A stretch of 64,000 bases of DNA, taken from the NCBI GenBank assembly GCA_944377425.1, contig CALWEX010000013.1, positions 1 through 64,000 on the forward strand, read 5' to 3'. The position numbers were made by a program, and so were the translations under genes. The number at the start of each line of letters is the position of its first letter. Position 1 is the first letter of the stretch. Below the pieces are notes generated by a model that worked only from the letters and a program-made list of their open reading frames with translations, did not search any database and had not been told where the DNA came from. Positions 1-64,000 of this stretch are shown here, piece after piece. Origin of the DNA: an uncultured Clostridia bacterium. GTDB taxonomy: Bacteria > Bacillota > Clostridia > Lachnospirales > Anaerotignaceae.

Positions 1-64
1 TAGTTTCAACAACAAGTTTCTTAAACTCAGGTGTATATTTTTTGTTTGCTATTCCTTTTGGCAT
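1..64 (-). CDS. Transposase OrfA, N-terminal fragment (cut by window edge)
   Basis: Only the first 21 codons are visible, reading MPKGIANKKYTPEFKKLVVE. A short basic start followed by YTPEFK is typical of the helix-turn-helix OrfA of IS3/IS150-type transposases. The ribosome site GGGGTGA lies about 6 nt upstream of the ATG, inside the inverted repeat, so a read-through transcript would fold it away. Confidence 0.65.
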   Translation of the reverse strand, partial: MPKGIANKKYTPEFKKLVVET

Positions 65-120
65 AAAAAATCACCCCATTTGTTATTTAGTATATCATAC
101 TGTCTAACAAATGGGGTGCA
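1..120 (-). mobile_element. End of an IS3-family-like insertion sequence
   Basis: This is the left end of an insertion sequence that runs off the window, with its transposase pointing out on the minus strand. The element appears to stop at the terminal CA at 119-120, since IS3-type ends read TG...CA. A 14-bp perfect inverted repeat (72-85 with 105-118) joins the tip to the transposase leader. The rest of the element and the target duplication lie outside the window. Confidence 0.7.
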
Positions 121-159
121 TTTCATAGCTATGGCCTTTTTTATTACAGGTGATTAAAT

Positions 160-759
160 ATGACAGACTTAGAATTCAAATTTGATACAAATGACGGATA
201 TATAAGCAATGATGTTTTTGAAAATGAGGTAATAGAAGATATTCAACTGATTAAGGCAGATTTTAAAGAGGTTGAGTTTAAAAACTGTAGGTTTATAAAT
301 TGCAGTTTTGCTGGCGCATCTTTTAGAGACTGTGTATTTAAAAGCTGTGACTTATCAAATTGTGATTTTACTGAAACTTACTTTAAAAATACTACAGTTT
401 TAAGCTGTCGCTGTGATGGGGTTGATATAAGCCGCAGCCGAATTAAATACAGCGAATTTGAGGACTGTTCTTTTTCATACGCAAACTTTTCAAATTCAGC
501 TATAGAAAACTCTTGTTTTAAACTAATTTTGTTTAAAGAAGCTTTTTTATCAGAAATTAAATTTAAAAAGACTAATTTTAATAACTGTAATTTTGCCGGG
601 ACTGACATGTTTAATACTTCTTTAAAAGATATAGATATTTCCAGCTGTGAAATAGAAGGAATACGTTTTTCTGAAAACTTGTGGGAATTTAGAGGAGCGA
701 TTATAGACCCTATGCAGTCCATTGAAATAATTAAGGCATTAGGTGTAAAATTTGTATGA
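160..759 (+). CDS. Pentapeptide repeat protein
   Basis: The 199-residue protein is almost entirely degenerate five-residue repeats with F, L or I at the centre, for example CRFINCSFAGASFRDC, from about residue 38 to 165. Such repeats fold into a right-handed quadrilateral beta-helix. There is no signal peptide or membrane segment, so it is probably cytoplasmic. Some family members mimic DNA and protect gyrase (Qnr, MfpA), but many have no known role, and nothing here points to gyrase protection. It is a single gene between the IS end and a transporter, with a weak ribosome site (CAGGTG). Cysteine is unusually common at repeat positions. Confidence 0.8.
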   Translation: MTDLEFKFDTNDGYISNDVFENEVIEDIQLIKADFKEVEFKNCRFINCSFAGASFRDCVFKSCDLSNCDFTETYFKNTTVLSCRCDGVDISRSRIKYSEFEDCSFSYANFSNSAIENSCFKLILFKEAFLSEIKFKKTNFNNCNFAGTDMFNTSLKDIDISSCEIEGIRFSENLWEFRGAIIDPMQSIEIIKALGVKFV

Positions 760-899
760 TTAAATTAAATTTAATAATTTTGTATTTAAGTATATACAAT
801 TTGAGTTTTATGTGGTAATATTTTTACTATTATAATCGATTTTGGCGCTTTTAAGCGCTGAAGGGGTAAAATTTTATTTTTTATTGGAGGTATGTCATA

Positions 900-2297
900 A
901 TGAAATCTACGCACAACAACAGGAGCAGCTTTACAGGCTCTATTGGGTTTGTTTTAGCTGCTGCCGGAAGCGCTGTAGGGTTGGGAAACATTTGGAGATT
1001 TCCGTACTTAGCGGCTAAAGACGGGGGAGGAGTTTTTCTTTTATGTTATTTGGTTTTAGCCGTTACTTTTGGCTTTGCACTGCTTACAACAGAGCTTGCT
1101 ATAGGCCGTAAGACAAAACAAAGCCCTTTAACAGCTTATAAAGTTATACATAAAGGTTGGGGCTTTTTAGGAATTTTGGCCTGCTTTGTACCAGTAATTA
1201 TTTTACCATATTACTGTACAATAGGTGGATGGGTATTAAAATACCTGTTTACTTATATTACAGGTTCAGGCTCTGCAACTGTGGCAGATACATATTTTTC
1301 AGCTTTTATTTCGTCACAGTGGTCGCCTATAATTTGGTTTTTAATATTCCTTTTTGCAACGGCCTTTGTTGTATATAGGGGAGTAAACAACGGAATTGAA
1401 AGCTATTCAAAAATACTGCTTCCTATTCTTTTAATACTTATTATTTGTATAGCAGTATTTTCATTAACTCTTAAATATACAGATGATAACGGAGTTACAA
1501 GAACAGGTCTTCAGGGATTTGCAGTATATGTTATTCCTGACTTTACAGGAATGACATTAAAGAAATTCTTTGTTATACTGACAGATGCAATGGGACAGCT
1601 TTTCTTTTCTATAAGTGTTGCTATGGGTATTATGGTTGCTTATGGCTCATATGTAAAGAAAGAAACAAATCTTGTAAAGTCTGTTAACCAGATTGAAATT
1701 TTTGACACTATAGTGGCTTTTTTAGCTGGTATGATGATTGTTCCTGCTGTATTTACATTTATGGGAACAGAAGGTATGTCAGCCGGGCCTGGACTTATGT
1801 TTGTGTCTTTGCCTAAAGTTTTCAACTCTATGGGTTTTGCTGGCAACATAATAGGTATTATTTTCTTTTTAATGGTTACATTTGCAGCTGTAACATCTTC
1901 TGTATCAGTTATGGAAGCTATTGTTTCAAGTGCTATGGACAAATTCGGTTTCAGCAGAAAAAAATCAACTGTTTTGGTTACATTGGGAACAGTAATTGTT
2001 GGAATTATAGTATGCCTTGGCTATAACTTATTGTACTTTGAGCTTACACTTCCTAACGGAGCTACAGCGCAGATACTTGATGTACTTGATTATATAAGCA
2101 ATAACTGCCTTATGCCTTTAGTAGGATTCTTAACATGTATACTTATAGGCTGGGTAGCTAAGCCAAAATGTATTATAGACGAAATGAAGTCAAGTGGACA
2201 TAAATTCGGCAGGGAAAAACTTTATGTAGTTATGATGAAGTTTGTAGCACCTATACTGCTCTTTATACTCCTTATTCAGTCAGTAGGAATTATATAA
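900..2297 (+). CDS. Sodium-dependent transporter, NSS (SLC6) family
   Basis: The 465-residue membrane protein opens with the NSS signature GSAVGLGNIWRFPY (about residues 23-36), which forms the unwound first helix that binds sodium and the substrate in LeuT-type transporters. About 11-12 hydrophobic helices follow, the usual prokaryotic number. It probably imports an amino acid with sodium; the substrate cannot be read. GGAGG sits at the right distance from the ATG. A terminator follows directly, so it is a single-gene unit. A second NSS gene lies at 9072, on the other side of the hydrogenase maturation operon. Confidence 0.9.
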   Translation: MKSTHNNRSSFTGSIGFVLAAAGSAVGLGNIWRFPYLAAKDGGGVFLLCYLVLAVTFGFALLTTELAIGRKTKQSPLTAYKVIHKGWGFLGILACFVPVIILPYYCTIGGWVLKYLFTYITGSGSATVADTYFSAFISSQWSPIIWFLIFLFATAFVVYRGVNNGIESYSKILLPILLILIICIAVFSLTLKYTDDNGVTRTGLQGFAVYVIPDFTGMTLKKFFVILTDAMGQLFFSISVAMGIMVAYGSYVKKETNLVKSVNQIEIFDTIVAFLAGMMIVPAVFTFMGTEGMSAGPGLMFVSLPKVFNSMGFAGNIIGIIFFLMVTFAAVTSSVSVMEAIVSSAMDKFGFSRKKSTVLVTLGTVIVGIIVCLGYNLLYFELTLPNGATAQILDVLDYISNNCLMPLVGFLTCILIGWVAKPKCIIDEMKSSGHKFGREKLYVVMMKFVAPILLFILLIQSVGII

Positions 2298-2305
2298 AAT
2301 TATTA

Positions 2306-2345
2306 AAAACACGGGAACAAATTATTACGTTTCCGTGTTTTTATT
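2306..2345 (+). terminator. Rho-independent terminator after NSS transporter
   Basis: A stem of about 12 bp (AAACACGGGAAC with GTTTCCGTGTTT, one G-T pair) at 2306-2340 is followed by a T-rich tail. Confidence 0.85.
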
Positions 2346-2407
2346 TTTAAATAATAAAAAATGTGTTATACTTATTTTATAATGAAATTTTAATAAAGGA
2401 GTTTTAT

Positions 2408-3187
2408 ATGCTTAGTATATCTATAGGTCTGCTAATTCCATTTTTGGGTACTGCATTAGGTGCTGCCTGTGTGTTTTTTGTAAAAGATAAAATTAAAGAA
2501 AATACACAAAAAGCTCTGCTTGGCTTTGCTTCTGGTGTAATGATAGCTGCTTCTGTATGGTCACTATTAATACCGTCTATGGATATGTCAAGCCATATGG
2601 GAAAATTATCATTTATTCCAGCAGCAGTTGGAATGGCTTTGGGTATAATATTTTTGCTTGTAATAGATAAAACAGTGCCACACATGCATATAGGCAATAA
2701 TGAGTGCGAGGGCATTAAATGTGGCTTAGCCAAAAGCACTATGCTTATATTAGCTGTTACACTGCATAACATACCTGAAGGTATGGCTGTTGGAGTAGTT
2801 TTTGCTGGTATGCTCTCTCAGGGAGCAGATATTACAATGACTGGAGCCTTTGCTCTTTCGATAGGAATAGCTATACAAAATTTTCCAGAAGGAGCAATTA
2901 TATCACTTCCGTTAAAAAATGAAAATATTTCTAAACCAAAGGCTTTTGCCTATGGTGCATTATCAGGCATAGTTGAGCCAATAGGTGCGTTTATAACGCT
3001 TATGCTTGCGGGATTTATTACTCCGGCTGTGCCATATCTGCTTTCTTTTGCGGCAGGTGCTATGATTTATGTAGTAGTAGAGGAATTAATACCGGAAGCC
3101 AGTCAAGGGGAACACAGCAATATAGGAACTTTGGGGTTTGCTTTGGGGTTTATTGTAATGATGATACTTGATGTAGCACTTGGATAA
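2408..3187 (+). CDS. ZIP family metal transporter
   Basis: The 259-residue membrane protein has the ZIP hallmark HNIPEG near residue 120 and a second QNFPEG motif near residue 157. These place the two metal-binding helices of ZIP/ZupT carriers, which import divalent metals such as zinc, iron or manganese. A longer reading from 2363 exists, but AAAGGAG precedes the ATG at 2408 and the downstream start begins directly with a membrane helix, so 2408 is chosen. It is followed 20 nt later by a PAP2 phosphatase, probably co-transcribed. A paralogue lies at 13348-14142. The metal cannot be told from sequence. Confidence 0.88.
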   Translation: MLSISIGLLIPFLGTALGAACVFFVKDKIKENTQKALLGFASGVMIAASVWSLLIPSMDMSSHMGKLSFIPAAVGMALGIIFLLVIDKTVPHMHIGNNECEGIKCGLAKSTMLILAVTLHNIPEGMAVGVVFAGMLSQGADITMTGAFALSIGIAIQNFPEGAIISLPLKNENISKPKAFAYGALSGIVEPIGAFITLMLAGFITPAVPYLLSFAAGAMIYVVVEELIPEASQGEHSNIGTLGFALGFIVMMILDVALG

Positions 3188-3207
3188 TTTTAAAAGGAGC
3201 AGTGTGC

Positions 3208-3738
3208 ATGAAGAAAAAAATCAAAAAAATAGACCATATTGTGTCTTTACACACTCAAATGCGTATTCGTAATAACTTTTTAAATCCCATATTTAAGTTT
3301 ATAAGCCGTACAGGAGATGGTGGCTTTATTTGGCTTTCTATTTCGCTTATATTGGCAAAATTTAATAGAACAAGAAAGGCTGCTTTTGCTATAATATTAT
3401 CGCAGATTTTTTCTGTGATTATAAATAACGGAATAGTTAAAAACACTATAGGTCGTTCAAGACCATTCCACAGCATTGGAGAGTTAGAGGCTGTTATTGA
3501 TGAGCCTAAAGACTATTCGTTTCCTTCGGGCCACACAGCAAGCTCATTTGCTTCGGCTTATATAATAAAAAAATGCTTTGGTATAAAAGTTGGAATATTG
3601 GCTTATTTTTATGCCTGCTTAATGGGGGCTTCACGTATTTATTTGGGAGTACATTATTTAACAGATGTTCTTTGTGGTGCTTTAAGCGGCACTATCTGTG
3701 GTTCTATGGCTTTTAAAAACATAATGAAAAATAAGTAA
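3208..3738 (+). CDS. PAP2 superfamily phosphatase
   Basis: The three conserved phosphatase blocks are present in order: KNTIGRSRP, PSGHTAS and SRIYLGVHYLTD, with the catalytic histidines in the second and third. The 176-residue, multi-helix protein resembles small membrane PAP2 enzymes that remove phosphate from lipid phosphates such as undecaprenyl pyrophosphate or phosphatidate. AAAGGAG lies 8 nt before the ATG at 3208; the GTG at 3202 is too close to it. It shares a transcript with the ZIP gene. Confidence 0.88.
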   Translation: MKKKIKKIDHIVSLHTQMRIRNNFLNPIFKFISRTGDGGFIWLSISLILAKFNRTRKAAFAIILSQIFSVIINNGIVKNTIGRSRPFHSIGELEAVIDEPKDYSFPSGHTASSFASAYIIKKCFGIKVGILAYFYACLMGASRIYLGVHYLTDVLCGALSGTICGSMAFKNIMKNK

Positions 3739-3765
3739 GAAAAAGTTAGAAAAAATTAGAAAAAA

Positions 3766-3794
3766 TTACAAATATAAAAAATATGTGGTAAAAT
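3766..3794 (+). promoter_or_regulatory. Candidate promoter of hydrogenase maturation operon
   Basis: TTACAA (3766-3771) is separated by 17 nt from TAAAAT (3789-3794), with a TG one base before the -10 (extended -10). Transcription would start near 3801 and make a leader of about 175 nt. Confidence 0.5.
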
Positions 3795-3800
3795 TATTTA

Positions 3801-3977
3801 TTATTACTTTACATGCAGACATGTTCTAAATGTTGAGTTGATTTTTATATTAATATTTATCTGACACCGAAATAAATATTGAGGTGGAAGGCGGAATAAT
3901 GGTAAATAAACGCTTTTGTGCTGCGCCGGGTATAATTCTGCCTTGGCGCAGTTTTTTATTGATTTTTGGAGGAAAAT
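3801..3977 (+). ncRNA. Structured leader RNA with attenuator ahead of the hydrogenase maturation genes
   Basis: The 175-nt leader has a small hairpin (ACATG/CATGT, 3811-3824). A 9-bp hairpin follows (3852-3860 with 3872-3880), whose loop holds CACC (3865-3868) able to pair with GGTG (3883-3886), a possible H-type pseudoknot. A terminator-like hairpin CTGCGCC/GGCGCAG (3921-3927 with 3945-3951) ends in six T's, only 20 nt before the first gene. GGCGGAAT (3890-3897) can pair with ATTCTGCC (3935-3942) in the terminator loop. This layout fits a riboswitch or another attenuated leader. No known riboswitch class was recognised. Confidence 0.45.
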
Positions 3978-4232
3978 ATGGAAACAAGAATAGCTCTTAT
4001 AGGCATAATAGTTGAAAATATGGAGTCCGTTGAACAGTTAAATGCTCTGCTGCATGAGTACAGAGAGTATATAGTTGGCAGAATGGGTATTCCATACAGA
4101 GAAAAGAATGTAAATATAATAAGTGTGGCTATTGATGCACCGCTGGATAAAATTAATGCTCTTTCTGGAAAAATAGGCAGACTTAAAGGTATTACTGCAA
4201 AAACTATATATTCAAATATAGGCGGAAATTAA
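3978..4232 (+). CDS. TM1266-like putative regulator of the iron-only hydrogenase system
   Basis: This 84-residue ACT-like small protein (METRIALIGIIVEN at the start) matches the TM1266 type found next to [FeFe]-hydrogenase maturation genes. The family is named a putative regulator by context; its mechanism is unproven. GGAGG sits 6 nt before the ATG at 3978, and the TTG at 3966 overlaps that site. HydE starts two bases after the stop, so the two are translated together. The gene lies right behind the attenuated leader, making it the first product of the operon. Confidence 0.8.
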   Translation: METRIALIGIIVENMESVEQLNALLHEYREYIVGRMGIPYREKNVNIISVAIDAPLDKINALSGKIGRLKGITAKTIYSNIGGN

Positions 4233-4233
4233 T

Positions 4234-5274
4234 ATGGTAAAAGATATTGTTGAATATATAAAAAAAGAAAAACAAATAACAAAAGAACAGCTTAAAATTC
4301 TGCTGGAATTAACTGAAAAAGCTGATATTGAATATTTAATGAAAGAAGCGTCAAAAACGGCAAAAACCAGTTTTGGAAATAATATTTATATACGTGGGCT
4401 TATAGAATTTACAAACTACTGCCGAAATGATTGTTATTACTGTGGAATAAGAAACAGCAATCATAATGCAAAACGTTACAGGCTCACTAATGAACAGATT
4501 TTAAATTGCTGTGATATAGGGTATGAACTGGGTTTTAGGACATTTGTTTTGCAAGGTGGAGAAGATACTTTTTTTAATGATTACAAAATTTGCTTGCTTG
4601 TTTCAAGTATAAAGGATAAGTACCCAGATTGTGCTGTTACGCTGTCTATAGGGGAAAAAACAAAAGAAAGCTATAAAGCGTTTTTTAATGCAGGTGCTGA
4701 CAGATACCTTCTTAGGCACGAAACAGCAAATGAAAGCCATTACAGAATGCTTCACCCGGAATATATGTCTTTGGAAAGCAGAAAGAGATGTCTTTATAAT
4801 TTGAAAGAAATAGGTTATCAAACAGGCTGCGGTTTTATGGTTGGTTCGCCATATCAGACAGTTGAAACAATTTACGAAGACTTGCTATTTATACTTAGTC
4901 TAAAGCTTGAAATGGTGGGTATAGGGCCTTTTATTCCGCATAAAGATACACCCTTTAAAGACGAAAAAGCAGGAACACTTGATATGACACTTAAACTTCT
5001 TGCAATTATTCGGTTGCTCTGTCCTAAAGTTTTGCTTCCGGCAACAACTGCTCTTGGTACAATAGACCCAATAGGTAGGGAGCTGGGGATTTTGGCAGGT
5101 GCAAATGTAGTTATGCCTAATCTTTCACCAAGTGATGTAAGAAATAAATATAGTCTTTACAATAACAAAATCTGCTCTGGATGTGAAGCGGCAGAAAACA
5201 TAAATGATTTGAACAAACGATTTGAACAAATAGGTTATAAAATTATTGTGTCAAGAGGAGATTATTCCAAGTAA
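4234..5274 (+). CDS. hydE: [FeFe]-hydrogenase maturase HydE (radical SAM)
   Basis: The 346-residue protein carries the radical SAM cluster motif CX3CX2C at C63, C67 and C70, followed by a HydE/BioB-like barrel with GGED in the second strand. HydE acts in the cytoplasm in building the di-iron subcluster of [FeFe] hydrogenase. Its length is normal for the family. It sits between the TM1266-like gene and hydG, which supports the name. A short non-structured gap of about 85 bp separates it from hydG. Confidence 0.95.
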   Translation: MVKDIVEYIKKEKQITKEQLKILLELTEKADIEYLMKEASKTAKTSFGNNIYIRGLIEFTNYCRNDCYYCGIRNSNHNAKRYRLTNEQILNCCDIGYELGFRTFVLQGGEDTFFNDYKICLLVSSIKDKYPDCAVTLSIGEKTKESYKAFFNAGADRYLLRHETANESHYRMLHPEYMSLESRKRCLYNLKEIGYQTGCGFMVGSPYQTVETIYEDLLFILSLKLEMVGIGPFIPHKDTPFKDEKAGTLDMTLKLLAIIRLLCPKVLLPATTALGTIDPIGRELGILAGANVVMPNLSPSDVRNKYSLYNNKICSGCEAAENINDLNKRFEQIGYKIIVSRGDYSK

Positions 5275-5358
5275 ACTAAAGTAAATAGCCGTATAAACGG
5301 TTAAATATAAAACTAATTGGAAAGATAATAATTCTGACCAAAAAGAAAGGAAGAAAAT

Positions 5359-6777
5359 ATGTATAATCCAAAATCATTAGTAGCAGAAGAATTTATCTCA
5401 GACGAAGAAATCAAGGAAACACTTGCTTATGCTGACGCAAATAAAAATAACGTGGAGCTTATAGATAAGCTTATTGAAAAGGCTAAAGAGCTTAAAGGCC
5501 TTAACCACAGAGAAGCGTCAGTGCTTTTAGCTTGTGAAATTCCTGAAAAAGTACAGGAAATGTATAAATTGGCTGAGCAGATTAAAAAAGATTTTTACGG
5601 CAACCGTATTGTTCTTTTTGCGCCGTTGTATCTTTCTAACTATTGTGTAAACAGCTGTGTTTACTGCCCATATCATATGAAAAACAAACACATAGCAAGA
5701 AAAAAACTTACACAGGAAGAAATTGTTAAAGAAGTTACTGCTTTGCAGGATATGGGACATAAACGTTTGGCTATAGAAGCTGGAGAGGACCCTGTTAATA
5801 ATCCTATTGAGTACATACTTGAATGTATTAAAACAATATACAGTATAAAGCATAAAAACGGAGCAATTCGCCGTGTTAATGTAAACATAGCGGCTACAAC
5901 TGTAGAGAACTACAGAAAACTTAAAGAAGCTGGAATAGGTACATATATACTTTTTCAGGAAACATATCACAAAGAAAGTTATGAAAAACTTCATCCAACA
6001 GGACCAAAACACAATTACGCATACCATACAGAGGCAATGGACCGTGCAATGGAAGGCGGAATTGATGATGTAGGTCTTGGAGTTTTATTCGGCTTGGAGC
6101 TTTACCGCTATGAGTTTGCAGGACTTCTTATGCATGCAGAGCACTTGGAGGCTGTTCATGGCGTGGGACCGCATACAATAAGTGTTCCGCGTATTAAACG
6201 TGCTGATGATATTGACCCGTCTGTTTTTGATAATGGTATAAGCGACGATATATTTGCCAAAATTTGTGCTCTTATACGTATTTCAGTACCATATACAGGC
6301 ATGATAATTTCAACACGTGAGAGTCAGGCTGTAAGAGAAAAAGTTCTTCCTCTTGGCGTATCCCAAATAAGCGGTGCTTCCAAAACAAGTGTTGGCGGTT
6401 ATGCAGAAAACGAAAAAGAAGAAATAACATCTGAGCAGTTTGATGTAAGCGATAATCGTACTTTAGACGAAATTGTAAATTGGTTAATGAAATTGGGATA
6501 TATTCCAAGTTTCTGTACAGCATGTTACAGAGAAGGAAGAACAGGGGACAGATTTATGTCATTGTGCAAGAGCAAACAGATTTTAAACTGCTGTCACCCT
6601 AATGCTTTAATGACTCTTAAAGAATACCTTGAGGACTATGCGTCAGAAGAAACATGTAAAATAGGCATGGAATTAATTAATAAAGAACTGGAAAATATAC
6701 CAAATGAAAAAGTAAGAAAAATTGCTTATGAGCACATTAATGAAATTTCAAATGGAAAGAGAGATTTCCGTTTTTAA
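5359..6777 (+). CDS. hydG: [FeFe]-hydrogenase maturase HydG (radical SAM tyrosine lyase)
   Basis: The 472-residue protein has the ThiH/HydG-type N-terminal motif CVNSCVYC (C96, C100, C103), which binds the radical SAM cluster, and the HydG-specific C-terminal cysteine set CTACYREGRTGDRFMSLC for the auxiliary cluster. HydG splits tyrosine to make the CO and cyanide ligands of the hydrogenase active site. The C-terminal motif separates it from ThiH. AAAGGAAG precedes the ATG. It is in an operon with hydE and hydF. Confidence 0.96.
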   Translation: MYNPKSLVAEEFISDEEIKETLAYADANKNNVELIDKLIEKAKELKGLNHREASVLLACEIPEKVQEMYKLAEQIKKDFYGNRIVLFAPLYLSNYCVNSCVYCPYHMKNKHIARKKLTQEEIVKEVTALQDMGHKRLAIEAGEDPVNNPIEYILECIKTIYSIKHKNGAIRRVNVNIAATTVENYRKLKEAGIGTYILFQETYHKESYEKLHPTGPKHNYAYHTEAMDRAMEGGIDDVGLGVLFGLELYRYEFAGLLMHAEHLEAVHGVGPHTISVPRIKRADDIDPSVFDNGISDDIFAKICALIRISVPYTGMIISTRESQAVREKVLPLGVSQISGASKTSVGGYAENEKEEITSEQFDVSDNRTLDEIVNWLMKLGYIPSFCTACYREGRTGDRFMSLCKSKQILNCCHPNALMTLKEYLEDYASEETCKIGMELINKELENIPNEKVRKIAYEHINEISNGKRDFRF

Positions 6778-6810
6778 TTATTTTATAAAAAGCAAACGGA
6801 GGTATAAACC

Positions 6811-8016
6811 ATGCCATCTGGTTTAAACGAAACACCAACTGGTGACAGAATACATATTGGAATTTTTGGAAAAACAAACAGCGGAAAATCTTCTTTTATA
6901 AATGCTTTTACAGGGCAGAATGTGTCTATTGTATCAAATGTAGCTGGTACAACGACTGACCCTATATATAAGGCTATGGAAGTATATCCCGTTGGGCCAT
7001 GTGTAATTATTGATACGGCTGGTTTTTCTGATAAAAGCAGTTTAGGTAAAAGCCGTATTGAAAAAACAATGCTTTCTGCCGAAAAAACTGATATAGCCAT
7101 ACTACTTTTTGCAGATGAAAATATTGATGAGGAATTAAGGCTGTACTGGTACTTTAAAAGAAGAAATACACCTGTTGTACTTGTTATTAGCAAATGCGAT
7201 ATACAATTAAATAAAGAAATAATTTTAAACAAAATTAAAACTGAAACAAATGAAATACCTTTATTTGTAAGCGCCAAAACCGGTGAAGGAATTGATTTAG
7301 TAAAAAATGAAATATCTAAAAAAATTCCGAAAAATTATGAGAACCTTTTAATAACAGGAACACTTGTAAATAAAGAAGATGTTGTTTTGCTTGTAATGCC
7401 GCAGGATATTCAGGCACCAAAAGGAAGGCTTATTCTGCCGCAAGTACAGACAATACGTGAGCTTTTGGATAAAGATTGTATTATAATAAGCTCTACTGCA
7501 AATCAGTTTAAATCGGCACTTTCAGCACTTAAAATACCGCCAAAACTTATTATTACTGATTCACAAATATTTAAGTATGTGTACGAAAATAAGCCTAAAG
7601 AAAGCATGCTTACATCTTTTTCAGTTCTTTTTGCAGCATACAAAGGGGACTTGCCTTATTATATTGAAGGGGCAAAATATATAGATTCATTAACAGAAAA
7701 GTCCAATGTACTTATTGCTGAATGTTGTACACATGCGCCCCTTAGTGAGGACATAGGCAGGGAGAAAATACCTAATATGCTTAAAAAACGTTTTGGTAGT
7801 TCTATTAATGTTGATTTAGTAAGCGGAACCGATTTTCCAGAGAGTTTAAATAAGTATGATTTAATTATACAGTGTGGAGCATGTATGTTTAACCGTAAAT
7901 ATGTTATGAGCAGAATAGATAAAGCAAAATCGCAGAATGTTCCTATGACAAACTATGGTGTTGCCATTGCCCATTTAACAGGTATTCTTGATAAAGTAAC
8001 GTTTACTAATTACTGA
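6811..8016 (+). CDS. hydF: [FeFe]-hydrogenase maturation GTPase HydF
   Basis: The 401-residue protein opens with a GTPase domain: P-loop GKTNSGKS (residues 20-27), GTTTDP, DTAGF and SKCD. The C-terminal part holds ECCTHAPL and CGACMF, the histidine/cysteine ligands of the HydF iron-sulfur cluster. HydF is the scaffold that receives the di-iron subcluster and passes it to the hydrogenase. It ends the operon, followed by a strong two-way terminator. No hydrogenase structural gene (hydA) is in the window. Confidence 0.95.
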   Translation: MPSGLNETPTGDRIHIGIFGKTNSGKSSFINAFTGQNVSIVSNVAGTTTDPIYKAMEVYPVGPCVIIDTAGFSDKSSLGKSRIEKTMLSAEKTDIAILLFADENIDEELRLYWYFKRRNTPVVLVISKCDIQLNKEIILNKIKTETNEIPLFVSAKTGEGIDLVKNEISKKIPKNYENLLITGTLVNKEDVVLLVMPQDIQAPKGRLILPQVQTIRELLDKDCIIISSTANQFKSALSALKIPPKLIITDSQIFKYVYENKPKESMLTSFSVLFAAYKGDLPYYIEGAKYIDSLTEKSNVLIAECCTHAPLSEDIGREKIPNMLKKRFGSSINVDLVSGTDFPESLNKYDLIIQCGACMFNRKYVMSRIDKAKSQNVPMTNYGVAIAHLTGILDKVTFTNY

Positions 8017-8035
8017 AATATATTAGTTGTATAAC

Positions 8036-8070
8036 AAAAAAAGGCACATTTTTGATAATGTGCCTTTTAT
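8036..8070. terminator. Bidirectional terminator between hydF and the aldolase gene
   Basis: A 12-bp perfect stem (8039-8050 with 8057-8068) is flanked by A's on one side and T's on the other, so it can end both converging transcripts. Confidence 0.9.
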
Positions 8071-8073
8071 ATA

Positions 8074-8850
8074 TTACATTTTATCTTTAATTTCTTTTAC
8101 TGAATTTTTGTAGCTGTTTATATACATAATTAAATCTATACCAAAAAGTACAGCATCAAAACCATCTTTAAATTGTTCTATAGCCGCATTTGTATTTCCT
8201 GCAAAGTCTATTGCCATTTTTTTATTCTTTTTGCATGCATCTATTATTCTTCTAATAGCATTTATAAGCATCGGGTTATCAAATTCACCAGCTATGCCCA
8301 TATCTATTGATAAATCGTAAGGGCCTACAAGTATTCCGTCAACGCCTTCAAGAGCTGTAATTTCTTCAATATGCTCAAGGCAACCTACAGTTTCGCACTG
8401 CGGAATAAGCAGGGTGTTTTTATTACAGTAGTCCATATATTCTCTTAAAGTGCCACTGCTGTTTTGGGCAAAGCCCCAGCCGCCATCACGAGTCATACAG
8501 TATCCACGCTCTCCAACAGGTGTAAATTTTGCATGCTTTATAAGTTCTTTAACTTGTTCCACATTTGTAACAGATGGAACTGCTATTCCAGCTGCACCGG
8601 CGTCGAGCATGTGCAGTATATGCTCTTTATTCATACTGCTTATTCTGATAATAGCAGGTAAACCCGCAGCTGAAGCGGCAGTTAAGCACTTAGCAGCTTC
8701 ATCATTATCAAGAGGGGAATGTTCCATATCAAGCATAACAAAATCAACCCCAGTATAGCCCAAAGCTTCTATGGCTGTCATGCTTTTTATATGCGAAATG
8801 GTTCCAAGTATTTTTTCTCCGTTATTAAATTTTTCAATTAACTTGTTCAT
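8074..8850 (-). CDS. HpcH/HpaI aldolase family protein
   Basis: The 258-residue protein has the class II pyruvate aldolase signature: VMLDMEHSP, RISSM, GAAGIAVPSV and GVDGILVGPYDLSIDMG. The acidic residue in MLDMEH and those in the GPYDLS loop bind metal and substrate. Family members split or join pyruvate and aldehydes (for example 2-keto-3-deoxy sugar acids). The start at 8850 follows GAGGAGG; a longer reading to 8895 has no ribosome site. It is a single gene facing hydF; the true substrate is unknown. Confidence 0.87.
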   Translation of the reverse strand: MNKLIEKFNNGEKILGTISHIKSMTAIEALGYTGVDFVMLDMEHSPLDNDEAAKCLTAASAAGLPAIIRISSMNKEHILHMLDAGAAGIAVPSVTNVEQVKELIKHAKFTPVGERGYCMTRDGGWGFAQNSSGTLREYMDYCNKNTLLIPQCETVGCLEHIEEITALEGVDGILVGPYDLSIDMGIAGEFDNPMLINAIRRIIDACKKNKKMAIDFAGNTNAAIEQFKDGFDAVLFGIDLIMYINSYKNSVKEIKDKM

Positions 8851-9001
8851 TATAAATTCCTCCTCGCAGTTTAAATTATTATTATAGCTTAACACACATA
8901 ACAGATAATGTAAAATATTAACTTATTTTTATCAAAAATTCAACAATGTATTGAAATTAATGCAAAAAATTACATTATATTAACATTTTTTTAGGTTAGA
9001 G

Positions 9002-9030
9002 TTGAGATTTTTGCAGTTTAATTATATAAT
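9002..9030 (+). promoter_or_regulatory. Promoter of second NSS transporter
   Basis: TTGAGA (9002-9007) lies 17 nt before a perfect TATAAT (9025-9030), about 40 nt before the start codon. Confidence 0.75.
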
Positions 9031-9071
9031 GAATTAGTTATATAAAATATAAGAAAGAGTAGGGGCTTAAT

Positions 9072-10382
9072 ATGCATCATAAAAACGGAAGTTTTACTAA
9101 CTCATTGGGATTTATACTATCTTGTGTTGGTTCAGCTGTAGGATTGGGAAATATTTGGATGTTTCCTTATAGGCTGGGACAGTTTGGCGGCAGTGCTTTC
9201 CTTGTGCCTTATTTATTTTTTGTTCTTCTTTTTGGAATAACTGGTTTATCGGCAGAATTTGCCATTGGCAGGCGGTCAAAAACTGGAACATTAGGTTCTT
9301 ATGATTTATGCTGGGAAGGTAAATCAAAAATAGGCCAGAAAATGGGCTGGATTCCTTTAATGGGTTCTCTTGGAATTGCTATAGGCTATTCCATTATAAT
9401 CGGCTGGGTACTGCGTTCACTTTTTGGCTCAGTAAGTGGAGCTATTTTAAATCAGGATTCAGCGGAGTACTTTGCTCAGGCAACAGGTAATTTTGGCAGT
9501 ATTCCATGGCATTTTATTGTAGTTGCTGTTACTATGCTTTTGCTTATAACAGGTTCAGCTGTAATGATTGAAAAGGCGAATAAAATAATGATGCCGATAT
9601 TTTTTATTCTATTTGCAGTATTGGCTGTAAGAGTTTTCTTCCTTGCTGGCTCTTTTGACGGCTATAAATTTCTTCTTGTGCCAAGATGGAGTGAGCTTTT
9701 GAATTTTAACACATGGGTAATGGCTATGGGACAGGCTTTCTTCTCCCTTTCAATTACAGGCAGCGGAATGATTGTTTATGGTTCTTATCTTAACAAAAAT
9801 GAAAATATAATTTCGGCTTCAGTAAGAACAGTAGGTTTTGATACTTTAGCCGCTTTGCTTTCAGCTTTTGCTATAATGCCGGCAGTATTTGCTTTTGGAA
9901 TAGAGCCGGGAAGCGGTCCTTCATTGCTGTTTATTACAATACCACATATATTTAAGCAAATGTTTGCAGGACAGATTTTTTCAATTATATTCTTCCTTTC
10001 AGTTTGCTTTGCTGGTATAACATCACTTATGAATATGTTTGAGGCTGTAATAGAAAGCCTTCAGCATAAGTTTAATATGAACAGAAAACTGGCTGTTGTG
10101 CTTTGTGGTGTTATATGTTTTGGTGTAGGTATTTTCCTTGAGTCTGAAAGTGCTGTAGGCAACTGGATGGACTTTATAACAATTATAATTGTTCCATTTG
10201 GTGCATTATTTGGTGCTTTTTCAATATACTATATATTCGGATTTGATAAAATTAAAGAGGAGCTTAACCAAGGCAATGAAAAGGGTATACCAGCATGGTT
10301 TGGACCTATTGCCAAGTATGTATATGTTCCTTTAACAGTTATAGTGTTTATATTAGGTATTATATTTAAAGGAATAGGTTAA
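9072..10382 (+). CDS. Sodium-dependent transporter, NSS (SLC6) family, second copy
   Basis: The 436-residue protein carries GSAVGLGNIWMFPYR in its first helix, the NSS signature with a W-M-F change relative to the first copy, and about 11 hydrophobic helices. It is homologous to, but clearly diverged from, the protein at 900-2297, so it probably moves a different substrate. It has its own promoter and a terminator, so it is a single-gene unit. AGGGG precedes the ATG. Confidence 0.9.
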   Translation: MHHKNGSFTNSLGFILSCVGSAVGLGNIWMFPYRLGQFGGSAFLVPYLFFVLLFGITGLSAEFAIGRRSKTGTLGSYDLCWEGKSKIGQKMGWIPLMGSLGIAIGYSIIIGWVLRSLFGSVSGAILNQDSAEYFAQATGNFGSIPWHFIVVAVTMLLLITGSAVMIEKANKIMMPIFFILFAVLAVRVFFLAGSFDGYKFLLVPRWSELLNFNTWVMAMGQAFFSLSITGSGMIVYGSYLNKNENIISASVRTVGFDTLAALLSAFAIMPAVFAFGIEPGSGPSLLFITIPHIFKQMFAGQIFSIIFFLSVCFAGITSLMNMFEAVIESLQHKFNMNRKLAVVLCGVICFGVGIFLESESAVGNWMDFITIIIVPFGALFGAFSIYYIFGFDKIKEELNQGNEKGIPAWFGPIAKYVYVPLTVIVFILGIIFKGIG

Positions 10383-10389
10383 ATATTAA

Positions 10390-10425
10390 TTTACCCCGCT
10401 TTTAATTAAGCGGGGTATTTTTAGC
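10390..10425. terminator. Bidirectional terminator between NSS and MATE genes
   Basis: A 10-bp perfect stem TACCCCGCTT/AAGCGGGGTA (10392-10401 with 10408-10417) is followed by T's. The MATE stop codon falls in its loop. Confidence 0.9.
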
Positions 10426-11775
10426 TGTAATACTATTTGTTGGGCTCTTTTTGTTAATTAAATACAAAACAAATATAATAGTGTAAACTGCCATTATAGT
10501 TGAAACAAGCGGCGCAGCTGTGTCTATTATACCTAAGTTATGAGGTACATTTTTGCATAAGAAATAAAGAAGAGGTATTCTAAGAGCAAGAGCGCCAAAG
10601 CATGAGCTTATCATTGTAAAAACGGTTAAAGAGCGTCCATTTAAATAACCGTTTAAGCAAAATACAAATAGCACTGCTATGTAGTCAAAACTGCATGTTT
10701 TAAAAAACGGTATGCCGGTTTCAATAATCTGTGCGTCTTTGGTAAAAACTGAAATCATTGACTGCGGAGATAATTGAGCCCACAAGAAAAAAGCCATTGA
10801 AAAAGGAAGTGCAAAAAGTATCGCTGTTAAAAGAGCTTTATTCATTCTCTTAAACTCTCCAGCGCCATAATTCTGCGCAACTATAGCGGCTAAAGCATTT
10901 GCAGCGGAAGTAGCAGGAAGCATTGCAAATACGTCATACTTGCTTGCTATGCCTACTGCGGCGGAAGAATCAACACCAAGGCTGTTTGTTACTGATGTTA
11001 AATACAAGAAAGAAACACGAATCATACATTCCTGAAGGGATATAGGAATGCCAACAGATGCTAGTTCTTTTAGCTTTTTTAAATTAATATTAAAATTTGA
11101 CAGCTTAAACTTAAAAATGAAGTTCCTTTTATTCAAATATGCCATGGCCAGAAACATGCTTATGCCTTGAGAGGCTATTGTGGCAAGGGCAGTTCCTTTT
11201 ACATCCAAATTAAAATACTTAACAAGTACTATATCTCCAATTAAATTTAAAACACCTGCTACAGCAACAAATATAAGAGGACTTTTGGAATCGCCGTAAC
11301 CTCTTAAAATGGCACTTATGGCGTTATAACCACATATAAAAACAACTCCTACTGCGCATACTCTTACATAATCAGTTGCAAGAAGAAAAGAGTCTGCCGG
11401 GGTTTGAAGTGCTTTTAAAACCGGTGAAGCGAATATGTAAAGCAAGAAAAACAGAATAATGCCTACTATAAAAAATACAGTAAGATTTGTTGATATTGTT
11501 TCCTTTACATCTTCATTACGCTTCATGCCTACATATTTGCCTGTAAGCACTGTTCCTCCTAAAGTAAGGCCGGATACTATGCTTGTTATTATTTGTGTAA
11601 CTTGTGTTCCGGTAGATACTGCGGCAACGCTTTCGGCTGAGCAATACCAGCCAATAACCATTAAATCTGCGGCACCATAAAGAGCCTGTATTAAATTAGC
11701 TAATAAAAACGGTATGGAAAAAGTAATAACTGTTTTTATTATACTGTTTTTAGTTAAATCGTTTTTTGCATCCAA
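10402..11775 (-). CDS. MATE family efflux transporter
   Basis: The 457-residue protein has about 12 hydrophobic helices in two similar halves, with GAADLMVIGWY and GVGIPISLQE-type stretches of MATE exporters. These carriers expel drugs or metabolites in exchange for sodium or protons. The likely start is TTG at 11775, 9 nt after GGGGGG; the ATG just inside is out of frame. The gene lies directly downstream of a MerR regulator with a MerR-type promoter between them, so export is probably induced by whatever that regulator binds. Confidence 0.9.
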   Translation of the reverse strand: MDAKNDLTKNSIIKTVITFSIPFLLANLIQALYGAADLMVIGWYCSAESVAAVSTGTQVTQIITSIVSGLTLGGTVLTGKYVGMKRNEDVKETISTNLTVFFIVGIILFFLLYIFASPVLKALQTPADSFLLATDYVRVCAVGVVFICGYNAISAILRGYGDSKSPLIFVAVAGVLNLIGDIVLVKYFNLDVKGTALATIASQGISMFLAMAYLNKRNFIFKFKLSNFNINLKKLKELASVGIPISLQECMIRVSFLYLTSVTNSLGVDSSAAVGIASKYDVFAMLPATSAANALAAIVAQNYGAGEFKRMNKALLTAILFALPFSMAFFLWAQLSPQSMISVFTKDAQIIETGIPFFKTCSFDYIAVLFVFCLNGYLNGRSLTVFTMISSCFGALALRIPLLYFLCKNVPHNLGIIDTAAPLVSTIMAVYTIIFVLYLINKKSPTNSITAKNTPLN

Positions 11776-11806
11776 TTTTATTAACCCCCCTATGTCTGTT
11801 TAATAC

Positions 11807-11837
11807 AGACTAAAGCCTCTATCAGATAGAGAGTCAA
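11807..11837 (-). promoter_or_regulatory. MerR-type promoter/operator of the MATE gene
   Basis: On the minus strand TTGACT (11837-11832) and TAGTCT (11812-11807) are exactly 19 nt apart, the over-long spacing that MerR proteins correct by twisting the DNA. The spacer holds a perfect 15-bp dyad, CTCTATCAGATAGAG (11817-11831). The -35 overlaps the stop codon of the merR gene. Confidence 0.85.
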
Positions 11838-12652
11838 GCTCTTTTAAATGGAATTTCGATTTCTGTAACAAATTGTCCTAATTGTTCTGTAAGACCTGAG
11901 TCTATGTATGTAATTTCTAATGAATCGCCAGAGATTTCAAATTTGTTGACTTTCATATAGTCCATAAGTCTTTTGTAGTAGGGTGGAGCATCAACATGTG
12001 TTCCGCAAAAGCGTATAAAAACATACTCACCTTTAGTTATTATTGAAGCAGGGCTTTGGCACAGGTCTTCATCTTCTATAAGCATAAAAATGGATGAAAA
12101 TGAGTTGTAGCTCATATTTTTTATATTTTCGGCGCTTAAACAAACACCTATTTTTCCAAGAAATACAGATGAATTCAAATTATGGTTTCTTTCAAGTTTT
12201 CTTATTGAATATTCTAAGTCATCATTAACAGGTATGTCGCTTTTTAATACAAGAGCTTTTCTTTCCGGAAAGCTTTTAATGCTTATTTCATCTAATTTCC
12301 AAGAAGCGGCGTCTTCTATTTGTTTAATTCGGTTATTAATTTTCCTCTCTATTAATTCTAGCTCTTTTTTCTTGTTTTCAATTATTTCTTTTTGATTTTT
12401 TAAAAGGCTAATCATTACATTTACATCTTTATGTTCAAAAAACTCAGAGATTTTTTCTATAGGCATATCAAGAGCCCTAAGGTATCGTATTGTATTAAGC
12501 TTTTCAAACTGCTTTGTGCCATAGTATCTATAATTAGATTTATTGTCTACATATTCAGGTTTAAGCAATCCTATTTTATCGTAATACCTTAATGTTCTAA
12601 TATTAATATTAAAAAGGCTGGCCATTTCGCCTATTGAAAATAAGTCACGCAT
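11834..12652 (-). CDS. MerR family regulator with GyrI-like effector domain
   Basis: The 272-residue protein begins with a MerR winged helix (FSIGEMASLFNINIRTLRYYDKIGLLKP, quoted in part: residues 5-32), then the dimer coiled coil (about residues 85-120). A C-terminal region of about 150 residues is of the size and pattern of the GyrI/BmrR drug-binding domain (FIRFCGTHVDAPPYYKRLMDYM, about residues 210-231). AAGGAGGTG precedes the ATG. It most likely activates the adjacent MATE exporter when it binds a cationic or hydrophobic ligand, as BmrR and BltR do. Confidence 0.9.
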   Translation of the reverse strand: MRDLFSIGEMASLFNINIRTLRYYDKIGLLKPEYVDNKSNYRYYGTKQFEKLNTIRYLRALDMPIEKISEFFEHKDVNVMISLLKNQKEIIENKKKELELIERKINNRIKQIEDAASWKLDEISIKSFPERKALVLKSDIPVNDDLEYSIRKLERNHNLNSSVFLGKIGVCLSAENIKNMSYNSFSSIFMLIEDEDLCQSPASIITKGEYVFIRFCGTHVDAPPYYKRLMDYMKVNKFEISGDSLEITYIDSGLTEQLGQFVTEIEIPFKRA

Positions 12653-12755
12653 TTAAACACCTCCTTAAAAAATTATACCATTGGTTGGGTAAAAACACAT
12701 TGATTAAATTGAAATAGCTGGTATAAAAAGTAATAAAAATTTAATTTTTATATTG

Positions 12756-12784
12756 TTGAGAATATGCAAAAATAAGTATATAAT
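12756..12784 (+). promoter_or_regulatory. Promoter of VanZ-like gene
   Basis: TTGAGA (12756-12761) is 17 nt from TATAAT (12779-12784), 37 nt before the start codon. Confidence 0.75.
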
Positions 12785-12821
12785 TAAAACTTAACTAAAA
12801 TAAACTTAAAGGTGAACATTA

Positions 12822-13319
12822 ATGATTTCATATAAAAATAAATTTAATTTAAGGGTTTTATTCTGGTTTTTGGCTATATGCACAGCCATATTAATATTTT
12901 TCTTCTCTTCGCAAATTTCCGAAGAAAGCACTACTGTAAGTAATTCCGTAACGGCTGTTATAGCAAGGATTTTTGTTAAAAATTATGATATTATGTCGGA
13001 ATATGACCAATATATAGTAATAAGCTCAATGAATGGTTTTGTAAGAAAGGCCGCACATTTTTCAATTTATACTGTTTTGGCTGTTTTTGTTACATCAGCC
13101 CTTACAACATATCCAACGTTAAGCATAAGGCTTAGAGCTGTATATTCAATACTGCTTTGTACTGCTTATGCTTCAAGTGATGAGCTTCATCAGTACTTTG
13201 TGCCAGGGCGTTCTTGTGAGTTAAGAGATGTATTTATTGATGCCTGCGGAGCTGTTTTGGGTATTTTTATAGTTACAGCTGTGATGTATTTTTATAGACA
13301 AAAGAAGCATAACAGTTAA
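12822..13319 (+). CDS. VanZ-like membrane protein
   Basis: The 165-residue protein has an N-terminal signal-anchor helix, a RKAAHF motif and the VanZ core YASSDELHQYFVPGRSCELRDVFIDACGAVLG (residues about 125-156, quoted in blocks). VanZ-type proteins span the membrane four times; the founding member gives low-level teicoplanin resistance, but most family members have no proven role. AAAGGTGA precedes the ATG. A terminator follows. Confidence 0.85.
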   Translation: MISYKNKFNLRVLFWFLAICTAILIFFFSSQISEESTTVSNSVTAVIARIFVKNYDIMSEYDQYIVISSMNGFVRKAAHFSIYTVLAVFVTSALTTYPTLSIRLRAVYSILLCTAYASSDELHQYFVPGRSCELRDVFIDACGAVLGIFIVTAVMYFYRQKKHNS

Positions 13320-13350
13320 AAGCCGCCGTTTTTTGGCGGCTTTAATTTTA
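13319..13350. terminator. Bidirectional terminator between VanZ-like and ZIP genes
   Basis: A perfect 9-bp stem AAAGCCGCC/GGCGGCTTT (13319-13327 with 13335-13343) ends two converging genes. Confidence 0.9.
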
Positions 13351-14142
13351 ACCTAAAGCAACATCAAGTATCATCATTATTAAAAATCCTACTATAATAC
13401 CAAGTGTACCTAAGTGAGAATCCTTATCGGCGTTGGCTTCGGGAACAAGCTCCTCAACTACAACATATATCATTGCACCTGCGGCAAATGAAAGGAGATA
13501 TGGCATTAAATGCTCTATGCTTGCTGCTGCAAGAACAGTTAATACGCCGAAAACAGGTTCAACAAAACCAGAGAGTGTACCAAGCAAAAATGATTTTTTG
13601 CCAGAAAACCCTTCCTGGTTAAGTGGCAGAGAAACGGCAGCACCTTCTGGAAAGTTTTGAATACCTATGCCTAAGGCAAGGGCAAATGCTGTTGAATATT
13701 GAGCCATTTGTCCCATATTTTCGGCAGCTAGGGCAAAAGCAAGGCCTACAGCCATTCCTTCAGGTATGTTATGCAGTGTTATTGCTGTTATAAGCATTGT
13801 AGTACGTTTAAGCTTTGCACTGCTGTTGTCTTTAATGGTTTTAGAGATGTAGATTTTAGTTACTATTTTATCCATAATAAAAAGAAACAGTGCTCCTGTA
13901 ATTATACCTATAGCAGGAGGTATAAAATTAGGTAATAAAGAATTTTCTGCTTGCTCAATAGCAGGAAGCAGAAGAGACCAAACAGATGCTGCAATCATTA
14001 TTCCGGCTGCAAAGCCAAGAAATACACGTTCAAAAGTATTATTTAAAGACTTTCTGAAAAAGAATACAAGAGAAGCGCCTAATGTAGTCATTAAAAATGT
14101 AAATCCAGTGCCGCATGCTGCCCATATAACGGCGGTTGTCAT
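13348..14142 (-). CDS. ZIP family metal transporter, second copy
   Basis: The 264-residue protein repeats the ZIP architecture of the gene at 2408: HNIPEGMAVG, QNFPEGAAVS and the C-terminal FAAGAMIYVVVEELVPEA block are nearly identical, while the loops differ. It is a paralogue rather than a recent duplicate. TTAGGAGATG precedes the ATG. It is monocistronic and convergent with the VanZ-like gene. Substrate range is unknown. Confidence 0.88.
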   Translation of the reverse strand: MTTAVIWAACGTGFTFLMTTLGASLVFFFRKSLNNTFERVFLGFAAGIMIAASVWSLLLPAIEQAENSLLPNFIPPAIGIITGALFLFIMDKIVTKIYISKTIKDNSSAKLKRTTMLITAITLHNIPEGMAVGLAFALAAENMGQMAQYSTAFALALGIGIQNFPEGAAVSLPLNQEGFSGKKSFLLGTLSGFVEPVFGVLTVLAAASIEHLMPYLLSFAAGAMIYVVVEELVPEANADKDSHLGTLGIIVGFLIMMILDVALG

Positions 14143-14306
14143 ATAAAATCATCTCCTAAATTAAATGCTATTAACATAATATGAAAAACTTTGATATAGG
14201 CGCTTGTACTAGTTTAATTTATATACTTAGTATTGGCTAATGTTGACAGCTAAATATTTGCTGTTTTATAATTCTATGTATGAACTGCAATTTTGGGGGA
14301 ATTTCA

Positions 14307-14774
14307 ATGGCTTTTATAATTAAGAACAAAAAACTAATTATAGAGGAAATTCGTTATTTAAGCCTGTACTCAAGATTTAATGAACTTAAGCAATATATAC
14401 AGCATGGCAGTACATCTGTTTATGAGCATTGTGTTAATGTAGCATGTTTAAGTTTGTGGATTTGTGAAAAAACCGGAATAAAAGTTAATAAGTACTCTCT
14501 TGTAAAAGGTGCTTTACTGCATGACTACTTTTTATACGATTGGCATGTACCAGATAAAACACATAGGCTTCATGGTTTTACTCATCCCAGTGTTGCGTTT
14601 AAAAACGCATCACAATCTTTTAAGCTTAACGAGAGAGAAAAAGACATTATTATTAAGCATATGTTTCCTCTTACCCCAGTTCCACCGTATTTTAAAGAGA
14701 GCTGGATTGTAACAATAGCTGATAAAATATGTTCTATTATGGAAATTTTACATTTAAAACGCAGGCTTATGTAA
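14307..14774 (+). CDS. HD domain phosphohydrolase
   Basis: The 155-residue protein has the histidine/HD metal ligands of the HD superfamily: EHCVNVA, LLHDYFLYDWH and HGFTHP, followed by I(I)KHMFPL. It probably hydrolyses a phosphate ester such as a nucleotide; the substrate is not evident. GGGGGA lies 7 nt before the ATG at 14307, so this is preferred over an upstream ATG at 14280. It is followed 28 nt later by a membrane protein gene, probably in one operon. Confidence 0.82.
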   Translation: MAFIIKNKKLIIEEIRYLSLYSRFNELKQYIQHGSTSVYEHCVNVACLSLWICEKTGIKVNKYSLVKGALLHDYFLYDWHVPDKTHRLHGFTHPSVAFKNASQSFKLNEREKDIIIKHMFPLTPVPPYFKESWIVTIADKICSIMEILHLKRRLM

Positions 14775-14802
14775 CTTATAAACCTCTTAAAGGAGGAACA
14801 AA

Positions 14803-15585
14803 ATGGCAGTTTGCGAATTTATACTTTTATTTGTTATATACAGCTTTCTGGGGTGGCTGTATGAAAGCACTATATGCTCTTTTTTAACAGAAAAACGCTT
14901 TATAAACAGAGGTTTTTTAATAGGGCCGTATTGCCCTATATATGGTGTAGGTGCTACGCTTTGCACTGCTGTATTTAATGAACACAATAATACAAACGTA
15001 TTTATTATTTTTATAGTCTGCGCTGTTGGCGCATGTGTTATAGAATATATAACCTCTTATGTGGCTGAAAAGCTTTTTAATACCCGATGGTGGGATTACA
15101 GTCATCTTCCTTTTAATGTAAATGGTAGGATATGTCTATATGGCGCGATTATATTTGGCTTAGCAGGTACAATAATTGCTTTAATTGACCCTTATGTACA
15201 AAAGTTATTTATATACATAGACAATAAATTTATAAACAGAATAGCTGTGCTTATTTTTTTAGTAATGGCAGCTGACTTTGCAAAAACGCTCTCAAGCTGG
15301 ATTAAACTCAGCAGCAGTCTTAAAAGTATTCATGAATCGTTTAGTGACAGACTTGAAAAAACCAGAGAAAATGCATATAAGAAAGCATTGCTTATTGAGA
15401 AGAAGTATAAAGATGGAATTGTTGTTCATGGCAAAATACTCAATAAACACTTCAGTGTACCTATAGGTGGCGGAGAAATGCGCTTTTTTAAAGCATTTCC
15501 AAGCTTAAAATCTAAGAAATACAATGAAGTTGTAGAAAAAATTCAAAATGAAATTTTAAAGCATAAAAAGGGAGGAAAAGTATGA
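14803..15585 (+). CDS. Putative ABC transporter permease (PF06541-type membrane protein)
   Basis: The 260-residue protein has five hydrophobic segments and the family blocks FLGWLYEST, RGFLIGPYCPIYGVGA and RWWDYSHLPFNVNGRICL. Members are named CmpB-type ABC permeases, but no ATPase is adjacent and transport has not been shown. The last 70 residues are a charged cytoplasmic tail. AAAGGAGGAA precedes the ATG. It overlaps the next gene by four bases (ATGA). Confidence 0.75.
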   Translation: MAVCEFILLFVIYSFLGWLYESTICSFLTEKRFINRGFLIGPYCPIYGVGATLCTAVFNEHNNTNVFIIFIVCAVGACVIEYITSYVAEKLFNTRWWDYSHLPFNVNGRICLYGAIIFGLAGTIIALIDPYVQKLFIYIDNKFINRIAVLIFLVMAADFAKTLSSWIKLSSSLKSIHESFSDRLEKTRENAYKKALLIEKKYKDGIVVHGKILNKHFSVPIGGGEMRFFKAFPSLKSKKYNEVVEKIQNEILKHKKGGKV

Positions 15586-16259
15586 ATTATGAAATTTTAG
15601 GAAGTATTGCACCAGCGGTAGAAATCACATTGAACAGTGGAGAAGCCCTCTTTACTCAATCCGGTGGTATGTCTTGGCAGAGTGAAGGAATAAAAATGGA
15701 AACAAACGCAAAAGGCGGAATGTTAAAAGGCATCGGAAGAATGTTTTCTGGTGAGTCATTTTTTATGGTTACATACTCAGCTATGACAGATGGGGCTAAA
15801 ATAGCTTTTGCTACTACAGCTCCAGGACAGGTAATACCTGTTAATGTTAATGAGCATAACGGAATTATACTTCAAAAAGGCGCTTTTTTATGCGCTCAGG
15901 AAGGTGTTGAGCTTAGCTCAGTATTTACAAAAAAATTCTCATCTGGTCTTTTTGGCGGTGAAGGATTTATTCTGCAAAAGCTTACAGGCAGTGGTATGGC
16001 ATTTCTTGAGGTAGATGGCGACCCTATAATTAAAGAGCTTGCTCCAGGAGAGGTTATAAAGGTAGACAGCGGAAATGTAGTTGCTTTTGATGCTTCTGTA
16101 AATTACGAAATAGAAACAGTTAAAGGTGTAGGTAATATACTTTTTGGCGGTGAAGGCTTATTTTTAACTAAGCTTACTGGCCCTGGCAGAGTTATAATGC
16201 AGACAATGAGCATAAATGAATTAGCCGGAAGAATCAGGGCATATATACCATCTAAATAA
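15582..16259 (+). CDS. AIM24/TIGR00266 family protein
   Basis: The 225-residue protein is rich in beta strands and glycine, with the family features TQSGGMSWQSEGI, a GxxRMFSGESFFM stretch and two LTGxG repeats in the C-terminal half. The fold is a double beta-helix; bacterial members have no settled function. Its start overlaps the stop of the membrane protein before it, so the pair is translationally coupled, suggesting a membrane-linked role. Confidence 0.82.
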   Translation: MNYEILGSIAPAVEITLNSGEALFTQSGGMSWQSEGIKMETNAKGGMLKGIGRMFSGESFFMVTYSAMTDGAKIAFATTAPGQVIPVNVNEHNGIILQKGAFLCAQEGVELSSVFTKKFSSGLFGGEGFILQKLTGSGMAFLEVDGDPIIKELAPGEVIKVDSGNVVAFDASVNYEIETVKGVGNILFGGEGLFLTKLTGPGRVIMQTMSINELAGRIRAYIPSK

Positions 16260-16265
16260 CAAAAA

Positions 16266-16297
16266 TTAAGGACGGAATAGATATCCGTCCTTTTTAT
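16266..16297 (+). terminator. Terminator after AIM24-like gene
   Basis: A 9-bp perfect stem AAGGACGGA/TCCGTCCTT (16268-16276 with 16284-16292) is followed by T's. Confidence 0.88.
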
Positions 16298-16325
16298 GTT
16301 AACCCGGCATAACGACGGGATTATT

Positions 16326-16862
16326 TTATATAAAGTAAACAACTACCATAAACATAACAAGCGCGCCGCAAAGGCAATACCATGTGTCAAAACTTTTTTC
16401 ACCTAAATCAGGCAGTTGCCTTTTTAAACCGATACCTAGACTGATAAAAAGCAGTTCCAAAAGTGAAACTACTAGAGGCGCATGCTTAAATGTTATGCCA
16501 CAGGCTGTAAAAGAAGCTATAATAAGATAGGTATTAAAAACTGTGTAAATTAAAGGGAAAATTTTACCGAAATAGTACATGTTTTCTACTGCTGCCGCTT
16601 TCTCGCTTTTGCTGCGTATAATAAGTGCTATTCCTAAGCAAAAAGTTATAACAGCGGCTATGTTTTTCAGCTGTGTTTGATTATATTGTGTTAAAAGGTA
16701 ATTTGTTGTTATCTCGCCAGCCTTAGCCGAAAGTATAATTAACCAGAAAAATATTACTCTAAGCAAAGAGAAGTTTTTTATCCTTTCATTTTTTATAACC
16801 ATACCTGTGCCGAAAGCCATTACGGATAACAGAAGGGATAGTATTATTATTCTATAGAACAT
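16326..16862 (-). CDS. Integral membrane protein of unknown function
   Basis: The 178-residue protein is mostly hydrophobic, with about five membrane segments and a short basic loop near residue 25. No family was recognised. The hydrophobic KAGEITTNYLL stretch and the even helix spacing suggest a small carrier or sensor, but this is guesswork. The start follows a weak ribosome site. It stands alone beside the truncated permease that marks the prophage edge. Confidence 0.6.
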   Translation of the reverse strand: MFYRIIILSLLLSVMAFGTGMVIKNERIKNFSLLRVIFFWLIILSAKAGEITTNYLLTQYNQTQLKNIAAVITFCLGIALIIRSKSEKAAAVENMYYFGKIFPLIYTVFNTYLIIASFTACGITFKHAPLVVSLLELLFISLGIGLKRQLPDLGEKSFDTWYCLCGALVMFMVVVYFI

Positions 16863-16940
16863 TTGCAGCCTCCGGTTTTTGTTCAGTTATATTTTATGAA
16901 GCTGTATGCTTTTTGTGTATGTCCGGTTAATATAAACTTT

Positions 16941-17084
16941 TTACAAACCCATTTTTTTAAGAAGAAAAGACTCAAATATCTGTATGCCTTTATACATTAA
17001 AGCAGCAAGAAGGGCAAGTATAATAACACTCATCATTACCCAGTCAAGCTTAAATACTCGAGGTGACAAACCGAAAAGATTAAA
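16941..17084 (-). pseudogene. 3' remnant of a membrane permease gene
   Basis: On the minus strand an open frame reads FNLFGLSPRVFKLDWVMMSV and continues through a membrane helix to ...FLLKKMGL and a stop at 16941. Upstream it meets an in-frame stop (17087-17085) with no start codon. The hydrophobic helix followed by a basic amphipathic tail looks like the C-terminus of a BPD-type ABC permease (nitrate/taurine/thiamine type). It was probably cut when the prophage entered; the remainder should lie beyond the right end of the prophage. Confidence 0.5.
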
Positions 17085-17107
17085 TTATCGAAATCATGTA
17101 AATTTTA

Positions 17108-17136
17108 TTGACTAAAAACCTATTTAAGTATAAAAT
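17108..17136 (+). promoter_or_regulatory. Promoter at left end of prophage
   Basis: TTGACT (17108-17113) lies 17 nt from TAAAAT (17131-17136), just ahead of the first prophage gene. Confidence 0.6.
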
Positions 17137-17159
17137 TAAAATGATAGTGGGAGGTTGCT

Positions 17160-17489
17160 ATGGATAATAATGAATTTGAAAACAATGGAAATAAGAAGCC
17201 AAAAGAAAATCAACCTTTAGCAACAGATGTTCTTAAATATTCAAAAGAACAAACAAGAACATGGATAAAAGTATTTATTACTGTTTTGTTCTTATGGGCT
17301 TTCACTCTTATTGGAACAATATCGATATTTATATGGTATTTATATCAATATGATTTTTCAGGGACAATAGAACAAACAGGCATATATACGATAGTTGATA
17401 GTGACGGCAATATTATAAGCTCAGACATTGACCAAGAACAATTAAAACAAATATTGGAGATATTGAATGGCGAAGTTAAGAATAACTAA
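17160..17489 (+). CDS. Small single-pass membrane protein, phage-associated
   Basis: The 109-residue protein has a polar N-terminus (rich in N, K, E; about 38 residues), one strong membrane helix (about residues 40-62) and an outer tail with YDF and GIYTIVDSDGNIISSDI. It shares this plan, and the NxLAxDV and YDF...G.Y blocks, with the protein at 55672-55956. Similar proteins occur in Clostridia and streptococcal phages with no proven role. GGGAGG precedes the ATG. A short basic ORF overlaps its end. Confidence 0.6.
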   Translation: MDNNEFENNGNKKPKENQPLATDVLKYSKEQTRTWIKVFITVLFLWAFTLIGTISIFIWYLYQYDFSGTIEQTGIYTIVDSDGNIISSDIDQEQLKQILEILNGEVKNN

Positions 17490-17544
17490 AAAAAGAACAA
17501 GGAAAAACGGGAATTCAAAAGGAACAGCTGTTAAAAAGAAATAA
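17467..17544 (+). CDS. Very basic 25-residue peptide
   Basis: The ORF encodes a peptide with ten lysines and four arginines (KKRTRKNGNSKGTAVKKK at its end). GGAG lies 6-7 nt before its ATG, inside the preceding gene. A matching arrangement, with a basic peptide ending NKGTAFKN...KKAIKRR, overlaps the membrane protein gene at 55931, so this small ORF is likely real. Confidence 0.5.
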   Translation: MAKLRITKKRTRKNGNSKGTAVKKK

Positions 17545-17592
17545 ATAGAATTGTCTTAGAAGCTTTGTAAATATTACGAACGGAGGGTATCT

Positions 17593-17802
17593 ATGCTCAA
17601 AATACCCGATTTTACAAAGCCTGAATTGGATTTTATAAGAAAAAATGGGAATTTAACAGAAACAGAAGAACGCATTCTTGATTTAAGGAATTGTGAGTAT
17701 CCGCCCACAATAGAACAACTTGCGGAAATCTTGGGTAAAAGTCCGTCTACTATTAGCCGAGCAATCAAAAGCCTAAAGAAAAAGATTATAAGGCTGTTAT
17801 AA
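17593..17802 (+). CDS. HTH protein resembling sigma-70 region 4
   Basis: The 69-residue protein has a C-terminal helix-turn-helix, LTETEERILDLR and TIEQLAEILGKSPSTISRAI (residues about 19-30 and 39-58), of the kind found in sigma-70 region 4 and phage ArpU/RinA-type activators. It probably binds DNA and may regulate the following cassette. GGAGGG is 6 nt before the ATG. A terminator follows its stop, so it is separately transcribed from the genes after it or ends the 17,108 transcript. Confidence 0.7.
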   Translation: MLKIPDFTKPELDFIRKNGNLTETEERILDLRNCEYPPTIEQLAEILGKSPSTISRAIKSLKKKIIRLL

Positions 17803-17841
17803 TTATGACATTTTAGTGACAATTTAATGATAAAAAGATAA

Positions 17842-17873
17842 GAAGAACATGCTATGGAGTATGTTCTTTTTTT
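17842..17873 (+). terminator. Terminator after sigma-like HTH gene
   Basis: An 8-bp stem AAGAACAT/ATGTTCTT (17843-17850 with 17861-17868), extended by an inner pair, runs into seven T's. Confidence 0.85.
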
Positions 17874-17906
17874 ATGCGAAAATTTAAGTATAAGGAGGTG
17901 TGTCTA

Positions 17907-18068
17907 TTGTTTAAAGATGAAATTTTAGAAAGAATTTTTACACACCCTGAAATGCAAAAAATACCTATTGGCTGTCAATCAACAGCAGTACATGTATTTC
18001 AAGAAGTTATAGAGGAAGTAAATAAGGAGGGAATTTATGGCACAATATCCGAATTATTATCCGAATAA
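17907..18068 (+). CDS. Small phage protein of unknown function
   Basis: The 53-residue ORF starts at TTG 17907, 8 nt after the full AAGGAGGTG; a longer in-frame reading from 17874 lacks a ribosome site. It is acidic and helical (EVIEEVNKEG). Its end overlaps the start of the next gene by 32 bases. No family recognised. Confidence 0.55.
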   Translation: MFKDEILERIFTHPEMQKIPIGCQSTAVHVFQEVIEEVNKEGIYGTISELLSE

Positions 18069-18564
18069 CAACATGCAACAGATGTATATGGGCTATACAC
18101 CTATGACAACAGTACAACAATACCCACAATATCCACAACAAGCAATTCCACAACAATCTCAATTTCAACCACAACAAACAATTCCACAGCAAATAATAGG
18201 TCTTAATGGTCGATATGTAGACGATTTTAATACTTTGTCTGCAAATGATGTACCTATGGACGGTAACGGCGCAATTTTTATTAAAAAAGATAAATCTGAA
18301 ATTCAGCTTAAAAACTGGACTGCAAATGGAACTATAGCTACAACGTGTTTTAAGCCTATTACAGAACAAAATTTTGAAAATAATATAAATATGCCACAAA
18401 TAAATTTAAACGGCTTATACGAGGATATGAGAGCCTTAAGGGGCGAAATAGCAGAACGTTTTGACCGTTTAGAAAAATCCATGACTAACTCTACAAATCA
18501 CACAACTAATTCTATGGCTAAAACAAGTGTTTCTAAAATTAAAAAGGAGACTGAGGCCGAATGA
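18037..18564 (+). CDS. Gln/Pro/Tyr-rich cassette protein
   Basis: The 175-residue protein starts with about 55 residues rich in Q, P, Y and N (MAQYPNYYPNNNMQQMYMG and four IPQQ-type repeats). A compact middle (ngRYVDDFNTLSANDVPMDGNGAIF) and a helical C-terminus (LYEDMRALRGEIAERFDRLE, about 130-150) follow. The low-complexity start suggests a disordered or surface-sticky region. AAGGAGGG precedes the ATG. It shares ATGA with the next gene, so the two are coupled. Not recognised. Confidence 0.55.
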   Translation: MAQYPNYYPNNNMQQMYMGYTPMTTVQQYPQYPQQAIPQQSQFQPQQTIPQQIIGLNGRYVDDFNTLSANDVPMDGNGAIFIKKDKSEIQLKNWTANGTIATTCFKPITEQNFENNINMPQINLNGLYEDMRALRGEIAERFDRLEKSMTNSTNHTTNSMAKTSVSKIKKETEAE

Positions 18565-18791
18565 ACATGATGCAACTATTAAATGCACTTCAAAATCCAC
18601 AACAGTTTGCACAACAAATGATGAACAATAGTCAAGTTATGCAAAATCCAATGGCTAAAAACGCTATACAAATGTTACAAAAAGGCGACTCACAAGGAAT
18701 AGAAAACATGGCTCGAAACCTTTGCAAAGAAAAAGGCATAGACCCTGACGAAATGATGAAACAATTTAAACAACAACTAAATATTAGATAA
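18561..18791 (+). CDS. Gln/Met/Asn-rich small cassette protein
   Basis: The 76-residue protein has QNPQQFAQQMM and QNPMAKNAIQML segments and a C-terminal KGIDPDEMMKQFKQQL helix. It is translated from an ATGA overlap with the preceding gene. Its Q/N/M bias matches its neighbour, suggesting the two products work together. Not recognised. Confidence 0.55.
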   Translation: MNMMQLLNALQNPQQFAQQMMNNSQVMQNPMAKNAIQMLQKGDSQGIENMARNLCKEKGIDPDEMMKQFKQQLNIR

Positions 18792-18876
18792 ATATTGTTT
18801 ACGCATATTAGAGGTTGAGCGCTCATTAAAAACCGGTTCCTCTTTATGAATATATTTTTAAGGAGGAAAAACTAAT

Positions 18877-19659
18877 ATGTTCAATAACAATGACGGATTT
18901 ACAATGCCAGTTATGCCAGCTTACTATGGAAACAGCGGTATGTTTGGTTTTGGCGACAACGGAATATGGACTTTAATTTTATTTGCTATACTTTTTGGCT
19001 GGGGCGGAAATGGTTTTGGTGGCCTTGGCGGTTACGGCGGTGGAATTAATACACCAGCAGGACAGGGATATGCTACAAGAGCTGACATTAACGAAGGATT
19101 TGCATTTAACAACTTACAGCGTGATGTAAATTCTATTCAGAATGGTATTTGTGACAGCACTTATGCACTTAACAACGCTATTACAAGCGGTTTTAGCAAT
19201 AACCAGCTTCAACTTTGCAATGGCTTTAACGGTGTTCAAACACAGATTAGCAACCTTGGCTACCAGCTTTCTCAATGCTGCTGTGAAACACAGAGAGGTA
19301 TTGACGGTGTAAACTATAACATAGCTACACAGACAAATACTCTCCAAAACACAATGAACAATAATGCAAGAGATATTATTGAAAGCCAGAACGCAGGCAC
19401 AAGAGCTATCCTTGATTATCTCTGCCAGGATAAAATTTCTACATTACAGGCAGAAAATCAGTCTCTTAAATTTGCTGCAAGTCAGCAGGCACAAAATGCC
19501 TTTATTACAGCTAATCAGGACGCACAGACAGCAGAGCTTATTCGCAGACTTGGCAGAGATGTTCCGGTTCCTGCATACGTTGTTCCAAACCCTAACTGCT
19601 GCTATGGTACACCAGTTGGTGTAATGAATAACGGCTCAAGTTGTAACTTTGGTTGCTAA
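18877..19659 (+). CDS. Gly/Asn/Cys-rich cassette protein with membrane segment
   Basis: The 260-residue protein has a short polar start, a glycine-rich hydrophobic stretch (GIWTLILFAILFGWGGNGFG, about residues 28-47, continuing into GGLGGYGGG) and a long helical, Q/N-rich middle. It carries a CCC triplet near residue 130 and a C-terminus with CCYGTP and CNFGC. Codons are more GC-rich than its neighbours. Such a protein could be a membrane-anchored or virion-surface element; no family was recognised. AAGGAGG precedes the ATG. Confidence 0.55.
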   Translation: MFNNNDGFTMPVMPAYYGNSGMFGFGDNGIWTLILFAILFGWGGNGFGGLGGYGGGINTPAGQGYATRADINEGFAFNNLQRDVNSIQNGICDSTYALNNAITSGFSNNQLQLCNGFNGVQTQISNLGYQLSQCCCETQRGIDGVNYNIATQTNTLQNTMNNNARDIIESQNAGTRAILDYLCQDKISTLQAENQSLKFAASQQAQNAFITANQDAQTAELIRRLGRDVPVPAYVVPNPNCCYGTPVGVMNNGSSCNFGC

Positions 19660-19661
19660 TA

Positions 19662-19895
19662 ATGAACCAAAATTATAATTCTAATAGTATAAATGTCTTT
19701 GACATGCTAACTATTTTTTCTGTAATGCTTCAAATTATGGGTTATCAAAACGATATTAGTCAATCTACAAATGATGACCTTATGAAGGAACTACAATCGC
19801 AGGATAGACGCTATCTTGACAAAATTATACAAACACAAAACGAAATATTGAATATATTATCCGAGTTAAAAAAGGATATGTCTGCTTATAAATAA
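19662..19895 (+). CDS. Small helical cassette protein
   Basis: The 77-residue protein has a hydrophobic helix (VFDMLTIFSVMLQIMGYQ, residues about 11-28) and a charged coiled-coil-like C-terminus. It starts a few bases after the preceding gene with no strong ribosome site, so it is probably translated by coupling. Function unknown. Confidence 0.5.
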   Translation: MNQNYNSNSINVFDMLTIFSVMLQIMGYQNDISQSTNDDLMKELQSQDRRYLDKIIQTQNEILNILSELKKDMSAYK

Positions 19896-19966
19896 AGCAG
19901 TATTATTAGAATTAAGGGCAGGCTATAGGTTTATGGTTTGCCCTTTTTAAATGGAGGGAAATAATA

Positions 19967-20392
19967 ATGGCTGAATATACTAACTCTGCACTGCAAACTG
20001 TAGCAGCAGGACAAAATGTAATTTTTACTGAAACACCTATATGCCCTACAAAATGTGTAACACACAGAGACGGAAGCGGCATAGTAAGGCTTAGAGGTCT
20101 TACAAACGGACAATGCAAAGCAAGATTTCTTGTTTCATTCTCCGGCAATATTGAAATTCCTACAGGCGGTACTGTAGAAGCTATTTCTCTTGCAATTTCC
20201 GTTGACGGTGAACCTTTACAGTCTACACAGATGATTGTTACACCAGCGGCAGTAGAAAATTTCTTTAATGTAGCTACACAAGTATATATTGACGTTCCTT
20301 GCGGTTGTTGTGCTACTGTAGCAGTTGAAAATACTTCTACACAGGCAATAGCTGTGCAAAATCCAAACTTGATTGCTATAAGAACTGCATAA
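19967..20392 (+). CDS. Beta-rich cassette protein, possible jelly-roll surface protein
   Basis: The 141-residue protein alternates beta strands with small loops and has a cysteine pair in ETPICPTKCV and a CGCC motif (about residue 113-116). The pattern GTVEAISLAISVDGEPLQ and the ending AVQNPNLIAIRTA resemble the trimeric jelly-roll domains (TNF/C1q/BclA-like) used on exosporium and virion surfaces. That likeness is structural guesswork. GGAGGG precedes the ATG; codon use is higher in GC than its neighbours. Confidence 0.5.
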   Translation: MAEYTNSALQTVAAGQNVIFTETPICPTKCVTHRDGSGIVRLRGLTNGQCKARFLVSFSGNIEIPTGGTVEAISLAISVDGEPLQSTQMIVTPAAVENFFNVATQVYIDVPCGCCATVAVENTSTQAIAVQNPNLIAIRTA

Positions 20393-20405
20393 GGGGGCGT
20401 GAATT

Positions 20406-21017
20406 ATGCACATACAAAGAATACATGAAATGATTGAAAAATTAACTGAAACTGCTCGTTGTGAGCTTGATAAAGGCATTGAATGTGTTAATACAAAAGA
20501 ATTTGGCGAAGTTGCAGACATAATAAAAGACCTTATAGACGCTGAATATAAGGCTACTATTGTTAAGGCTATGGGAGAAACGGAGGAAGCTAGCGAACGC
20601 AGATATTATGACATATATCGCTATGCTAATGGTCGTTATGCTCCTAAAGGTCGTGGAATGCGTAAAGGTTATGAGGAACCTTACATAATGACTAAGGACA
20701 TGTATTATGATTTTTCTCCTGAATATTGGAGAGACTTAGACAAGGCTGATGGTAAAATGTATTACACTGAGCCAATGGACCACATGATGCACGACCATAA
20801 AGAGGGCAAAAGCGGTATGAGTCGTAAAATGTATATGGACGCAAAAGAAGCACATAAGGGTAATACAGCAGAAGATAAAAACGCCAAAATGAAAGAACTT
20901 GAAAATTATACAAAAGAACTTCACGAGGATATTATGGAAATGATTGAGGGCGCTTCTAACGAAGAAAAAACAATGCTTAAAGCTAAAATATCCGCAATGG
21001 CACAAAAGATAATGTAA
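20406..21017 (+). CDS. Tyr/Met/His-rich cassette protein
   Basis: The 203-residue protein has a helical N-terminus (about 60 residues). A middle rich in Y, R, G and M (YDIYRYANGRYAPKGRGM) is followed by MDHMMHDHKEG, a cluster able to bind metal, and a helical C-terminus. GGGGGCG precedes the ATG. A terminator follows its stop. Not recognised; it is probably the last member of the 18.0-21.0 kb transcription unit. Confidence 0.5.
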   Translation: MHIQRIHEMIEKLTETARCELDKGIECVNTKEFGEVADIIKDLIDAEYKATIVKAMGETEEASERRYYDIYRYANGRYAPKGRGMRKGYEEPYIMTKDMYYDFSPEYWRDLDKADGKMYYTEPMDHMMHDHKEGKSGMSRKMYMDAKEAHKGNTAEDKNAKMKELENYTKELHEDIMEMIEGASNEEKTMLKAKISAMAQKIM

Positions 21018-21023
21018 ATCAAA

Positions 21024-21052
21024 TAGAGAGGGCAGAAATGCCCTCTTTTTAG
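21024..21052 (+). terminator. Terminator in the left cassette
   Basis: Stem GAGGGC/GCCCTC (21028-21033 with 21040-21045) with flanking pairs, then five T's. Confidence 0.8.
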
Positions 21053-21065
21053 AAGGTGAAAGAAA

Positions 21066-21386
21066 ATGTTTATTGTTAATGGTATGCAATGGGATTTACA
21101 GTTTGTATCGCCTAACAGTAATATGCTTAAGCGTTCGGACGGCTCTATCACTTTAGGCGTAACAGATAACTCATTAAAAACTATATTTATAAACAAAAAT
21201 TTATATGGTGAAAAGCTAAAAAAGGTTGTTTGCCATGAGCTTACACATGTTTTTGCTTTTGAATATAATTATTCTGTTGACTTAAAAACAGAAGAAATTA
21301 TAGCTGATTTTATGAGTCTATTTGGTAGGGATATTATATACCTTGCTGATAATATTATGAATAATTTAATTAGGAGAATTGCTTAA
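21066..21386 (+). CDS. IrrE/ImmA-like zinc metallopeptidase
   Basis: The 106-residue protein contains the zinc-protease motif HELTH near residue 57 (VVCHELTHVFAFEY), with a following EEIIADFM that can supply the third ligand, as in ImmA/IrrE peptidases. In mobile elements these enzymes often cut a repressor to trigger gene expression. Here no HTH partner is directly adjacent, so the target is unknown. AGAAGGTGA precedes the ATG. It overlaps the next small ORF (TAATG). Confidence 0.75.
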   Translation: MFIVNGMQWDLQFVSPNSNMLKRSDGSITLGVTDNSLKTIFINKNLYGEKLKKVVCHELTHVFAFEYNYSVDLKTEEIIADFMSLFGRDIIYLADNIMNNLIRRIA

Positions 21387-21538
21387 TGGATATAAATAAC
21401 TTATTAGATTATATTAATAGAACAAACAAAGATATGACAAAAGAACAGCTTATATATGAATTAAACAATCCTGTGTATTCTGCAAAAAGTTTAATTTTAA
21501 TTATGGAAAATTCAATTTCTGAAAATTTTCCTGCATAA
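21386..21538 (+). CDS. Small phage protein of 50 residues
   Basis: The ORF (MDINNLLDYINRTNKDMTKE at its start) is translated from a TAATG overlap with the metallopeptidase, with AGGAGAA upstream. It is predicted to be all helix. The tight coupling suggests it works with the peptidase, perhaps as substrate or modulator. Function unknown. Confidence 0.5.
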   Translation: MDINNLLDYINRTNKDMTKEQLIYELNNPVYSAKSLILIMENSISENFPA

Positions 21539-21826
21539 GAATTTGATACCCCCCCCTATAGCATTTTAGGGCTGAAAAAACCATTTTAGAATTTTGAAAA
21601 TTTTTCACTCGAAATCATTCAAATTATTTTTGCCGATTTTTGGTAAACCTTAACCATGGAAGGATATTCTTTGCTTTTATTAAAAAATTATTAAAAATCT
21701 GTTTAAAAATACTTATGGCTGAATTTGCGCCATGCCTTTAAATGGCATTGTAAGCCCCTATAAGCCACTTTTAAGGCGTTAATGTATAGTTTTATTAAGC
21801 ATAGCACAAAAAGCCGTTAAAATCAA

Positions 21827-22021
21827 TCATAACGGCAAATTTTTAAATATTTGTTCGTACTCGTTCCAACGCTGAAACTTTATCGGCATTGGCTTATTGT
21901 TGTCAAAAAACAGTACGAGTGCCGTGGCTATCTGATTCCACTTTTCCACATATTCAAACCGGATTAAATGCCCCGCATTAATTAGATTCTTAGCCTTTGC
22001 ATGATAATTAAAATATGACAT
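21827..22021 (-). CDS. Small protein of unknown function, last gene of minus operon
   Basis: The 64-residue protein (MSYFNYHAKAKNLINAGHLI at its start) has GAGGTG 7 nt before its ATG. It is basic and aromatic-rich. Short hypotheticals of this type are common in Clostridia mobile elements. It ends a run of four minus-strand genes starting at 23183. The 290 bp between it and 21538 hold a C8 tract (about 21548-21555) and weak inverted repeats but no gene. Confidence 0.6.
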   Translation of the reverse strand: MSYFNYHAKAKNLINAGHLIRFEYVEKWNQIATALVLFFDNNKPMPIKFQRWNEYEQIFKNLPL

Positions 22022-22081
22022 GTGTTTACACCTCTTAAATAAATAATTTTAGATACGACAAAAAGGCACTTTTAAAGCGCC

Positions 22082-22465
22082 TTAATTGTATATATATGTA
22101 TTTATAATTGTTACGCCGTTATTTCTTAAATTATTAACGGCTTTTTCTTGTTCAAAATATGGCTTTTCTTTTTTTAGAAACGGACACTTTTCGTAAAATT
22201 CATGTGTTTTTAAATTGTTTAAAGCATATACCGTATTATTTTTATCGTCAATAAAAATATTGTCCGTGCTATAATATGGATTAGCCCAAACGCCGGATTT
22301 TTTAAGCAGTGTAAAGAAATCAAATTGTTTGTTTTTTGGTATGTCTTGTATGTGTTTTAACCCGGTTATAACTCCGGCTGTTTTGCCGGTATCCGGATTA
22401 ATAATTGTTATACTCTTTTTATTTACTTTTATTTTTTGCCTTTCGCATTCTGTTATTTTTGCCAT
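22082..22465 (-). CDS. Hypothetical protein of minus operon
   Basis: The 127-residue protein starts MAKITECERQKIKVNKKS after GAAAGGGGC. It is a mixed alpha/beta, basic protein with a late FYEKCPFLKKEKPYFEQEK stretch. No family recognised. It belongs to the operon driven by the operator-bearing promoter at 23388-23416. Confidence 0.55.
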   Translation of the reverse strand: MAKITECERQKIKVNKKSITIINPDTGKTAGVITGLKHIQDIPKNKQFDFFTLLKKSGVWANPYYSTDNIFIDDKNNTVYALNNLKTHEFYEKCPFLKKEKPYFEQEKAVNNLRNNGVTIINTYIYN

Positions 22466-22564
22466 TTTTAAAGCCCCTTTCAGTTAGTAATTTTTGATTT
22501 TTGATTTTTATAGGAATTGTTAAAATTGTCATTTTTTTTACCTTTCGATTAAAATAATCGCCTT

Positions 22565-22867
22565 TCATTTTTTAGTTTTTATTTCTTTTTTCATCTCAGT
22601 AATAAAATCATTTATTTTATAAATTTCATCATCAAAAAAGCATTTATTATTTGTTCTATCTTTTGACAATCTTTTATTATAAAAAAGAGTTACCCCAATA
22701 CACCAACCACCACCAAAAGCGGTGCCGTATGATATCTCATATTCAAGCCCTTTACCTATTTTAATAAATCCAACTACCTGTGGCGTTATAAAATTATCAG
22801 ACTGATAAAATGCAAGTTCAATTCCTTTTAAATTTCTTAATTTGTTTTCTAATTCTAAATATGTCAT
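22565..22867 (-). CDS. Hypothetical protein of minus operon
   Basis: The 100-residue protein starts MTYLELENKLRNLKGIELAF; the ATG at 22867 follows GGTGGGG, so it is preferred to the one at 22879. A beta-rich middle with GTAFGGGWCIGV suggests a compact fold. Not recognised. Confidence 0.55.
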   Translation of the reverse strand: MTYLELENKLRNLKGIELAFYQSDNFITPQVVGFIKIGKGLEYEISYGTAFGGGWCIGVTLFYNKRLSKDRTNNKCFFDDEIYKINDFITEMKKEIKTKK

Positions 22868-22896
22868 TTTATACCCCACCTTTTTATATTTTATTT

Positions 22897-22916
22897 TTAG
22901 TCTGTCATCATCAGCG
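22897..22916 (-). repeat. 20-bp direct repeat, copy 1
   Basis: A perfect 20-bp copy of the sequence at 23214-23233 covers the stop codon region of the gene at 22911 and the gap before the next gene. Each copy stands just upstream of a gene start in the minus operon, so it may be a duplicated leader or a scar of gene duplication. Confidence 0.75.
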
Positions 22917-23183
22917 GGGCATGAGCCACAACACCCCGGTTAACAATTCGTTTCTATTGGTCTTTACAAGCTTTTTCGCTGTCATAAAGTCGATTTTTCC
23001 GCCTGTCATAGATACAATATAATTTGCAGCGTCCATATAGGCGTTAAATTCGTTTTGGTATGCCAAATCGAAAAGCTCTTCTGCTTCTGTGTTCTCTGGC
23101 TCTCTCTCATAATCCGCCTCTGCGTGCTTTGCGATTTCTTCCATTCTTTCCAATCTCTGCAATTTTTCAATTAAAGTTGTCAT
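22911..23183 (-). CDS. Acidic helical protein, first gene of minus operon
   Basis: The 90-residue protein (MTTLIEKLQRLERMEEIAKH at its start) is mostly helix with a very acidic middle (ADYEREPENTEAEELFD). AAAGGTGA is 7 nt before the ATG at 23183; the ATG at 23192 is less well placed. It is the promoter-proximal gene of the minus operon, behind a 200-nt GC-rich leader. Function unknown. Confidence 0.6.
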   Translation of the reverse strand: MTTLIEKLQRLERMEEIAKHAEADYEREPENTEAEELFDLAYQNEFNAYMDAANYIVSMTGGKIDFMTAKKLVKTNRNELLTGVLWLMPR

Positions 23184-23199
23184 AATTTTCACCTTTTAA

Positions 23200-23387
23200 C
23201 CTTTCTTCGTTGTTTAGTCTGTCATCATCAGCGCCGGGAGACCATACCCGGCGGACAACCCTTAATTAATGGGCTGTTTCGACTTTTACCGTGTGGCGGT
23301 GCCCCGTTAATATTCAGCCGTTAACGGTCGCTGTTGGGAGACTCTAAGCCCTTCCAACCGGGCTAAGTCATTTCTGACTATGGCTAT
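23200..23387 (-). ncRNA. Structured 5' leader of the minus operon
   Basis: Between the promoter at 23388-23416 and the first gene lie about 190 nt with no ORF and a clearly higher GC content. Hairpins can be drawn: GCCGGG/CCCGGC (about 23232-23251), CCGTTAACGG, AGCCC/GGGCT (about 23347-23364) and AGTCA/TGACT (about 23366-23379). It may be a regulatory leader or a separate small RNA. No known class was recognised. Confidence 0.4.
23214..23233 (-). repeat. 20-bp direct repeat, copy 2
   Basis: This is the perfect second copy of the repeat at 22897-22916, located in the leader 30 nt before the gene starting at 23183. Confidence 0.75.
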
Positions 23388-23416
23388 ATATTATCACATA
23401 AATATGTGAATGTCAA
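23388..23416 (-). promoter_or_regulatory. Operator-bearing promoter of the minus operon
   Basis: On the minus strand TTGACA (23416-23411) and TAATAT (23393-23388) are 17 nt apart. The spacer is filled by the dyad CACATAAATATGTG (23395-23408). The same arrangement, base for base outside the dyad centre, recurs at 23756-23784. Confidence 0.85.
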
Positions 23417-23449
23417 TAAAAAAATCACATTTTTCTGAGAAATTTAAAA

Positions 23450-23478
23450 TTGACATTTAATATTAATTAATGTATAAT
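23450..23478 (+). promoter_or_regulatory. Consensus promoter of the HTH regulator
   Basis: Perfect TTGACA (23450-23455), 17-nt spacer, perfect TATAAT (23473-23478), about 30 nt before the HTH gene. It has no full operator copy; one CACAT half site lies near 23426. Confidence 0.85.
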
Positions 23479-23506
23479 TATTGAATTATTAAAAGGGGGT
23501 ATAAAA

Positions 23507-23746
23507 ATGTTACAATACAAAATAAACGTCATTGAAGAACTGGAAAAAATCGGAATTAATACAACAGTAGCAAAAAAAACCGGGATTTTTGGACAAGACA
23601 CAATGAAGAAGTTTAAAAATGGCGATACTAATATATCATTAGAAGTTTTAAACCGGCTGTGTTGTGTCCTGGAGATGCAACCTCGGGACATTTTGAAATT
23701 TGTAGAAACAGAGAACGACCGAAAAAAAATAATCTCAAAAATTTGA
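23507..23746 (+). CDS. Cro/CI-type HTH regulator of the accessory island
   Basis: The 79-residue protein is a compact XRE-like helix-turn-helix (TTVAKKTGIFGQDTMKKFKN for the scanning and recognition helices, about residues 19-38, and LEVLNRLCCVLEMQPRDIL). AAAAGGGGG precedes the ATG. It stands between two operator-bearing promoters and very probably represses both. The layout recalls the small HTH (Aca) regulators that control anti-CRISPR operons, but no anti-CRISPR is recognised. Confidence 0.8.
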   Translation: MLQYKINVIEELEKIGINTTVAKKTGIFGQDTMKKFKNGDTNISLEVLNRLCCVLEMQPRDILKFVETENDRKKIISKI

Positions 23747-23755
23747 GAAAACCCG

Positions 23756-23784
23756 TTGACATTCACATTAATATGTGATACTAT
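23756..23784 (+). promoter_or_regulatory. Operator-bearing promoter of the plus operon
   Basis: TTGACA (23756-23761), 17-nt spacer holding the dyad CACATTAATATGTG (23764-23777), then TACTAT (23779-23784). It overlaps the end region of the HTH gene and drives the genes at 23863 and 24116. Confidence 0.85.
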
Positions 23785-23862
23785 ATAGTCACAGCAAAGG
23801 AACACAACAAAAAACAAACAGCCGGAAGCTTCCGGCGCAATACGAAAGGGGATAATTTGAAT

Positions 23863-24102
23863 ATGAAAAAATTATATTATTGTAAAACAAATGGATATGA
23901 CATGGTTGTATCTGTTAGCGGCGACGATGCCCGTTTTTTAACAGAAACGGAAGACTTCCCGGTTGACCCAACACCGGCGGAAGCTCTCGAGTTCCTGAAA
24001 GCTGTCGAAGACGACAGCAGTTGGGAGGGCGATTGTACACCAGAAGAAATTTTTGTTGACGGTGTAGACATAATAGCAGAAACAGAAGCAAATTTTGATT
24101 AA
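23863..24102 (+). CDS. Highly acidic small protein
   Basis: The 79-residue protein begins MKKLYYCKTNGYDMVVSVSG and then turns strongly acidic (about 22 D/E against 5-6 K/R), with ETEDFPVDP and EDDSSWEGD. Such charge is typical of DNA mimics and some anti-restriction or anti-CRISPR proteins, though no family was recognised. AAAGGGG sits 11 nt before this ATG (a TTG at 23857 is 5 nt away and also possible). The leader contains the perfect palindrome GCCGGAAGCTTCCGGC (23821-23836). Confidence 0.6.
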   Translation: MKKLYYCKTNGYDMVVSVSGDDARFLTETEDFPVDPTPAEALEFLKAVEDDSSWEGDCTPEEIFVDGVDIIAETEANFD

Positions 24103-24115
24103 AGGGGTGTGCAAT

Positions 24116-24703
24116 ATGATAAATAATGATTTAACAAAAATTAAAATTGAGTATATAAATAATGAATGCTATCACGGCTATATAGTTTCGGCTGTGGTAG
24201 ACGAAAACGGGAATTTTATCCCGTATGAATTATACACCAAAGAGGATGAAAGGCAAAAAATGTTTCTTTCTTCTCATGGTGATAAAGATGCGGCGCTGTA
24301 CTTTTTAGAATTAGCCGTCAATCAATGGATTGATGAACGAAAAAAAGTTAATGCACGCAAAGAACGAGAGAAAAACCGCCTTAAAAAAGAGGCGGAAAAA
24401 CTCAAAAAAAGCTTAACGCCGATATTTGATTCATTAAAAAAAGATTATAATAATTTACCTGAAAGCGAAAAAGCAAGTAAATTATTGTTAATTGACGAGG
24501 CGCGTGCTACTGGTCAGCGTGGCGGCGCTATTGCAAATAAGCATCAAATTTTCAACTTTGATGCTTTTAATTTAAAATTAAGCACCAAAGAAACTGAATT
24601 TTTAAATAATTTAAAATCTGGTAATATATATATATTGCCAAAGGAACTTTCAGACCCTACAAGTTATAAAAACTTTATAACTTACATAATGATACCAGAA
24701 TAA
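24116..24703 (+). CDS. Hypothetical protein with charged coiled-coil middle
   Basis: The 195-residue protein has an N-terminal beta region (HGYIVSAVVDENGNFIPYEL), a strongly basic helical middle (RKEREKNRLKKEAEKLKK, about residues 80-97) and a C-terminal alpha/beta part (DEARATGQRGGAIANKH). AAAGGGGTG precedes the ATG at 24116. It is the second gene of the repressor-controlled plus operon and ends at a terminator. Not recognised. Confidence 0.6.
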   Translation: MINNDLTKIKIEYINNECYHGYIVSAVVDENGNFIPYELYTKEDERQKMFLSSHGDKDAALYFLELAVNQWIDERKKVNARKEREKNRLKKEAEKLKKSLTPIFDSLKKDYNNLPESEKASKLLLIDEARATGQRGGAIANKHQIFNFDAFNLKLSTKETEFLNNLKSGNIYILPKELSDPTSYKNFITYIMIPE

Positions 24704-24707
24704 AGTT

Positions 24708-24738
24708 TTAAAGCCCTTTAATCAGGGCTTTATTTTTT
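24708..24738 (+). terminator. Terminator of the plus operon
   Basis: Perfect stem AAAGCCCT/AGGGCTTT (24710-24717 with 24724-24731) followed by a T-run. Confidence 0.9.
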
Positions 24739-24747
24739 TGTAATTTG

Positions 24748-24960
24748 TTCAGAAAAGAAAAACAAAAAGAAAACAAAAAGAAGAAAAAAGAAAAAAAGAA
24801 CCAAAAAAAGAATAAAAGAATAAAAATAAAAGAATAAAATAAAAAGAAAAGAATATATAAAAAATATTTTTTTAATTATTTTATTTATATTTATTATTAA
24901 TTAAATTAATATATATTATTTATATATTATTATATTATATATTTATATATTAAATAATAG
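24748..24960. other. Polypurine tract followed by AT-only DNA
   Basis: About 110 nt (24748-24856) are nearly pure A and G on the plus strand, then about 100 nt (24857-24958) are almost pure A and T. There is no gene here. Such easily melted and bent DNA is typical of replication origins or packaging sites, but no iterons were found. Confidence 0.5.
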
Positions 24961-25000
24961 GCTGATGCTAATCAAATTAAAACCGATTTAAAATTAGTTA

Positions 25001-25030
25001 TTGACAATATGCTATATTTAATATTATTAT
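25001..25030 (+). promoter_or_regulatory. Promoter of candidate small RNA
   Basis: TTGACA (25001-25006) lies 18 nt from TATTAT (25025-25030). Confidence 0.6.
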
Positions 25031-25036
25031 TTAATT

Positions 25037-25212
25037 AATTTAATACGGACGCACTAAACAAGAGCAGCAAGCGGCAAAAATTGCCCACGTTTTAAACGTG
25101 CCTTGACTGTTTAGTATAACGGTTAACAAAAGTTAGCTAAGAATAATCGAGCGAAAGCCTTGACGTTATTACACAGTATTCCTACTGTAAGCGCCAGGGC
25201 TTTTATTTTTTT
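25037..25212 (+). ncRNA. Candidate small structured RNA with its own promoter and terminator
   Basis: The predicted RNA of about 175 nt has a first domain closed by an 8-bp helix (ACTAAACA 25053-25060 with TGTTTAGT 25108-25115). Inside are two hairpins, GGCAA/TTGCC (25073-25085) and CACGTTT/AAACGTG (25086-25100). It ends in a 9-bp terminator helix (25154-25162 with 25195-25203) that encloses a perfect hairpin ACAGTA-TTCC-TACTGT, followed by a T-run. No ORF is present. No known RNA class was recognised. Confidence 0.55.
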
Positions 25213-25254
25213 ATATTTATTATATTTATTTTATTCATGAAAGAAGGTGTTAAA

Positions 25255-25908
25255 ATGAATGATAATGATAATAATATAATATTCAGTGTAGAAGATTTTA
25301 AAATATATGATAATGACATTGATTTAGCCATAGCTAACGCATGTCAACAGCTTGAAATAGACGACCTAAAAAAAGAAGGTTTAAGACCCTGGAAAGCAGT
25401 ATTACAATTAGTTGGCAAACAGTTATTCTCTAATAAAAAAATATTAAAATCTAAAGAACTACAAATTTATGATGATAATAAAATACCAACTAATAATAAT
25501 CGTTATGATTATAATATATTAAATAGTTTATGTGATTATTATATATATCTATCTAATAAATATAATAAAATCGTATCTATAGAAGGGTTTAGTTATTTTA
25601 CTAATATTGATAGAAGGGTAATAAATAGCTGGAAACATCACGAACCAAACAGTTTGAGTTATGGCATATACGAAAAAATCAGCGACACACGTTTAGACGG
25701 CGTTAAGGATAACGCTTTAGACAATGCTAATGTAACCGGCACTATTGCCGTTGGGAATTGGGAATATCAATTAAACATGCCAGGCGTCAAAATGGAGCAA
25801 CCGGCATTAAGTGGCAAGAGTGCAGAAGAGATAGCGATGCGATATAATATAATCGGTTTCGGGGCACAGAAAAAAGCATTAAAGGCCATAAACAACCCAG
25901 ATTTTTAA
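25255..25908 (+). CDS. Putative phage DNA-binding protein
   Basis: The 217-residue protein has an acidic, disordered N-terminus, a helical region and a likely helix-turn-helix (SIEGFSYFTNIDRRVINSWK, about residues 112-131). A conserved-looking C-terminus follows (ANVTGTIAVGNWEYQLNMPG). AAGAAGGTG precedes the ATG at 25255. Position just after an AT-rich tract and a small RNA, and upstream of the packaging genes, would suit a small terminase subunit or a replication/partition protein; neither is proven. Confidence 0.5.
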   Translation: MNDNDNNIIFSVEDFKIYDNDIDLAIANACQQLEIDDLKKEGLRPWKAVLQLVGKQLFSNKKILKSKELQIYDDNKIPTNNNRYDYNILNSLCDYYIYLSNKYNKIVSIEGFSYFTNIDRRVINSWKHHEPNSLSYGIYEKISDTRLDGVKDNALDNANVTGTIAVGNWEYQLNMPGVKMEQPALSGKSAEEIAMRYNIIGFGAQKKALKAINNPDF

Positions 25909-26134
25909 GCATTTTAAGGGCTTTAAAGCACATTTCACAGTTTAAAACATAAAATTCCGTCAAATGTTAGCCCTAACTCTTTACAGCGTGCGACATTGTA
26001 GAATAAAGGCGACTAATAATAGCCGGAGCCGTACCCCGTGGGGGTTATACAGCAGCGCCGCCGACCGCCCGATTAAGCCCCTCGAGTAACTAAAAAACAA
26101 AAAGGGCAATTTAAAGTTAATGGAGTTAATTAAT
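25909..26134. other. GC-rich noncoding segment with inverted repeats
   Basis: No gene is visible. The stretch 25985-26085 is far richer in GC than the flanks and holds ACCCC-GTG-GGGGT (about 26032-26044) and runs such as GCAGCGCCGCCGACCGCCCG. It may be a structured RNA or a scar of an inserted element. Confidence 0.4.
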
Positions 26135-26353
26135 ATGCCAACATATCAAGCAATATATAAATGCCGTTTGTGTGGTGAAGAAATTATAAATAGCGAATTA
26201 GAAGAAAAAACAGTTTTAGGACTTACTGTAGCAGTAAATTCTCCAAAAGATAATTTTCATAATGCAAGCGATTTGTTTAGATATGAAATGCACAACTGTA
26301 AAAATGGCTCTTATGGTTTTGCAGACTTCTTAGGCTTTAGGAAAAAGGAATAG
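26135..26353 (+). CDS. Small zinc-ribbon-like protein
   Basis: The 72-residue protein starts MPTYQAIYKCRLCGEEI, with a CxxC pair, and ends with a histidine/cysteine pair (EMHNCKNGSYG) that could complete a zinc site. The ATG at 26135 follows GGAG by 9 nt; the upstream ATG is inside that site. Similar proteins are common in Firmicutes phages with no assigned role. Confidence 0.6.
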   Translation: MPTYQAIYKCRLCGEEIINSELEEKTVLGLTVAVNSPKDNFHNASDLFRYEMHNCKNGSYGFADFLGFRKKE

Positions 26354-26366
26354 GAGAAACGGATAT

Positions 26367-26732
26367 ATGATTTTTAAAAACAAAAACACACAAAATAATA
26401 TTCAATCAGAAGAAGAACCTAAAAAAGACATAGAACAGCCTGTAGAGCAGGTCGCTACTAAACCTATAAGAAAAATTATCAACGGTAAGCTTTATGATAC
26501 TTCAAAAGCCACATGTATTTGTGAATATCTAGTAGACACTGATACAATTCCTACGGTTAGTATTTATCCAAGGCGTTATACAGATATATCGATTTATAAA
26601 GGCAATACTGAATGGTTTATTGTAATCTGTGGAGATATAGTTGTTTTAGATGAATTTTATATAAAAGTTATTTTAGGCAGAGACAATGTTGAAAAATATA
26701 TAGAACTATTTGGCGAACCGGAATTAGCATAA
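26367..26732 (+). CDS. Hypothetical phage protein
   Basis: The 121-residue protein has a charged, disordered first 35 residues and then a compact domain starting RKIINGKLYDTSKATCIC and containing SIYKGNTEWF. The YDTSKA block is often seen in hypothetical proteins of Clostridia elements. AGGAG lies about 10 nt before the ATG, overlapping the preceding gene's end. Function unknown. Confidence 0.55.
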   Translation: MIFKNKNTQNNIQSEEEPKKDIEQPVEQVATKPIRKIINGKLYDTSKATCICEYLVDTDTIPTVSIYPRRYTDISIYKGNTEWFIVICGDIVVLDEFYIKVILGRDNVEKYIELFGEPELA

Positions 26733-26747
26733 ATTTTAGCAAATAAA

Positions 26748-26772
26748 AAAGCCACTCAATAGAGTAGCTTAT
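26748..26772. terminator. Bidirectional terminator
   Basis: Stem AAGC.ACTC/GAGT.GCTT around AATA (about 26749-26770) with A's and T's on the flanks separates converging genes. Confidence 0.65.
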
Positions 26773-26777
26773 AAATA

Positions 26778-26939
26778 TTATTTATTCACACTTTCGAGAA
26801 ACATTAAAATAGCTTTGTCAAGCAATTTGCTCATAGGTATAGACGTTTCGTCAGAATACTTTTTAAGCCTTTTATAAAGCTCGTTATCAACCGCATTAGA
26901 AATAGCGGTACGGTTTTTAAGTCCTCGGTTAGAAACCAT
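26778..26939 (-). CDS. Ribbon-helix-helix protein (Arc/CopG-like)
   Basis: The 53-residue protein (MVSNRGLKNRTAISNAVDNE at its start) has a basic strand followed by two helices (LYKRLKKYSDE and PMSKLLDKAILMFLES), the RHH DNA-binding pattern. The stop is at 26778 and GGAGG is 8 nt before the ATG. It is divergent from the serine recombinase, with repeated 10-bp motifs between them, so it probably controls both genes. It could also be a recombination directionality factor or an antitoxin without toxin. Confidence 0.7.
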   Translation of the reverse strand: MVSNRGLKNRTAISNAVDNELYKRLKKYSDETSIPMSKLLDKAILMFLESVNK

Positions 26940-26997
26940 ATAATCAACCTCCTTTTAGGACATTATAAAACTACATTCAATTTATTTCAATATCTGC

Positions 26998-27045
26998 TTG
27001 AAAAAATAAAACAAATATAGTATAATTGAAAGTAGTTGAAAGTAG
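26998..27045 (+). promoter_or_regulatory. Recombinase promoter with tandem operator repeats
   Basis: TTGAAA (26998-27003), 17-nt spacer and TATAAT (27021-27026) are followed by two tandem copies of TTGAAAGTAG (27026-27035, 27036-27045). A near copy in opposite orientation lies at 26971-26980. Tandem short repeats are the usual target of RHH dimers. Confidence 0.65.
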
Positions 27046-27065
27046 TTTAAGAAGGGGGCTTGAAT

Positions 27066-27839
27066 ATGAGAATATATGCTTATTATAGAGTTTCTACACA
27101 GACACAGGCTGAACAGAACGGCATTGAAATGCAGATAAACGAAGTTGAAAGATACTGCAAAGAAAAGGGCATTACTCTTGCTGATAGTTTCAAAGATGAG
27201 GGAATATCCGGCACAAGAGCAGACAGAGAAGGTTTAAATGACCTTTTGGCAACATTAGAAAAAGGCGATAAGGTTATTGTTCAGAATACATCAAGGCTTT
27301 GGCGAAATGATAGCGTCAAGGTTATGGTGCATCACGAAATGAAGAAGTGTGGCGCTGACATAATAAGTGTTGAACAGCCAACTTATTCAATCAATAGTAA
27401 GGACCCTAACGATTTTCTGTTTAACGGTATGATGGAATTATTAGACCAGTATGAAAGAATGACAATTTCAATGAAACTTGCCAAAGGAAGAAAAGCAAGA
27501 GCCAAAACAGGTAATAAACCTTGCGGCACTGCTCCATACGGCTATAAATGGCAGGGCAACAACATTGTAGTAGATTTCAATAATAATCTTGTAGTCAAAG
27601 ATATATTTGAGAAATATACACAGCTTAGAAGCCTTGCAAAGTTAAAAGAATATTGTGACGGTAAAGGTTATAAAACGTCAACTGGTAAGGATTTCAGCAA
27701 ACAATCACTTAAAAACATAATTGAGAATGATTTCTATATCGGTGTTGTAACTTATGCCGGAAAGAAAATCGTAGGCGAACATGAAGCTTTAATTGAAAAG
27801 ACATTGTTTGATAGAGCTAATGAAATTTTAAAAAGATAG
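27066..27839 (+). CDS. Serine site-specific recombinase
   Basis: The 257-residue protein has the resolvase/invertase catalytic domain: YYRVST with the active serine at residue 10, GISGTRADREG and the later arginine-rich VQNTSRLWRN. A shortened recombinase domain follows (KPCGTAPYGYKW to the end). It lacks the long zinc-ribbon/coiled-coil tail of phage large serine integrases. It may be the prophage integrase of a compact type, or an internal resolvase/invertase. GAAGGGGG is 7 nt before the ATG at 27066. Confidence 0.88.
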   Translation: MRIYAYYRVSTQTQAEQNGIEMQINEVERYCKEKGITLADSFKDEGISGTRADREGLNDLLATLEKGDKVIVQNTSRLWRNDSVKVMVHHEMKKCGADIISVEQPTYSINSKDPNDFLFNGMMELLDQYERMTISMKLAKGRKARAKTGNKPCGTAPYGYKWQGNNIVVDFNNNLVVKDIFEKYTQLRSLAKLKEYCDGKGYKTSTGKDFSKQSLKNIIENDFYIGVVTYAGKKIVGEHEALIEKTLFDRANEILKR

Positions 27840-27859
27840 ACGAAATAAGGTGATTTAAA

Positions 27860-27991
27860 ATGCCAGTCCATAAAGTAAATGGTGGTTATAAGTTTGGCAG
27901 TAAAGGTAAGCTTTATAAGGGCAAAGGCGCTAAAAAGAAAGCGCAAAAACAAGCAAAGGCAATATACGCAAGTGGCTATAAAGAAAAATAA
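27860..27991 (+). CDS. Small conserved phage protein (43 residues)
   Basis: The ORF encodes MPVHKVNGGYKFGSKGKLYK and ends QAKAIYASGYKEK; it is very basic. Short proteins with this MPVHK...G.GY...G..YKG...A..QA.AIYASG pattern recur in tailed phages near packaging genes, with no known role. AAGGTGATT precedes its ATG. Confidence 0.65.
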   Translation: MPVHKVNGGYKFGSKGKLYKGKGAKKKAQKQAKAIYASGYKEK

Positions 27992-28182
27992 AATTACTTT
28001 CGAGGAGGAATAAAAAGCCTCGTTAAAAAAGCTCAGGAGCAGAAACCTGATAGGCAATAAAAAAGAGTTAGTGAGCTGATAACCGCTGGAAAGTAACGGG
28101 TTTTGTCTGTACCATAACAGATTGGTGGCCGGAGCCATTGATTGGGTGTAAACCAAAGCTGCGAGGCAGTACCGGCATATAT

Positions 28183-28254
28183 AGGGCTATCGCCAAGTGG
28201 TAAGGCACAGGATTTTGGCTCCTGCATTCCCGGGTTCAAATCCCGGTAGCCTCG
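28183..28254 (+). tRNA. tRNA-Gln (anticodon TTG)
   Basis: A full cloverleaf is present: acceptor 28183-28189 with 28247-28253, D arm GCC/GGC, anticodon arm CAGGA/TCCTG with loop TTTTGGC (anticodon TTG), five-base variable loop, T arm CCGGG-TTCAAAT-CCCGG. The discriminator is G28254 and CCA is not encoded. The acceptor is imperfect: A1 faces C72 and G2 pairs with U71, where bacterial tRNA-Gln normally has a weak U1-A72 pair. Confidence 0.88.
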
Positions 28255-28542
28255 TTTAAACCCTCATGGTTTATATTACACCTCACCCCATAGCGGAAAA
28301 CTGTTAAGAGCCGTCACAAGGCTCGTGGGGCTTTGGCGGAGAAACCGCCGAATATTAAACATGCACAGCCCTTGCATACATACAATGGGCGACCTCATTA
28401 CCTTACTCCTTCAAAACCTTAAACACAAGTGGAATGTAAAGGCGGCGAACCACTTTAAAAACATACGGGCCGAGGTAAGACACTTATAAATGGAAGTGTT
28501 GGTTGACTCTTGAGCGTAGCCGGTGGTTTACGGAGTCAAAAA

Positions 28543-28600
28543 TGCTCATGTAACAGTAAAGGCTGTATATAGTAGGGTTCAACTCCCTACCATGAGAATT
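28543..28600 (+). ncRNA. tRNA-like 3' domain (acceptor and T arm without D and anticodon arms)
   Basis: CTCATG (28545-28550) pairs with CATGAG (28591-28596). Inside are a short hairpin ACAG/CTGT (28553-28566) and a perfect T arm TAGGG-TTCAACT-CCCTA (28573-28589). There is no room for a D arm or anticodon arm, so it cannot be a normal tRNA. It ends the candidate giant RNA. Confidence 0.6.
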
Positions 28601-28635
28601 TATATTATTTGCGAAAGTTAAGCGAGGTATCTAAG

Positions 28636-28968
28636 ATGACTAAAAATGAATTACTTGAAAATTACACAATGGACGAATTGGCGAACATGATTTTGTCTTT
28701 AAAGAATGAGAAAGCAAAACTTGCATGTGAACTTTCAAAATTAAAAGCAGAAGCAAAGACAGCAAAGAAAAATGATTGTTTGCCGGATAGCCCTATAGAT
28801 GTTGCTAGAATGCTTATAAATGCAACATGTGAATATGAAACAAACTCATTGCAGAGAGCAATAGGCTTTAACGAAAAAGAATTAACTGCTAAATACTCAT
28901 GCGAAGAATTGCGTGAAATATGCGGCTATTTAGAAAACTACTGTGACTTTAACGAAGATGATGAATAA
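28636..28968 (+). CDS. Hypothetical phage protein with coiled-coil start
   Basis: The 110-residue protein starts MTKNELLENYTMDELANMIL and has a helical, charged N-terminal half followed by a compact acidic end (ELREICGYLENYCDFNEDDE). The ATG at 28636 is 8 nt after GAGG; a TTG at 28609 has no ribosome site. It is the first of five small genes before the terminase. Not recognised. Confidence 0.55.
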   Translation: MTKNELLENYTMDELANMILSLKNEKAKLACELSKLKAEAKTAKKNDCLPDSPIDVARMLINATCEYETNSLQRAIGFNEKELTAKYSCEELREICGYLENYCDFNEDDE

Positions 28969-28984
28969 ATAAGCGGTGATTACT

Positions 28985-29194
28985 TTGGTTACACAAAAAG
29001 AAGTACATAATTTTTTAGTTAACAACACTACTATGTGTCAAAAAATACATCTTTCTGCTGCTTATGGTAATGATGTTGAAAAAATAAAATCTTTTGAAAA
29101 AGATGTTGCTAACTTTATAAACGGATTTACCGAAACATACAAGACTTCATTAGGCCCAGTGGTTGATTATTTAACTCATGAAATCAAAGATTGA
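28985..29194 (+). CDS. Small hypothetical phage protein
   Basis: The 69-residue helical protein starts at TTG 28985 (AAGCGGTGA is 6 nt upstream); a GTG at 28976 is inside that site. No family recognised. Confidence 0.5.
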   Translation: MVTQKEVHNFLVNNTTMCQKIHLSAAYGNDVEKIKSFEKDVANFINGFTETYKTSLGPVVDYLTHEIKD

Positions 29195-29220
29195 TTTATC
29201 TTGTAAAGGGAGTGTGTAAA

Positions 29221-29478
29221 ATGGCAGAATTTCCATCAATCACAGAACTTGCTAAGGAAGTATTAGAAAAAGCCATTAGCAATACGTCAATAAATAATAT
29301 GCCACTTGATATTTTTATTAAAAGCTTATTCAGTGCCATTAACGACAATAAATGCAACTTAACCACATGCAGATATAACAAGGACAACACTTGCTGTAAC
29401 GAAGAAAAACATAAGGAATGTATTTATGTGTCGGCGGCTGTATTGTGCATAGGTGAAATATTGGATAAGGAGAAATAA
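29221..29478 (+). CDS. Cysteine-rich small phage protein
   Basis: The 85-residue protein (MAEFPSITELAKEVLEKAIS at its start) carries a cluster of cysteines and histidine (CNLTTCRYNKDNTCCNEEKH KEC), likely a metal site. AAAGGGAG precedes the ATG at 29221. Its stop overlaps the next start (TAATG). Function unknown. Confidence 0.6.
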   Translation: MAEFPSITELAKEVLEKAISNTSINNMPLDIFIKSLFSAINDNKCNLTTCRYNKDNTCCNEEKHKECIYVSAAVLCIGEILDKEK

Positions 29479-29624
29479 TGAACTGGGATAAATTGAGATT
29501 GGATATTATATCTAAAGCAGAAATAATAGCTAAGTCGCTTGATAAGGGCAAAGACGTTGAATTGCGTAAATCTTCTAATGGCGTTTCTGTCGCAGAAGTA
29601 AACAAAAAAGTTGTGGTGAAATAG
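29478..29624 (+). CDS. Small phage protein (48 residues)
   Basis: The ORF (MNWDKLRLDIISKAEIIAKS at its start, ending VAEVNKKVVVK) overlaps the previous stop and has AAGGAG upstream. The alpha-then-beta pattern recurs in other gut-phage hypotheticals. Function unknown. Confidence 0.6.
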   Translation: MNWDKLRLDIISKAEIIAKSLDKGKDVELRKSSNGVSVAEVNKKVVVK

Positions 29625-29675
29625 TTTATTTTTGCTATAGATATGCCTTTAAACAAATGATATGAGGGAAACTTT

Positions 29676-29912
29676 ATGAGCGAAAGAATTAATACTGGTA
29701 TAGAACATGGGGTAAAGTGGGAAATCGATATGTCAAAATTTGACCCTATAGTTATATCGGTAAAAAATATAAAAACAGGCAAAAAAGAAAACAGAGTTTA
29801 TAATTGCATATATAAACCAATTTGTGGTTATGATATATTAGATATTCAAAATATTGAAAAAATATTAGATGATTTAATTATCAAATATGCAGACGATAAC
29901 TATGGCAAATGA
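29676..29912 (+). CDS. Small hypothetical phage protein
   Basis: The 78-residue alpha/beta protein (MSERINTGIEHGVKWEIDMS at its start) follows GAGGG. It has no recognised family. It is the last gene before the terminase. Confidence 0.55.
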   Translation: MSERINTGIEHGVKWEIDMSKFDPIVISVKNIKTGKKENRVYNCIYKPICGYDILDIQNIEKILDDLIIKYADDNYGK

Positions 29913-29968
29913 ATAAAACTGTTTATGGCGTTTGTAATATGGAATAAACGTAACATGCGAAATGGTGC

Positions 29969-30005
29969 ATTACTTTTTTATGTAAAGGTGGTGTACCATT
30001 TTTTA
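29969..30005 (+). terminator. Terminator-like hairpin directly before terminase
   Basis: AATGGTGCATTAC (from about 29970) folds against GTAA...TGTACCATT and is followed by six T's, 2-3 nt before the terminase ATG. The only decent ribosome site (AAAGGTGG) lies in the fold. It may attenuate or translationally restrain terminase expression. Confidence 0.5.
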
Positions 30006-30006
30006 T

Positions 30007-32739
30007 ATGTGTAAGATAGACAGAAAAGAATTATCAGAAGCTATAAAACAAGACATAAAACAGAATGGTGTACATTACCAGCATTTAACTGATTTATTGG
30101 ATTTGTGCATTGGAGAAACAAGAGAAAATAAAAACTTTGATAAAGATTATTGGTTTCATGTAAGCAACTATATAAAAACAGCGGCTTCCGCTTTACACAT
30201 AGATACATGTGATGAAAAGTTTGGGAAACTGTATTGGAAAACAATGCTGTTTGAAACACCGTATCTTTTCGAGAGCTTTATTTATTACATGGAAAAGAAT
30301 AGAAAGCCGGAGAAAAAATTTTATGAGCCGAGGAAAGAAACGTTAAATGTTGTTGTCGCTGATTTACAAGAGCTTGAAGATAATCCCAAAAAATTTTATG
30401 GTTTGTCTATGCCAAGCCGTGTTGGTAAAGCCATCGCTTTTGATACTCCTGTTTTGACAAATCATGGCTGGAAAAAACATGGAGAGCTTACAATTCTTGA
30501 TAAAGTAATAGGGATTGACGGAAATTTCAAAAAAATACTTGCAATTCATAACCCTTGTGAAATGGAATATAAAATTACATTTTCTGACGGAGAAGAAATA
30601 ATATGTCACGGAAACCACGAGTGGAGAGTCTTTGACAGGCACGGACGGAAAATAATTGACCAAGAAACAAAAGTGATTTTTGAGACATACAAAGAGAAAG
30701 ACGGAAGATGCAGATATTATATACCAAAAAAGGAAGTTCTAAGCGGCTCTAATAAATCTTTGCTGGTATCTCCATATACTTTAGGTGCATGGCTTGGAGA
30801 CGGAAGAAATAACAATCCAGATATTTGTGGAGCAGAATCTGATTATGCAATAGTTCAAAAGATTATTGACGATGGATACGAATTGGCTTGGGATACAAAG
30901 CATAAAACAACTGGAGTTAGATATTATGGATTCCGAAATTTAAGAAAGAATTTACAACATTATGGAATGTGTCACAGCCGAAGAACTACTCCAAAGCATA
31001 TTCCAGACGAATATTTAATTGCTGACGTTGAACAAAGATTAGAATTACTGGCTGGATTGTTAGATACAGACGGAAGTTTAAATAAAAAAGAGCATAGATA
31101 CTATTTTACGACAAATGCACCGCAATTAAGAGATGATTTTGTTTCGTTAGTTAATACGTTTGGGTGGAGAACTTGCGTTACTCGATATGAAAAGGGTATG
31201 AGTTCTTCAGGTATAAATGCAAACAAACCATATTGGGTTGTATCTTTCAATCCTACAATGCATATTCCCTGTCAGCTTGAAAGAAAAAAATTATATGAGT
31301 TTTCTCGCCAAAGAATGACATCTATTGAAAAAGTCGAGAAAGTTAATACGGGAATAGGTGGTAATTGCATAACTGTTGAAGATGGAATATATTGTGTTGG
31401 TAAAACATTAAAACCTACACATAATAGCACAATTTGTATTTTTTTCTTTGGGTGGATAGCAGCTAAGAAACCAAACAGCCATAATGCAATGGGCGGACAT
31501 TCCGGTATTTTAGCTAAAGGTTTTTATAAAGAGCTATTAAATCTGATGACAACAGAGGAATATACATTCAAAGAAATATTCGATTATATACACCCTGAGT
31601 ATGCAAATAAGCCATTCCCAACAGATAAAAGTGCTGATGAATTTACAATAACATTAGGCGACCCAGATAGATTCGCTACAATTACATGCCGCGGTATTGA
31701 AGGAACATGGACAGGAGCTATTGACGTATCATCAGACGGCTATTTGTATGTTGACGACCTTGTTCGAGATAGGGAACATTCGTTAAGTCCTACTCGTATG
31801 GAGAATACATATCAAGAGTATTTAAACAAAATGGTAGACCGTAAAAATGACGGTTCAAAAGAGCTTATGGTTGGTACATTGTGGAATGTATTAGACCCGT
31901 TAGAGCGAATGAGAAAGCAATATGACGGCACAAAGGGTTATAAGTTCAGAAAGATACCGGCTTTAAACGAAAATGAAGAAAGCAACTTTAACTACAAAAT
32001 AAACGGATTTTCAACAGAATACTATTTGGAAATGCGTGAAAAATTGGATAATGCTGAGTGGATGGCGAAATTCATGCAACAGCCGTATGTAAGGGAAGGT
32101 ATTTTGTTTCAGACTGACGAATTGCGATACTTTAACGGTATACTTCCTGAAACTGACCATAGAATAGTTGCCGTTGTGGACGTTGCTCTTGGTGGCGGAG
32201 ATAGCTTATCAATGCCTATCGGGGCTGAATATGAAAATGGTGACGTATATATATTTGACTGGGTATTTAATCGTGGACCGAAAGAAGTAACATTGCCGAT
32301 AGTAGTTGGAAAGATAATGGGAAATGAAATAAGAGAAACACGTTTTGAAGCTAACCAGGGCGGTGACTTGTATTGCGGCTTAGTAGATTCTATGTTGCAG
32401 GAACAACATTATAAATGTAGTTGTACGCATAGAAAGGCACCTAACAAAATGGAAAAGAAATCAAAGATAATTGCTTATTCAGGAGATGTTAAGCGTAAAT
32501 TTATTTTTTTACAATCTAAATTGCCAACTGTTGAAGAAAAAGAACAAGACGCTAAAAATAACATTAAGCGTTATTACAGAACTAAAGAATATCAAGCGGC
32601 AATGGACGAATTAACAACATTTGTCACAATAGGCGATAATCCATTTGACGATGCGGCTGATAGTGTTACACAGCTTGAGATGTTCATAGAAAAGCCGGCT
32701 TCGAAGAATAGAACAAGAATTATAGCAAGTCCAATATAA
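30007..32739 (+). CDS. terL: Terminase large subunit with in-frame class 3 intein
   Basis: The 910-codon ORF joins a terminase large subunit (578 residues when spliced) and an intein (residues 142-473). The extein has the packaging ATPase P-loop MPSRVGK/ST split by the intein, a Walker B-like stretch (YLYVDD) and a C-terminal RNase H-like nuclease part opening VVDVALGGGDS. Terminase cuts the phage concatemer and pumps DNA into the procapsid. The gene is followed by the late regulator, portal and head genes. No small terminase was recognised upstream. The ATG is the only in-frame start near the ribosome site. Confidence 0.92.
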   Translation: MCKIDRKELSEAIKQDIKQNGVHYQHLTDLLDLCIGETRENKNFDKDYWFHVSNYIKTAASALHIDTCDEKFGKLYWKTMLFETPYLFESFIYYMEKNRKPEKKFYEPRKETLNVVVADLQELEDNPKKFYGLSMPSRVGKAIAFDTPVLTNHGWKKHGELTILDKVIGIDGNFKKILAIHNPCEMEYKITFSDGEEIICHGNHEWRVFDRHGRKIIDQETKVIFETYKEKDGRCRYYIPKKEVLSGSNKSLLVSPYTLGAWLGDGRNNNPDICGAESDYAIVQKIIDDGYELAWDTKHKTTGVRYYGFRNLRKNLQHYGMCHSRRTTPKHIPDEYLIADVEQRLELLAGLLDTDGSLNKKEHRYYFTTNAPQLRDDFVSLVNTFGWRTCVTRYEKGMSSSGINANKPYWVVSFNPTMHIPCQLERKKLYEFSRQRMTSIEKVEKVNTGIGGNCITVEDGIYCVGKTLKPTHNSTICIFFFGWIAAKKPNSHNAMGGHSGILAKGFYKELLNLMTTEEYTFKEIFDYIHPEYANKPFPTDKSADEFTITLGDPDRFATITCRGIEGTWTGAIDVSSDGYLYVDDLVRDREHSLSPTRMENTYQEYLNKMVDRKNDGSKELMVGTLWNVLDPLERMRKQYDGTKGYKFRKIPALNENEESNFNYKINGFSTEYYLEMREKLDNAEWMAKFMQQPYVREGILFQTDELRYFNGILPETDHRIVAVVDVALGGGDSLSMPIGAEYENGDVYIFDWVFNRGPKEVTLPIVVGKIMGNEIRETRFEANQGGDLYCGLVDSMLQEQHYKCSCTHRKAPNKMEKKSKIIAYSGDVKRKFIFLQSKLPTVEEKEQDAKNNIKRYYRTKEYQAAMDELTTFVTIGDNPFDDAADSVTQLEMFIEKPASKNRTRIIASPI
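30430..31425 (+). mobile_element. Class 3 intein with LAGLIDADG homing endonuclease
   Basis: The 332-residue intein starts with alanine (AIAFDTPVLT), not Cys or Ser, and ends THN before Ser474. It carries the class 3 triad: Trp206 in block B (GNHEW), Cys463 in block F (IYCVG) and Thr471 in block G. In this class Cys463 makes the first attack instead of residue 1. The homing endonuclease motifs are LGAWLGDG (259-266) and LLAGLLDTDG (347-356) with both catalytic aspartates (D265, D355), so it looks active. Confidence 0.92.
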
Positions 32740-32753
32740 GGAGAGATAACATA

Positions 32754-33179
32754 ATGACGACAAAAGAATATCTTTCACAGATAGAACGTTTTGACAGAAT
32801 TATTGAAAATAAATTAGCTGAAATGTATCAGCTAAAAACAATGGCATATTCTGTTTCCGGCTTAAATTCAAATGAAAAAGTACAAACTTCTTTTGAACAA
32901 GACAAAATTGGTAATGCTGTTGCGAAAATAATTGATTTAGAGAGTGAAATAAATGCCCTTGTTAATAATACCCTTGATAGAAAAATACACATTATAAATC
33001 AAATAGATTCAATAAAGAATGTGAATATGTATCATGTATTATCGTCTCGATATGTAAATAGAAAAAGTTTTGACGATATTGCTGCTGAAATGAATTACTC
33101 CCGAATGCAGATTAACAGAATACACGGCAAGGCATTACAAGAATTTGAAAAAATCTTTGGCAACGAATATTTGAACTAA
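32754..33179 (+). CDS. DUF1492/ArpU-type phage regulator
   Basis: The 141-residue protein has a helical N-terminus and a sigma-region-4-like HTH at the end (LSSRYVNRKSFDDIAAEMNY, then SRMQINRIHGKALQEFEKIF). This is the pattern of DUF1492/RinA/ArpU proteins that act on late phage transcription. Unusually it lies after the terminase gene rather than before it. GGAGAG precedes the ATG. Confidence 0.75.
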   Translation: MTTKEYLSQIERFDRIIENKLAEMYQLKTMAYSVSGLNSNEKVQTSFEQDKIGNAVAKIIDLESEINALVNNTLDRKIHIINQIDSIKNVNMYHVLSSRYVNRKSFDDIAAEMNYSRMQINRIHGKALQEFEKIFGNEYLN

Positions 33180-33240
33180 AAGTCGTTATTAAATGTTACA
33201 TTATGTTGGACTATGTTATATAGATTTTAAAAACTTGCAA

Positions 33241-33249
33241 TGGTATAAT
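33241..33249 (+). promoter_or_regulatory. Extended -10 promoter before portal
   Basis: TGGTATAAT is an extended -10 element (TG at 33241, TATAAT at 33244-33249) with no clear -35, as expected for a promoter needing an activator such as the upstream ArpU-like protein. Confidence 0.5.
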
Positions 33250-33295
33250 AATAATCAGAGAAACAATAGAAGTTTCTAAGACAATTCTACAAAAG

Positions 33296-33326
33296 GCATC
33301 GTCAATTTAAGGCGGTGCTTTTTTTA
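33296..33326 (+). terminator. Terminator before portal gene
   Basis: Stem GCATCGTC/GGCGGTGC (33296-33303 with 33311-33318, two G-T pairs) is followed by seven T's. Confidence 0.75.
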
Positions 33327-33366
33327 TTACAAAATTTTTGGATACAAGATTTAAGGCGGTGCAATT

Positions 33367-34974
33367 ATGTTAAGAGGCAGAAAAGAAATTTTTACTGATG
33401 AACAAGAAATTACAAGAGACAATATAATACTTGTTCTTCAAAAAGCAATGCCATATTTTACAACTATTGCATCTGACTGTCATTTCTTGCTTAATTATGA
33501 AGCTGGAGAACAGCCTATATTGCGTGAAAAAACATATCGCCCTGATATTGATTGCCATTGCGAAGATAATATTGCGAATGAAATTACAGAGTTTAAGTTG
33601 GGTTTCAACTGGGGCAATCCCATTACATTAGTGCAACGTGGAGAAAAAGACAGTGGCATAGAAGATGAAGCTTTGGCAATATCCATGTTGAATGAATGTT
33701 ATGAGGCCGAAAAAATAAAAAGTAAAACTCAGGCTCTCGCAAGATATATTGAAATATGCGGTATTGGATACACCTTAATAGATATTAATACAGACTGGGA
33801 AGAAGGAGACAGTTATTTTACTGTTAATGTTTTAGACCCTCGTTTTGCTTTTGTTGTTAAATCTTCAATGGTTGGACATAAACCGATGTTAGGAGTTAGT
33901 TTCCGAAAAGATGAGATAGGCAATGTGCATTTTACTTGTTTTACAAAAACAAGGCGTTTTGAAATTCTTAACTTAGTAAAAATAGTAAACGGTGAGCCGG
34001 TTTCTGAAACTGATGAAGAAAGAGCGTGGGACGATGAAAAACGTTGGACACAAAAAGACCGTAGCGGCGAGTTAAATCCACTTGGCAGAATACCTGTTAT
34101 TGAATGGATAAGGTCGCATGACCGCATGGGTTGTTTTGAACGTCAAATTTCCGAAATGGATAATCTTAATTTACTTATTTCGGATTTTTCAAATGATGTA
34201 GACCAAAACACACAGGCTATATGGCACGGAAATGACATTGATTTTCCAGTCGATGAAGAAGGAAATGTTATAAGACCTAAAACAAATGATTGGATATTGA
34301 CACATACAACAACAGACGGCAAACAACCATTTATAAATCCATTATCTGTTGCTTATGATTATGCAGGCATGTTAAGCAATATAGTCACAAGACGTGCTTT
34401 AATACTTCAAAAATGCAATGTACCACAAAGAAATGATGATTCTGGTGGTTCAACAGGCATTGCTATGAGTGACGCTACTGGTTGGAGTGCCGCAGAGTCA
34501 GCAGCTTGTAAAGAACAAAGCATAATTGAAGGTTGCAAAATGGACGAAGTGAAAGTTGTTTTATCGGCTATTAAGAAATCTTCAAATGTTCCAACTAACA
34601 GCCCTTTGCTTAAATTAAAGTATTCTGATATTCAGCCAAACATAAAACGTCAAAAGACTTATGAAATGGTTACAAAAAGCAGTTGCTTTGCGAACTTAGT
34701 ATCACATGGTATTGACGGGCTTCATGCTTTAAAAGCAATTAATCTATTTGATGATGTAAACCAGGTTTATGAAGATTCAAAAGATTTAATTAAAAGTTAT
34801 CAAGACTCTATGTTTAACAATACAAAAGATGCAACTACTCAAGATGAAAACCAAACAACTGACGGTGGTTATGAAGCTCAAATCGAGAATAGTCCAATGA
34901 TTGACGGGCAAAGCAAAGAAAAACCAGTTATCGTTGATGATAAAAATAAACAAGGTATAACAAATGATAAGTAA
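33367..34974 (+). CDS. Phage portal protein, SPP1 gp6-like
   Basis: The 535-residue protein has the SPP1-type portal pattern: a mixed N-terminal wing, the conserved DNLNLLISDFSNDVDQNTQA-like stem region near residue 260 (MDNLNLLISDFSNDVDQ), and an acidic C-terminal tail. Twelve copies form the ring through which DNA enters the head. Its place between terminase and a MuF-like minor head protein agrees. Length is normal. It overlaps the next gene by 11 bases. Confidence 0.88.
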   Translation: MLRGRKEIFTDEQEITRDNIILVLQKAMPYFTTIASDCHFLLNYEAGEQPILREKTYRPDIDCHCEDNIANEITEFKLGFNWGNPITLVQRGEKDSGIEDEALAISMLNECYEAEKIKSKTQALARYIEICGIGYTLIDINTDWEEGDSYFTVNVLDPRFAFVVKSSMVGHKPMLGVSFRKDEIGNVHFTCFTKTRRFEILNLVKIVNGEPVSETDEERAWDDEKRWTQKDRSGELNPLGRIPVIEWIRSHDRMGCFERQISEMDNLNLLISDFSNDVDQNTQAIWHGNDIDFPVDEEGNVIRPKTNDWILTHTTTDGKQPFINPLSVAYDYAGMLSNIVTRRALILQKCNVPQRNDDSGGSTGIAMSDATGWSAAESAACKEQSIIEGCKMDEVKVVLSAIKKSSNVPTNSPLLKLKYSDIQPNIKRQKTYEMVTKSSCFANLVSHGIDGLHALKAINLFDDVNQVYEDSKDLIKSYQDSMFNNTKDATTQDENQTTDGGYEAQIENSPMIDGQSKEKPVIVDDKNKQGITNDK

Positions 34975-35659
34975 TTATGATGAACTTAATATTTTGCCTG
35001 TAGAAGAACCGTCAGATGAAACAAATAAGGATAAAGAAAGAGCAGTACCATTTGAAGAATACTTTGGCGAAATGGATTTAACAGACGAAGAAAAACAAGA
35101 GAGAGTAACAGCTGCTACAGATTTTGAAACAGACTTGTTATTCCTTTTTATTTTAATTTCTTTATATCAACAATATCAAATAACAGACATACAAAATATT
35201 AATACTAATGTTAAAGAGAATTATACAAACAGCATAGTAAATACTTTTAAAAATAAATATAAAGATACTCTTTCAAAACATATTGAACTTGACTCATATA
35301 TGAATGATTATCTATCTAATTTCGCTCAAACGACCGTAGAAACCACTTTAAATCATTTAGACGATAAATATTACCTATCAAACGATAGGGCAGCTTATAT
35401 AGCCGAAAATGAGGTAAATACGGTATATAACTACAAGCAGTTTATTGACGCTATAAATAGTGGCAAAACAACGAAAAAATGGATAGACATTAAAGACAAA
35501 AGAGAAAGGAAAACGCATTTAAAAGTTGGTGGAAAAACAAAACCAATTCAAGAGCCTTTTATAGTTGGGGATAGCCTTATGCAGTTTCCAAAAGATGAAA
35601 GCTTAAATGCAGACCCAAAAGAAATTATAAACTGTAGATGTACAATTAAATACTTTTAG
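34964..35659 (+). CDS. Minor head protein (SPP1 gp7/MuF-type)
   Basis: The 231-residue protein has an acidic start, a helical body and the MuF C-terminal signature: WIDIKDKRERKTHLKVGGK, then DPKEIINCRCTIKYF at the end. Such proteins sit at the portal and enter the head during assembly. It overlaps the portal gene, as is usual. Confidence 0.85.
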   Translation: MISNYDELNILPVEEPSDETNKDKERAVPFEEYFGEMDLTDEEKQERVTAATDFETDLLFLFILISLYQQYQITDIQNINTNVKENYTNSIVNTFKNKYKDTLSKHIELDSYMNDYLSNFAQTTVETTLNHLDDKYYLSNDRAAYIAENEVNTVYNYKQFIDAINSGKTTKKWIDIKDKRERKTHLKVGGKTKPIQEPFIVGDSLMQFPKDESLNADPKEIINCRCTIKYF

Positions 35660-35665
35660 TTAATT

Positions 35666-35698
35666 AGGCGTTTGATTTATTTCAAACGCTTTTTTTAT
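35666..35698 (+). terminator. Terminator after minor head gene
   Basis: Stem GCGTTTGA/TCAAACGC (35668-35675 with 35682-35689) with eight T's. A second hairpin GCCCG/CGGGC follows at about 35699-35715 in the leader of the scaffold gene. Confidence 0.85.
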
Positions 35699-35800
35699 GC
35701 CCGAGGGAACGGGCTTAAATATAACGCAAATCGGCAGGGAAGCCATAAATCGCAATTTGCAGAAAAGCAAAATAAAAAACAGAAATCGGAGGAATGAATT

Positions 35801-36397
35801 ATGGCAGACGTAAACAATGAAAACCAGATGGCTGAACAGGAAGAACAGGTTCAAGGTCAAGAAGAAAATCAGACTCCTACAGTTGAAGAACTTCTTGCGA
35901 TAGTTGCTAAAAATAAGGCTGAAAATGAAAAACTTAAAAATCAACTTAGTAAGTCAAATTCAGAAGCGGCAGCTTATAAAAAAGCCTTAAGAGAAAAACA
36001 AACAGCAGAAGAACAGGAAGCAGAGGCCAAAAAAGAGGCAGAAGAACAGCAAAAAAATTATATTTCTGAGCTTGAAAAGTTTAAAAAGACAGCAGAGGCA
36101 AAAGCAAGATACGCACTACAGGGCATGAACAGTGACCTTGCAACAAAAGCCGCAGAAGCTGAAATTGCTGGTGACATGGATACCTTGGCCACAATTCAAA
36201 AACAGCATACAGATTTACTTATTAAAGAAAGAGAAGCGGAATGGATTAAAAGTAGACCAGCTGTAAACGCTGGTGCTGGTACAGATGAAACAACTGTAAC
36301 AAAAGAACAGTTTAACAAAATGAGCTATAAACAAAAAGTCAAATTTAAACAAAAATATCCTGAAACATATCAAAAATATACGGAACAGTGGAGGTAA
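35801..36397 (+). CDS. Phage scaffolding protein
   Basis: The 198-residue protein is glutamine/glutamate-rich at the start and a long charged coiled coil in the middle (about residues 30-95), with a basic C-terminal helix (KMSYKQKVKFKQKYPETYQK). This matches the DUF4355-type scaffolds that guide capsid assembly and leave before maturation. It lies directly before the major capsid gene. CGGAGGA precedes the ATG. Confidence 0.85.
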   Translation: MADVNNENQMAEQEEQVQGQEENQTPTVEELLAIVAKNKAENEKLKNQLSKSNSEAAAYKKALREKQTAEEQEAEAKKEAEEQQKNYISELEKFKKTAEAKARYALQGMNSDLATKAAEAEIAGDMDTLATIQKQHTDLLIKEREAEWIKSRPAVNAGAGTDETTVTKEQFNKMSYKQKVKFKQKYPETYQKYTEQWR

Positions 36398-36403
36398 AAA
36401 TAA

Positions 36404-37420
36404 ATGGCATTAACAAAATTAGAAAATTTAGTAGACCCAGAAGTTATGGCGGACATGGTGTCTGCAAAGTTACCAAAAAAGATTAAGTTTGCTCCAATAG
36501 CAAGAATAGATTCAACTCTTGTTGGCAGACCTGGAAGCACAATAACAGTTCCTAAATACGCTTATATAGGTGACGCAGAAGATGTGGCCGAAGGCGTTGC
36601 AATGGGAACTACTGTTTTAACTGCGTCTACAACAGAAGCTACTGTAAAAAAAGCTGGTAAAGCAGTAGAAATAACAGATGAAGCAGTTCTTTCTGGTTAC
36701 GGTGACCCTATTGGTACAGCAATAAATCAGTTAGCCATGTCGATAGCTGCAAAAGTTGATAATGACGGTTATGACGCATTGTGCGGAGCTTCACTTATAT
36801 ATGACGGTACATCAGCAGCTATAAGTTATTCTGCTGTTGTTGCTGCTAACTCAAAATTTGAAGATGAGTCAGACGCTTCATTAACAAAAATTTTATTTAT
36901 TCACCCAAATCAAGAAGCCACACTTTTAAACGATGACGATTTTAAGAGCAATGATAAATACCCTATGAATGTTATTATGAACGGCACTATCGGCTCTATT
37001 GCTGGTGCGCAGGTAGTAAAATCCAAAAAAGTAAAGCTTATAAAATATGAAAAAAACGGCTCGGGTACATATACAGTTGGTGATGAAGAAACAACCGAGG
37101 ACGGTTCAAATTTAAAACTCAGTACAGTACAGCCGCATATACTTGGCAGTATAGCTATTGGTGAAAAAGTAAATGCCGTATCAACTGAATTTTACGCATG
37201 CCCTATTGTAATTGTATCTGTTGAAGATGCTAACGAAGACCCAGCAGCTGACGGTGTTGCTGAAGAAGAAAACGCACTTACTATCTATATGAAACGTGCC
37301 GTTGAGATTGAAAATGATAGAGACATTCTTGCAAAAACAACAGTAATTTCAGCTGACGAACACTATGTTGTTGTTTTAAGCAATGATTCAAAAGTTGTTT
37401 TGGCAAAATTCAAAGCATAA
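36404..37420 (+). CDS. Major capsid protein (N4 gp56/HK97-fold type)
   Basis: The 338-residue protein begins with MALTKLENLVDPEVMADMVS and has the typical early block RPGSTITVPKYAYIGDAEDV and the E-loop-like strand (AGKAVEITDEAV) of N4-gp56/TIGR04387 capsid proteins. It follows the scaffold gene by 6 nt. An acidic insertion near residues 275-290 (DANEDPAADGVAEEENA) is in a surface-loop position. Confidence 0.88.
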   Translation: MALTKLENLVDPEVMADMVSAKLPKKIKFAPIARIDSTLVGRPGSTITVPKYAYIGDAEDVAEGVAMGTTVLTASTTEATVKKAGKAVEITDEAVLSGYGDPIGTAINQLAMSIAAKVDNDGYDALCGASLIYDGTSAAISYSAVVAANSKFEDESDASLTKILFIHPNQEATLLNDDDFKSNDKYPMNVIMNGTIGSIAGAQVVKSKKVKLIKYEKNGSGTYTVGDEETTEDGSNLKLSTVQPHILGSIAIGEKVNAVSTEFYACPIVIVSVEDANEDPAADGVAEEENALTIYMKRAVEIENDRDILAKTTVISADEHYVVVLSNDSKVVLAKFKA

Positions 37421-37437
37421 TGCAGGTGGTGGCTAAT

Positions 37438-37665
37438 ATGCTTTTAAGAAGATATAAAAGAAAATTAGTTCCTAAAAAAAATACTCATAATGAACCAGAA
37501 AAAAAATTTCAAATTATACAATATACTAAAACAGAAATAAACCGTATGAGTACGGCAGAATTACAAAATTTATCAGCTGAATTAGGTATAGACAATCCTT
37601 TTTCTAAAACTGGTGGAGAATTAAAAAAAATACTTATTGATTACTTTAATTTGAATAGGGATTGA
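37438..37665 (+). CDS. Small head protein with SAP/Rho-N-like end
   Basis: The 75-residue protein has a basic start and the C-terminal motif MSTAELQNLSAELGIDNPFSKTGGELKKIL, which resembles the SAP/Rho N-terminal domain often found in small phage head-neck proteins (quoted part: residues about 37-66 in blocks). The ATG at 37438 follows AGGTGG by 8 nt; the ATG at 37420 has no ribosome site. Confidence 0.65.
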   Translation: MLLRRYKRKLVPKKNTHNEPEKKFQIIQYTKTEINRMSTAELQNLSAELGIDNPFSKTGGELKKILIDYFNLNRD

Positions 37666-37670
37666 ACAAT

Positions 37671-38003
37671 ATGAATGATATTGCAGAAGAAATAATTGCA
37701 GAATTAACGATTGAACTGCAAAAAGACCCAGCATTTAACGCTGATATTCTTGCCATAAAAGTTAAAAATGCAATTCGAGAAGTTATATTAAAACGCAATT
37801 ATTCTGAAAATTCTTATACCGAAACACAAATTAAAGAGGACCTATATAATTATTATTCTGTTATAAAAAGCGTAGCACTGTATGACTACAACCAAATTGG
37901 TATAGAAGGGGAGGTTGCACATTCAGAGAATGGCACTTCAAGAAGTTATGTAGACAGAAACAATTTGTTTGCGGACGTTCGTGCTATAGCTAAAATTATA
38001 TAA
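37671..38003 (+). CDS. Head-tail connector protein
   Basis: The 110-residue helical protein (KVKNAIREVILKRNY, then DLYNYYSVIKSVALYDYNQ) has the pattern of gp6/gp15-type adaptor proteins that bind below the portal. It lies in the canonical spot after the capsid gene. The ATG at 37671 is spaced well from AGGG; a TTG at 37662 is too close. Confidence 0.7.
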   Translation: MNDIAEEIIAELTIELQKDPAFNADILAIKVKNAIREVILKRNYSENSYTETQIKEDLYNYYSVIKSVALYDYNQIGIEGEVAHSENGTSRSYVDRNNLFADVRAIAKII

Positions 38004-38092
38004 AGAAGATTGAGCGCATTATTTAATAATGCAGGGCTTCCCTAAGAGAATGGTGGAGGGTATAGGGATTAATTAAAGGACGGATAACATGA

Positions 38093-38416
38093 ATGGAGAC
38101 ATCTATTATTGTTAGTATAATCGGATTGGCTATAAGCACTATATCTGTATCATGCGCTATTTATTTCAGCTCAAAAAACAGTAAAGCAGCCGATACAAAA
38201 GAAGTAGAAAGAAGGGTTGCTGAACGAACAGAGACAAATATAAAACTGGATAATATAAGTAAAAACACTGATGACATAAAACAAAATGTAACATCGGTTC
38301 AAAGAGACCTTCAAAAACATGCAGAAAAAATAGTAGAAGTTGAGTCGTCTGCGAAACAAGCACATCATCGGATTGATACTTTGGAAAGTAGATTTAATAT
38401 GAAAAATGACGAATAG
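38093..38416 (+). CDS. Membrane-anchored coiled-coil protein in neck module
   Basis: The 107-residue protein has an N-terminal membrane helix (about residues 4-24) and a charged coiled coil to the end (KNTDDIKQNVTSVQRDLQKH). This plan is that of XhlA-type hemolysin/holin-associated proteins, which normally sit in the lysis module. Its place between head-tail connector genes is unexpected. AAAGGACGG precedes the ATG. Confidence 0.6.
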   Translation: METSIIVSIIGLAISTISVSCAIYFSSKNSKAADTKEVERRVAERTETNIKLDNISKNTDDIKQNVTSVQRDLQKHAEKIVEVESSAKQAHHRIDTLESRFNMKNDE

Positions 38417-38428
38417 GAAGTGGCTGAA

Positions 38429-38863
38429 ATGAGAGTCCTTGAAAAGAATAAGCAAAAAATGTACTACTCATTACAAACAGCTGAACTTCCTGTTTATGAA
38501 ACAGATGATGAAGGTAATATTATCTACATTGAGGTTGACGGTGAAAAAATACCAGTTGAAACAGGCGAACACGAATTAGGCTATTCTATGCCGACTGAAT
38601 TTTTCGGGAATATAGCTTTAAATAGTGGCAATAGCATAGTTGTTGCTTATGGTATAGATACATCATCGTATGATGCAATACTTGTTACAGAAAAGAACTA
38701 TATACCGATAGACGAAACCAGCCTTATATGGTTTCAAAGCTCAGTAGGATATAAAGACACAGACCAAACTATTGTCGATAAAAATACGGCGGATTACAGA
38801 GTTTTATCAGTACAGCCGAGTCTTAATGAAGTACAGTATTTGTTAGGCAAATTAACAAAATAA
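38429..38863 (+). CDS. Putative head-closure/neck protein
   Basis: The 144-residue beta-rich protein (MRVLEKNKQKMYYSLQTAEL at its start) lies where SPP1-type phages encode the head completion protein. GYSMPTEFFGNIALNSGNS and the C-terminal DYRVLSVQPSLNEVQYLL agree with that family. AGGAAG is 8 nt before the ATG at 38429. Confidence 0.65.
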   Translation: MRVLEKNKQKMYYSLQTAELPVYETDDEGNIIYIEVDGEKIPVETGEHELGYSMPTEFFGNIALNSGNSIVVAYGIDTSSYDAILVTEKNYIPIDETSLIWFQSSVGYKDTDQTIVDKNTADYRVLSVQPSLNEVQYLLGKLTK

Positions 38864-38873
38864 AGAGGCAAAT

Positions 38874-39413
38874 ATGCAAAAGAAAATATTTAAAGCTAAT
38901 TTATCTTCAAAGTCCATTGAACAACTCCAAAAAGACTTAGAAAAATATAATGCTAATTTAGCTGACAAATGCAGAGAGTTATCTCAAAAACTTGCTGAAA
39001 AAGGCATAAATGTAGCAAAAGCAAAAATATCTGACTCACCTTTAGGCAAGTACATTTCCATTAAAGTTGATTTAATTCCAGAACAAACAGGCTGTAAGGC
39101 TATTTTAATTGCAACAGGCGCAGTTAAGCAATCGGAAAACTTTGCACCATTTAATACACTTCTTGCTGTTGAATTTGGTGCTGGTATTCATTACAACTCC
39201 AAAGCAAATCCAAACGCAGATAAGTTTGGTCTTGGTGTTGGTACATTCCCAGGACAAGTACATGCCTTTGAAGATGGTTGGTATTACTGGAATGAGGAAG
39301 CACAAGAATGGCAATATACACATGGCGTTAAAGCTACAATGCCGATGTATAATGCTGACATTGAAATAATACAAAATGTAGTTAAAACTGCAAAGGAAGT
39401 TTTTAGAAATTAG
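38874..39413 (+). CDS. HK97 gp10-like neck protein
   Basis: The 179-residue protein starts with a helical region (EQLQKDLEKYNANLADKCRE) and has LLAVEFGAGIHYNS and a C-terminal MYNADIEIIQNVVKTAKEVF. The VEFGxG block is typical of gp10-type tail completion proteins. Position between neck and tail terminator genes agrees. Confidence 0.75.
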   Translation: MQKKIFKANLSSKSIEQLQKDLEKYNANLADKCRELSQKLAEKGINVAKAKISDSPLGKYISIKVDLIPEQTGCKAILIATGAVKQSENFAPFNTLLAVEFGAGIHYNSKANPNADKFGLGVGTFPGQVHAFEDGWYYWNEEAQEWQYTHGVKATMPMYNADIEIIQNVVKTAKEVFRN

Positions 39414-39421
39414 GTGGTTTA

Positions 39422-39820
39422 ATGTGGACTGGTGATATAGCTTCAATAATTTTCACTCGAATTAAGATACAATTTTCGAGTAATCTTAAAACTAAATATC
39501 CTGATTTATATTTTACTAATTCTGATAAATCACAGACAACTCCAAAATTTCCTACAGTTTATATACATGAAATTGGTAGTGTTGAACAAGGGCAGGACCT
39601 TGACAATAGCGAAATTAATGCAACTCTATCATCATTTCAGATAGAAGTAATTGATAATGTAAGTCAAAATAGAGCAAAAGAAATAATGGAAGAAGTTATT
39701 CGTATTATGAAAATAATGCGTTTCACGATAACGGCACTTCCTGAATTTCAAAATACAGATAGTGATTATCGTTCAGTTGCACGATTTAGGCGAATGATAG
39801 GCAAAAACGATATATTATAA
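39422..39820 (+). CDS. Tail terminator protein
   Basis: The 132-residue alpha/beta protein (FPTVYIHEIG, then FQIEVIDNVSQNRAKEIMEE) has the pattern of tail terminators, which cap the tail tube and join it to the head. It precedes the tail tube gene, the usual order. It starts 8 nt after the preceding stop. Confidence 0.7.
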   Translation: MWTGDIASIIFTRIKIQFSSNLKTKYPDLYFTNSDKSQTTPKFPTVYIHEIGSVEQGQDLDNSEINATLSSFQIEVIDNVSQNRAKEIMEEVIRIMKIMRFTITALPEFQNTDSDYRSVARFRRMIGKNDIL

Positions 39821-39884
39821 CTCATTTTTAGAACCGATAAGGTTCTATTTTTTTTATAAAAAATCAGAAAGGGGATAATTTACT

Positions 39885-40370
39885 ATGGCAAGTACAAGTT
39901 ATTTGGCAAGAGTTATTTATAAAAAACATACAGAAGATGATGCTTGGGACGGCACATACAATCTTTTGGTAAGAGCAAAGTCTATCCCGTCACCAGTATC
40001 GGCACCAAACACAGTTGAAAGTACAACACTTGAAGATGATGCACAGACATACGAAATGGGTATCAAGACATCTGACAGCAAAGAGATTACTGGAAATCTT
40101 GAAAAAGAATACCTCGACAAAATAGATGAATTAGGCAGCAAAAAGCTTGATATTATACATTTGTATGGCACAGACGGTATAGGTAGTGTTGCAAAATACG
40201 CTTATGTTGGTCAGGCTACAGCAACGCCTACAGATGTTGGTGGTAATGATGAAATTTTGGAAATGTCTGTTACTATCGTTCCAAACACAACAGCCAAAAA
40301 AGTTACTGACGAATTGACAGTCGTTGATAATAAAGACGGTACTTTTACAGTTTCAAGGGCTGGAGACTGA
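39885..40370 (+). CDS. Major tail tube protein
   Basis: The 161-residue protein (MASTSYLARVIYKKHTEDDA at its start) shows the TP901-1-like tail tube pattern: a loop with PNTVESTTLEDDAQTYEMGI, EITGNLEKEYLDKI and a C-terminal NKDGTFTVSRAGD. It forms the stacked rings of the tail. GAAAGGGG precedes the ATG. The next genes are the tail chaperones and the tape measure. Confidence 0.85.
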   Translation: MASTSYLARVIYKKHTEDDAWDGTYNLLVRAKSIPSPVSAPNTVESTTLEDDAQTYEMGIKTSDSKEITGNLEKEYLDKIDELGSKKLDIIHLYGTDGIGSVAKYAYVGQATATPTDVGGNDEILEMSVTIVPNTTAKKVTDELTVVDNKDGTFTVSRAGD

Positions 40371-40427
40371 TATGGCAGCTTAAATTTGGAACAAACGTTT
40401 TCATATTAATTTAAGGAGATAATTAAA

Positions 40428-40847
40428 ATGATGATATTAAAAGTAAAAGGTAAAGAATATAAGGTTAAATTTGGCTTTAACAGCTTTTGCGACACTGATT
40501 TAATGGAGCGTGCAGGCGATTTGCTGAAAGTTTTTCAAAACCAAAATGTGGAAAACGATAACGATGTAACAGGCATTGGCAAAATTAAGGATTTATTTAC
40601 ATGTGTACGTGAATTATTATATTTTGGCTTTATGAAATATAACCCAGTGGCAGACGTACAAAAAGTTGGAGATATCCTTGACGATTATCACGATGAAGCA
40701 ACCGAAGAAAATGCAAACAGCATTATGGAATTATTCACTAAACTTACAGAGGAATTAATGCAAGAGGGTTTTTTGGGAGACCTGACGAAAGCAAAGACAC
40801 AACAAGTTCAGCAAGTACAGGAGAAACAAATAACAGAAGTAAAATAA
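40428..40847 (+). CDS. Tail assembly chaperone, short form (gpG-like)
   Basis: The 139-residue product starts MMILKVKGKEYKVKFGFNSF and is acidic and helical, as tail assembly chaperones are. It ends at 40847 in the zero frame. Near its end a slippery run (GGGTTTTTTGGG, 40766-40777) allows a -1 shift to make the longer GT form. AAGGAG precedes the ATG. Confidence 0.82.
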   Translation: MMILKVKGKEYKVKFGFNSFCDTDLMERAGDLLKVFQNQNVENDNDVTGIGKIKDLFTCVRELLYFGFMKYNPVADVQKVGDILDDYHDEATEENANSIMELFTKLTEELMQEGFLGDLTKAKTQQVQQVQEKQITEVK

Positions 40848-41233
40848 AGTCGTTTTCAGAAGCGATATATGAAGATATTTTACCATTTTATCTTGCGATA
40901 GGTGTTTCTTATGAAAGATTTATGGATAGTTGTCCTAAAGAATTAGAACCTTTTGTTAAAGCACATGAAATTAAAATGAAAGAACAAGATGCTCTTATTT
41001 ATTCATGGATTGGCAACTATGTTTTATCTGCTGTAATTGTAGCAGTTGATAGATGTTTGTCCGGTAGAAAATCAAAAGCTGAATATATAAAAAATCCAAT
41101 GCTTAATGATATGGAGATAAACAGTTTAACAGAAGAAGAAAGATATGAAAAAGAATTAAGAAAAGCACTATTAGCAGAAGAAATGTGGATACATGCTGGC
41201 AAAATGAAGGGTTTGCCAGAAACAATAATTTAG
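40428..41233 (+). CDS. Tail assembly chaperone, long form made by -1 frameshift (gpGT-like)
   Basis: After GAG GGT TTT TTG the ribosome can slip back one base. The heptamer G GGT TTT (40766-40772) fits the X XXY YYZ rule, and T TTT TTG (40769-40775) overlaps it. The -1 frame is then open from about 40766 to 41233 (FFGRPDESKDTTSSASTGE, then SKIKSFSEAIYEDILPFY). The T part has no ribosome site of its own before 40922. The resulting protein is about 268 residues. Confidence 0.85.
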
Positions 41234-41293
41234 GACGGTAAGGATTAAATTCTTTATCGTCTTTTTATTTTTATTAAAGGGCGGTGTAACAAA

Positions 41294-44200
41294 ATGGCAG
41301 ACACAATAGATAGTTTAAGGATTGAGATAGACTCTCAAGCCACAAAAGCCAACAAATCTATTGACAACCTTGTTAAAAAACTAAATACATTATCAACCGC
41401 CATTAAAAGCATTGAAAAGGTAAATTTAACTAATTTTACTCAAGGAATTAATCAATTTTCCAATTCAATGCAGAAAATGCAAAATGTAAAAGCTGAACAA
41501 TTTGCAACAATAGCCAATGGCATTAAAAAAATATCTACTATTGATTCAGCAAAATTAAATGCCGTATCAGTTGGATTGAAGAATTTGTCAACTGGATTAA
41601 ATGGTTTTAATAATATATCTTATAATTTTGGCAATTTAAGTAATCTTAGTAATGCAATAAATCAGCTTGGTTATAAAGCAAGTGGTAAGGGTACAGGAAA
41701 TCTTTCAAAAATCAAAACCGACTTAATTGATTTTATAAATGGCTTAAATAGCGTTGGCTCAATTAATTTTGATATGACAGGACTTTCAAATTTAATTTCG
41801 AGCCTTAACAAACTTGGTGGCAAAGCAGCTACGCAGGCAACAGCTAATTTAAAGCCAATGAAAGAACAAATCTTACAATTTGTAAGTGGCTTAAATGGAC
41901 TTGGAACAATAAATTTTGACATGAGTGGTTTAAGCAGTCTTGTATCATCACTTTCAAAATTAGGTGGAAAAACAGTTACTAACGCTATTACAAATATTCC
42001 ATTATTGGCGGATAAATTAAAATATTTAATGCAAGTTTTATCAACAGCACCGTCTATAAATCAGAATATAATTCAAATGACAAATGCTTTGGCTAACCTT
42101 GCAAGTCAAGGCAATAAAGTAGGAACAGCAAGTAAGGGACTTGTAAGTGGTTTAAATCGTACAAACAATGCAATGAAATCTTCAAAGAAACAAGCGCTTA
42201 GTCTTGCTGCTGCTTTTGGTAAATTCTATGCTTCATACTTCCTTGTTATACGTGGCATTAAAAAGCTTTGGAGTAGCATAGAGTCGTCTATGAACTATAT
42301 AGAAACTCTTAACTACTTTAATCAGGCGTTTAGACAAGTAGCGGATAATGCAGATGTTTCAGCATGGAAAGAATATGGTTATAAATCCGCTGAGGCTTAT
42401 GCTGATTCGTTTGCAGAACGTTCAAAACAACTTGCTCAAAAATTAACAGGGTATGAAATATCTGATAGAGGCGATTTAACAAGGACAGACTTCCCAAGTC
42501 TTGGTTTAGACCCTGAAAAAACAATGCAATATCAAGCCACATTTGCTCAAATGTCATCATCAATGGGTGTTGCATCAGAAACAGCTCTTAAATTATCAAA
42601 TGCCCTCACGATGATTGGCGCCGACCTTGCGTCAGTAAGGAATATGAACTTTACAGATGTATGGGACGATATGACAAGTGGCTTAGTCGGCATGAGCCGT
42701 ACATGGGATAAGTATGGCGTTAATATTCGTGAAGTAAATTTGCAACAAAAATTGAATGAATTAGGCATTCAAGCTAATATCTCAAGCCTTAATCAGCAAG
42801 ATAAAGCAATCTTGCGTACAATTATACTTCTTGATAGTACACGTTATGCTTGGGGAGACTTGGCTAATACAATAAATGCGCCTGCTAACCAATTAAGAGT
42901 ATTACAAGCAAATTTTCAATCTTTGGCACGTACAATAGGTTCATTATTTTTGCCAGTTATTACGGCTGTATTACCGTACATTAATGCACTTATTATAGCT
43001 GTTCAACGTCTTTTTTCTTGGATTGCTGGTTTGTTTGGAATTAATTTAAGCTCATTTGTAAGTTCTGTAGGTTCGTCAGCCGTAGACATGGGTGCTTTAG
43101 CCGATGAAGCGGACGACACAGCAAGTGGTATTGACTCTGCTGCTGATTCAGCTGAAAAACTTAGGAAATCCCTTGCTAGTTATGATGAATTAAACGTAGT
43201 TCCTGAAAAAACTGATACAAGCACTGGTGGCGGTGCTGGCGGTGGTGGCGGAATAGGCGATATGTCTGCTCTTAATGCCGCTCTTGATGAAATCTTAAAT
43301 GAATATCAAAAAGCATGGGACGAAGCATTTGCTGAAATGCAAAACAATGCTAATGAAATTGCAGATAATATTACAAATGCGTTTAAAGCCGCTTATGATG
43401 AAGCATTAAGATTATTTGATTTATTTAGCAAAGGCTTTACTATTGGCTTTGGAGATACAAGTGTATTAGGGGATTTACAAAAAGAATTTAATAAATTATT
43501 TGGAAATTTAAAAGATATATTCTCTGATACAGAAGTAGTTTCTGCATTTAAAGATTGGATAGATACACTTGCAACAACATTTGGACAACAAACAGGTGCA
43601 TTCGTTTCTATAGGTGCTACTTTAACAGATAATTTATTAGGCGGAATAAATAAATATTTATCTAAAAACAAAAGTAAAATCAAAACTTGGCTTATAGATA
43701 TGTTTGATATATCAGGTGATATAATGACACTTGGTGCTGATTTTACCACTGCTCTTGCTGATGTTTTTAGTGTATTTAGGTCTGATTCTGCTAAGCAAAT
43801 AACAGCAGATATTATAGAAATATTTGCTAATGGATTTATGGGCGCTACTGAATTAGCCGCAAAATTCATAAGAGATATAGCAGGAATGCTTTTAACTCCG
43901 TTTATAGAAAATGCTGAAAAAATAAAAGAAGCATTAAACAATACATTAGAGCCTTTATCTGTTGTATTTGATACTATTGCCAATGGAGTAACAGAAACAT
44001 TTGATAAATTAAATCAGGTATATGATGAAAATATAGAACCATTATTTACATCGTTAGGTGAAGGATTTACTAAAATATGGGGAACTTTATTAGACGGATA
44101 CAACAATTATCTTGCGCCTGTCTTAGATAATTTGGCGCAAAAATTTTCTGTTGTTTGGGAAAGCAATTTGCAACCGTTGATAAATAATGCCATTGAATTA

Positions 44201-45298
44201 TTAGGAGAAGCATTTGAATTAATCAAAAACTTATGGGAAACAATTTTACAGCCATTATTTGATTGGATTGCTTCTGAAATTATGCCAGCTCTTTCGCCTA
44301 TTGTTGAAATGTTAGGTGGCGCTTTATTAGACGGAATTGCTGATGTCGCTGATAAAATTAATATTACCATAAAAGCATTAAAGCTTATTTTAGAAGTAAT
44401 TAATGCAATATTTGAATTTGACTGGGGTGGTTTATGGGATTCTGCAACAAAAGCTTTTAAAGATGCGGCCCAGTCTATTGACGAAACATTAACTAATATT
44501 AAAAATTGGGTTACTACTAAATTCGGTGAAGTATCAGAATTTATATCAGATACATGGAATGGTATATTTGAATTTTTATCAGGGATTTGGCAAGATATTT
44601 TTGATACTTCAAGTGGAAAAGTCGATGAAATATCCAAAAAATTATCTGAGACTTGGGATAAAATAAAAACCACTGTTTCTGAAAAATGGGGACTTATAAA
44701 ATCGACTATAAGTGGTCTTGTATCAAATATTTATACAGATGTTTCGGGTAAATTTGATAATATCAAAACAAATATTACTAATAAACTTACAGCAGCGTAT
44801 GATAGTGTAAAGAAAATATTTGATGATATTAAAAACGCTATAACTGATAAAATTAATGCTGCTAAAGATGCAGTAAGCGCTGGTATTGATAAAATAAAAG
44901 GCATTTTAGACTTTGACTGGGAACTGCCAGACTTAAAACTTCCACACTTTAAAATAACTGGTAGTTTTGGTCTTACACCACCTACTACACCTAAAGTCAG
45001 CGTTGATTGGTATGCTAAAGGTGCTGTGTTTGATAAACCTTCTTTAATTGGTGTTGGTGAAGCCGGAAAAGAGGCTGTAATGCCGTTAGAACGTAATACA
45101 GGCTGGATAGATAATCTTGCTGATAGTATTTCGATAAAATTATCTGATAGGCTTATGGAATGGGAAGCAGCCGGAGAGCAACCGCCAGTTAATGTTAATG
45201 TGACTATAGAGGGTGAAATGAAAAAGTTTATAAAAGCTATTAAGGACGAAAATTCTTCTTACCAGAAACAAACTGGTAGGTCAATATTTAGTACATAA
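41294..45298 (+). CDS. Tail tape measure protein
   Basis: The 1334-residue protein is the longest ORF of the prophage. It is mostly helix and coiled coil with tandem degenerate repeats in the first 250 residues (LNGLGTINFDMSGLSSLVSS and GLNSVGSINFDMTGLSNLIS). A hydrophobic pair lies near residue 550-580 (ITAVLPYINALIIAVQRLFS), followed by a Gly-rich linker near 640. It sets tail length and passes into the host envelope at infection. The C-terminal VGEAGKEAVMPLERN is a common end of tape measures. Confidence 0.92.
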   Translation: MADTIDSLRIEIDSQATKANKSIDNLVKKLNTLSTAIKSIEKVNLTNFTQGINQFSNSMQKMQNVKAEQFATIANGIKKISTIDSAKLNAVSVGLKNLSTGLNGFNNISYNFGNLSNLSNAINQLGYKASGKGTGNLSKIKTDLIDFINGLNSVGSINFDMTGLSNLISSLNKLGGKAATQATANLKPMKEQILQFVSGLNGLGTINFDMSGLSSLVSSLSKLGGKTVTNAITNIPLLADKLKYLMQVLSTAPSINQNIIQMTNALANLASQGNKVGTASKGLVSGLNRTNNAMKSSKKQALSLAAAFGKFYASYFLVIRGIKKLWSSIESSMNYIETLNYFNQAFRQVADNADVSAWKEYGYKSAEAYADSFAERSKQLAQKLTGYEISDRGDLTRTDFPSLGLDPEKTMQYQATFAQMSSSMGVASETALKLSNALTMIGADLASVRNMNFTDVWDDMTSGLVGMSRTWDKYGVNIREVNLQQKLNELGIQANISSLNQQDKAILRTIILLDSTRYAWGDLANTINAPANQLRVLQANFQSLARTIGSLFLPVITAVLPYINALIIAVQRLFSWIAGLFGINLSSFVSSVGSSAVDMGALADEADDTASGIDSAADSAEKLRKSLASYDELNVVPEKTDTSTGGGAGGGGGIGDMSALNAALDEILNEYQKAWDEAFAEMQNNANEIADNITNAFKAAYDEALRLFDLFSKGFTIGFGDTSVLGDLQKEFNKLFGNLKDIFSDTEVVSAFKDWIDTLATTFGQQTGAFVSIGATLTDNLLGGINKYLSKNKSKIKTWLIDMFDISGDIMTLGADFTTALADVFSVFRSDSAKQITADIIEIFANGFMGATELAAKFIRDIAGMLLTPFIENAEKIKEALNNTLEPLSVVFDTIANGVTETFDKLNQVYDENIEPLFTSLGEGFTKIWGTLLDGYNNYLAPVLDNLAQKFSVVWESNLQPLINNAIELLGEAFELIKNLWETILQPLFDWIASEIMPALSPIVEMLGGALLDGIADVADKINITIKALKLILEVINAIFEFDWGGLWDSATKAFKDAAQSIDETLTNIKNWVTTKFGEVSEFISDTWNGIFEFLSGIWQDIFDTSSGKVDEISKKLSETWDKIKTTVSEKWGLIKSTISGLVSNIYTDVSGKFDNIKTNITNKLTAAYDSVKKIFDDIKNAITDKINAAKDAVSAGIDKIKGILDFDWELPDLKLPHFKITGSFGLTPPTTPKVSVDWYAKGAVFDKPSLIGVGEAGKEAVMPLERNTGWIDNLADSISIKLSDRLMEWEAAGEQPPVNVNVTIEGEMKKFIKAIKDENSSYQKQTGRSIFST

Positions 45299-45315
45299 AA
45301 AGGGGGCAGTATGTT

Positions 45316-45732
45316 ATGGCGACAAATTTTGAAGGTTGGATTTTAAAGTTTGGCAATACTATACTGCCAAATAGCTTTTTAAGTAATAGTTATAGTGCGA
45401 CACCTAACCAACGTACAGAGCTAGAAGCGTATAGAGACGATTATACACAAAATTTATATAGAGTAACATCAACCGGGCTAAAAACTAAGATAGAAGCTAA
45501 TATAAAACCGCTGTATTTAGAAGATAAATTAAAACTGCAAAGCATAATGGAAAACGGCCTAGAAGATGAATTACAGCGTAAGTATAAAGTTACATATTGG
45601 AATGACGAAACCTGTTCTTATACAACAGGTTCTTTTTATATTCCAGACACCACATATTCAATATATTGGGTTAATAAAAAACGTAATTCAATACTTTATA
45701 ACTCTTTTAAGTTGACATTAATCCAATATTAA
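45316..45732 (+). CDS. Small tail protein after tape measure
   Basis: The 138-residue beta-rich protein (MATNFEGWILKFGNTILPNS at its start) has the size and pattern of DUF6711-type tail proteins that sit between the tape measure and the baseplate protein. It may be part of the distal tail. AAAGGGGG precedes the ATG. Confidence 0.65.
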   Translation: MATNFEGWILKFGNTILPNSFLSNSYSATPNQRTELEAYRDDYTQNLYRVTSTGLKTKIEANIKPLYLEDKLKLQSIMENGLEDELQRKYKVTYWNDETCSYTTGSFYIPDTTYSIYWVNKKRNSILYNSFKLTLIQY

Positions 45733-45744
45733 GGTAGGGATTTT

Positions 45745-47949
45745 ATGGACGCAGAATTAAGAAAACTATTATTAAGTGGTGCTGCAAATAGGCAAACAAT
45801 AATACATTTCCCTAACGGAGAATATGCAGACATTACAAGTGGTATTTATAGCGGTTCTATGAAACTCGAAGAAGTTTTATGCTCAAGTGAAGATTTAACT
45901 TTTGGAGAGTGTAATGCAAGTAAATTTGAAGTAACTTTATCTGATACAGCTGATATATCTAATCTTATTATAGAAGTATATCAAAGCATATCTTTTAACG
46001 AAAACGCTCTTAAATTACTTGCAACTCACGAAGATAAAGTTGTTATTACCCATGATAATAAAGCACTTTTAACTGGCCGACATGCTAATTATACAATACC
46101 GCTTTTTTATGGGCGTGTTGATAGCGCTGAATTACAAGCCGACAGAATACACAGAGATATAATCGCTTATGATGAATTATATTTCAAAGGCGATATTAAT
46201 GTAGCTGATTGGTATTCGGAGTTTTTTGCTGGTAGTTCTGATAAAACGTTAAAAAGCTTTAGATACAGCTTATTTGAATTTATTGGCATACAACAAGAAA
46301 ATATAACTTTAATAAATGATAATATTGTTCTTGAAGAAACTTTATCAACTACTGAGTTGAAATTTAGTGACTTAATAAAAGCCATTTGCCAAATTAATGT
46401 CTGCTTTGGCCATATAAACCGTAACGGTATATTTAAGTATATATATTTATCTGACAATAATACTACTTATGATATAAGTGATAATTACCGTTCAAACGAC
46501 ACCAGCTATGAACAGTATTTCGTTCGCAAAATTGATAAACTACAAATTAGTGGTGATGAAGAAGATATTGGAGCTATTGTTGGTACAGGCGATAATCCAT
46601 ATACAATAAAAGGTAATTTCCTTATATGGGGAAAGACAGCAGCAGAGCTTGAACAAATAACTAATACAGTATTTGCTAAAATAAAAGACATTACTTATAG
46701 ACCATTTTCGGCCGAAACCATATATTCAGAGCCATATATTAATATTGGAGATATATTAAATTTAACAACAAGCCTTGACAATATAAATATAAGCAGTTAT
46801 GTATTGCAAAACTCAATGAGCGGCGTTCAGTTGTTTAATCAAGAATTATCATCAACTGGTAGTGAATATCGAAGTGAAGTTGTTGACGATGTTAATGCAG
46901 AAATAAACCAACTTAAAGGCCGAACATTAAAATTAACTAAAAATGTTGATAAATTTTCTGTTGAAATGGAGTATATCTCCGGTTCAGTAGATAATCTTAC
47001 AACACAATACTCAAAGATAGAACAACAAACAGATAGCCTTACACTTACAGTTGGTGAAGTAGTAAAAGACTTACCAAATAAAGTAACAGTTGGCGAAGTA
47101 TCGTCACAGTTAAGCCTTGAAAAAGATAAAATTACTATATCAGGTCAACGTCTTGAAATTACTACAGACAATTTTACTCTTGCTACAGACGGAACAGTGT
47201 CGTGTAGCAATATTACAATAACTGGCGGAACTATAAACATAACCGCAAGTTCTGATATTGATTTTATAACTTTAAAAAACACAAAAACAAACGTAACAAC
47301 AATACTTTCAACATCTAATTTATCCATTGCAGACAGTTCTACATCTTTAAATATTGCAACAAGCAGTATTAAGTGTACTTTTGGTGATTATGGCTATGTT
47401 CTTTCACCAACATTATTTAATCTAAGTTATTTAGACTCAAACTATTTTGAACTTTCTGAAAATTATTTGAAAATAAATACCAAGGTGGCAGTTGTTATAA
47501 CAAGTCCAGCTCAAAGCTATCAGGCTTCAAGTAGCTTATATATGACATCAGGTTCAAATATGGAACTAACAATAGAGGGTGATGCTCGAACATTATCTCT
47601 AACAAATGAGGGTATGAATGGAACTGTATCAATTTCAGCAAGTGGAACAAATAGTAAAATTTCAGTTTATTCAAACGGCACTTTAACAATAAATACTGCG
47701 GATTATTTTGTAATAAATAGTGATACAACGCTTTCTATTCTTTCAGCAGAAAGTATTACAATAGAAAGTGAAGAAATTATTTTAGGTAAAAGTTCGGGTT
47801 ATTTAGGTTTTTTCGGACATAGTGCTCACAGAAAAGAAACCATTGAGGGATTTCCAACTGTTGGGACTCCTACAACTACTGAAATAAGAGATGTAGTACG
47901 TGACCTTTATAATGCTTTAAGTGTTTATGGACTTATCAGCATTGAATAG
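45745..47949 (+). CDS. Tail-tip/baseplate protein with beta-repeat C-terminus
   Basis: The 734-residue protein has an N-terminal part (to about 390) resembling siphophage tail-associated proteins, with LEEVLCSSEDLTFGECNASK and FYGRVDSAEL. A helical stretch (about 390-430) leads to a C-terminal half of repeated short beta strands rich in T, S and N, typical of a trimeric beta-helix adhesin. It probably forms the tail tip that touches the cell. AAGGTAGGG precedes the ATG. Confidence 0.78.
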   Translation: MDAELRKLLLSGAANRQTIIHFPNGEYADITSGIYSGSMKLEEVLCSSEDLTFGECNASKFEVTLSDTADISNLIIEVYQSISFNENALKLLATHEDKVVITHDNKALLTGRHANYTIPLFYGRVDSAELQADRIHRDIIAYDELYFKGDINVADWYSEFFAGSSDKTLKSFRYSLFEFIGIQQENITLINDNIVLEETLSTTELKFSDLIKAICQINVCFGHINRNGIFKYIYLSDNNTTYDISDNYRSNDTSYEQYFVRKIDKLQISGDEEDIGAIVGTGDNPYTIKGNFLIWGKTAAELEQITNTVFAKIKDITYRPFSAETIYSEPYINIGDILNLTTSLDNINISSYVLQNSMSGVQLFNQELSSTGSEYRSEVVDDVNAEINQLKGRTLKLTKNVDKFSVEMEYISGSVDNLTTQYSKIEQQTDSLTLTVGEVVKDLPNKVTVGEVSSQLSLEKDKITISGQRLEITTDNFTLATDGTVSCSNITITGGTINITASSDIDFITLKNTKTNVTTILSTSNLSIADSSTSLNIATSSIKCTFGDYGYVLSPTLFNLSYLDSNYFELSENYLKINTKVAVVITSPAQSYQASSSLYMTSGSNMELTIEGDARTLSLTNEGMNGTVSISASGTNSKISVYSNGTLTINTADYFVINSDTTLSILSAESITIESEEIILGKSSGYLGFFGHSAHRKETIEGFPTVGTPTTTEIRDVVRDLYNALSVYGLISIE

Positions 47950-47964
47950 CGAAAGGAGAAAATA

Positions 47965-48336
47965 ATGTATTTAACAAACGAACAATGTGACTATTATTTA
48001 TCTGTTCTAAAAATTATAGCACCAAAAGTAACAGGTAAATTGGGCTATGCTGTTGCAAGAAACATGAGAAATCTTTCAAATTCTTTAACTGAATATATTG
48101 AAAGAAAAAACAGCCTTATAATAAAATATGGGACTGAAATAAACGGAGAAATTTCATTAAATAAGTCTGATGAAAATTATAAGCTATTTTTAGAAGAAAT
48201 TAAGGAATTTTCTGACATTGAGCATGACATTGATATTATGAAAGTTGCCCCAAACGATATATACAACTCAACGCTTAGCGCTGACGTAATATCTAATATT
48301 ATGTTTATGATTGATGAAGGTGATACAAATGGCTGA
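47965..48336 (+). CDS. DUF1617-like tail-module protein
   Basis: The 123-residue helical protein (TNEQCDYYLSVLKIIAPKVT, then EYIERKNSLIIKYG) resembles DUF1617 proteins that recur next to tail fibre genes in Gram-positive phages. Role unknown. GAAAGGAG precedes the ATG. Its end overlaps the next gene by 8 bases. Confidence 0.7.
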   Translation: MYLTNEQCDYYLSVLKIIAPKVTGKLGYAVARNMRNLSNSLTEYIERKNSLIIKYGTEINGEISLNKSDENYKLFLEEIKEFSDIEHDIDIMKVAPNDIYNSTLSADVISNIMFMIDEGDTNG

Positions 48337-49372
48337 TTTGCAAACTACATACATATCCGACCTTGCTCAAGGGTCAATACAAGACAGCACTTTGTTTATA
48401 ACTGATGACGGTATAAATACAAATAGTGCTACAGCCGCTGATGTTGCTAACTTTGCAAAAGAAAAAATACTACCAGAAGCTAATTCTTATGCTGATACTA
48501 AAAAAAATGAAGCTGTTGAAGAAAGTAAAGAGTATACAAATGGTGTTATATCAAATAAAAATTTATTAATCAACAGTAATTTTAAAGACCCGATTAATTA
48601 TGTTGGATTTACAAGTATAAAAGCTAATGGAAGTAGTCAAAGGATAATTCCTGTATGGCAGTATTTTTCAAACAATGCAGGAAATTCGTGCCAATTAACC
48701 GAAAATGGATTACAACTGATTCAGCCGGAAGCAGCTTCCGGGAGAATATATCAATATTTTGAAAATTTCAAAGAATTAGCAGGAAAAACAGTGACATTAA
48801 GCGGTGAAGTTGAGATTGTAAACTCTTTTACTGTGTATATAAATGCAGACGGTTCTTACATAAACAAAGGGACTTACAGTGAAAGTGGAATATTTACATG
48901 TACGTTTACATTCCCAGATACAATAACTACATCTTTATTTATAATGCTACAAAGTAACGCAACTGCAAATAATAACATGACTGTTAAATGGCTAAAATTA
49001 GAGTATGGAAATATCGTAACACCTTTTATACCGCCTAACAAAGCATTAGAGTTATTAAAATGTGAAAGATATATATTTGTACTTCCGAATGATTCATCTT
49101 ATATTGCTTCAACAAGTGGAGCGGCAACAACAGCTTACATGATAGTACCATTACCTACTGAGATGCGAACTATACCAACGATTATAGGTTCTGCAATGAA
49201 TATAAGAGGAGCAGGGAAGCCAAACACCGCTGTTTCAGGCGTTGCCATTTATAAAAAATATTTTAATGCTATAATTTTACAATTAACAATGCCAACAGGA
49301 TTTGAGGCAAACAACGTATATTTTGTTTACACCCGTGAACAAATAGTATTTGACAGCAATATATATACTTAA
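48329..49372 (+). CDS. Tail fibre / receptor-binding protein
   Basis: The 347-residue protein has an N-terminal phage-attachment part (MADLQTTYISDLAQGSIQDS), a coiled coil (about 50-75), then NLLINSNFKDPINY leading into a jelly-roll carbohydrate-binding-like domain (FENFKELAGKTVTLSGEVE) and a compact C-terminus. This is the usual plan of Clostridia phage fibres. The ATG at 48329 follows GAAGGTGA; an ATG at 48311 lacks a site. Confidence 0.8.
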   Translation: MADLQTTYISDLAQGSIQDSTLFITDDGINTNSATAADVANFAKEKILPEANSYADTKKNEAVEESKEYTNGVISNKNLLINSNFKDPINYVGFTSIKANGSSQRIIPVWQYFSNNAGNSCQLTENGLQLIQPEAASGRIYQYFENFKELAGKTVTLSGEVEIVNSFTVYINADGSYINKGTYSESGIFTCTFTFPDTITTSLFIMLQSNATANNNMTVKWLKLEYGNIVTPFIPPNKALELLKCERYIFVLPNDSSYIASTSGAATTAYMIVPLPTEMRTIPTIIGSAMNIRGAGKPNTAVSGVAIYKKYFNAIILQLTMPTGFEANNVYFVYTREQIVFDSNIYT

Positions 49373-49390
49373 TTTTAAGGCGGTGATTTC

Positions 49391-49768
49391 ATGGAAGAAG
49401 ATTTAATTAAGGTTTATATAAAGGCTGATGATAACAATAACATAATTGATATTAACAGCAGTATTTTTATTAAAGACATAACAGGCTGGATAGAGATTGA
49501 CAGCGGGACAGGCGATAAATACGCTCATGCACAAGGGCACTACTTTGACAAGCCTTTGGTAACTGAAACTGGCATTTATCGTTATCAATACTTATATAAA
49601 ATGATTGTTGAAAAAACAGATGAAGAAATATCAGCAGAAGAAGCAAAACTTCCACAGCCTGGAATGTCAGATGTAGAGCTTTTAAAAGCACAGGTCCAGG
49701 CTTTAAGTACAGAAAATGAATTTTTAAGTGATTGCCTTATTGAAATGGCTCAAGTTGTCTATGCTTAA
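49391..49768 (+). CDS. Tail fibre-associated protein
   Basis: The 125-residue protein has a beta-rich start with ITGWIEIDSGTGDKYAHAQG and a coiled-coil end (LLKAQVQALSTENEFLSDCL). This combination is found just after tail fibre genes and before XkdX in many Clostridia prophages, probably a fibre tip or chaperone. GGCGGTGA precedes the ATG. Confidence 0.72.
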   Translation: MEEDLIKVYIKADDNNNIIDINSSIFIKDITGWIEIDSGTGDKYAHAQGHYFDKPLVTETGIYRYQYLYKMIVEKTDEEISAEEAKLPQPGMSDVELLKAQVQALSTENEFLSDCLIEMAQVVYA

Positions 49769-49820
49769 GATTATTAATTATTTAATAATAAATTATTTAA
49801 TATTAAAAGGAGACGATGTT

Positions 49821-49952
49821 ATGATGGCAATGTTATTCGCACAAAAAATTATTCTTGGAAAACTCACGTTCTCAGATGTGCCAGAAAAATTAAAGGAACA
49901 GGTCAAAGAGGTACTTACTGAATGTGGTTGTGAAGAACTTATTATTGAATAA
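49821..49952 (+). CDS. XkdX family protein
   Basis: The 43-residue protein (MMAMLFAQKIILGKLTFSDV, ending CGCEELIIE) fits XkdX, a short conserved protein after phage tail fibre genes, role unknown. AAAAGGAG lies 9 nt before the first ATG. A longer frame from 49728 has no ribosome site. Confidence 0.8.
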   Translation: MMAMLFAQKIILGKLTFSDVPEKLKEQVKEVLTECGCEELIIE

Positions 49953-49984
49953 GTTCTTATTTTTTATTCAAGGAGGAAAACACT

Positions 49985-50284
49985 ATGGGAAAACAGGGAA
50001 TTAATTATGCTTACATCACACCAGCAGGGATACTTAAAGTAACGGATGAAGATGTCGAAGCAGCTAAGAAGTATTCTGAAAACGGCAAAGTTGTTGAAAC
50101 AACTATAGAATGTGAAGGTGGTTATCCGGTTATTACATACGATAACAAACGACAGACTGTTGCTGTTTATGGCCTTGATAACGCTGTAGTAAATAACGGC
50201 AAAAATGCAAAGACAAAAGACGGTACAAAGATAGACCTTGAACTTTACCCGGAAATTTATGAGCTTTATAAAGCATGTATGTAA
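49985..50284 (+). CDS. Hypothetical protein before holin
   Basis: The 99-residue protein (MGKQGINYAYITPAGILKVT at its start) is a mixed alpha/beta protein. It is conserved in layout between XkdX and holin in related prophages. It may be linked to the tail or lysis. AAGGAGG precedes the ATG. Confidence 0.6.
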   Translation: MGKQGINYAYITPAGILKVTDEDVEAAKKYSENGKVVETTIECEGGYPVITYDNKRQTVAVYGLDNAVVNNGKNAKTKDGTKIDLELYPEIYELYKACM

Positions 50285-50295
50285 AATAAAGTAAT

Positions 50296-50321
50296 CTAAG
50301 GGGCGGTTATCCGCCCTTTTA
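50296..50321 (+). terminator. Terminator before lysis genes
   Basis: Stem GGGCGG/CCGCCC (50301-50306 with 50311-50316) around TTAT, then T's. Confidence 0.8.
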
Positions 50322-50345
50322 ATTTATAATATGGAGATGATAATA

Positions 50346-50597
50346 ATGAAAATAAATTGGAAAGTAAGATTTAAAAATAAGACTTGGCTTGTAACATTTT
50401 TAATCACAGTATTAGCTTTTGTATATCAAATACTTGGTATGTTTGATATTGTGCCGCCAATTACTCAGGACATGGCTACGCAGCTTGTTACCATTGTTAT
50501 AAATATGCTTGTAGCGGTAGGCGTTGTGATTGACCCTACTACTGCAAGTATAAGTGACAGCGAACAGGCTATGACTTACGAAGAACCAAAGAAATAA
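50346..50597 (+). CDS. Phi LC3-type holin
   Basis: The 83-residue protein starts MKINWKVRFKNKTWLVTFLI and has two membrane helices (about 15-35 and 48-66) with the block VGVVIDPTTASISDSEQAMTY at the C-terminus, which is the phi LC3/class II holin signature. It forms the membrane lesion that lets the endolysin out. GGAGATGA precedes the ATG at 50346. Confidence 0.92.
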   Translation: MKINWKVRFKNKTWLVTFLITVLAFVYQILGMFDIVPPITQDMATQLVTIVINMLVAVGVVIDPTTASISDSEQAMTYEEPKK

Positions 50598-50651
50598 CTT
50601 TTGAAAATCTTAGCGAAATCAAAAGATAATCAAAAGATAAAAAGGTGCATT

Positions 50652-51083
50652 ATGATAAAGTATATTAAAGGCAATTTATTTGACAGTAACGCCCAAACTT
50701 TAGTAAATCCAGTAAATACAGTAGGTGTAATGGGTAAAGGGATAGCTTTAGAATTTAAAAAAAGGTATCCAGAAATGTTTAAAGCATATAAGGAAGTATG
50801 TGGTAAAAATATGTTATATATAGGCAAGTTAATGCTATATAAAGATAAAGACCATTTAATATTAAATTTCCCAACTAAAAAACATTGGAAAGACCCTTCT
50901 AAATTGCAGTATATTGAAAAAGGGCTATTGGAATTTAGGAAAAATTATGCTAATTATAATATTAAATCTATAGCTTTCCCGAAACTGGGTTGTGGCAATG
51001 GTAATTTAAAGTGGGAAGAAGTAAAGCCGTTAATAGAAAAGTATCTAAATGATTTGCCTATTGAGATTTATATTTATATTTAA
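50652..51083 (+). CDS. Macrodomain protein (DarG-like ADP-ribosyl hydrolase)
   Basis: The 143-residue protein is a single macrodomain: GNLFDSNAQTLVNPVNTVGV, MGKGIALEFKKRYP and AFPKLGCGNGNLKWEEV are the ADP-ribose-binding and catalytic stretches of the DarG-type subgroup, which removes ADP-ribose from DNA. There is no DarT toxin partner in the window. Placed between holin and endolysin, it is an accessory gene, perhaps countering host ADP-ribosylation defence. AAAAGGTG precedes the ATG at 50652. Confidence 0.85.
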   Translation: MIKYIKGNLFDSNAQTLVNPVNTVGVMGKGIALEFKKRYPEMFKAYKEVCGKNMLYIGKLMLYKDKDHLILNFPTKKHWKDPSKLQYIEKGLLEFRKNYANYNIKSIAFPKLGCGNGNLKWEEVKPLIEKYLNDLPIEIYIYI

Positions 51084-51094
51084 TAAGAAATAAG

Positions 51095-51724
51095 GTGATT
51101 AAAATAGGTAGAGATATTACATTATGCCACCCAGAATTGCAAGAAAAAGCCGAAAAGCTTGTATCATGCTGTAAAGGATATGGCCTTTTAATAGGAATAG
51201 GCGAATGTTTCCGGACTGTAGAGGAACAAGACAAACTATATGCTCAAGGCAGAACAACGCCAGGAAGCATTGTAACAAATGCTAAAGGAAGTTCTTACAG
51301 CTCTCATCATCAGTGGGGAACAGCTTTTGACATTTACAGGAATGACGGAAAAGGGGCATACAACGACAGTGACGGCTTTTTCTCTAAGGTTGGCGCAATA
51401 GGCGTTAAAATTGGCCTTGAATGGGGTGGAAATTGGACAAGCCCTGTTGATAAGCCGCATTTTCAGCTGCCATATTGGGGCAGTACAACAACGATGCTTA
51501 AAAATTTGTATGGCACACCAGAAGAATTTAAAAAGACATGGAGTGATGAAGAAATGGAGAAAGTTTATAATTGGACTGTAGAAGTGCCAGAGTGGGCGAG
51601 ACCAACAGTTCAAAAACTTTTAGATAAAGGGTATCTTGTAGGAAATGATAAGGGTGAGCTTGAATTAACCTACAGCATGTTAAAAATGCTTGTAATTAAC
51701 GATAGGGCAGGACTTTATAACTGA
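51095..51724 (+). CDS. M15-family endolysin (D-Ala-D-Ala carboxypeptidase/L-Ala-D-Glu peptidase type)
   Basis: The 209-residue protein has the zinc ligands of VanY/M15 peptidases: SSYSSHHQWGTAFDIYR and DKPHFQLPYW, with the catalytic acid before the last histidine. A C-terminal part (WARPTVQKLLDKGYLVGN) is found in several clostridial phage lysins. It cuts peptidoglycan stem peptides for host lysis. The start is uncertain: GTG 51095 lies inside AAGGTGATT, and an ATA codon at 51104 sits where the ATG would be expected. Confidence 0.88.
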   Translation: MIKIGRDITLCHPELQEKAEKLVSCCKGYGLLIGIGECFRTVEEQDKLYAQGRTTPGSIVTNAKGSSYSSHHQWGTAFDIYRNDGKGAYNDSDGFFSKVGAIGVKIGLEWGGNWTSPVDKPHFQLPYWGSTTTMLKNLYGTPEEFKKTWSDEEMEKVYNWTVEVPEWARPTVQKLLDKGYLVGNDKGELELTYSMLKMLVINDRAGLYN

Positions 51725-51785
51725 TAACAGATTAACGTATAGTGTTTTTATAGCGCAAAAAAATTCAATAATTAATCATTACGCA

Positions 51786-51814
51786 CAGGCCGGAGAAATC
51801 CGGCTCTTTTTTAT
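51786..51814 (+). terminator. Terminator after lysis module
   Basis: Stem GCCGG/CCGGC (51789-51793 with 51800-51804), extended by flanking pairs, then T's. Confidence 0.82.
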
Positions 51815-51917
51815 TGCAAATTTTATCCGATAAAAAACGAATTAACTTGTTAATATTGCCAAAACGTTTCCAAATGTGATAAAATCAAAATATATTTTTA
51901 AATAAGGGGGATTTGCC

Positions 51918-52580
51918 ATGAAAAGAAAATTTTTAGCTTTATGTATTGCTGCTTTAGCTGTTACGGCAACAGGGGTAAGCGTAATTGCAAAAACAAGCAC
52001 AGAAAACATCAATGTTTCTTACAACAATATAAAAATTGTTGTTGACGGAAAAACTGTATCAACGGATACAGAGCCATTTATTTATAATGGTACAACATAC
52101 CTTCCTGTAAGAGCTGTAGGCGAAGCTTTAGGGAAAGAAGTAAACTGGGACAGCGCTACAAATACAGTTTATTTAGGCAGTACAACAGCAAGTACACCAA
52201 CAAACACACAAACAAGCACTGCAATAAACAAAGTTATATATGATGAAAACAATTTAAAAGTCACATATAACGGATTAAGTGTAGATGAATACGGCGATAT
52301 AAATGTTGACTTAACTCTTGAAAATAATACAGGTACAAACTATAGTTTTCAAGTACGTGAGTTTTCTGTAAATGGTTTTATGTTTGACCCTATATTCTCT
52401 TGTGATGTTGGAAGCGGTAAGAAAGCTGTTGACGGTATTTATTTACCAGACTGGGATTTAAGCGATATAGGAATATCAAGCGTAGCACAAATTAATGATA
52501 TTGAATTTAGTTTTCATATCTATGAAACAGACACATGGGACACTTTTGTTGATACAGATTTGATAAGTATAGGATTTTAA
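51918..52580 (+). CDS. Secreted stalk-domain protein (copper amine oxidase N-domain type), likely lysogenic-conversion gene
   Basis: The 220-residue protein has a signal peptide (about residues 1-25) and a single stalk domain (INVSYNNIKIVVDGKTVSTD to LPVRAVGEALGKEVNWDS, about residues 30-85). This domain is common on clostridial surfaces. A T/S-rich linker and a beta domain with FQVREFSVNG follow. It lies after the lysis terminator with its own ribosome site (AAGGGGG), so it is a probable moron expressed in lysogens. Confidence 0.8.
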   Translation: MKRKFLALCIAALAVTATGVSVIAKTSTENINVSYNNIKIVVDGKTVSTDTEPFIYNGTTYLPVRAVGEALGKEVNWDSATNTVYLGSTTASTPTNTQTSTAINKVIYDENNLKVTYNGLSVDEYGDINVDLTLENNTGTNYSFQVREFSVNGFMFDPIFSCDVGSGKKAVDGIYLPDWDLSDIGISSVAQINDIEFSFHIYETDTWDTFVDTDLISIGF

Positions 52581-52599
52581 CAGAAAGGACAAATGAATT

Positions 52600-52956
52600 A
52601 TGAAAACATGGAAGCTTGTATCAGGTATTTTATCAATTATTTTATTTTTATTAGTTGCTTTACAGTCTTGTGCGGCCGGAGTTAGCAATACACTTGCCGA
52701 AAATGGGGAAGTCGGTGGAAGTGCCGGCATTTTAGTAGCAATACTGTTATTGGCTGGCGGTATTACTTCTATCGCTACAAGAAGTTCTAAAGGCAATGGT
52801 GCAAACATAGCCTTAATTATAATGTATGGCCTTGGTGCATTGTCAGGCTATACAATGGCTGGCAGTTATACAGACCTTAAAATATGGGCTATATGGTGTT
52901 TAATTTGTGCAGTTTTAGCACTTGTAAACATATTTAAGAAAAAATCAAATAACTAA
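52600..52956 (+). CDS. Small membrane protein, likely lysogenic-conversion gene
   Basis: The 118-residue protein has four membrane helices and a QSCAAG stretch at the end of the first helix that could be a lipobox-like site. It follows the stalk-domain gene by 20 nt, probably in one operon. A role in surface modification or superinfection exclusion is plausible for such a place, but not shown. AAAGGAC precedes the ATG. Confidence 0.6.
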   Translation: MKTWKLVSGILSIILFLLVALQSCAAGVSNTLAENGEVGGSAGILVAILLLAGGITSIATRSSKGNGANIALIIMYGLGALSGYTMAGSYTDLKIWAIWCLICAVLALVNIFKKKSNN

Positions 52957-53279
52957 TTTTAAGTCATATTGTGTGTATTTCATTTAATCACACAGCATGT
53001 AATTTACTTAAAGAAAGCCTTTGTATGTTTTTTACAAGGGCTTTTATTTTTTTGCAATTTTATTAATAAAAATTCAATGTTCGCCTTGAAATTTACAAAT
53101 ATACGTTCTATAATTAACCAAAATAGAATGAATGTTCTTTTTGAAAAGTGGTGTTAATAACTTAACTTCAAGTAACGAAATTAAATAAAAATAAGTATTA
53201 GTTATTTAAATTACACGTACTGTGTGACAATAATTGTATTTATTAATTTTTTTATTTATAAATAGGGGGATTGATTAAA
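52957..53279. other. Gene-free stretch between morons and immunity region
   Basis: About 320 nt hold one terminator (53015-53043) and then AT-rich DNA before the small ORF at 53280. No other gene is seen. Confidence 0.7.
53014..53052 (+). terminator. Terminator after lysogenic-conversion genes
   Basis: An 11-bp stem AAGCCTTTGTA/TACAAGGGCTT (53015-53025 with 53033-53043, one G-T pair), followed by a T-run. Confidence 0.82.
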
Positions 53280-53444
53280 ATGAGGGATATTGAACCAAAT
53301 GTTGTTGAAGAATGCAAATCAATACAGATTTACAAAAACGAAATTATAATTATGGTTAAAAAAATTCATAAAGAAAAATTTATTAGAATGATATATGGGT
53401 TTGTAAAAAAACTATATTCAATACAAGAAAAAGAGCAGGAGTAA
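53280..53444 (+). CDS. Small basic protein facing the repressor
   Basis: The 54-residue ORF (MRDIEPNVVEECKSIQIYKN at its start) follows AGGGGGATTG by about 10 nt. It is helical and basic in the second half. Its stop sits in the terminator shared with the repressor gene. Function unknown. Confidence 0.55.
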   Translation: MRDIEPNVVEECKSIQIYKNEIIIMVKKIHKEKFIRMIYGFVKKLYSIQEKEQE

Positions 53445-53458
53445 AACCTGCTCTTTTA
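53428..53458. terminator. Bidirectional terminator beside the repressor gene
   Basis: Perfect 11-bp stem AAAAGAGCAGG/CCTGCTCTTTT (53429-53439 with 53447-53457). Confidence 0.9.
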
Positions 53459-53815
53459 TTTTAGAAATCTTTCAATAAAATTCCAAAATAGCTTTTTATC
53501 TTCATCAGATAATTGACAATACTTCATTATAGCCATTTTAGCCTTTTCATCATTAACGCCTATTTCGGCGCATATACTTGCAAAATCTTCATCAATTTTG
53601 TTATATATTTCGTCTGTTCCATTTCTTAACCAGTTCTCATTAATGTTAAATTCTCGGCAAATAGCCTTAATCGTTTGTTCTGTTGGATTGTTCTTCCCGT
53701 TTTCTATATCACTCACAGAATTTGGTTTTAATCCAATTCGTAAACCAAAATCTTTTTGAGTGTTTTCTAAAACTTCTTTTCTTAAATATTTAATGCGTTC
53801 TCCTATTGTTTTCAT
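53456..53815 (-). CDS. CI-like prophage repressor (XRE HTH)
   Basis: The 119-residue protein has an N-terminal XRE helix-turn-helix (TQKDFGLRIGLKPNSVSDIE, about residues 18-37) and a short C-terminal helical part, with no LexA-type protease domain. It faces the strong early promoter at 53877-53905 and probably keeps the lytic genes silent. Lack of a self-cleaving domain means induction would need another trigger; the IrrE-like peptidase at 21066 is a candidate. AGGAGGT precedes the ATG. Confidence 0.85.
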   Translation of the reverse strand: MKTIGERIKYLRKEVLENTQKDFGLRIGLKPNSVSDIENGKNNPTEQTIKAICREFNINENWLRNGTDEIYNKIDEDFASICAEIGVNDEKAKMAIMKYCQLSDEDKKLFWNFIERFLK

Positions 53816-53837
53816 AGTTTACCTCCTTCCTTTACAA

Positions 53838-53866
53838 TATTGTATCGTTAAACGATAAAAAAGTCA
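53838..53866 (-). promoter_or_regulatory. Repressor promoter with operator
   Basis: On the minus strand TTGACT (53866-53861) is 17 nt from TACAAT (53843-53838). The spacer holds the perfect dyad ATCGTTAAACGAT (53844-53856), a likely repressor binding site for autoregulation. Confidence 0.75.
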
Positions 53867-53876
53867 ATGAAAAGTA

Positions 53877-53910
53877 TTGACTAAGTTCGGATAACGGTAT
53901 ATAATATCCG
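53877..53910 (+). promoter_or_regulatory. Early lytic promoter
   Basis: TTGACT (53877-53882), 17-nt spacer, TATAAT (53900-53905). A CGGATA...TATCCG inverted repeat (53889-53910) overlaps the -10, a possible operator. Confidence 0.78.
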
Positions 53911-53935
53911 TAGAACGAATTAAGGGAGGCGTAAA

Positions 53936-54214
53936 ATGGAACATAAAATTCAAAAAGTTGAAATTAAAGGTAGAAAAGACGGAGAAGTTCTATCACATAT
54001 TCATTTGTTTATTGAAGGAACGGAAATTAGGAACATTAGGAATTTAGAAATAAAGATTGAACCAAATAAAATCCCAAGGCTTATATTAGACCTTAATCTT
54101 TGGGATATTTCAATTGATTCCGAATTTTTGATGTATCAAAAAGGCGTTGGGTCAGTAAATTTTGTCAAAGTAAACGAAATACTGGCAGACGATATGCCTG
54201 CCAGTGATAGTTAA
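53936..54214 (+). CDS. Hypothetical early protein
   Basis: The 92-residue beta-rich protein (MEHKIQKVEIKGRKDGEVLS at its start) is the first gene from the early promoter, where many phages have cro or an anti-repressor. It has no HTH. AGGGAGG precedes the ATG. Function unknown. Confidence 0.58.
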   Translation: MEHKIQKVEIKGRKDGEVLSHIHLFIEGTEIRNIRNLEIKIEPNKIPRLILDLNLWDISIDSEFLMYQKGVGSVNFVKVNEILADDMPASDS

Positions 54215-54420
54215 AGCGAATTGCCTATCTTTATTCCGTTGTCACGCAAAATAGAACATTCTGGCTGATTACATTTATTTCCAAAGGCTTTGTAATCACA
54301 TTTATATGTTCCATAATTGCGGCTAATATCTTCAAGTGTGTAAGACTCTAAGATATTAATATCAACAGAATAATTACATTTTTGTTCTTCGCAATAACCA
54401 TTGATGATTTTACTACCCAT
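54211..54420 (-). CDS. Cysteine-rich small protein on minus strand
   Basis: The 69-residue protein has six cysteines in two groups (YCEEQKCNYS and YKCDYKAFGNKCNQPECS), which suggests zinc binding. GGGAGGTG is 6 nt before its ATG, and this site lies in a hairpin CTCCC-TTCG-GGGAG. It runs against the early transcript, so it may be a lysogen-expressed gene. Its 3' end overlaps the gene before it by 4 bases. Confidence 0.6.
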   Translation of the reverse strand: MGSKIINGYCEEQKCNYSVDINILESYTLEDISRNYGTYKCDYKAFGNKCNQPECSILRDNGIKIGNSL

Positions 54421-54470
54421 ATATGCACCTCCCTTCGGGGAGATTATAACACAGAAAGGAAGTGTAAACT

Positions 54471-54644
54471 ATGGCAAATAATATACTTAATACAGAAAAT
54501 CGATTTAAAAAAGATATTGAAGATGGAAAAAAGATTGCTCTTGTATTTTCCGAATTATCGGAAGAAAGCAAGACAATGGCCATTGTTTATCTGTCAGCTT
54601 TAAGAGATAAAGAATTAGCCGACAGCGATAAAAAAGCGGTATGA
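54471..54644 (+). CDS. Small helical early protein
   Basis: The 57-residue ORF (MANNILNTENRFKKDIEDGK at its start) has AAAGGAAG 9 nt before its ATG. It is all helix and charged, with SEESKTMAIVYLSALRDKE near the end, a pattern seen in short phage early proteins. It is divergent from the cysteine-rich gene. A hairpin follows. Confidence 0.6.
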   Translation: MANNILNTENRFKKDIEDGKKIALVFSELSEESKTMAIVYLSALRDKELADSDKKAV

Positions 54645-54651
54645 GACAACA

Positions 54652-54682
54652 AAACTGTCAGTGACGACACACTGACGGTTAT
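54652..54682 (+). terminator. Hairpin after small early gene
   Basis: AACTGTCAGTG/CACTGACGGTT (54653-54663 with 54670-54680) is a strong stem with only a weak T tail, so it may be a partial terminator or processing site. Confidence 0.6.
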
Positions 54683-54771
54683 TAATTGAATTTAACATAC
54701 TGTTTCATGCGATTATTAGGTTCTTCCCTGAGATAAACAATAATCTAATATGAATAGGGAGGTGGTGTGAA

Positions 54772-54996
54772 ATGAACAAAATAATTAAAATTGACAATGA
54801 ACTCAATTTGATAATAGAAGGAGAAAATAATCAAATTGATATATACAGTGCAAAGGATTTGATGATTGTAACTGCATTAAACCTTGCTGAAGATGTTAGT
54901 GATTATCGCAAGGGAGAAAAAGACCTGTTAGAACTAATTACTATTGAAACAAGCGCTTTAACTGCCCTTGCGAATGCTGTCAACGCTATGAAATAG
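54772..54996 (+). CDS. Hypothetical early protein
   Basis: The 74-residue acidic protein (MNKIIKIDNELNLIIEGENN at its start) is beta then helix. GGGAGGTGG precedes the ATG. No family recognised. Confidence 0.58.
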   Translation: MNKIIKIDNELNLIIEGENNQIDIYSAKDLMIVTALNLAEDVSDYRKGEKDLLELITIETSALTALANAVNAMK

Positions 54997-55023
54997 TATT
55001 GATTATATGAAGGCGGTGAAATT

Positions 55024-55206
55024 ATGGAGGATAGAGAAAAATTCAATGTTAAAAAATATAATTCCCCTATCTATGGAGTACAGAAAGAGGAATTTGAGTT
55101 TTTTGAAAAGTTGTATAAATTTGAAAGAAAGGCATTCTGGAAAGGTTTTTTTGTTTCAGCATTTATCATTATTATTATATCATTCCTAATTGCCATAATA
55201 ATGTAG
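55024..55206 (+). CDS. Small C-tail-anchored membrane protein
   Basis: The 60-residue protein is polar and charged up to residue 40 and ends in one strong membrane helix (FVSAFIIIIISFLIAIIM), so it would be held in the membrane by its tail. AAGGCGGTG precedes the ATG. Its 3' end overlaps the converging gene at 55175 by 32 bases. Confidence 0.6.
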   Translation: MEDREKFNVKKYNSPIYGVQKEEFEFFEKLYKFERKAFWKGFFVSAFIIIIISFLIAIIM

Positions 55207-55507
55207 CTACGCTAACGGCAAAGCTCATTAAGGAAATAAGGATTGCAAGCCAATTCGGTAAATGCTCAAATCGTTTTTTGTGGATATAAACTTTATATCT
55301 TTTATATTTTATAGAAATTGAATATGTACCGTCAAAAATATCCGAGCCAAACTCGTCTTGACCAATACAGTTTGATTTTAAAAACTGATAATCATAATAA
55401 AGGTTTTCGAAATATTTTATCTCATGCGGTAATTTCTTTTTCTTGAAATGAAAAGAGAAAAGAGAAACTTTTTCACCAAATATAAGGTTTATTTTATCAA
55501 AATCCAT
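55175..55507 (-). CDS. Membrane-anchored hypothetical protein, minus strand
   Basis: The 110-residue protein has a basic soluble part and a C-terminal membrane helix (NWLAILISLMSFAVSVATLL). AAGGTGG precedes the ATG. It overlaps the end of the tail-anchored protein gene tail-to-tail. Being on the lysogen strand, it may be expressed from the prophage, perhaps in exclusion of other phages; this is inference. Confidence 0.58.
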   Translation of the reverse strand: MDFDKINLIFGEKVSLFSFHFKKKKLPHEIKYFENLYYDYQFLKSNCIGQDEFGSDIFDGTYSISIKYKRYKVYIHKKRFEHLPNWLAILISLMSFAVSVATLLWQLGMI

Positions 55508-55544
55508 AATACAACCACCTTAATTAATAACACATAAACTATAT

Positions 55545-55645
55545 ACCAAAATGCCCCATTCGGTGCTGGTACCACTGAACAGGGCGTGTAACCACATTAA
55601 ACACAGTAATGCGGATACAGGAATATTATAACAAATTCTCCTGTA
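55545..55645. other. Intergenic hairpins between divergent genes
   Basis: A nested hairpin (GCCC...GGGC enclosing TTCGGTG/CACTGAA, about 55551-55583) and a perfect TACAGGA/TCCTGTA stem (55616-55642) lie between divergent genes. They may be regulatory or a small RNA. Confidence 0.4.
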
Positions 55646-55671
55646 TTCTGCAAATACGAAAGGAGAATTTT

Positions 55672-55956
55672 ATGAACAAATTTAATGAAACACCAGAAAG
55701 ACCAGAAAGCAACAGCCTTGCAATGGACGTTGCAGGCGGAATTAAGAAAGAGTCTAAAGCTAAGGACTTAGGCATTATATGCCTTACAATCGCCATAGTA
55801 GCAATTACAATCGCTCTTTCTACTATTAATTATAACAACGATAGGGATTGGCGCAAGTTATTTTCTTCCTATGATTTTGTGTCGCAGGACGGCGAAGGTT
55901 ATAACTACTTTAATTCAAATATACAGGGAGATGTTGATAACGGGACAGCGAATTAA
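55672..55956 (+). CDS. Small single-pass membrane protein, paralogue of the left-end gene
   Basis: The 94-residue protein has a polar start with NSLAMDVAGGIKKESKAKD, one membrane helix (about residues 33-53) and an outer tail with YDFVSQDGEGYNYFNSNIQG. This matches the plan of the protein at 17160. A basic peptide ORF overlaps its end in the same way. AAAGGAGAA precedes the ATG at 55672. Confidence 0.62.
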   Translation: MNKFNETPERPESNSLAMDVAGGIKKESKAKDLGIICLTIAIVAITIALSTINYNNDRDWRKLFSSYDFVSQDGEGYNYFNSNIQGDVDNGTAN

Positions 55957-56050
55957 ATACAGCAAAAACAGAAGTAGTAACAAGGGTACTGCATTTAAGA
56001 ACAGTGGAAGTTCATCAAGCAGCAGAAAAAAAGCAATTAAAAGAAGGTGA
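55931..56050 (+). CDS. Basic 39-residue peptide
   Basis: The ORF overlaps the preceding gene and encodes a K/R/S-rich peptide (QRIKYSKNRSSNKGTAFKNS and ending RKKAIKRR). AGGGAG touches the ATG; the TTG at 55934 is spaced better. It mirrors the basic peptide at 17467. Confidence 0.45.
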   Translation: MLITGQRIKYSKNRSSNKGTAFKNSGSSSSSRKKAIKRR

Positions 56051-56054
56051 TTGA

Positions 56055-56153
56055 ATGTATATACCGCCATTTTGGTGTGGCGTTGCAAGCGCTTATATAG
56101 TGCTATTGGCCGTTTTAATTATTTATACGATAATTAAGTCTTACAAACGATAA
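56055..56153 (+). CDS. Micro membrane protein (32 residues)
   Basis: The ORF encodes a single membrane helix (SAYIVLLAVLIIYTIIKSYK) after GAAGGTGA. Short helices like this are often holin-like or regulators of membrane enzymes. Role unknown. Confidence 0.5.
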   Translation: MYIPPFWCGVASAYIVLLAVLIIYTIIKSYKR

Positions 56154-56200
56154 CAACAGCTTAGAACGTTAAATAAATGCAAAACAGGGAGGAAATAACA

Positions 56201-56317
56201 ATGGATAAAGACTATTCAAAATTGACAATTACAGATTGTGAATATAACTACCAGATAAAAGGACAGTGTGCTATCTGTTCTAATGGTCAGGTAGTAATGT
56301 TTGAAAAAGAAAGATAA
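56201..56317 (+). CDS. Small CxxC protein (38 residues)
   Basis: The ORF (MDKDYSKLTITDCEYNYQIK at its start) has QCAICSNG, a possible metal-binding turn, and follows GGGAGG by 8 nt. Function unknown. Confidence 0.52.
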   Translation: MDKDYSKLTITDCEYNYQIKGQCAICSNGQVVMFEKER

Positions 56318-56445
56318 TTGTATACAAGGATTTTAAGGCATGAAAATGCTTTAAGATATTGGCATTTGCATTTCCGGCGAAAAGTCAGCGCTTGTTTTGC
56401 CGATGCCAAAAATTAAGGCTATTCATGTGCAAAGGAAGGGAGCCT

Positions 56446-57354
56446 ATGCCAGAAAATAACGGACTTCTTTACTTTGGATTTCCTTGCGATACAGACGAAA
56501 AGATTAAAAAAATACAGGCGGAATTTGGCTTAAAAGGATTTGCTTTAGCCGTCATGCTATTCCAATATATATACGGTAAGCATGGTTACTATTGTGAATG
56601 GAACAATGAAGAAACGCTGCTTTTCATGGCGAAAAGTGCTGTGTCTTGTGGCGAAAAGAATTTAGTTAATAACATAGTGGCTGCCTGTATTCGAAATGGT
56701 ATATTTTCAGCGGAATTATTCAACAAGTACAGAATATTAACTTCGTCAGATATTCAAGAAACGTACTTGAACGGTGTGCCAAACCGTGAAAAAATAAAGC
56801 TGGAAAGTGCATACCTTTTATTAAATTCGCCCAAAATTCAGCCAGCGGCAGGGAAATCGGGTAAAAATGTCAGAGATAATGAAAAAATAGCCAAAACAAC
56901 TAATTGCTGTGAACAAGTATATATAAATAATAATTTAAATATAAAAGATAATTTATATATAAATAATAATAAATTAAATAATTTAGATAATCTAAATATT
57001 AATAATAATACTTTAGATATTAATAAAAATATTAATTATTTAAATATTAATAATACTTGCACACAGCAACAGAAAAACTTACCAAGGCTTTTGTTGAAAG
57101 ATGAAACAGAATATCAGGTAAGTGAAAATCAAATTAGTTCTTTAAGCGATGCGTACAGAAATGTTGATGTATTGCAGGAATTAAAAATAATGGCTCAATG
57201 GTGTTTGGCTAATCCAAGAAAGCGCAAAACACGACAGGGTATTAATAGATTTATTAACAGTTGGCTAAACAAAGCTAACCAACGAACAAGCCGCAGTCAA
57301 ACGGTTAAAGAACAACAAAAAGCTGATATGTGGGGTGAATTTTTGAATGAATAA
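56446..57354 (+). CDS. Phage replication initiator (DUF4373/Lin1244-type N-domain)
   Basis: The 302-residue protein starts with a winged-helix-like DUF4373/Lin1244-type domain (LYFGFPCDTDEKIKKIQAEF, about residues 6-25; residues to about 115). A long asparagine-rich linker (about 158-205) and a C-terminal helical domain (ELKIMAQWCLANPRKRKTRQ) follow. It probably binds the origin and recruits the helicase loader. The linker DNA is an AT-rich repeat, a likely origin within the gene. AGGAAGGGAG precedes the ATG at 56446. It overlaps the loader gene by 8 bases. Confidence 0.75.
   Translation: MPENNGLLYFGFPCDTDEKIKKIQAEFGLKGFALAVMLFQYIYGKHGYYCEWNNEETLLFMAKSAVSCGEKNLVNNIVAACIRNGIFSAELFNKYRILTSSDIQETYLNGVPNREKIKLESAYLLLNSPKIQPAAGKSGKNVRDNEKIAKTTNCCEQVYINNNLNIKDNLYINNNKLNNLDNLNINNNTLDINKNINYLNINNTCTQQQKNLPRLLLKDETEYQVSENQISSLSDAYRNVDVLQELKIMAQWCLANPRKRKTRQGINRFINSWLNKANQRTSRSQTVKEQQKADMWGEFLNE
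56918..57058 (+). repeat. AT-rich repeat tract inside the initiator gene (origin candidate)
   Basis: About 140 nt are over 85% A+T with repeated units such as ATATAAATAATAAT and TTAAATATTAATAAT. In lambda-type phages the origin lies as repeats in the initiator gene; this tract fits that by place and make-up. Confidence 0.5.
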
Positions 57355-57838
57355 GACAGAATTTAAAAGTTTAATTGAACAAATATCCGCTGCATACAGT
57401 AATTTGTTTGTAGTTACGCCAGATGTTTTGAACGTGTGGTTTGAAAACCTATCTGATTTGGATTTTAAGGCGGCTGAGAGCGCTTTAAAAGCTTTTATCA
57501 AACAAAACCATTATCCGCCAACAATATCGGATTTAAGGCGGTTTAATGAGAAATTAGAGGGGGTGCGAAAAGAAAGCATAAAAGAGCTTAAACGTGTTTG
57601 GGAAAATATATGCAATCAGTATCCGGCAAGTTTAAGAGATGAAAAAGCCAAAACCTACTTTTTGGGTTACATAAAAACGATTGTACCAGAGAAACGTGTG
57701 GAAGCAGCAAAAGACATAAGCAATGCTGTTAGGGCTTATGTGAGAAAGAAAGAACGTGGCACCGATACAAGAATGCTTGTATTAAGTGATTGTCTAAAAA
57801 AAATAATACAGCTTAAAAAGAGAGATGAAAAAACTTGA
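57347..57838 (+). CDS. Replicative helicase loader (G39P-like)
   Basis: The 163-residue protein (MNKTEFKSLIEQISAAYSNL at its start) has the block VWFENLSDLDFKAAESALKA and HYPPTISDLRRF typical of the SPP1 G39P family. That family loads the DnaB-type helicase onto the origin-initiator complex. It lies between the initiator and the helicase genes and overlaps both neighbours. Confidence 0.82.
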   Translation: MNKTEFKSLIEQISAAYSNLFVVTPDVLNVWFENLSDLDFKAAESALKAFIKQNHYPPTISDLRRFNEKLEGVRKESIKELKRVWENICNQYPASLRDEKAKTYFLGYIKTIVPEKRVEAAKDISNAVRAYVRKKERGTDTRMLVLSDCLKKIIQLKKRDEKT

Positions 57839-58149
57839 AATATTATCTTGAGGAAGAACGCTTTAAATCCAGTTTTACAGAATATTTCAGAGAATGGGTA
57901 AAGCCACCAATGAATTTCTATTATAAATTCGACAATGAATGTACACTTATTTTTTATTGTGATTTTATTAATAAAAATGGTGGTTATTCCTGTAAAGCGT
58001 TAGTAGAACTATATGACAGCAATATTAATTTAATAAACAAAATATCTGTTGATATGAGTGAAAAAAATATTAATTCAGGTGATGCATTATACAAATTCTT
58101 AAGAGATTGGGTACAAGAAAGTTTGCAAGGAATGAATAAAGAAGGGTGA
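57835..58149 (+). CDS. Hypothetical protein in replication operon
   Basis: The 104-residue protein starts at TTG 57835, overlapping the loader stop by TTGA, with AGAGAG upstream. It is an alpha/beta protein with an aromatic-rich start (REWVKPPMNFYYKFDNEC). Its place between loader and helicase suggests a replication role. Not recognised. Confidence 0.55.
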   Translation: MKYYLEEERFKSSFTEYFREWVKPPMNFYYKFDNECTLIFYCDFINKNGGYSCKALVELYDSNINLINKISVDMSEKNINSGDALYKFLRDWVQESLQGMNKEG

Positions 58150-58152
58150 CAA

Positions 58153-59445
58153 ATGAGCCGTATTGCGGAAGAAGGTGTTATTGGTTCAATATGCCTTGAC
58201 AGTAATTGTATTGCTGATATTGCCGGTAGTTTAAAGCCTGAAATGTTCACGGACAAACTATACAGCGCAATATACAAAGAATGGCTTGAGGCATACATAA
58301 ATAACTACAAGATAGACATTGTTGAGATTGCTCATAATTTACAAGGGCAATTTCAAGAAAACGAGATACTTAATGCAATTAAAATTTGCTCTTTAAGTAT
58401 AAGCATATCAGCACAGGTTGAAAGCCTCGCAAAGGTCGTAATTAACGATTACAAGGCGTTTAAATTAAACGAATACCTTCAAGGTCATACAATTACAGGT
58501 GCTAATATTGACGCTTATATAAAGCGCTTACAGCTCGAAATAGAGGGCTTAGAAGATGCGACAGAGAGCAAGGCAAAGTCTTTAACTGATATAGCCAAAG
58601 AAAATAAAGAACATTACTTCAAACCCAAAGAAAAAATTATAACTACTGGTTTTGATAATGTTGATGATTGGCTATGTGGGCTTGAAGGTGGCGATGTAAT
58701 TGTTATTGGCGCAAGGCCGGCGGTTGGTAAATCCGCTTTTGCTTTACAGGTTATAAGGAACATGGCTAATAAAGGCTTGAAGGTTGGTTTGTTTAACCTT
58801 GAAATGAGCGAACAACAAATATATGAACGCTTTGTTGTCGCTGAAAGTGGAATTGAGCTTATGCGGTTAAGACGTGCGATAGCTTTTTTAGGTGATGAAA
58901 AAGAGAATTTTGACAATGCAAATGAAGCTGTTGAGAAATACGAAAACATATTTATTTCAACAGGTAGTAAAAGCCCGAGTGATATTAGGAAAGAAAGCCG
59001 GAAAGCTGGTTATGACGTTATAGTTATTGACTATTTGCAATTACTCAAAAATGAAACGAATTATAGTAATAGAGCAGCAGAAGTCGGAGCTATAAGCAAG
59101 GCAATTAAACAGATTGCAACGGATTTTAATATTCCGGTAATTATCTTAAGCCAGTTGAACAGGTTATCACAAAGGTATCAAGAACCGTCTATGTCGGAGC
59201 TTAGAGAGTCCGGCGACATAGAGCAAGACGCAAGTGTAATAATGCTTCTATGGAACTTAAATGAAGATGATGGCGAAAAAAAAGGTTTAAAAGTTGAGAA
59301 AAACCGTCAAGGTGTTTTAGGAAAAGAAACTCTTGTTTTTGACGGTGCACACATGACTTTTACGGAAACAAATGAAAACCCAAGAGATGTGCAAAACCAA
59401 TACAGCGATTGGAGTTCAGTAAATGAGCCGACACCATTTGATTGA
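58153..59445 (+). CDS. dnaB: Replicative DNA helicase, DnaB type
   Basis: The 430-residue protein has the N-terminal DnaB helical domain, then the RecA-like motor: P-loop GARPAVGKSAFALQ (about 196-209), Walker B VIVIDYLQLL, and the IILSQLNR and ELRESGDIEQDA motifs. It unwinds phage DNA at the fork. It is slightly shorter than host DnaB (about 440-460). No intein is present here, unlike many phage DnaB genes. Confidence 0.94.
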   Translation: MSRIAEEGVIGSICLDSNCIADIAGSLKPEMFTDKLYSAIYKEWLEAYINNYKIDIVEIAHNLQGQFQENEILNAIKICSLSISISAQVESLAKVVINDYKAFKLNEYLQGHTITGANIDAYIKRLQLEIEGLEDATESKAKSLTDIAKENKEHYFKPKEKIITTGFDNVDDWLCGLEGGDVIVIGARPAVGKSAFALQVIRNMANKGLKVGLFNLEMSEQQIYERFVVAESGIELMRLRRAIAFLGDEKENFDNANEAVEKYENIFISTGSKSPSDIRKESRKAGYDVIVIDYLQLLKNETNYSNRAAEVGAISKAIKQIATDFNIPVIILSQLNRLSQRYQEPSMSELRESGDIEQDASVIMLLWNLNEDDGEKKGLKVEKNRQGVLGKETLVFDGAHMTFTETNENPRDVQNQYSDWSSVNEPTPFD

Positions 59446-59455
59446 GGTGTTTTGA

Positions 59456-59680
59456 TTGGAAATTAAGTTTGATAAAAATTCAAAAGAATGGGCTATGTTC
59501 AGAGATTTTTGGATATTGTACCAAAAGTATTATAAACCAGAAGCGGCCGAAAGTTACTGGAAAGAACTTGTTAATGCAGTAGGTGAGTTTAACAGAAAGT
59601 ATGATACAAAGTTTTCGGCTGAACTTTCATGTTCGTTATTTAACGACATTGAAAGAAGATACAAGGGGGATAAGGAATGA
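59456..59680 (+). CDS. Small hypothetical protein beside helicase
   Basis: The 74-residue helical protein starts at TTG 59456, 6 nt after AGGTG. It is rich in aromatic residues (MFRDFWILYQKYYKPEAAES) and is known from layout in Clostridia phages only. It overlaps the SbcC-like gene by 4 bases. Confidence 0.58.
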   Translation: MEIKFDKNSKEWAMFRDFWILYQKYYKPEAAESYWKELVNAVGEFNRKYDTKFSAELSCSLFNDIERRYKGDKE

Positions 59681-61611
59681 AAATTGATAGCATTACATTA
59701 AGTAATTTCAAGGGTTGCAAACAGGCTACATACAATTTTAACGGACACAATGTTTCTATCGAGGGTAAAAACGGCATTGGTAAAACAACAATAGCTACAG
59801 CCTATATGTGGGTATTTGCTGACAAAGATTATGACTTGCACAGCAATCCATATATAAGACCGTTAGGAGTAGAAGAAGCTACACCGAGAGTTGATATAGT
59901 CCTTGATATTAACGGCAAAAAAATATATGTTGCCAAAATGCAGAAAAGAACAGTGAAAAAGTCAAAGACTGGTGGAGCAGATGCTATAAGCTTATCAAAT
60001 GCTTATGAAATTAACTCTATTGAATATGGAGAGAGGGACTTCAAAAAAAAGTTAGAAGAATACGGATTTAATTTTGACTTGTTCTTACCGCTTTCACACC
60101 CGAATGTCTTTACAAACCAAAAATCAGCCGAAATGCGAAAAGTGCTTTTTAACATGGCAACAGAAAAAACAGACCTGGAAATAGCCGAAATGACAAAAGA
60201 CGTTAATGAAGCAAAGGCTTTATTGGAAACATATTCTTTTGACGAAGTAAAAGCTATGCAAAATGCGACAATACGGAAAATCAAAGAAGTATATGGAAAA
60301 GACGGCGAAATACTCAGGGCGAAAATTGAGGGTATGGAGCAGTCAAAGTCAAATATTGCTGTTGATGATTTAGAGCTTCAAAAGCAGGCACTTATACAGC
60401 AGATAGAGGATACAAACAAGAAAAAAGAAGATGTTTCTATCCAATATGAAGAAAGAAAGAAGCTTTTAACGGAAATTAATGAGCTTAAATCACAGCTTGA
60501 TGATTTGCAATTTAATGCTAATGCAGAAAACAGCAAGAAGAAAAAAGAGCTTGAAAATCAAGTGATTGAAGTTAAAGCCGAAATTGAATTGACTGAACGC
60601 AAGAATAAAACTGATGAAATGCGTATATCTACAATGCAACAGTTTGTAAATGATATTTCGTCACAGATTAATTCATTCAGAGTTAAGTGGAAGCAAACTA
60701 ACGAAATGCAGTTTGATGAAAGCAGTTGTATATGTTCATATTGCGGGCAAGAATATCCAGCGGACAAAAAAGAAAAATTAAAAGCTGATTTTGAGCAAAC
60801 CAAAGCAGATGACTTAAAACGCATTACAGAAAAAGGCACTGAACTTTCAAACGAACTTAAATTAAGGAACAAAGAGTTGGAAGAATTTAAGGCGGAAATT
60901 AAAAGCAGGGAACCTAAATTAGACGGCTTAAAAGAAACTCTTTCAAAATTAAATGAAGAACTTTCTTTAATTCCAAACGGTGTGGATATTTCCGGCACAA
61001 AAGAATACAAAGCTATTAAGTCACAGCTTGACGAAAAAACAACCGCCTTAGACTCATATAAGACTGTAGAAGATACACAAACACACTTGAATAGTTTGGG
61101 TTCTGACTTGCAGAGATGTCTTATTGAGGTTGAAAAGAAAATTACTATAGCGAACAAAAACAATGAAATTGATAAGGCTATAGCTGATTTGAAAGCAAAG
61201 CAAATAGAGTATGAGCAGAACAAAGCAAATGCTGAAAAAGTCTTGTATCAGCTTGAATTGATTAGTCAGAAAAAGAATGAAATTTTAACCGATGAAATTA
61301 ACAAAAATTTCAGTCTTGTTAAATGGCGAATGTTTGATTATCAAAAAAATGGGGAATACAAAGAGTGCTGTATTCCACAATTTAGTGGTAAGGACATGAA
61401 TGTCTCTACCAACACAGGACTTGAAATAATGATGAAGTTAGACATCATTAATGGTTTGCAAAGGTTTTATAAAACAAGCTATCCGGCATTTCTTGACGGA
61501 GCCGAAAGTCTTTCAAGTGATACAAAAGAACTCATAAAAACAGATTTCCAGTTAATCTATCTTTCAGTTGCTGAAAACAATGAAATAAATTTGAAAATCG
61601 AGGGGGAATAA
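59677..61611 (+). CDS. SbcC/Rad50-like ATPase with zinc hook
   Basis: The 644-residue protein opens MKIDSITLSNFKGCKQATYN and has the P-loop GKNGIGKTT near residue 33. Two long coiled coils flank a CSYCGQEYP zinc-hook-like turn (about residue 350-358), and a C-terminal half-ATPase ends LDGAESLSSDT and LIYLSVAE. This is the layout of a small Rad50/SbcC or phage gp46-like protein, used in recombination-dependent replication. No SbcD-type nuclease gene is adjacent in the window. Confidence 0.82.
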   Translation: MKIDSITLSNFKGCKQATYNFNGHNVSIEGKNGIGKTTIATAYMWVFADKDYDLHSNPYIRPLGVEEATPRVDIVLDINGKKIYVAKMQKRTVKKSKTGGADAISLSNAYEINSIEYGERDFKKKLEEYGFNFDLFLPLSHPNVFTNQKSAEMRKVLFNMATEKTDLEIAEMTKDVNEAKALLETYSFDEVKAMQNATIRKIKEVYGKDGEILRAKIEGMEQSKSNIAVDDLELQKQALIQQIEDTNKKKEDVSIQYEERKKLLTEINELKSQLDDLQFNANAENSKKKKELENQVIEVKAEIELTERKNKTDEMRISTMQQFVNDISSQINSFRVKWKQTNEMQFDESSCICSYCGQEYPADKKEKLKADFEQTKADDLKRITEKGTELSNELKLRNKELEEFKAEIKSREPKLDGLKETLSKLNEELSLIPNGVDISGTKEYKAIKSQLDEKTTALDSYKTVEDTQTHLNSLGSDLQRCLIEVEKKITIANKNNEIDKAIADLKAKQIEYEQNKANAEKVLYQLELISQKKNEILTDEINKNFSLVKWRMFDYQKNGEYKECCIPQFSGKDMNVSTNTGLEIMMKLDIINGLQRFYKTSYPAFLDGAESLSSDTKELIKTDFQLIYLSVAENNEINLKIEGE

Positions 61612-61613
61612 TT

Positions 61614-61973
61614 GTGGAAGAAAACATTAAATCTATAGTTCAAATGGCGAGAGGTGCAATCGAAGAAAGAATTGACCTTGAAATGTCAAGAGTATTAGAG
61701 AATATCCTTGACTACAATACAAAGGCTACAGCTAAAAGAAAACTAACAGTGACCTTTGAATTTGTGCCAGATGATGAAAGAAGAACATTATCTGTTACAG
61801 CAACAGCAAAAAGCTCTCTTGCCCCTACAAATCCTATTGCAACAGCTTTATATGTAGGTAAATCAAATGGAGAAATACAGGCAGTTGAAATGACAGCACA
61901 AATACCAGGTCAGCAAGATTTATTTGGCGAAGAAGTACAACCAGCAAAATTAAAACTCATTGTTAATAAATAA
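61614..61973 (+). CDS. Hypothetical protein in recombination operon
   Basis: The 119-residue protein begins at GTG 61614 behind AGGGGGA. It has a helical start and a beta half (RKLTVTFEFVPDDERRTLSV) and ends with a GQQDLFGEE stretch that resembles a clamp-binding peptide (QxxLF). It may bind the replication clamp. Not otherwise recognised. Confidence 0.58.
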   Translation: MEENIKSIVQMARGAIEERIDLEMSRVLENILDYNTKATAKRKLTVTFEFVPDDERRTLSVTATAKSSLAPTNPIATALYVGKSNGEIQAVEMTAQIPGQQDLFGEEVQPAKLKLIVNK

Positions 61974-61988
61974 AGGGAGGAACCAATT

Positions 61989-62738
61989 ATGTTAAAAGAA
62001 GCAATCGAAACAATAAGAGAAATGGCAATTAATGAAGCAAAAATACAAACAGTTACTATTGACGGGGTTGTTTATACCAAAGATAAAAACGGTGAAGTTA
62101 GTTATTTATGCGAAGAAAATACAGAGCCTATTATTCCACAAACAATAGCTGTTACAAGTCTTTCTGGATTAGTTCAGTGGGTTAAAAATGAGTGTAAAAA
62201 GAATCCTGCACTTTTATTTGTAGAAGTTCAGTCACCAGACAACGTTATTGTTCGTACAGAAAGAAGTGCTGTAAGAGAAGAAGAAACAAGTAAACTTTTT
62301 AGTTTATACATAAGCAACAATACATTTCGTAAAGGCTTTAGAAGTTATGAGGAAGCCATGATTGAATTAAGAAGTAAATATCAGCACACAGAAGATATAG
62401 ATTATCTTTTGAAAATGTTATCGTCCATGAAAATAGAAGATTCCGTACAGACGGACGACAATGGTTTAACACAGCAAGTTACAGTTAAAAAAGGCATTGC
62501 ATTAACTGAAAATGTAACAATAAAACCGATTGTAAAACTTAAACCATATAGAACATTTTTAGAGGTTGAACAGCCTGAAAGTGAATTTTTAGTGAAAATA
62601 GGCGAAAAAGGACAAATTGGTTTTTTTGAAGCTGACGGTGGCATGTGGCAAATAACAGTCAGAAATATAATAGCTGATTATTTAAAAGATGCCTTAAAAG
62701 AAGAAATCGACAAAGAGAGAATTAAAGTCATTTTATAA
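61989..62738 (+). CDS. Phage protein resembling DUF2303/YfdQ
   Basis: The 249-residue protein has AVTSLSGLVQWVKNECK, a beta-rich middle and the SNNTFRKGFRSYEEAMIELR and DGGMWQITVRNIIADYLKD blocks. Size and place beside recombination genes suit the DUF2303 family, but the match is tentative. GGGAGGA precedes the ATG. Confidence 0.55.
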   Translation: MLKEAIETIREMAINEAKIQTVTIDGVVYTKDKNGEVSYLCEENTEPIIPQTIAVTSLSGLVQWVKNECKKNPALLFVEVQSPDNVIVRTERSAVREEETSKLFSLYISNNTFRKGFRSYEEAMIELRSKYQHTEDIDYLLKMLSSMKIEDSVQTDDNGLTQQVTVKKGIALTENVTIKPIVKLKPYRTFLEVEQPESEFLVKIGEKGQIGFFEADGGMWQITVRNIIADYLKDALKEEIDKERIKVIL

Positions 62739-62800
62739 GAAAGCATGGGAAGGCGGGTGGGGCAAAACGGTTAAGTAAAATTTGAAAGCGAGTTGAAAGA

Positions 62801-63013
62801 ATGAAATTAAAAGATGTTTTTGATGTTATAGACAGCTCTACACCAATTTCGCTTTATTTAAAAATTGGTGGTGTTTGGCTTCACCGTAGCAGTTTATTAT
62901 ATATAAATTCTTACCAAAAATTTGAAAAGTTTTATGATTTTAAAGTTACAGAATTAGACGTAGACATTGTTAATTATAAAAATGTTTTGATTGTTTATGC
63001 GGAGGAGAATTGA
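62801..63013 (+). CDS. Small protein, first of a tandem paralogue pair
   Basis: The 70-residue protein (MKLKDVFDVIDSSTPISLYL at its start) aligns in plan with the next gene: MKxKxxF, a short helix, a beta hairpin and an ending VY(A/I). It is probably a duplicated small phage domain. A weak ribosome site (GAAAGCGAG) precedes it. Confidence 0.58.
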   Translation: MKLKDVFDVIDSSTPISLYLKIGGVWLHRSSLLYINSYQKFEKFYDFKVTELDVDIVNYKNVLIVYAEEN

Positions 63014-63014
63014 A

Positions 63015-63215
63015 ATGAAGGTAAAAGAATTTTTTGCTTTAGCAGATGCCGAATTTTTGGCGAACATGACAATAAAGATAAACGATATTGAATTTCAAGC
63101 TAAAGACTATGTTTCAAATGAAGATGTTAAAAATAATGCTTTAGGGGATTTTGAAATAGAAAAATTTTCCGAAAAGGATAGTAGTTTTACTGTGTATATA
63201 AAGGTAAGTAAATAA
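63015..63215 (+). CDS. Small protein, second of a tandem paralogue pair
   Basis: The 66-residue protein (MKVKEFFALADAEFLANMTI at its start) follows its paralogue within 2 bases, with GGAGGAG inside the end of that gene. A longer frame from 62991 is not needed. Function unknown. Confidence 0.58.
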   Translation: MKVKEFFALADAEFLANMTIKINDIEFQAKDYVSNEDVKNNALGDFEIEKFSEKDSSFTVYIKVSK

Positions 63216-63234
63216 AAGAAGGTGGGAAAAAATA

Positions 63235-63390
63235 ATGGACTTAGACAGAATATTACATCACTTAAATAGCCTTATTCGTCCCTTAGAGGAAGATTATGAA
63301 ATGGAAAAAGAAGAACGTTTAAAGCTTGAAGCAGAAAACAAAAAATTAAAAGATAGATTAAAAACTCTTGACGGGCAAATTTGGGACTAA
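63235..63390 (+). CDS. Small coiled-coil protein (51 residues)
   Basis: The ORF (MDLDRILHHLNSLIRPLEED at its start) follows AAGAAGGTGG by 7 nt and is a charged helix (KLEAENKKLKDRLKTLDGQI). It lies directly before the recombinase gene. Function unknown. Confidence 0.58.
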   Translation: MDLDRILHHLNSLIRPLEEDYEMEKEERLKLEAENKKLKDRLKTLDGQIWD

Positions 63391-63410
63391 TGAAAGTGAG
63401 GAATAAAACT

Positions 63411-64000
63411 ATGGCAGATACAGCAGTTAAACCTTTTACAACGTCTTTAAGTGAATGGAGCAAAACATATACAAATTTAGTTGCTAAAGATTATGAGATT
63501 TGCGGTGTGGAGTTTGACGAATATTCCAAAAAATGCGCTTTAGAAGCGATTACAGCCATTTTTAATCTTGTTAAAACATCTCCTAAGGTTGAAATGGCAG
63601 ACCTTGACAGCAGCAATTTAAGAAGCATTGTAGAGCATTGTGCCAGCCTTAAACTTAATGCTAATGCCTATCCAAGAGAGTGTTATTTCCAGCTTAGAAA
63701 TACAAAAGTAGGCGTTGACGAACAGGGCAAGGATATATGGAAGCAAATGGTTGAAATGGGTATTGACGGTGACGGTAATGACGCTATTTTGACAAATTTC
63801 GGTAAAGATGTTGAAAAAGTTTATCCGTACTGGGCAGTTAAAGAGGGCGACACTTATGTTCCACCTAAGCATAAAGGTATAGAAATTACACCGCCTGAAT
63901 GGGAAGAAAAAGGGCAGTCGGAAAAAGTTGTTGCAGTTGTTTATCCGGTTAAATTAAAAGACGGTACAGTTGTTTATTTAACAGCTAATAGGGATAGTGT
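63411..64000 (+). CDS. RecT-like single-strand annealing protein, cut by window end
   Basis: About 196 residues are visible (MADTAVKPFTTSLSEWSKTY at its start). The block CASLKLNANAYPRECYFQLR followed by KQMVEMGIDGDGNDAIL is like RecT-family annealing proteins, where LNP-like residues precede the first strands. With the SbcC-like ATPase upstream it would form a phage recombination set. GTGAGGA precedes the ATG. The match is by pattern only. Confidence 0.62.
   Translation, partial: MADTAVKPFTTSLSEWSKTYTNLVAKDYEICGVEFDEYSKKCALEAITAIFNLVKTSPKVEMADLDSSNLRSIVEHCASLKLNANAYPRECYFQLRNTKVGVDEQGKDIWKQMVEMGIDGDGNDAILTNFGKDVEKVYPYWAVKEGDTYVPPKHKGIEITPPEWEEKGQSEKVVAVVYPVKLKDGTVVYLTANRDS

Follow-up and report, generated by a model that had tools for sequence, protein, structure and literature searches.

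The 600 nt between positions 28001 and 28600 of the window (the whole 64,000-nt stretch of DNA that was analysed, to which all coordinates refer unless a locus is named) are non-coding, GC-rich and structured. Compared with the sequences of other phages, the region is a mosaic of modules that are separately present elsewhere and not one conserved giant RNA. The initial annotation had proposed a single giant RNA, which is contradicted by the separate occurrence in other phages of three of its parts, namely M1, a three-way junction (3WJ) and an H-type pseudoknot. Upstream of the region are a serine recombinase gene (27060-27839) and a 43-aa ORF (27860-27991), and downstream is a run of small ORFs leading to TerL (30007-32739) and then the portal gene. 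TerL itself contains an insertion with a LAGLIDADG_3 domain, which is probably an intein. A Type II hammerhead ribozyme on the minus strand at 23213-23284 recurs among related phages, being found also in Dulem virus 39 and in loci L060 and L046. The features are as follows.

26998-27026, + strand: promoter-like site TTGAAA-17-TATAAT, 11/12 positions, upstream of the recombinase (consensus scan only)
28001-28177, + strand: M1, pseudoknotted RNA family (covariation, 10 sequences)
28001-28005/28018-28022, + strand: M1 helix P1
28033-28037/28046-28050, + strand: M1 helix P2
28122-28126/28134-28138, + strand: M1 helix P6
28142-28147/28152-28156, + strand: M1 helix P7
28159-28162/28166-28169, + strand: M1 helix P8
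28128-28132/28172-28176, + strand: M1 pseudoknot of the P6 loop with the 3' end (GCCGG/CCGGC)
28182-28255, + strand: tRNA-Gln (UUG), canonical cloverleaf with anticodon (ARAGORN; Rfam tRNA, 57 bits)
28286-28330, + strand: 3WJ module (covariation and model)
28361-28390, + strand: H-type pseudoknot with A-rich loop 3 (compensatory changes, 13 sequences)
28361-28365/28373-28377, + strand: pseudoknot stem S1
28368-28371/28387-28390, + strand: pseudoknot stem S2
28391-28544, + strand: linker with predicted hairpins, e.g., GACACTT/AAGTGTT and GACTC/GAGTC (MFE only)
28545-28597, + strand: predicted tRNA mimic with a 6-bp acceptor, D-arm, 6-bp T-arm, and discriminator A, and no anticodon arm

The region had been described as free of plausible ORFs and richer in GC than its surroundings, and both descriptions hold, with 7-13 stops per frame in all six frames and a GC content of 0.46-0.50 vs 0.28-0.40 for the flanking genes. 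A conserved coding frame is absent from the homologues as well, since M1 copies differ by indels of 1-2 nt and each of the six frames is interrupted by stops in L112, the copy that diverges most. Coding on the minus strand of M1, where some frames are open, was ruled out by the same non-triplet indels and L112 stops. The MFE of the entire 600 nt was not unusual (z=-1.5), so the structural case is built on covariation and not on energy. Compensatory changes in homologues, the check proposed with the initial annotation, were found in M1, the 3WJ, and the pseudoknot, using small module alignments and structures that were partly drawn by hand. When relatives were searched with the whole 600 nt of DNA, the matches listed beyond the window covered the tRNA-Gln part only.

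The structure of M1 was derived by hand, comprises seven helices including one pseudoknot, and was tested on 10 sequences (8 in an earlier version). Across 33 pairs in the 10 sequences, 98.5% of cells were paired, compared with 22-44% when the helices were slid, and two-sided changes were seen at 9 of the 33 pairs. The covariation score was 0.196 vs 0.096 for shuffled alignments, and none of 500 shuffles reached the score. Helix P5 (about 28108-28121) looks real and was excluded from the counts because the alignment has it out of register. Loops are near-invariant among the copies, and the pseudoknot helix shows the exchanges C-G/U-A and G-C/A-U. This helix had been read as the closing stem of the second of two three-way junctions; the first of these stands and covaries (28286-28330), while the second coincides with the 3' half of M1 and is really a pseudoknot, because its GCCGG strand also forms the loop of a further covarying hairpin. 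On its covariation, M1 is an RNA family of about 178 nt that is new relative to Rfam 15, and Rfam searches of an M1 homologue at permissive thresholds gave chance matches only.

A blastn search detected M1, at 76% identity and with the other parts absent, in Blautia phage Montmirail; pattern scans added one Diplocloster genome and seven contigs from IMG/VR, giving nine further members in viral or prophage contigs. In these nine contigs, M1 occurs without the other modules, and M1 is likewise absent beside the 3WJ and the pseudoknot in every other phage where these were found; the blocks are combined differently in related phages. A pattern match in an archaeon (L044, one of two genome-contig matches) was rejected as chance. 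The M1 model gave no significant match among TerL relatives, a search of 195 relatives with M1 stripped of the tRNA gave nothing above chance, and among 299 genomes of the Diplocloster family, the model matched Diplocloster alone, plus one weak match (E=5e-4). The ORFs 3' of M1, read by eye, vary between carriers, which favours a trans-acting RNA over a leader.

The canonical tRNA-Gln annotated in the middle of the region was recovered at 28182-28255 by both ARAGORN and Rfam and begins 5 nt past the M1 pseudoknot. The 3WJ that follows it was first noticed in Dulem virus 39 and two IMG/VR contigs and later in phages retrieved via TerL. In nine sequences, 99.1% of its cells were paired with two-sided change at 8 pairs, and its covariation was 0.641 vs 0.163 for shuffled alignments; the conserved unpaired parts are UAGC...CUG, with the loop GUCACAA in one group. 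The strict 3WJ pattern gave no match in viral contigs, and a covariance model was required; this model gave 17 matches in 77 loci, all in phages, with E from 1e-15 to 2e-4, an additional match in L060 (E=0.009), and none other than the window itself in 59 bacterial genomes. The pairing pattern identifies the 3WJ as a further RNA family that is new relative to Rfam 15. In seven loci, the 3WJ lies 30-96 nt after a tRNA, and the order tRNA-Gln and then 3WJ, as in the window, is found also in L060, L067, and L068, whose TerL proteins are 63-78% identical to that of the window. The 3WJ is upstream of TerL on the same strand in those TerL relatives that carry it and stands immediately before an ORF in L066, as would be expected if the region held an element that serves the terminase genes in cis, as DNA or as mRNA, such as a packaging site or a leader of the next gene. 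This explanation is nevertheless highly improbable, as the distance from 3WJ to TerL ranges from about 0.6 to 6 kb, unrelated genes follow M1 and the pseudoknot, and the compensatory pairs indicate RNA.

The H-type pseudoknot was located as annotated (28361-28390), with compensatory exchanges in S1 and S2 alike among 13 sequences and a nearly invariant core, CACAGNCCUUG...ACANANAAUGGNC. Copies were found in 16 distinct phage contexts, and of 392 genomes of the order, the pattern was present in the window only and absent from the 391 others. A tRNA or tRNA-like element lies 2-3 nt 3' of the pseudoknot in 5 of the 16 distinct loci (L032, L046, L047, L049, and L088), an adjacency with a chance probability of about 8e-12; the same adjacency was seen by eye in L045, L052, and L055, which were left out of this count. 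In the phage contig L058, the pseudoknot module is followed after about 650 nt by a tmRNA match of 92.5 bits (8772-9078). Several other modules recur among these loci, namely the unnamed AGAGGUCUGAAAGAGC...GGAAGCAGACC... (L033, L048, L056, L058, and L076), CCUGGGAAGAUAACACAAGAGAACUGGG (L031, L032, L034, and L035), UAUCUYCACUUAGU...CGAUGGGAGA (L060 and L076), and GCAGAGUGGUUCACU (L032, L078, and L088).

The T-arm/acceptor domain noted at the 3' end of the region is tRNA-like (28545-28596; fold z=-2.9). It has 12 stacked acceptor/T-arm pairs, a UUCRA T-loop, and a D-arm, with the acceptor CUCAUG/CAUGAG and the T-arm GUAGGG-UUCAACU-CCCUAC, in which UUCAACU is the T-loop; only 5 nt separate the D-arm from the T-arm, leaving it without the anticodon arm of a tRNA. 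A scan with fixed criteria found this one element in the window vs 0.13 expected per 64 kb. An exact scan of viral contigs with the window's own T-arm/acceptor gave no match, and as the mimic has no direct homologue, its structure rests on a shared pattern and not on covariation. With a looser gap, the M1/pseudoknot phage loci (338 kb) yielded 31 non-canonical tRNA-like elements, 19 of them distinct, and the TerL-related loci (695 kb) yielded 16, of which 14 are distinct; these counts are upper bounds for true mimics because some may be tRNAs with odd arms or with anticodon-arm insertions. The same scan gave no such element across 178 kb of the host's chromosome and practically none in Markov sequence. 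One Trp-like element (GGGAGAT) is probably a tRNA with an odd arm overlooked by ARAGORN. Loci L060, L073, L075, L076, and L082 contain tRNA-like genes whose anticodon arm is enlarged by insertions tens of nt long; the inserted sequences could be introns or displayed RNA elements. In addition, Dulem virus 39 (L025) has a RAGATH-27 RNA and a gene for an RtcB ligase close to its tRNA region, and two RtcB genes are present in the window's host genome, on contigs other than that of the window.

The L032 mimic and its L088 sister are alike in acceptor and T arm and different in the anticodon part, a pattern that would follow from a lack of selection on decoding. Many phages preserve the acceptor and T arms, frequently together with the D arm, with the anticodon part lost or replaced, and such elements could act as decoys that bind host factors recognizing the tRNA elbow or acceptor, protecting the phage; candidate targets would be tRNA-targeting defence toxins, RNase P, and the CCA-adding enzyme. 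We regard this as improbable, as it leaves M1, the 3WJ, and the pseudoknot unexplained. A decaying tRNA array, with mimic and spacers as relics free of selection, would account for the irregular anticodon arms and for the differences in module content between phages, but is very unlikely given the intact D-arm and elbow of the window mimic, the near-invariant M1 loops, and the compensatory changes in M1 and the 3WJ, for which two modules decay is already unlikely.

The explanation that we favour, with moderate confidence, is that the region forms part of a phage tRNA array: new RNA modules, inherited independently of one another, lie between a genuine tRNA and a mimic that does not decode, and are released by processing. 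At the level of sequence, the modules are seen to stand alone elsewhere, to keep their structure through compensatory change, and to recur in phage tRNA arrays. No terminator-like site was found on the + strand within 26700-29300, and together with the promoter-like site at 26998-27026, this suggests a single transcript across the region; such a transcript would start upstream and extend through the region into the genes beyond it. RNase P and RNase Z, both known to act on tRNA precursors, would cleave this transcript at two places, tRNA-Gln and the mimic. One product would be M1 (~180 nt), with its own pseudoknot as the 3' end, 5 nt short of tRNA-Gln; the other would be an RNA of ~290 nt with the 3WJ and pseudoknot. 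The mimic, having acceptor, D, and T arms and being unable to decode, would serve as a processing signal or 3' cap, and pseudoknots upstream of a tRNA or mimic would shield the new 3' ends against exonucleases. This explanation is weakened by the M1 copies outside the window, most of which have no tRNA next in line, by the 154 nt that separate the pseudoknot from the mimic in the window, and by the lack of a direct homologue for the window's mimic.

As an alternative to processing, a single intact RNA of ~600 nt could work as a whole, for example as an assembly like the ROOL/GOLLD cages, with the tRNA and mimic as domains. Its size would equal that of ROOL, and ROOL occupies the same niche in a TerL relative. 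Separate inheritance of the modules, the unremarkable stability of the whole, the lack of an Rfam match, and the linker 28391-28544, which has no homologue (blastn matches were confined to the modules), make it unlikely, and we infer that tRNA-Gln and the mimic more plausibly separate RNA modules, or mark sites of processing between them, than form domains of one RNA. A broader proposal, speculative and rather doubtful at present, is that gut phages possess a modular RNA system in which non-decoding mimics, their anticodon arm deleted or replaced, process and cap a repertoire of structured RNAs ending in exonuclease-resistant pseudoknots, with ROOL as one among several interchangeable cargos. 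If true, bacterial viruses would have their own equivalent of 3'-end formation in MALAT1/mascRNA.

In MALAT1/mascRNA, a U-rich triple helix of a eukaryotic lncRNA lies directly upstream of a tRNA-like element that is cut by RNase P. The favoured processing arrangement would operate in a like manner, with a protective tertiary element 5' of a tRNA-like element; homology is not claimed, the phage element is an H-type pseudoknot instead of a triple helix, and cutting by RNase P is here only proposed. The mimic resembles the tRNA-like domain of tmRNA in having acceptor, D, and T arms and no anticodon arm, but in tmRNA this domain is interrupted by a long insert, which holds pseudoknots and the tag ORF, whereas the mimic is contiguous and compact (52 nt), and the Rfam tmRNA model scored it at 10.3 bits against 47, through the T-arm only.

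ROOL and skipping-rope RNA reportedly come from a 2017 survey. The kinship to ROOL and GOLLD suggested in the initial annotation was borne out for the niche and not for identity. No match to ROOL (RF03087) or GOLLD was found at E<=10 in 27850-28750, where Rfam at permissive thresholds returned chance matches only, while the same library detected ROOL in L075 (5766-6350, 358.7 bits) inside a tRNA array upstream of a TerL that is 58% identical, beside skipping-rope RNA. At 5620-5772 of L075, skipping-rope RNA seemingly replaces the anticodon loop of a tRNA-like body (acceptor pairs 5/7 only). Skipping-rope RNA (RF02924; L075 5656-5737) is likewise a small structured RNA in a tRNA array of the same kind, and has no match in the window. 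GOLLD is also a phage or prophage RNA near tRNAs, and its conserved 3' half is missing from the window. ROOL is, like the region, a large structured phage RNA of tRNA islands, but is one unit and matches the separate window modules in neither sequence nor structure. ROOL and GOLLD are found near tRNA islands, with tRNAs sometimes within the GOLLD linker (PMC12286853), and the location of the region is of this type, with tRNA-Gln inside 28001-28600 and TerL and portal downstream. The analysis thus adds three covarying RNA families (M1, 3WJ, and pseudoknot) absent from Rfam 15 and a recurrent phage class of non-canonical, often anticodon-less tRNA mimics mostly missed by the tRNA finders used. 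Since the new families and mimics share one genomic niche with ROOL, the function of ROOL/GOLLD-type RNAs can be tested through what the niche needs instead of through the look of one RNA, and since a TerL relative holds ROOL in its tRNA array, the region probably adds a new occupant to a niche that was already known.
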